A DNA stretch of 18,066 nucleotides from positions 1 through 18,066 of the forward strand of contig DTTG01000242.1 in assembly GCA_012964845.1 (NCBI GenBank). Direction: 5' to 3'. The notes under the pieces are model-generated. The model worked only from the letters and a program-made list of their open reading frames with translations, had not been told where the DNA came from and ran no database searches. This DNA comes from Fidelibacterota bacterium (lineage in GTDB: Bacteria; Fidelibacterota; Marinisomatia; SCGC-AAA003-L08; D37C17). Each line of letters opens with the position of its first letter. Position 1 is the stretch's first letter. A program made the translations under genes and the position numbers. Shown one piece after another: positions 1-18,066 of this stretch.

Positions 1-486
1 ATAAGTGATGTTATTCGAGAATATGGTGAAGAGCGGCATAGCCGTAAAATAGCACAAATGATTTATAAAGCAGTGCAGTCCAGCGCCATGAAAACCACAT
101 TTGATTTAAAGCAGGCAGTTTCCAAATGCGTACACCCTCGTTTTTTAAATAAATCGCTGGCTCGGGTTTTTCAGGCAATTCGCATTAAAATAAATGATGA
201 ATTAGCATCACTGAAGGAAGCTCTTGAAAATACTACTGAATGGCTGAAAGTTGGGGGGCGAATAGCTGTTATTTCTTTTCATTCACTGGAAGACCGTATC
301 GTAAAACAATATTTTAAAGAATGTGCCATTACTTGCATATGCCCCAGAGAATATCCCCTCTGTGTTTGTAATACGACTCCCTCCCTCAAAATTCTCACCC
401 GGAAGGCGATAATACCCAGTGCTGAGGAAATAAAAAATAACCCTCGATCAAGAAGCGCAAAATTAAGGGTGGCTGAAAGAATCTGA
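1..486 (+). CDS. rsmH: 16S rRNA m4C1402 methyltransferase RsmH, C-terminal part (5' end outside window)
   Basis: RsmH (formerly MraW) N4-methylates C1402 in the 16S rRNA decoding centre using S-adenosylmethionine and is the usual first or second gene of dcw clusters. The reading frame is open from base 1, where it encodes ISDVIREYGEERHSRKIA, so the gene starts upstream; the ATG at 58 is internal. About 161 residues are visible of a family length near 300. Family hallmarks seen are KSLARVFQAIRIKINDEL, the ISFHSLEDRIVKQYF block, a cysteine-rich stretch (CICPREYPLCVC) and the C-terminal NPRSRSAKLRVAER. The TGA at 484-486 shares its A with the ATG of the next gene. Identity is firm; the substrate-binding N-terminal half cannot be judged here. 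Confidence 0.96.
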   Translation: MSDVIREYGEERHSRKIAQMIYKAVQSSAMKTTFDLKQAVSKCVHPRFLNKSLARVFQAIRIKINDELASLKEALENTTEWLKVGGRIAVISFHSLEDRIVKQYFKECAITCICPREYPLCVCNTTPSLKILTRKAIIPSAEEIKNNPRSRSAKLRVAERI

Positions 487-791
487 TGTCCATCAAACCT
501 GAAAAGAACAAATCAATTTCCGATTTCCTGTTCTTCTTTGGGTTTGTAACGCTTTCCGTTGTTGTCTTTATCAGTATCGTTACCCTGAATAATGAATGTA
601 TTTTTCTGAGGAACGAAATTTACCATTTAGAAAATATCCGTGCCACACATCTTAATCGGGTAAAGGTGCTTTCCGGAAATATAAAAAATTTATCCCGCCA
701 GGATCGAATTGAAGAAATTGCATTTAATAACTTTCAACTTCATAGTCCATCCCCAGAATCTCTCATTGTCTATATTGGAGATGTAGAATGA
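486..791 (+). CDS. ftsL: FtsL-like cell division protein
   Basis: This small bitopic membrane protein of 101 residues has a short cytoplasmic N-terminus and one hydrophobic segment (about residues 15-35). The extracytoplasmic part is predicted helical or coiled-coil (about 36-75) and is followed by a short tail. FtsL proteins are poorly conserved in sequence; the call rests on size, topology and position between rsmH and ftsI, which is the standard dcw location. In the divisome FtsL joins FtsB and FtsQ and activates the FtsW-FtsI septal synthase. Its start codon overlaps the rsmH stop (TGATG) and its own stop overlaps the ftsI start (ATGA), so translation is probably coupled on both sides. 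No FtsB homologue is seen in the window. Confidence 0.8.
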   Translation: MSIKPEKNKSISDFLFFFGFVTLSVVVFISIVTLNNECIFLRNEIYHLENIRATHLNRVKVLSGNIKNLSRQDRIEEIAFNNFQLHSPSPESLIVYIGDVE

Positions 792-2749
792 CCCGCCTGT
801 ATAGTTTTTATCAGTTCAGAGTCCGTTTTATCTCCGCATTATTTTTTATCTGCAGTATAGCAATTTTAGGTAAAATGCTCTACGTCCAATCATTTCAGGC
901 AGCTGATCTACGTCAAAAAACCATAGATGCTGGATTTACTGAGCGATCTGTAAGGGGTAGCCGAGGAAATATTTCTGATAGAAATGGGCAGATATTAGCA
1001 GAAACAGTGAAAACATACACCTTCTGGGTGAATACTCAAAAAGACGTTGACAGGAATGCAATAGCTACCCTTTTTTCAACGACATTCAATCAGCCTCTTG
1101 ATATCTATCAAAATTTACTCTCTAAAAGAAAAAAATATATCCCTCTGACCAAAGCGCTAAATAGAACCCAATGCTTACCTATATTAGAAAAATTGAAAGA
1201 AACTAAGGGATTGCAATGTGATGTTTCAGCAAATAGATATTACCCGTTTCATAATTTAGCAAGCCAGGTGATTGGCTATGTTGACCGAGACCATAAGGGA
1301 CAATTTGGAATTGAAAGGCAATTTGACCCGCTGTTAAATGGTAAAACCAGCAATCTTATTTTTAATCGCTCTGCAAATGGCACACTTCGAAAAGCAATTA
1401 TAGATCAGCATCCTACTGCAGAAAATGGCGCGGATATTCAGCTCACAATTGATGCCAATATTCAAACCATTCTCTTAGATGCCCTGAAACAGGGAATGAA
1501 GCGTTCAGGGGCCTTAACCGCAAACGGGGTAATATTAAATCCATTTACTGGTGATATTCTGGCCATGGCATCGGTTCCTGATTTTGACCCAAATGCCTAT
1601 GGGAAATATGATGTTTCTACATTTGCAAATCGAACTATTTCAGATTCGTATGAGCCAGGATCAACATTTAAACTAATTTCAATGACCGCCGCTCTAGAGT
1701 CTGGAGTATTTACTTCAGAGGATAAATTTTTCTGTGAAAATGGTGAATATCAAATCCTTCCCTCAAAAATTATTCACGATCATGAGCCGCATGGCGATTT
1801 ATCTCTATCTGATATTTTCATTTATTCCAGTAATATCGGTTTGGCGAAAATGGTAGATCAAATGGGAGCCCAGCATATTTATGATTATGCCCGGAAATTC
1901 GGATTTGGTATTCGCACCGGAGTTCCCCTCCCCAGTGAAGCTTCCGGAGTATTGCGAGAATTTAATGAATGGACTCGCCTTTCTGGTCCTTTCGTATCAA
2001 TTGGTCAGGAGATATCAATTAATACTCTCCAGTTGGCAGTGGCATATTCGGCTGCAGCAAACGGAGGTTATTTACCCAATGCCAGGATTATTAAGAATAT
2101 TTCTGGAAACGGTTATGAAGAACGGGATTACTCTCCAAAACCAGTAAGAAAAGTCATGACTCGGGAAACCTCAGGAATATTGTTATCCATGATGGAAGAC
2201 GTTGTCAATCATGGTACTGCAAACAAGGCTCGTATTCCAGGTTTCAGAATTGGGGGAAAAACAGGCACAGCCGAAAAGTTTGTTAACGGTGCCTATTCAA
2301 AGCGAGAGTTTATATCTTCCTTTGCAGCAGTATTCCCAATAGACAATCCCAAATATGTCTGTGTTATTTCTGTTGATTCTCCAAAATATGGCTATCATTG
2401 GGGGAACGAAACGGCAGCTCCTATCGTAAAAGAAATATTTGAAAGACTTATCATCAACAATAAAGAATTTATTCCGGTTACCCCTAAAGAAATGCCCCAG
2501 TTTGCTCACACAACAATTTCACAACAAATTGCCCCAATGCTGGCAACAGCAGATGTAGTCCAAATGCAGAATAATTTAGTACCTAATTTTTTAGGAAAAA
2601 CCTTGAAGCAAACCATTCAGGAAGCTAAAGATTTAGGGCTGATAATAAATCCGGTTGGTACCTCTGGGAGAGTAGTATGGCAATCGGTCTCTCCCGGTCA
2701 ACTGGTTGATGGTGCACTCGCCTGTACTATAAAATTGGAATCTATATAA
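788..2749 (+). CDS. ftsI: Septal peptidoglycan transpeptidase FtsI (class B PBP) with C-terminal PASTA domain
   Basis: FtsI (PBP3) cross-links peptidoglycan at the septum and works with the glycosyltransferase FtsW. The 653-residue protein has one N-terminal membrane anchor (about residues 11-33), a dimerisation or pedestal region and a transpeptidase domain. All three active-site motifs are present: STFK (nucleophile Ser292, Lys295), SSN (347-349) and KTG (491-493). From about residue 596 a C-terminal PASTA-like unit follows, beginning VPNFLGKTL and ending near VSPGQLVDG. PASTA modules are typical of Gram-positive PBPs but also occur on FtsI of Bacteroidetes-type bacteria. The start overlaps the end of ftsL by four bases (ATGA), and the stop shares one base with murE. 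The protein is intact and shows no missing catalytic residue. Confidence 0.96.
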   Translation: MTRLYSFYQFRVRFISALFFICSIAILGKMLYVQSFQAADLRQKTIDAGFTERSVRGSRGNISDRNGQILAETVKTYTFWVNTQKDVDRNAIATLFSTTFNQPLDIYQNLLSKRKKYIPLTKALNRTQCLPILEKLKETKGLQCDVSANRYYPFHNLASQVIGYVDRDHKGQFGIERQFDPLLNGKTSNLIFNRSANGTLRKAIIDQHPTAENGADIQLTIDANIQTILLDALKQGMKRSGALTANGVILNPFTGDILAMASVPDFDPNAYGKYDVSTFANRTISDSYEPGSTFKLISMTAALESGVFTSEDKFFCENGEYQILPSKIIHDHEPHGDLSLSDIFIYSSNIGLAKMVDQMGAQHIYDYARKFGFGIRTGVPLPSEASGVLREFNEWTRLSGPFVSIGQEISINTLQLAVAYSAAANGGYLPNARIIKNISGNGYEERDYSPKPVRKVMTRETSGILLSMMEDVVNHGTANKARIPGFRIGGKTGTAEKFVNGAYSKREFISSFAAVFPIDNPKYVCVISVDSPKYGYHWGNETAAPIVKEIFERLIINNKEFIPVTPKEMPQFAHTTISQQIAPMLATADVVQMQNNLVPNFLGKTLKQTIQEAKDLGLIINPVGTSGRVVWQSVSPGQLVDGALACTIKLESI

Positions 2750-4197
2750 TGCAGCTTCAGGAATTAGTAAAAAATATTCAATTTAAAGGGACTCCGGATA
2801 ACCGAGAGATTTCATTCATTACCTATGATAGCCGAAAAGTGAAACCCGGAACTTTGTTTGTAGCCATTTCCGGGATGCAGACGGATGGTCATGAATTTAT
2901 TCCCCAGGCAATTGAAAATGGGGCTGTTGCCATTTTATCAAATGGAAGGAGTCCAAAAACTAAAGCTGTGCCTATTTTGCAGGTGAAGGATCCCCGTCTT
3001 GCCATGTCTCAAATTTCAGCTCAGTTTTATGGTAACCCTTCGGAAAAAATGAATATTGTGGGTATTACCGGTACCAATGGTAAAACATCCATTACACATA
3101 TTTTGCATCATATTTTGCAAACATCCGGTGCTGCCTGCGGTACATTGGGAACATTGGGATTTCAGACTCCTTCCGGCATGGTAAGCACTGGTTTTACTAC
3201 GCCCGAATCGGTAGAACTACAGCAAATGCTCCAAACCCTCATATTGGCTGGGGTTGATAATTTAGTCATGGAAATATCATCCCATGCTTTAGACCTTCAC
3301 CGTGTGGATGATGTGGAGGTTGATATTGCGGTATTTTCAAATTTGAGTCCTGAGCATTTGGATTTTCATGGTGATATGGAAAAATACTTCAAATCCAAAC
3401 TTCAATTGTTTCAAAGTTTATCAAATACCAATACTGCAGTAATTAATCTGGATGATCCCTATGCTCAGAGAATTTGCTCTGCAACATCTGCAAAAATTAT
3501 TACCTTCGGTATGAATAAAAAAGCCGATCTCCATCCTGTTCATACTGAATTCACCCTTCATGGTATAAATGCAAAATTGCAATTTGGGCAAAAAACAATT
3601 TCAATTGACTCCTCGCTCATTGGGGAATATAATTTATCAAATATCATGGCTGGAGCTGCAGCTGCTTTAAGCATGGGAATTTCAATTTCAAAAATTGAGA
3701 GTGCAATTAAAAGTATGCCCCCTATTCCCGGCAGAATGGAACATATCCCCTGTAATTGTTTGGGAAAAGTTTTTGTGGATTATGCCCATTCACCCGATGC
3801 CTATGAAAAACTATTTTCAAACCTTGTAAACCTCATGGATAATCAGGTTAATATTTTTACAGTGTTTGGCTGTGGCGGTAATCGGGATACTGGAAAACGG
3901 GCGGAAATGGCAAAAATTTCAGAAAAGTATGCTTCATTCAGTTTTGTAACTACGGATAATCCCAGAACCGAATCATTGGAAAGAATAAATGCAGATATTA
4001 TTCAAGGGTTTTCCAGTGATAGTTACACAGTTATTCTAGATCGAAAAGAAGCCATCACAACCGCTCTGAAGCAAATGAATGAAAATTCCATTTTATTGGT
4101 GCTTGGTAAGGGACCAGAAAATTATCAGGAAATTGGCACAGAGAAAATTCCTCATAGTGATATTGAAATTATTAAGGATTATACGAATGCGGGTTGA
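2749..4197 (+). CDS. murE: UDP-MurNAc-L-Ala-D-Glu:meso-DAP ligase MurE
   Basis: This cytoplasmic Mur ligase adds the third stem-peptide residue in an ATP-dependent reaction. The 482-residue protein has the N-terminal UDP-binding domain (TYDSRKVKPGTLFVA) and the ATP-binding P-loop GTNGKT (108-113). The central motif HLDFHGDMEKYFKSK contains the Lys that is normally carbamylated (about Lys217). The DNPR motif at 403-406 is the established signature of enzymes that use meso-diaminopimelate rather than lysine, so the wall is inferred to be DAP-type. The ATG overlaps the ftsI TAA by one base. The last 11 bases overlap the start of murF. The length is normal for the family. Confidence 0.96.
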   Translation: MQLQELVKNIQFKGTPDNREISFITYDSRKVKPGTLFVAISGMQTDGHEFIPQAIENGAVAILSNGRSPKTKAVPILQVKDPRLAMSQISAQFYGNPSEKMNIVGITGTNGKTSITHILHHILQTSGAACGTLGTLGFQTPSGMVSTGFTTPESVELQQMLQTLILAGVDNLVMEISSHALDLHRVDDVEVDIAVFSNLSPEHLDFHGDMEKYFKSKLQLFQSLSNTNTAVINLDDPYAQRICSATSAKIITFGMNKKADLHPVHTEFTLHGINAKLQFGQKTISIDSSLIGEYNLSNIMAGAAAALSMGISISKIESAIKSMPPIPGRMEHIPCNCLGKVFVDYAHSPDAYEKLFSNLVNLMDNQVNIFTVFGCGGNRDTGKRAEMAKISEKYASFSFVTTDNPRTESLERINADIIQGFSSDSYTVILDRKEAITTALKQMNENSILLVLGKGPENYQEIGTEKIPHSDIEIIKDYTNAG

Positions 4198-5518
4198 TAT
4201 TCAAAATAAAACTTATTTTAAAAAGGCGCTGAATACAATCCTCCCTGATTTGAAATTATCTGAATTTTCCGGAATTACAATTGACTCCCGCAATATAAAG
4301 CCTGGGGATATTTTTCTGGCGTTCAAGGGGGAAAGTACCGATGGGCATAAATATATTGACCATGCTGAAAAAGCTGGAGCATCTCTGGCTATTGTAGAAA
4401 ATAATATTGAAACTTCAATTCCCATTGCGCAGGTGAAATCCACTCGAAATTTCTTAAATGAATTGGCTGCTGCGTACCGTAAAAATATCACCTGTCCGTT
4501 GATTGGAATTACCGGATCAAATGGAAAAACCACCACCAAGGATTTATTGACCCATGTTCTTTCAGCCAGCATGAATACAATGTCCACGCGTGGTAATTAC
4601 AACAGCACCATAGGCGTGCCTCTATCGATTTTTGAATGTGGGGGAAATGAAGATGCTGCAATCATTGAAATGGGTGCCAGTATGCCGGGAGAAATAGAAT
4701 ATATTTGCAATATCGTTCAGCCTGACATGGGTATCATCACAAATGTGTATGAAGCTCATTTGGAGTATTTTGGAGATATTGATGAAGTAGCAAAAACGAA
4801 ATCAGCCCTGTTTTCTTATCTAGGAAAAGAGGGTACAGCATTTATAAATATGGATGATCCCTATATTTCTAAAATGGCCATTCCCTGTAAGGGAGTAGAA
4901 TATTCTTTTACCAAACCTGCAGATTATCAAGGGAGCCTATCATCAGAAAATCAGACCTTAACCATTAATAATATAGCTATCAATTTATCTTCCCCATCAG
5001 AAACAATGGGGATGAATGCCCTGGCTGTATTCTCAATTGCCGCTCATCTGGGAATGGATGCTCATGTTATAAAAACTCAAATTGAATCCTTTCAACTACC
5101 CTCTGGTCGGGGCAATATTTTACAATTCCAGGATATAATGGTGATTAATGATAGTTATAACGCCAACCTTGAATCTGCCTGCACCGGAATAAACAATCTC
5201 ACTTCTCTTTCTGAAGGAAAGCGGAAAATTGCTGTCATAGGTGATATGTTGGAATTGGGAGAATTAGAAAAGGATCATCATCAAACTTTAGGAAAATATC
5301 TATCAGAAAAAAAAGTAGATGCCGTTTTTGCTTTTGGCGAATTAACCCGGCATACCATTCAGGCAATGAATGGCGCTGCAATGTTTCATCAATATTATGA
5401 TGACAAGGTTAATCTTTTAACAGATCTGAAAGCGTTTATCTCAGAAGGCGATATTATTTATGTTAAGGGTTCCCGTGGTATGAAAATGGAAGAAATAATT
5501 ACAGGGCTACAAGACTGA
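4187..5518 (+). CDS. murF: UDP-MurNAc-tripeptide:D-Ala-D-Ala ligase MurF
   Basis: MurF adds the D-Ala-D-Ala dipeptide to UDP-MurNAc-tripeptide, the last cytoplasmic ligation before MraY. The chosen ATG at 4187 gives 443 residues beginning MRVDIQNKTYF, the usual MurF length. An in-frame ATG at 4079 would add 36 residues encoded entirely inside murE in another frame and unlike any MurF N-terminus, so it was not used. Motifs seen are SGITIDSRNIKPGDIFLAF at the N-terminus, the P-loop GSNGKTT (110-116), MSTRGNYNSTIGVPL, and VINDSYNANLES in the ligase core. The gene overlaps murE by 11 bases, and its TGA shares the A with the mraY start. It is distinguished from MurE by the absence of DNPR and by its own conserved NDSYNA block. 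Confidence 0.95.
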   Translation: MRVDIQNKTYFKKALNTILPDLKLSEFSGITIDSRNIKPGDIFLAFKGESTDGHKYIDHAEKAGASLAIVENNIETSIPIAQVKSTRNFLNELAAAYRKNITCPLIGITGSNGKTTTKDLLTHVLSASMNTMSTRGNYNSTIGVPLSIFECGGNEDAAIIEMGASMPGEIEYICNIVQPDMGIITNVYEAHLEYFGDIDEVAKTKSALFSYLGKEGTAFINMDDPYISKMAIPCKGVEYSFTKPADYQGSLSSENQTLTINNIAINLSSPSETMGMNALAVFSIAAHLGMDAHVIKTQIESFQLPSGRGNILQFQDIMVINDSYNANLESACTGINNLTSLSEGKRKIAVIGDMLELGELEKDHHQTLGKYLSEKKVDAVFAFGELTRHTIQAMNGAAMFHQYYDDKVNLLTDLKAFISEGDIIYVKGSRGMKMEEIITGLQD

Positions 5519-6621
5519 TGTTTTATCATTTACTCTATCCCCTTCGAGATTTTTTCTTCGGTTTCAATGTATTTGGATATATTTCATTTCGTGCAATTGG
5601 CGCCGCACTCACTGCACTTATTATCAGTTTCCTCTTCGGGCCTAAAATCATCCGCACACTCCAGTCTCGCCAAATTGGTGAGACTATACGATTAGATGGG
5701 CCTGAATCTCACCTCAAAAAAGAGGGTACTCCAACGATGGGAGGGATAATTGTGTTATTGGCAGTTATCCTTCCCACTTTCCTTTGGGCAAAAGTGGGTG
5801 ACAAACATATTTTGCTTATCCTCCTGGCAACAATGTGGATGGGGTTAATTGGATTTTTAGACGATTATTTAAAAGTAATTAAAAAGTATCCCCGGGGATT
5901 AATCGCCCGCTATAAAATGGCTGGGCAAATCAGCCTGGGGTTAATTGTTGGGATCATTCTCATCTATTACCCTGACTCTTCTCAATTTGCTACTTCAATT
6001 TCTATTCCTTTTGTTTCCAATGGAACCATGGATATTGGCTGGTTCTATGTTCCTCTTGTTATTTTGGTTATTACCGGCACGTCTAATGCGGTGAATCTCA
6101 CCGATGGATTAGACGGTTTAGCAACTGGTCTGGTTGCCATTGCAACCCTTGTTTTTGGGGCTATCGCTTATGCTTCCGGCCGATTAGATTACAGTGATTA
6201 TCTCAACATCATCTACCTCCCTGGTACTGGAGAATTATTTATCTTCTGCCTGGCACTTATTGGTGCCTGTATTGGATTCTTATGGTTCAACGCAAATCCT
6301 GCAAAAATATTTTTAGGAGATACGGGTTCATTGGCAATTGGCGCTGCGTTGGGAACATTGGCAGTATTATTAAAAAAGGAAATTCTGCTCTTTATGATTG
6401 GCGGTGTGTTTGTAGCTGAATCTGTATCTGTAATGATACAGGTGTATTATTTCCGCTATACGAAGAAAAAGTATGGAGAAGGCAAACGTATCTTCCGCAT
6501 GGCGCCTCTGCACCATCATTTCGAATTACTGGGCTGGCCGGAAAACCATGTTGTTGTCCGATTTTGGATTATTGGTGTTTTATTAGCTCTCATTTCACTT
6601 ACAACCTTCAAAATACAATGA
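5518..6621 (+). CDS. mraY: Phospho-N-acetylmuramoyl-pentapeptide transferase MraY (lipid I synthase)
   Basis: MraY is an integral membrane enzyme that transfers phospho-MurNAc-pentapeptide from UDP to undecaprenyl phosphate, making lipid I. The 367-residue protein is strongly hydrophobic with about ten membrane segments, as expected. Catalytic and metal-binding signatures are intact: the Asp pair in DDYLKV (Asp115, Asp116), NLTDGLDGLATG (193-204), GDTGS with Asp268, and the HHH cluster in MAPLHHHFELLGWPE (332-334). The N-terminal TMGGI motif is also present. The start shares one base with the murF stop, and the stop overlaps the murD start as ATGA. Nothing unusual is seen in sequence or length. 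Confidence 0.97.
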   Translation: MFYHLLYPLRDFFFGFNVFGYISFRAIGAALTALIISFLFGPKIIRTLQSRQIGETIRLDGPESHLKKEGTPTMGGIIVLLAVILPTFLWAKVGDKHILLILLATMWMGLIGFLDDYLKVIKKYPRGLIARYKMAGQISLGLIVGIILIYYPDSSQFATSISIPFVSNGTMDIGWFYVPLVILVITGTSNAVNLTDGLDGLATGLVAIATLVFGAIAYASGRLDYSDYLNIIYLPGTGELFIFCLALIGACIGFLWFNANPAKIFLGDTGSLAIGAALGTLAVLLKKEILLFMIGGVFVAESVSVMIQVYYFRYTKKKYGEGKRIFRMAPLHHHFELLGWPENHVVVRFWIIGVLLALISLTTFKIQ

Positions 6622-7997
6622 TTGACCTAAATAATATTTCTCAAATTAATTGGGCAAATACACGGATTAGTATTCTTGGTGCTGGAAAAAGTGGGATTGC
6701 AGCCGGGGCTCTTGGCGCTCATGTTGGTGCAGATATTTTTATAAGTGAAAGAAATGATTCGCCCGAAATTATAGAAAATATTGGCAACTTCAAACATGAA
6801 GTGGGAGGTCATAGTAATTCTGTTTTAGATGCAGATATTCTCATTAAAAGCCCTGGGATACCCAATGATGTACCAATTATTAAAGAATGTGAAAATCAAG
6901 GTATTCCCATCGTCAGTGAAATAGAATTTGCATCATGGTTTACCTCTTCGCCCATATTAGCTCTTACTGGTTCAAATGGCAAAACTACCACCGTAAATCT
7001 ATTACATGAAATGTGTATCAGCGATGGGAGAACATCCCTGCTTGGTGGAAATGTGGGTATGCCTTTTTCAGAAAATGTACTTTGGGAAATCAAATCAGAT
7101 ATCAAAACATCCATACACGTTCTGGAATTGAGCAGTTTTCAATTAGAACATATTATTTCGTTTTCTCCCACCATTGCAGGAATACTAAACATAAGTGCTG
7201 ACCATCTGGATCGATATGCAGATATTAATGCCTATGCAACGGAAAAGCTAAAATTAGCAGACCATATCCAAGAATCTGGTTGGTTGGTGTATAATGCTGA
7301 TGACCCCATATTAGCAGAATCTCTAATGAATACCACTCGGTCAGTAGTATTTTCTCTAAAGCAAAATGAAAAGTGTCATTTTAAGTTGAATGCAACGAAA
7401 GTATTTTCCGGTGATGTTGACAATCCTGATATTTTATTCAATTTTGAAGATACCAAATTAAAAGGCTTTCATAATTTGCAGAATATTCTGGCAGCCGCAA
7501 CCATGGCGCATTCTTTTGGTATTTCACGAGAGGCAATCCATAATACTATAATCAATTTTACACCCATACCCCATCGCTTGGAATGGGTTGGCAATATTAA
7601 TAATGTAGATTATTTTAATGATTCAAAAGCTACAAATATTGCCGCTGCAACTGCTGCCATTGAAAGTTTTGATGACGATTTAATCCTTATTTTGGGTGGT
7701 CAGGATAAAGGATTAACTGATTTCAAACAACTCATTCCAATTATGGAAAACCGTGTAAAATCAATTATTGCTTATGGCGATGCTGGCTTAGAAATTAAAA
7801 ATCAGCTTGATGGAGATTTTATGGTTGCTTTTAGTGAAGATTTTGAGGATGCCTTCCTGAGCGCAAATAACAATTCTACTCCCGGTGATACAGTTCTTCT
7901 ATCTCCGGCATGTGCCAGTTTTGACCAATTTTCTAATTATGAAGAACGGGGAAATAAATTTGTAGAAATATTTACTAAATTGGAGCTGGGAAATTGA
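6618..7997 (+). CDS. murD: UDP-MurNAc-L-Ala:D-Glu ligase MurD
   Basis: MurD adds D-glutamate to UDP-MurNAc-L-alanine in the cytoplasm. The ATG at 6618 overlaps the mraY stop as ATGA and gives 459 residues starting MIDLNNISQINW, the family length. The in-frame ATG at 6564 would prepend 18 residues lying wholly inside mraY and was rejected. Seen are the Rossmann-like N-terminal domain (ILGAGKSGIAAG), KSPGIPNDVP, the P-loop GSNGKTT (118-124), LELSSFQLE, ISADHLDRY, NDSKATN and LLSPACASFDQFSNYEERG near the C-terminus. These are diagnostic for MurD rather than the other Mur ligases. The stop overlaps the TTG start of ftsW. Confidence 0.96.
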   Translation: MIDLNNISQINWANTRISILGAGKSGIAAGALGAHVGADIFISERNDSPEIIENIGNFKHEVGGHSNSVLDADILIKSPGIPNDVPIIKECENQGIPIVSEIEFASWFTSSPILALTGSNGKTTTVNLLHEMCISDGRTSLLGGNVGMPFSENVLWEIKSDIKTSIHVLELSSFQLEHIISFSPTIAGILNISADHLDRYADINAYATEKLKLADHIQESGWLVYNADDPILAESLMNTTRSVVFSLKQNEKCHFKLNATKVFSGDVDNPDILFNFEDTKLKGFHNLQNILAAATMAHSFGISREAIHNTIINFTPIPHRLEWVGNINNVDYFNDSKATNIAAATAAIESFDDDLILILGGQDKGLTDFKQLIPIMENRVKSIIAYGDAGLEIKNQLDGDFMVAFSEDFEDAFLSANNNSTPGDTVLLSPACASFDQFSNYEERGNKFVEIFTKLELGN

Positions 7998-9097
7998 ATA
8001 TTCGCTCCTATCCCAATGATTATCTAATCTTGGGTGCAATCTTATTGCTCTCCGGTTTTGGGATTGTCATGATGTATAGTGCCAGCAGTATCTATGCTAT
8101 GAACGAATATGATGATTATCTATATTTCTTTCTTCGACAGACTAGATGGCTCATAATTGGTACCGTTCTCATGTTTTTATTTAGTCAGATGAATTACCGC
8201 CATTTAAAAGAATTAGCTTATGTTCTCATATTTTTTTCATGGATTTTTTTGATTATGGGATATTTTTTCAAGGGCAATAATCCTGCATCCCGCTGGTTAG
8301 TTTTAGGAGGCAGAAGCTGGATGACCACCTCTGATTTTGCACGGGTGAGTCTTATTATTTTTACAGCTTACTTTGTAGAGAAAAATAAAAAATATCTGAA
8401 AGACTGGAAGTTTCTGCTCTTTCGATTTACTCCAATATTGGGGATATCACTGGTGTTGATTCTATTTCAACCGGATACCAGTACCACCATGATTATTGCT
8501 GCCATTATAATGGTAATGCTGTTTATTGCCGGAACAGATTGGCGTTATCTCACAGGTTTATCAATTGCGGGAGTCATTGCTCTTATTTTAAAAATAATGA
8601 ATACTCCCCATGCTATGGATCGATTCCTTAATTGGAATGATAAACAAAAGGTGCAGTCACTAAATGCATTGGGTACGGGTGGAATTTTAGGCAGTGGACT
8701 GGGTGACAGCATTATAAAAAATGGCTATCTCCCGGAAGCACATACCGATTTTATCCTTCCCATTGTTGGGGAAGAGCTGGGATTTATTGGAATCTTCATT
8801 TTATTTTTTCTATTTTGGTTTCTCTTTACAAAAGGACTCACAGTGGTGAGGGAAGCGCCCGATTTGTTCAGCATGTTTTTATCTTTCGGTATTCTTATTT
8901 CTGTCATGATTTATTTTTTGGTTAATGCCGCCTATGTGGTGGGATTTGCCCCAACTACTGGCCTTCCCATGCCCTTTATCTCTTATGGCGGCTCACATAC
9001 CATATTCACTTTTTTGTCCATGGGGATACTGCTGAATATTGCCCGAAAAGGAAGAACTGGAACCAACAGTTATTATAGAGGATTTACGTATGAGTAA
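7994..9097 (+). CDS. ftsW: Lipid II polymerase FtsW (SEDS family)
   Basis: FtsW is a SEDS-family peptidoglycan glycosyltransferase that polymerises lipid II at the septum with FtsI. The 367-residue polytopic protein begins NIRSYPNDYLILGAILLLSG, with FGIVMMYSASS just after, matching the first membrane helix of the family. It ends with the conserved PTTGLPMPFISYGGS block and a final helix. The only start that fits is TTG at 7994, which overlaps the murD stop (TTGA) and has GGAG at 7982-7985 eight bases upstream. FtsW is preferred over RodA because the gene sits between murD and murG in a dcw cluster. The last 8 bases overlap the murG start. Confidence 0.94.
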   Translation: MNIRSYPNDYLILGAILLLSGFGIVMMYSASSIYAMNEYDDYLYFFLRQTRWLIIGTVLMFLFSQMNYRHLKELAYVLIFFSWIFLIMGYFFKGNNPASRWLVLGGRSWMTTSDFARVSLIIFTAYFVEKNKKYLKDWKFLLFRFTPILGISLVLILFQPDTSTTMIIAAIIMVMLFIAGTDWRYLTGLSIAGVIALILKIMNTPHAMDRFLNWNDKQKVQSLNALGTGGILGSGLGDSIIKNGYLPEAHTDFILPIVGEELGFIGIFILFFLFWFLFTKGLTVVREAPDLFSMFLSFGILISVMIYFLVNAAYVVGFAPTTGLPMPFISYGGSHTIFTFLSMGILLNIARKGRTGTNSYYRGFTYE

Positions 9098-9617
9098 AAA
9101 TCTCCGTATGGTAGTTACTGGCGGTGGTACTGGTGGACATTTCTTTCCAGCAATGGCAATACGGAATGCGCTGCAGGAAAAGGGAGTGGAAGTAAAATAT
9201 ATTGGTTCTAAATTTGGCGTTGAAGCCACCCGGTTTTCAAATAATAGTGAGAATGAATTACTTCTGAATATTCGCGGAATTCAACGGCAATTGAATTTGA
9301 ATTCAATAGTGAAAAACATTCTTTTCCCATTTAGATTTTTACAGTCTTATTATCAATCATGGAAATTACTCCATGACTTTAAGCCACATGTGGTAATTGG
9401 GACGGGTGGATATTCATCCGGGCTTCCACTATTAGCTGCTATTCATAAAGGAATTAAAACGGTAATCCAGGAACAGAATTCATACCCAGGAATAACTACC
9501 CGGTATTTAGCTACTAGAGTTGATGCTATCTGCATCGCCTACATAGATGCTGAAGCTCATTTGAAAAAAAAAATCCAATTTTCACCGGAAATCCCGTTCG
9601 AAAGGATATACAGATAA
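9090..9617 (+). CDS. murG: MurG (lipid II synthase), N-terminal half, 5' of an apparent -1 frameshift
   Basis: MurG transfers GlcNAc from UDP-GlcNAc to lipid I on the inner membrane face, forming lipid II. This frame holds the complete acceptor-side domain: the glycine-rich loop GGGTGGH (11-17, with the family's conserved His at 17), GTGGYSSGLPLLAA, and IQEQNSYPGITTRYLA. The ATG at 9090, just inside ftsW, gives MSKNLRMVVTGGG; an in-frame ATG 51 bases earlier lies wholly in ftsW and was not used. The frame is lost after Leu158-Lys161 at a ten-A run. Read straight on, it adds 14 non-family residues (IQFSPEIPFERIYR) and stops at 9615-9617. Shifted -1 within the A run, it continues NPIFTGNPVRKD, the expected MurG linker. 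This is therefore the first part of one gene, not a complete protein. Confidence 0.93.
   Translation: MSKNLRMVVTGGGTGGHFFPAMAIRNALQEKGVEVKYIGSKFGVEATRFSNNSENELLLNIRGIQRQLNLNSIVKNILFPFRFLQSYYQSWKLLHDFKPHVVIGTGGYSSGLPLLAAIHKGIKTVIQEQNSYPGITTRYLATRVDAICIAYIDAEAHLKKKIQFSPEIPFERIYR
9564..9573 (+). other. A10 homopolymer at the murG frame break (candidate slippage site)
   Basis: Ten consecutive A residues follow the codon TTG (Leu158). It is the longest single-base run I see in the window, and it lies exactly where the MurG reading frame must move -1 for TGNPVR to be read. Runs of nine or more A can support RNA polymerase slippage, and A-AAA-AAA is a classic heptamer for -1 ribosomal slippage on Lys codons. 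A weak AT-rich inverted repeat (ATTTTC, loop ACC, GGAAAT, 9578-9592, with one G-U pair) begins four bases downstream. No strong Shine-Dalgarno-like stimulator is visible just upstream. A sequencing or assembly miscount of this run (true length 8 or 11) would also explain the break. Confidence 0.6.
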
Positions 9618-10189
9618 TGGATAAATCCCAGGCAAAACAAAAATTTAACTGCAAGGAATCCCTGCCCGTATTGGCCATTTTAGGTGGAAGTCAGGGGTCG
9701 GTACCTTTGAATCGTCATTTTCAAAAAGAATGTAAAAAATATACCCAATCTGGAATTCAAATACTTTGGCAATGCGGTAAAAATGATTATGAACGCCTAC
9801 ACCATTCCGTGGATGAAGCAGATGTGCATTTAATTCCATTTTCAGATGATATGGGTGCCTTATATTCAGCCGCGGATTTGATTGTCTCCCGTGCAGGTGC
9901 TTTGGCATTATCAGAAATGGCGCTCATGGGTAAGGCAATGGTGCTGGTTCCCTTCCCTCATTCTGCAGGGGATCATCAATTTAAAAATGCTCAGGCATTT
10001 TCTAACTCGGGTGCAGCGGTAGTCTTGCCTCAGTCAAAATTGCCATCCGGTGATTTAGAAACAACCGTATTAGAATTATTCAAGCAGCCTGAAAAAATTC
10101 AGGAAATGGAAAAGCAATCCATTCAAATGGCAGCACCTGATGCAACTGAAAATATTATTTCAACGATAATGGAGATAGCAATCAGCTGA
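9572..10189 (+). CDS. murG: MurG (lipid II synthase), C-terminal half, 3' of an apparent -1 frameshift
   Basis: This frame carries the UDP-GlcNAc-binding domain: TGNPVRKD right after the A run, LAILGGSQGSVPLN, WQCGKNDY, PFSDDMGALYSAADLIVSRA, GALALSEMALMGKAM and PFPHSAGDHQFKNAQ. All core donor-site blocks are present without further breaks. Joined to the upstream frame by a -1 shift in the A tract (9564-9573), the product is 366 residues, the normal MurG length. A separate start is conceivable at ATG 9617 (190 residues; AAAGGA at 9601-9606 lies ten bases upstream, and the ATG overlaps the upstream TAA). That start would omit TGNPVR, which argues against it being the designed start. The stop shares one base with the murC ATG. 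Confidence 0.92.
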   Translation, partial: NPIFTGNPVRKDIQIMDKSQAKQKFNCKESLPVLAILGGSQGSVPLNRHFQKECKKYTQSGIQILWQCGKNDYERLHHSVDEADVHLIPFSDDMGALYSAADLIVSRAGALALSEMALMGKAMVLVPFPHSAGDHQFKNAQAFSNSGAAVVLPQSKLPSGDLETTVLELFKQPEKIQEMEKQSIQMAAPDATENIISTIMEIAIS

Positions 10190-11565
10190 TGTTTGGCAAA
10201 ACAAATCATATTCATTTTGTGGGAATCGGTGGAATTGGCATGAGTGGTATGGCAGAACTTCTTCATAAACTTGGTTTTATTATAAGCGGGTCAGACCAAA
10301 ACAGTTCCGAGCGCACTGAGAGCTTACAAACTATGGGGCTTCATATTTCTGAGGGTCATTCTGGAGAAAATGTAAATGGTGCTGATGTAGTGGTATATTC
10401 TTCAGCGGTTCAGCGAGATAATCCTGAAATTTTAGCAGCAGAAAACAAACAAGTGCCGGTTATACGCCGGGCAGAAATGCTGGCTGAACTTTTGAAAGTA
10501 AAACCTACCAGTATCGCCATTGCCGGTACCCATGGAAAAACAACAACCTGTTCTATGTTAGGAGAAATTTTAACCACAGCAGATTTCCACCCCACCATGG
10601 TCATTGGCGGGATTGTAAATAAATTCCAAAGTAATACTATATCCGGGAGCGGTGATGTTATTGTGGTTGAAGCAGATGAATTTGATAGAAGCTTTCTCAC
10701 CCTGCAGCCAACTATGGGACTCATCACCAATTTAGATTTAGAGCATTTAGACTGTTATGAAAACCTTGAAGACCTGCAAATGGCATTCACCCAATTTGCC
10801 AATGCCGTTCCCTTTTACGGCAAGGTAGGAGTATGTATTGATAATCATAATGCAGCATCTATAATTCCTAATATAAAACGGCCGGTAGTGACATTTGGGG
10901 TACATGAGGATGCTGAAATTCAGGCTTCCAATTTACAATTTGAAAATAACCACTCAACTTTCACCCTTTCCATTCACGGTGAACCAAGGGGAGAATTAAC
11001 GGTTCATGTTCCCGGTGAACATAATGTGAAAAATGCATTGGGCGCAGCCGTGTTGGCGTTGGAACTGGATACTCCCTTTGATAAAATCCAGGCAGGATTG
11101 GACCAATACACGGGTGTCCGCCGACGGTTCGATATTAAATATACCACTGATAAGAATATCATGATTGTGGATGACTATGCCCATCATCCATCAGAGGTAT
11201 CAGCCACATTAAAAGCGGCGAAAACTGGTTGGAATAACCGCATCATAGCAATTTTTCAACCTCACCTATTTACCCGGACCAGGGATTTCTACCACGATTT
11301 TGCTGAAGCATTTTTGCAGGCAGATATACTCATTGTGACAGATATTTATGAGGCCAGGGAAAAACCAATCCCCGGCATTACGGCTCAAATTATATCTGAT
11401 GAGGCTGAACGGCTTGGGCATAAGCATGTTGAGTTAATTGCAGACCAAGCCAACATTCCTGCTCGATTAAAAGAAATTGTTCAAGCAAATGATATGATAA
11501 TAACCATGGGCGCAGGCAATATTTGGCGACAATGCGAAGGGATTTATGAGGCAATTAATAATTGA
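10189..11565 (+). CDS. murC: UDP-MurNAc:L-Ala ligase MurC
   Basis: MurC catalyses the first amino-acid addition, L-alanine to UDP-MurNAc. The 458-residue protein starts MFGKTNHIHFVGIGGIGMSG, the hallmark N-terminal nucleotide-binding fold. It continues with GSDQNSSERT, VVYSSAV, the P-loop GTHGKTT (113-119, His being typical of MurC), VVEADEFDRSFL, NLDLEHLDCY, GVRRRFDIK, VDDYAHHPSEV and FQPHLFTRT. All expected MurC blocks are intact and the length is normal. The ATG shares one base with the murG stop, and the TGA overlaps the TTG start of murB. The murC-murB order is the common dcw arrangement. Confidence 0.97.
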   Translation: MFGKTNHIHFVGIGGIGMSGMAELLHKLGFIISGSDQNSSERTESLQTMGLHISEGHSGENVNGADVVVYSSAVQRDNPEILAAENKQVPVIRRAEMLAELLKVKPTSIAIAGTHGKTTTCSMLGEILTTADFHPTMVIGGIVNKFQSNTISGSGDVIVVEADEFDRSFLTLQPTMGLITNLDLEHLDCYENLEDLQMAFTQFANAVPFYGKVGVCIDNHNAASIIPNIKRPVVTFGVHEDAEIQASNLQFENNHSTFTLSIHGEPRGELTVHVPGEHNVKNALGAAVLALELDTPFDKIQAGLDQYTGVRRRFDIKYTTDKNIMIVDDYAHHPSEVSATLKAAKTGWNNRIIAIFQPHLFTRTRDFYHDFAEAFLQADILIVTDIYEAREKPIPGITAQIISDEAERLGHKHVELIADQANIPARLKEIVQANDMIITMGAGNIWRQCEGIYEAINN

Positions 11566-12503
11566 ACCAAAAACAGAAGAAAGATATTCGTAAAATGCTC
11601 ACATCTGTAATGACATTTGATGAGCCTTTAGCCAAGCACACCACTTTCGGTATTGGAGGACCTGCTGACTGTATGGTTTTTCCAGAGACTCGAGAAGAAT
11701 TATCTAAGCTATTAAAATATGCATATCAGAAAAAAATATCTGCTATTTTCATTGGCTCAGGCTCCAATATCCTAGTATGGGATAAGGGGTTCGACGGCAT
11801 AGTGATCTCCCTTAAAAAATCATTTAAAAACCTAACTATTAAACGAAATTCACAGATTATTGTTGAAGCTGGTGTCATGCTGGGAACTATGGTGAAACAG
11901 GCAATGGCAGCAGAAATCGGGGGATTGGAAAGTCTCATTGGCGTACCGGGAACAGTTGGGGGCGCCCTCATTATGAATGCCGGTGCATTTGGAAGTGAAA
12001 TATCAAAATATTTTGAAGAAGCGAAAACCATGACCATAGAAGGTGATACAAAATCCTACAAGAAAGGTGAGATAGAATTTTCATACCGTCACTCAACCTT
12101 TCCAAAAAATGAAATTCTTTTGGAAGCAACCTTCCAATGTAAACGGGGCAAGCCTGCTGAGATTTTGAAAGATAGAAAGGTAGCCTCAGATGGAAGAAAA
12201 TCCAATCAACCACTGAAATTCAGGTCTGCCGGAAGCATCTTTAAAAATCCGTCTGACTCATTGGCTGCTGGTTATCTTATTGATAAAACCGGGTTAAAAG
12301 GTACTGAACGGGGCGGAGCAGCCATTTCTGAAAAACACGCCAACTTTATTGTGAATATGGGTGATGCAACGGCAGCAGATGTTTTATATCTTATTAAACT
12401 GGCTAAAAAATATGTGGCTAAAAAATTTCATATTAATTTAGAACTGGAAGTTAAACTGATTGGATTCCCAAAATCAATGACTCAGGATATTTATTATGCG
12501 TAA
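11562..12503 (+). CDS. murB: UDP-N-acetylenolpyruvoylglucosamine reductase MurB
   Basis: MurB is a FAD/NADPH enzyme that reduces the enolpyruvyl group to form UDP-MurNAc. The 313-residue protein shows the FAD-binding fold (IGSGSNILVWDKGFDGIVI; GVPGTVGGALIMNAGAFG). Catalytic residues are visible: Arg176 in FSYRHS, the proton-donor Ser225 in AGSIFKNP, and Glu296 in LELEVKLIG. The compact length suggests a type II MurB without the extra loop of the E. coli enzyme. The TTG at 11562 overlaps the murC stop and has GAGG at 11548-11551 ten bases upstream. An ATG 33 bases downstream (11595) is a possible alternative and would keep all motifs. The 3' end overlaps ftsQ by 8 bases. Confidence 0.95.
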   Translation: MNQKQKKDIRKMLTSVMTFDEPLAKHTTFGIGGPADCMVFPETREELSKLLKYAYQKKISAIFIGSGSNILVWDKGFDGIVISLKKSFKNLTIKRNSQIIVEAGVMLGTMVKQAMAAEIGGLESLIGVPGTVGGALIMNAGAFGSEISKYFEEAKTMTIEGDTKSYKKGEIEFSYRHSTFPKNEILLEATFQCKRGKPAEILKDRKVASDGRKSNQPLKFRSAGSIFKNPSDSLAAGYLIDKTGLKGTERGGAAISEKHANFIVNMGDATAADVLYLIKLAKKYVAKKFHINLELEVKLIGFPKSMTQDIYYA

Positions 12504-13239
12504 AAGACAAAAATTAATTGCCACTATTTTGAAAACTGCTTCTAGTATTGTGGGAATAATTCTATTGGGCATTCTTGTTATCGGCTATTCCACTCACATT
12601 GGACTATTTGATACATTTACAGTCAAAATAAAAGGTAATCAATTTGTTACGGATGCTCAAATTCAAAAACAGCTGCAGCCATTTATGGAAGAAACCTATT
12701 TTTCTATTGATCTCGATGAATTACAAAGTGAAATATCTTCTTTGGATTATATTGAATGTGTACAGCTAAGCCGAATCCTCCCTAACACGGTGATGGTTCA
12801 AGTGATTGAGAGAAATCCAATATTACTCATCACCCTGGAAAATGAAAATTTCCTCATGGATAAAAACGGCTTGCTCCTTCCTGCCAAAGGCAAGGCTATC
12901 AGCTATTATCCCGTTCCCATTATTAACATTTCAAAAGATATGGATTACAAATCTGGTTTAACAGGTGAAATTGCAGAGGTATTCAATTTTTTAGTAAATG
13001 ATTACCCGCTGTTTTATGACAACTTAAGCGAGGTCATAATTGGAGATGAAAAATGGACATTTTACAGTGACAGCAAAACCCGGATATTCACAACATCAGA
13101 TAATTTGCTTTCTCAGCTCAATATTTTGAAAAACTTCGAGCGAACGGTGTACCCCAACAAACAGTTGGGCGACTATTCATACATTGATTTAAGAGTTGCC
13201 GAACAGGTAGTAGTTAAAGAAAAATATCGAAAAGGATAA
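12496..13239 (+). CDS. ftsQ: Cell division protein FtsQ/DivIB
   Basis: FtsQ is a bitopic divisome protein that recruits FtsB/FtsL. The 247-residue protein has a basic N-terminus (MRKRQK) and one membrane helix (about residues 12-34). A POTRA-type region follows (about 37-105, from FDTFTVKIKGNQFVTDAQI to VMVQVIERNPIL), then the FtsQ beta domain ending in YSYIDLRVAEQVVVKEK. The sequence is divergent, as usual for this family, but the YIDLR element and the position between murB and ftsA support the call. Its ATG lies 8 bases inside murB. No ddl gene precedes it, unlike in many proteobacterial clusters. Confidence 0.9.
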   Translation: MRKRQKLIATILKTASSIVGIILLGILVIGYSTHIGLFDTFTVKIKGNQFVTDAQIQKQLQPFMEETYFSIDLDELQSEISSLDYIECVQLSRILPNTVMVQVIERNPILLITLENENFLMDKNGLLLPAKGKAISYYPVPIINISKDMDYKSGLTGEIAEVFNFLVNDYPLFYDNLSEVIIGDEKWTFYSDSKTRIFTTSDNLLSQLNILKNFERTVYPNKQLGDYSYIDLRVAEQVVVKEKYRKG

Positions 13240-13241
13240 AA

Positions 13242-14501
13242 TTGGAAGAAAAACAAATAATCAGCGGAATTGATATAGGTACAACAAAAATTGCAGTAGT
13301 CATTGCCGAATGGGATAAAACTGATAATTCAATTAATATCCTGGGAGTTGGGGAAGCTCCATCTGAGGGATTAAAAAAGGGCATTGTGGTGAATATGAAT
13401 AAGACAGTAGGCTCCCTCACCAAAGCTCTGTCTATGGCAGAACGCCAGGCAGACATTGAGGTTGATGGTGCATTTGTAGGTATAACCGGTGATCATATTC
13501 GCGGCATCAATTATTCAGGGGTCATTACTGTGAGCAAAGGCAGTAACCGTCAACCGGTTGGGCAGGAAATTACCCAGAGTGATGTACAAAGAGTACTGGA
13601 TCATGCCCAATCTATAAACCTCTCCCCTGACAGACGCATACTGCATGTACTATCCCGTGATTTCAAAGTGGATGATCGCAGTGGCATTAAGAATCCATTG
13701 GGGTTGGCTGGGCATCGACTGGAAGCCAAAGTGCATTTGGTGACCAGTGCCATCAATGTGGAAAAAGACCTGCATACCTGTATGGAAAAAGCGGGCGTTG
13801 AGGTAATTGAGTTCGTACTTGAGCCATTGGCATCTGCTCATTCCGTGTTGGATGAAAATGAACGAAAATTAGGAGTTATCCTGATAGATATTGGCGGCGG
13901 CACTACCGATGTTATTGTGTATCACGAAGGTGGTGTGCTCCATGCAGGAACCGTACCTTTGGGTGGAAGCAATATCACCTACGATATCGCCTATGGGGTG
14001 CAAACCACATTAGAACAGGCGGAACAACTGAAGTGTCAGTACGGTTCGGCAAAGTCTGCCTTAGCAGATCCCGAAGAAAATATAAATATAACCGGAACCA
14101 ATGGACGAGAATCAAAAACCATATCCCGAAAGAATCTGGCTGGTATTATTGAACCCCGCATGGATGAAATATTCCGCCTGGTGAAAAATGAAATCCGCAA
14201 ATCGGACTATCCCGGCGACTATACCTTCGGTATTGTTCTTACTGGCGGAGGCTCTGGACTGGAACATGTTACCGACTTAGCACAGGAAATTTTTCAACAA
14301 CCTATTAAGGTGGGGCAGCCTCATTTAAGTGGAGGTGTATCTGAAAAAGTGAATAATCCACGCTATTCCACCGGTGTAGGACTCATTAATTATGGCAGAC
14401 AAAATTGGTCAGAACTTGAATATGGTCATCCCATGGATATAAATTCAATTTTTAAAGGCTCATTTACGAAAATGGGTAACTGGCTAAAAAATTGGTACTA
14501 A
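13242..14501 (+). CDS. ftsA: Cell division protein FtsA
   Basis: FtsA is an actin-like ATPase that tethers FtsZ to the membrane. The 419-residue protein begins with the phosphate-1 motif GIDIGTTKIAVVIAE. It contains the 1C subdomain (FVGITGDHIRGINYSG) and phosphate-2 IDIGGGTTDVIVY, and later VLTGGGSGLEH in the adenosine-binding region. It ends in an amphipathic-looking tail (SFTKMGNWLKNWY) that fits the membrane-targeting helix. The start is TTG at 13242: no ATG lies near the conserved N-terminus, and AAAGGA (13231-13236) sits five bases upstream. The gene is separated from ftsQ by two bases and from ftsZ by 26. Confidence 0.96.
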   Translation: MEEKQIISGIDIGTTKIAVVIAEWDKTDNSINILGVGEAPSEGLKKGIVVNMNKTVGSLTKALSMAERQADIEVDGAFVGITGDHIRGINYSGVITVSKGSNRQPVGQEITQSDVQRVLDHAQSINLSPDRRILHVLSRDFKVDDRSGIKNPLGLAGHRLEAKVHLVTSAINVEKDLHTCMEKAGVEVIEFVLEPLASAHSVLDENERKLGVILIDIGGGTTDVIVYHEGGVLHAGTVPLGGSNITYDIAYGVQTTLEQAEQLKCQYGSAKSALADPEENINITGTNGRESKTISRKNLAGIIEPRMDEIFRLVKNEIRKSDYPGDYTFGIVLTGGGSGLEHVTDLAQEIFQQPIKVGQPHLSGGVSEKVNNPRYSTGVGLINYGRQNWSELEYGHPMDINSIFKGSFTKMGNWLKNWY

Positions 14502-14513
14502 CAATAAACAAAG

Positions 14514-14521
14514 AAAAGGAG
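14514..14521 (+). promoter_or_regulatory. Strong Shine-Dalgarno of ftsZ
   Basis: GAAAAGGAG precedes the ftsZ ATG; AAGGAG at 14516-14521 lies six bases upstream. It is the clearest ribosome-binding site in the cluster and sits in the only sizeable gap between plus-strand genes (26 bases). This fits the high FtsZ synthesis needed relative to FtsA. No convincing promoter is visible in the gap itself. Confidence 0.75.
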
Positions 14522-14527
14522 TAAGAC

Positions 14528-15742
14528 ATGTTATTTGAACCTGTAGACCTGAAAGAACAGAAAGCAAAGATAATCGTCGTTGGTGTTGGAGGGGGTGGTG
14601 GAAATGCCCTGAACCGCATGATCGAAGATGGAATGAATTCGGTTGATTTTATTGCAGTAAATACCGATGCGCAGGATCTGGAGAATAATAATTCTCAAAC
14701 CAAACTGCAAATAGGAAAAGAACTGACCAAGGGACTGGGAGCTGGCGCCAATGCTGAGATCGGTCAGCAAGCTGTGGAAGAAAATAAAGAGGTCATCACC
14801 AGCACATTGGAAAATTCGGACATGGTTTTTATCACTGCCGGAATGGGAGGCGGCACCGGAAGCGGAGCAGCCCCTGCAATTGCCAAGATTTCAAAAGAGT
14901 TGGGTGCCCTCACAGTGGGTATTGTAACTAAGCCATTTGCCTTTGAAGGGCCTAAACGCCACAAACGGGCATTGGCAGGCATTGATGAAATGAAGAAAAA
15001 TTGTGATACTCTTCTGGCAATTCCAAATGAAACGCTTTTGGAAATAACTGATGAAAATACCACCGTTACGGAATCCTTTAAATTGGCGGATTCTGTACTG
15101 CATCAGGCAACCAAGGGAATTTCTGACCTCATAAATATCCCCGGGTTAATTAATCTTGATTTTGCAGATGTAAAAACGGTAATGGAGAATATGGGCGATG
15201 CTATTATGGGTACAGGAATTGCACATGGAGAAGAACGGGCAATTTTAGCGGCACAACAGGCAATCAACTCTCCCCTGCTGCAGGATGCCAGCATTACCGG
15301 ATCACAGGGTTTATTGGTAAACATCACAGGGCCAGAGAATATGACCATCCATGAGCTGAATGATGCCTCCAGCATTATTTATGAAGAAGCGGGCGCTGAT
15401 GCCAATGTTATCCTGGGTTGTGTATTAGACAAAAATCTTACCGATGAAGTTCGGGTTACGGTGATTGCTACCGGGTTAAATGGGGATGGTAAACGAGAGT
15501 ATAATTCAATTCCTCATTCTGCTAAACCTGAATTTACCCTGCCTCGGGTTGATAATAATATGAACGAGGAAGACAATCGTATATCAGCATTTCAGGAATC
15601 ATCAACTCCTGTGAATGAACCCGAAAGTACACCCACATTGTTTAAAGAGGATGGTTCAGATGGAGAAACAACTGCGGGACCCGTAATTACCTTTGGTGAC
15701 GATTTGGATGTACCGGCGTTTATCCGTAATCGCCAGGAATAA
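14528..15742 (+). CDS. ftsZ: Cell division GTPase FtsZ
   Basis: FtsZ is the tubulin-like GTPase that forms the Z ring. The 404-residue protein has VVGVGGGGGNALNRMI (T1 loop), NTDAQDL, the tubulin signature GGGTGSG (107-113), KPFAFEGPKR, and the T7 loop NLDFADV (209-215) with Asp211 and Asp214 in the positions needed for GTP hydrolysis. After about residue 318 comes an acidic, Ser/Thr/Pro-rich linker of roughly 70-75 residues. The C-terminal conserved peptide DLDVPAFIRNRQE, the docking site for FtsA, follows. The start is fixed by the strong Shine-Dalgarno. It is the last gene of the plus-strand unit and is followed by a terminator region. Confidence 0.98.
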   Translation: MLFEPVDLKEQKAKIIVVGVGGGGGNALNRMIEDGMNSVDFIAVNTDAQDLENNNSQTKLQIGKELTKGLGAGANAEIGQQAVEENKEVITSTLENSDMVFITAGMGGGTGSGAAPAIAKISKELGALTVGIVTKPFAFEGPKRHKRALAGIDEMKKNCDTLLAIPNETLLEITDENTTVTESFKLADSVLHQATKGISDLINIPGLINLDFADVKTVMENMGDAIMGTGIAHGEERAILAAQQAINSPLLQDASITGSQGLLVNITGPENMTIHELNDASSIIYEEAGADANVILGCVLDKNLTDEVRVTVIATGLNGDGKREYNSIPHSAKPEFTLPRVDNNMNEEDNRISAFQESSTPVNEPESTPTLFKEDGSDGETTAGPVITFGDDLDVPAFIRNRQE

Positions 15743-15828
15743 ATAGGAGAATATATTGCCAGTAAAATGATGGACTCCTAATTGGAGTGAGGAGCTTACT
15801 CCCTCCTCAATAATTGTTAGATACCAAT
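15743..15828 (+). other. ftsZ 3' region with ribosome-site-like sequence and alternative hairpins
   Basis: Just after the ftsZ stop, TAGGAG (15744-15749) lies six bases before a TTG (15756-15758), but that frame stops after four codons. Then come overlapping inverted repeats: ACTCC/GGAGT (15774-15788), GGAGTGAG/CTTACTCC (15784-15802, loop GAG, one G-U pair) and TGAGGAG/CTCCTCA (15788-15809, loop of eight). The three stems share bases, so only one or two can form at a time. No protein-coding gene is supported here. It could be an mRNA 3' structure, a leftover of a lost gene, or chance in a short C/T-G/A-rich stretch. Confidence 0.4.
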
Positions 15829-15858
15829 AAAAGCCTCTCAGAGATGAGAGGCTTTTTT
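15829..15858 (+). terminator. Intrinsic terminator of the dcw operon
   Basis: A perfect 12-bp stem is formed by AAAAGCCTCTCA (15829-15840) and TGAGAGGCTTTT (15845-15856), with a GAGA loop, and the T run continues to 15858. This is a textbook rho-independent terminator in plus orientation, about 87 bases after the ftsZ stop. Because the stem starts with four A, it may also act weakly on the opposite strand. Confidence 0.92.
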
Positions 15859-15868
15859 ATTTCACCCC

Positions 15869-15894
15869 TTCAACAATCAGGGTTACTTGTTGAA
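15869..15894. repeat. Inverted repeat between the two terminators
   Basis: Perfect 8-base arms TTCAACAA (15869-15876) and TTGTTGAA (15887-15894) flank a ten-base spacer. It lies between the operon terminator and the rpmB terminator and has no following T run, so it is not itself a canonical terminator. It could be a protein-binding palindrome or a chance repeat. Confidence 0.45.
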
Positions 15895-15915
15895 AGTAAT
15901 AGAATATTCCCAAAC

Positions 15916-15943
15916 AAAAAAACCTCCTAAACAGGAGGTTTTT
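15916..15943 (-). terminator. Intrinsic terminator of rpmB (possibly bidirectional)
   Basis: An 11-bp perfect stem, AAAAACCTCCT (15918-15928) with AGGAGGTTTTT (15933-15943), has a four-base loop. In minus orientation the hairpin is followed by seven T (complement of 15916-15922), which suits rpmB ending at 15967. Five T on the plus strand mean it could also serve as a backup stop for dcw transcripts. Confidence 0.88.
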
Positions 15944-15966
15944 AATCTTACGAGATGTATCTGCGC

Positions 15967-16158
15967 TTAAATAGCTTTCAATACCTTACCGGATTTTAAA
16001 CAATTGGTACAAACTTTAATCCGTTTTTTGGTGCCATTCATCATTGCCCGAACCCGCTGCAGGTTGGGTAACCATCGCCGACGGGTTTTATGATGTGAGT
16101 GACTCACATTATTCCCCACAATGGGTTTCTTTCCGCAGATTTCACAAATTTTTGCCAT
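15967..16158 (-). CDS. rpmB: 50S ribosomal protein bL28 (zinc-ribbon form)
   Basis: bL28 is a small protein of the large ribosomal subunit. The 63-residue sequence begins [20 protein letters not shown] and continues [18 protein letters not shown], the family core. It carries two CxxC pairs (Cys5/Cys8 and Cys50/Cys53), the zinc-binding C+ form. AAGGAA (16167-16172, complement strand) lies eight bases before the ATG. It is monocistronic here, with its own terminator, and converges on the dcw operon. The usual partner rpmG is not adjacent. Confidence 0.97.
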
Positions 16159-16239
16159 AATTCTAATTCCTTATTTAAAAGACAGGCGGGAAATTTAAGT
16201 GTAGTACAGGATATAAAAAAAGAATCGTTTTATTTGTAT

Positions 16240-16294
16240 TATTAAAATTAATGGTGATTGTGCATATGTCAACCATCTGTAACTTGAAAGTCAA
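16240..16294 (-). promoter_or_regulatory. Candidate rpmB promoter region
   Basis: On the minus strand a perfect TTGACA (complement of 16267-16272) lies 108 bases before the rpmB start, with an A/T-rich stretch (TAATTTTAATAAT) about 16 bases further on where a -10 box would sit. A second TTGACT (complement of 16289-16294) lies 22 bases upstream of the first. The -10 match is poor, so this is only a candidate; the rest of the 16159-16339 gap is A/T-rich with no gene that I can support. Confidence 0.3.
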
Positions 16295-16339
16295 ATATCG
16301 GACAGACAAATGGGTCTTCACTGCTTATAATATTAATTG

Positions 16340-16397
16340 TAGGGGACGGATTTAAAACACACCCCCAGAATTCCCGGGCAAGTAAACCTTGCCCCTA
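16340..16397. repeat. Small palindromic element with TAGGGG/CCCCTA ends
   Basis: The element starts TAGGGG (16340-16345) and ends CCCCTA (16392-16397). The right part contains a perfect 7-bp hairpin, GGGCAAG/CTTGCCC (16376-16394, loop TAAAC). The two ends are diverged inverted copies: TAGGGGACGGATTTAAAAC on the left against TAGGGGCAAGGTTTACTTG, the complement of the right. The base composition is more G/C-rich than the surroundings. It ends four bases short of the kinase stop codon, so on the minus strand it could act as a 3' stabiliser or weak terminator, though no T run follows. It resembles a REP- or MITE-like dispersed repeat, but only one copy is in the window. Confidence 0.5.
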
Positions 16398-16401
16398 AAG
16401 T

Positions 16402-17559
16402 TTATGGAAAATATAACCTAAAAATGGTCTTCCCCGGTTTTGACTGGAGAACTTTAATACTGCCACCATGAATTTCTTCAATTATACGTTGGGTGAGGCT
16501 TAGACCTAATCCCCAGCCTCGAGGTTTGCTGCTGTGCCCAGGGCGAAAGATATTCTTCCAGTCCACTCGTGGAATACCCTTACCAGTATCACTCACATCC
16601 AATTGAATCCCAGCTTCAGTTTTCCTAAGATCAATTGAAATGACTCCATTTTTTGTTCCCATAGCATCTATTGCATTTTTCATGAGGTTCTCTACTGCCC
16701 ATCTAAGCAGTACCCAGTCCCCTTGTATATTGATATTACTATTACCGGTAAAGTTTATTTCAACTCCCGATTGATTGGGGAGACTATTTTTCATATACTC
16801 ACTCACTTCAGAAATCAATTTGGTTACGATAATTTCTTTCAGTTTGGGTTGGGACCCAATTTTAGAAAATCGTTCAGAAATTTCTGATAGGCGCAAAATA
16901 TCCTGATCCATAGAATTAAGTAATGTGGTCTGATCTTCTTTTTCTTCCCGAAGGAGTTTCACCCAACCCATAAGTGATGAAACTGGTGTTCCCAGTTGAT
17001 GGGCAGTCTCTCTAGCCATTCCAGCGTATATTAAATTCTTCTCACTGCGGCGAATAAGCTGCATTCCCCAAAGGGTAATGACAATGAATACAATACCGAA
17101 ACCAACCTCCAGATAAGGCATCCAGCGTAGCCGCATCACTACCTGGGGGTCAGAATAATGAATTTCTCCCCATTTCACATCATCCCAAACCAAGTCTAAG
17201 GGTTGAAAGGTTTGATCCATTTTTTTCACCATTACCCAGGCTCGGGAATTATATTCAGCGCTTCCCTCTTTGGCAGAAATCCCTAAATTCAGTCCAGCGG
17301 AAATTTCATTTTTTGAGGTAATGAGAATGGGGAAATTCATGGATGGCAGGAGGATGTCCATAACAAAGCGAATGTCTTCCTGATTAGAGCTATTAATGGC
17401 ATCGGAGTACGACTTGGCGAGAATCTCCGCCTGCACCCGAGCTTCATCCCGGAGTTGGTTTATCATAATGCGGTTTACCCAGAATATCATGACAATAATG
17501 GACATAGCCAGAATAAACAGGCTGAGTTTGATGTTAAATGGTTTCTGCGATGCTTTCAT
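16402..17559 (-). CDS. Membrane-bound sensor histidine kinase
   Basis: The 385-residue protein has a first membrane helix (about 12-32), an extracytoplasmic sensor region of about 115 residues with no domain I recognise, and a second helix (about 149-169). A dimerisation/phosphoacceptor segment follows: YAGMARETAHQLGTPVSSL, with the phosphorylatable His187. The ATP-binding domain is complete, with N box ENLMKNAIDAM (290-300), G1 DTGKGIP (324-330), F-box-like region (about 338) and G2 GWGLGLSL (348-355). No HAMP domain is evident between helix 2 and the His segment. The ETAHQLGTP form is common in FCB-group kinases. No response regulator gene is in the window, so the signal and output are unknown. 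The ATG lies 26 bases inside the upstream YfhO-like gene, implying co-transcription. Confidence 0.9.
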   Translation of the reverse strand: MKASQKPFNIKLSLFILAMSIIVMIFWVNRIMINQLRDEARVQAEILAKSYSDAINSSNQEDIRFVMDILLPSMNFPILITSKNEISAGLNLGISAKEGSAEYNSRAWVMVKKMDQTFQPLDLVWDDVKWGEIHYSDPQVVMRLRWMPYLEVGFGIVFIVITLWGMQLIRRSEKNLIYAGMARETAHQLGTPVSSLMGWVKLLREEKEDQTTLLNSMDQDILRLSEISERFSKIGSQPKLKEIIVTKLISEVSEYMKNSLPNQSGVEINFTGNSNINIQGDWVLLRWAVENLMKNAIDAMGTKNGVISIDLRKTEAGIQLDVSDTGKGIPRVDWKNIFRPGHSSKPRGWGLGLSLTQRIIEEIHGGSIKVLQSKPGKTIFRLYFP

Positions 17560-18066
17560 TCACTTTTCGTTTACTTATTATCCCTGCCAGAATAAATAAA
17601 ATTAATATGGCTGTAGAGCCCCAGGTTAAAAAGGTGCCATAGCGGACATCATTGGGGATGAACTCCATGACAATATGATGTGCACCTGCGGGAATGTGTA
17701 ATCCCCGTAAAATGGTATTCACAGGATGTATTCCCCAATCTGGATGGCTGGTAATTTCCCACCCTTCAGGATAATATATTTCACTTAATACTAAAAACTG
17801 ATCAGTAGGTGTACTCACCTCTATTTCAATTTTATCTGGTGACCAAATGGAAATATATACCTGTGAATTGGGATTATATTCAACAGCTCCAACCTCTCTT
17901 TCCACAATAGCAGTGGCAAGGGGATTAAAATCTTGTTTTCTGAGCATGGTTAATTGGTCTTCCATTTCTAGAAGCACCTTTACTTCCTGCGTGAAATAAA
18001 CACGGGGTAGGGCATATTTAAACTGATACACATTGGCTTTCTGAAATTTACCCTGATGGAATAATT
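17534..18066 (-). CDS. YfhO-like membrane protein, C-terminal part (start outside window)
   Basis: The reading frame is open to the right edge of the window; upstream of a GTG at 18031 it continues without a stop (LFHQGKFQKAN), so that GTG is internal and the gene is longer. About 177 C-terminal residues are seen. The features are NVYQFKYALPRVYF, LVLSEIYYPEGWEI, ILRGLHIPAGAHHIVMEF and a final membrane helix (WGSTAILILFILAGII), followed by a short cytoplasmic tail. This order, a beta-rich domain with the SEIYYPEGW and IPAG motifs and then a last helix, matches the C-terminus of YfhO-family multi-spanning proteins. These are GT-C-like and linked to glycosylation of surface polymers in some Firmicutes. 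The function here is unknown. The 3' end overlaps the kinase gene by 26 bases. Confidence 0.75.
   Translation of the reverse strand, partial: LFHQGKFQKANVYQFKYALPRVYFTQEVKVLLEMEDQLTMLRKQDFNPLATAIVEREVGAVEYNPNSQVYISIWSPDKIEIEVSTPTDQFLVLSEIYYPEGWEITSHPDWGIHPVNTILRGLHIPAGAHHIVMEFIPNDVRYGTFLTWGSTAILILFILAGIISKRKVNESIAETI

Follow-up and report, generated by a model that had tools for sequence, protein, structure and literature searches.

The murG gene of a Fidelibacterota bacterium, carried on the 18,066-nucleotide stretch of DNA analysed here (contig DTTG01000242.1, hereafter the window), is broken by a -1 shift at ten consecutive A's, a break shared by its whole genus and by many other genera of the phylum. 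Judged from the sequence, murG is here a recoded gene, and damage is not the cause of the break. We consider it probable that slippage of RNA polymerase on the A10 run makes the fused MurG, and that ribosomes restart at an ATG on the unslipped mRNAs.

The gene occupies positions 9090-10189, between ftsW and murC as in the dcw cluster, and both GT28 domains are present. Residues 1-161 of MurG are encoded in frame 0, from the ATG at 9090 to the third AAA codon (9570-9572) of the A10 run at 9564-9573. Past the run, frame 0 stays open until the TAA at 9615-9617, and TGNPVR and the C-terminal MurG domain can be read in the -1 frame only, from 9572 to the stop at 10187-10189. The first part matched PF03033 (107.9 bits) and the second PF04101 (139 bits), and the read-through MurG aligned with the solved MurG structures 3s2u and 1f0k over almost its entire length. 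The initial annotation, made from this DNA alone, had proposed a -1 split of murG at the A10 and a TGNPVR motif readable only after a frame change within the run, and the frames and Pfam domains on either side bear out both proposals. Its statements that the other genes of the cluster are intact and that neither half of murG carries a further lesion hold as well: ftsL to ftsZ are open within the window, and coding periodicity is present on both sides of the run. It made no mention of an ATG in the -1 frame overlapping the frame-0 stop. The features of the locus are as follows.

9090..9617, + strand: frame-0 murG ORF with the N-terminal domain (9090-9572), a 14-residue out-of-frame tail and TAA (9615-9617); from the frames and PF03033
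9564..9573, + strand: A10 slippery run in the context TTG AAA AAA AAA ATC; at the equal position in 37 broken murG genes
9572..9616, + strand: -1-frame stretch NPIFTGNPVRKDIQI, which would be read only in the fused protein; the -1 frame is open and constraint tracks it
9601..9607, + strand: SD-like AAAGGAT, nine bases 5' of the -1-frame ATG; from the sequence, with a pairing energy of -3.8 kcal/mol in this genome
9615..9619, + strand: TAATG, in which the frame-0 stop (9615-9617) overlaps the -1-frame ATG (9617-9619), a putative restart site; from the sequence
9617..10189, + strand: ORF in the -1 frame that holds the whole C-terminal MurG domain; from PF04101
10187..10191, + strand: TGATG, in which the murG stop overlaps the murC ATG; from the sequence

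The peptide across the junction of the fused MurG would be KKKNPIFTGNPVR; the tail in frame 0 includes IQFSPEIPFER, and a separate C part would begin with MDKSQAK.

The A10 run and the identical break are present in 6/6 genomes of the genus, i.e., in the window's genome and five others, whose C-terminal parts are 54-93% identical to that of the window. The initial annotation had suggested comparison with related genomes as a check and had named a homopolymer miscount in the assembly as the competing explanation. All five congeners keep the A10 and the break, which contradicts a miscount; since four of the five are the GenBank assemblies behind L032-L035 and come from four different projects, a shared assembly error is not credible.

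Of the 245 Neomarinimicrobiota (Fidelibacterota) genomes surveyed, 223 had a murG match, and in at least 37 of these, from 16 genera and 10 families, murG is broken at an A run. The break site is identical in all 37 (Leu-Lys-Lys-Lys codons), the shift is always to -1 (37/37), and the run is A9 in nine genes, A10 in 26 and A11 in two. Broken genes were chosen by short open frames that were not plainly contig ends, and their DNA was then read; 64 of the 223 genomes, with frames absent from the first listing, were searched twice, and short frames at contig ends in G041, G045, G047, G066 and G086 were left unjudged. As this selection would pass over any broken gene whose open frame happens to be long, 37 is a minimum. 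On a MurG tree of 86 rows, the broken or intact state changes about 10 times, with gains and losses pooled, and at least eight of the changes fall on strongly supported branches; according to the tree program, the grouping of f24 with f25 is possibly spurious. Run length and frame are constant inside every broken genus with at least two members (e.g., 6/6 in both g1 and g43) other than g32, where G103 is broken with A9 and its sister G104 is in frame with A10, one A apart. Since the same break recurs in so many related genera, these organisms probably depend on copying slips for the whole enzyme.

Intact murG genes with an A9-A10 run in frame at the same site were found at L061 (G104), L063 (G126), L064 (G127) and L072 (G194). 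The gene at L084 (G082) has a frame change and stops without an A run, probably through damage or sequencing error, and the continuous murG of the single 2.79-Mb contig G043:C1 sits on a long branch of the tree. Left out of the 87-locus set were L084, L085 and L086, the last two because an N part was not found, L036, which is from another phylum, and the duplicates L001, L002 and L032-L035. The short L059 was excluded from the tree; the tests of start codon, SD and structure were run without L005, L031, L059, L060 and L095, whose motif could not be located. The intact comparison loci were hand-picked across genera and are thus non-random.

A second intact murG elsewhere, which according to the initial annotation would make this copy a pseudogene, was looked for by PF04101 and found in none of the 37 broken genomes. 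The window's own genome (1.25 Mb in 251 contigs, 77% complete) has one PF04101 match, as do 36 of the 37 altogether; G003 has a second, weaker match, which by eye looks like a different glycosyltransferase and was rejected as a murG copy. When the N half was searched against 5.8 billion proteins, 890 matches were obtained, of which the best 120 were examined. Their identity reaches 97%, and 112 of them carry KKK close to the C terminus, in most cases with another 12-14 residues behind it; P0014 instead has RKK, and the site is not shown in seven. One N half, P0111, is on record as a 'hypothetical protein'. The A run in the P0014 protein cluster, a broken N half with RKK, may be under nine, which would favour the ribosome. 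Among the matches listed for the read-through query, a search that scored only the 8000 candidates sharing most words, the closest uninterrupted MurG was P0121 (73% identical); it reads LKNN and therefore has no Lys run at the site.

To see which reading is under selection, we counted variable columns by codon position in the 11 broken genera with at least two members. Frame-0 third positions dominate 5' of the run (41, 30 and 178 variable columns). From the run to the frame-0 stop, a middle segment set at 30-45 nt that hence extends past the stop where the stop is close, 57 variable columns fall on third positions of the -1 frame versus 25 and 11 on the others, and further downstream the corresponding numbers are 143 versus 53 and 33. 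Pairwise codon differences in the middle segment, for which pairs are not independent, were 152 synonymous and 89 nonsynonymous in the -1 frame versus 39 and 209 in frame 0; g68 ran against the trend (0 and 6) and g43 was weak (42 and 50). Because codon-position constraint changes frame at the A run, we conclude that the fused protein is selected. In 29 of the 33 genes with a possible restart codon, GNP lies 5' of that codon, so that in most genera protein selection on the stretch from the run to the stop requires its translation within the fusion. The four exceptions make up f25 (g67 and g68), in which the possible restart codon lies 5' of GNP, so that selection on GNP gives no proof of fusion there. 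The proposal of the initial annotation that slippage gives a 366-residue MurG is thus supported by selection on the fused reading.

Most broken genes have a start codon at the frame-0 stop. Besides the TAATG of the window, other genera have ATGA, TGATG or GTGA there, or an ATG slightly further downstream. An ATG positioned between -1 and +8 nt relative to the frame-0 stop was present in 29/36 broken versus 7/46 intact genes, the latter scored at a virtual frame-0 stop (p 2e-9, with relatives not independent), and by genus, counted by hand, in 12/16 versus 6/35. SD pairing 5' of the frame-0 stop was stronger in broken than in intact genes (-4.86 versus -2.05 kcal/mol; -5.78 versus -3.00 kcal/mol in a fixed window), and an ATG together with an SD was found in 23/36 broken versus 3/46 intact genes. 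With eight phylogenetically independent pairs, which give little power, the excess of restart codons was significant in none of its three forms, and two of the 36 scored broken genes have no start codon near the stop. The C domain is likely to be made also alone by such a restart, which may serve C-domain synthesis, the flow of ribosomes into murC, or both.

The initial annotation had left open whether the polymerase or the ribosome slips; comparison across genera favours the polymerase without proving it. An A9-A11 run lies at the frame junction in 37/37 broken genes, and none of the broken-gene DNA examined had a run under nine A's. Every one of the 111 Lys codons of the site is AAA, compared with 547 of 791 (69%) elsewhere in the same genes. 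SD pairing 5' of the run was not enriched (-2.12 in broken versus -2.13 kcal/mol in intact genes), and the z-score of downstream structure, from a model without pseudoknots, did not differ significantly (-0.42 in broken versus -0.18 in intact genes, p 0.12). Hairpins upstream of the run can promote polymerase slippage, and these were not enriched in broken versus intact genes either (p 0.49). Programmed -1 ribosomal frameshifting at A AAA AAA, by which the fusion would be made from a faithful mRNA, is in our estimation unlikely. It would agree with the uniform -1 direction, with the A AAA AAA heptamer, which is in frame 0 in 37/37 broken murG genes, with the slightly lower raw downstream folding energy of broken genes (-11.69 versus -9.73, p 0.022) and with P0014, where RKK would retain A AAA AAA. 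However, ribosomal frameshifting should tolerate seven A's or AAG as the last codon, yet the runs are of nine to eleven A's and AAG is absent, and the SD is not in excess and the structure z-score not significant. A length of nine is reported as the point from which A/T runs are selected against in a large proportion of genomes (PMC1088944), and transcription is described as adding A's at the A11 of tssM1, with 20-25% frameshifting (PMC4256274). The constant -1 direction fits the insertion of one A, as at this A11, and is compatible with the ribosome too. Because the broken genes show no clear enrichment of ribosomal stimulators, and the DNA examined no run shorter than nine, we infer that RNA polymerase slippage is the best mechanism.

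It is very unlikely that no fusion is made and that two coupled cistrons provide MurG as a two-piece enzyme like Alg14/Alg13. The split does lie between two Pfam domains, the ATG with SD at the frame-0 stop is concentrated in broken genes, and split relatives have been described (PMC4973528), but the stretch from the run to the stop is constrained in the -1 frame (undecided for f25), all but four of the 33 genes have GNP before the restart codon, and the conserved run would be left without explanation. A homopolymer miscount or other assembly error is hardly conceivable. Although the G082 murG, broken without an A run, looks like a case of damage or error, the same break is found in 37 genomes, four of them from different GenBank projects, short N-half proteins of equal form occur in many public contigs, and the nearest uninterrupted MurG among those scored is 73% identical. 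To the idea of a pseudogene, with wall synthesis lost or performed by another copy, we attach next to no probability, even though the phylum includes members reported to live on foreign muropeptides (PMC11652737). Neither part is otherwise damaged, coding periodicity is seen on both sides, 36 of the 37 broken genomes have one PF04101 match, the window shows the remaining cluster open, and across 20 broken genomes the dcw region contains no comparable break except in murD of g65; conservation across genera contradicts this idea as well. Equally negligible is phase variation, in which replication slippage would toggle MurG between cells: the single A that separates G103 (A9, broken) from G104 (A10, in frame) in g32 could point to it, but frame and run length are constant within the other broken genera with at least two members, and loss of an essential enzyme in the off state would be lethal.

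Under the preferred reading, RNA polymerase would slip on the A10 of murG, and transcripts that gain one A (or lose two) would carry a continuous frame and give the 366-residue MurG. From unslipped mRNAs would come the N-terminal domain followed by a few residues without meaning, and on these mRNAs ribosomes would probably restart at the -1-frame ATG overlapping the frame-0 stop, which would yield the C-terminal domain alone and carry translation on into murC.

With the composition of the window, 0.46 runs of at least ten A's are expected per 18 kb and strand; a lone A10 in such an 18-kb window would not be remarkable by itself. The window's genome has three distinct A>=10 runs versus roughly 64 expected (1.25 Mb, both strands), and as the break is also present in 6/6 genomes of the genus, its position at an A10 exceeds chance. 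Searches for A10 in 14 genomes returned 40 distinct runs (hand count), of which 12 break a frame, 11 in murG and one in murD; the remaining 28, inspected singly, showed no clear frame break. A genome-wide habit of poly-A breaks was therefore ruled out, as frame-breaking A>=10 runs of these genomes are only in murG and murD. L129 was rejected as a frame break, since by eye an adenosine deaminase-like gene begins there; L105 and L113 are a single codon away from the end of an ORF, with a small lost remainder possible. The assemblies of G102 and G188 have no A10 other than the murG run. Of 20 dcw regions from broken genomes, 17 have no A>=9 run on the operon strand besides that of murG; the exceptions are two g65 genomes, in which murD is broken, and G150, which has one more run, in frame. 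For comparison, 11/20 dcw regions with intact murG have no A>=9 run on the operon strand.

In both g65 genomes, murD is broken to -1 at an A10 (L117, L147 in G063, L148 in G062), in the same cluster as the broken murG, and EMSSFQLE can be read only after the shift. An apparent murE break in G100 (L169) coincides with an N-rich stretch and was taken as an assembly problem, and murF flags in dcw regions were taken for cross-hits between Mur ligases. A conserved non-coding stretch contains an A10 or A11 in 6/6 genomes of the genus (L098, L100, L102, L106, L108 and L110), in several of them just 5' of a lipoprotein-like gene; this could be a slippage site near a promoter.

Slippage recoding is already known, also from single genes elsewhere. 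The tssM1 gene of Citrobacter rodentium is described as having, like murG, an A run (A11) before an early stop, with slippage leading to a short and a full-length protein (PMC4256274). However, tssM1 is a secretion gene of one species and a Yersinia relative, whereas murG encodes a core wall enzyme and is affected in 16 genera; the putative restart codon at the stop is a feature of murG, unlike tssM1, and slippage in murG is predicted from the gene sequences. Poly-A breaks rescued by slippage have been described in AT-rich insect symbionts: in Blochmannia and Buchnera, as in murG, otherwise intact and even essential genes are broken in homopolymers and slippage rescue was proposed, but these very AT-rich genomes are reported to have 114-153 coding polyA tracts of at least nine, compared with three A>=10 runs in the window's genome (PMC3017870). 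The dnaX gene of Thermus thermophilus likewise gives two products from one gene by polymerase slippage, at an A9 run, but there the unslipped frame is reported to be the full-length one, whereas in murG it is the short one (PMC1088944). A closer parallel to dnaX is the in-frame A9-A10 murG of G104, G126, G127 and G194, where slippage would yield a short product. In Alg14/Alg13 and EpsE/EpsF, the N- and C-terminal parts of a MurG-type enzyme are separate ORFs; Alg14 and Alg13 are described as homologous to the two MurG parts, and it has been proposed that they arose when murG was duplicated and split (PMC4973528). In contrast to these, the broken murG is still selected as a fusion and sits in the dcw cluster.

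Among the papers listed in searches of the open-access literature on murG, also in connection with Marinimicrobia/SAR406, murD and the dcw cluster, we found no report of such slippage or frameshifting. A text search of PMC1088944, PMC3711429 and the first 300,000 characters of PMC5009743 gave no mention of murG, and the 'murg' matches in PMC8915115 and PMC2585594 were the author name Murgola and not the gene. Recurrent use of slippage of this kind in a core wall gene did not come up in this literature.

A core wall enzyme, normally single-copy, is encoded in broken form in numerous genera of a large phylum from marine and subsurface habitats. Since gene callers record murG in pieces, such genomes may be misjudged as wall-deficient. 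The phylum, Neomarinimicrobiota, now named Fidelibacterota, has already been studied for dependence on foreign muropeptides: its isolate IA91 is described as depending on them, and the class of IA91 is reported to be without peptidoglycan synthesis genes (PMC11652737). It is a tentative and rather doubtful idea that the two forms are deliberate, with slipped mRNAs giving the fused MurG, unslipped ones giving the N and C domains separately by termination and restart, and the ratio setting peptidoglycan output; that murG is a living intermediate between a fused MurG and a split enzyme of the Alg14/Alg13 type; and that the g65 murD reflects slippage control spreading to other wall genes. Dozens of A9-A11 sites exist in nature, and their in-frame sister genes can serve as controls; they offer a way to ask whether slippage is tolerated or used for control, and they may show the path from a fused glycosyltransferase to two subunits, as was proposed for Alg13/Alg14 (PMC4973528).
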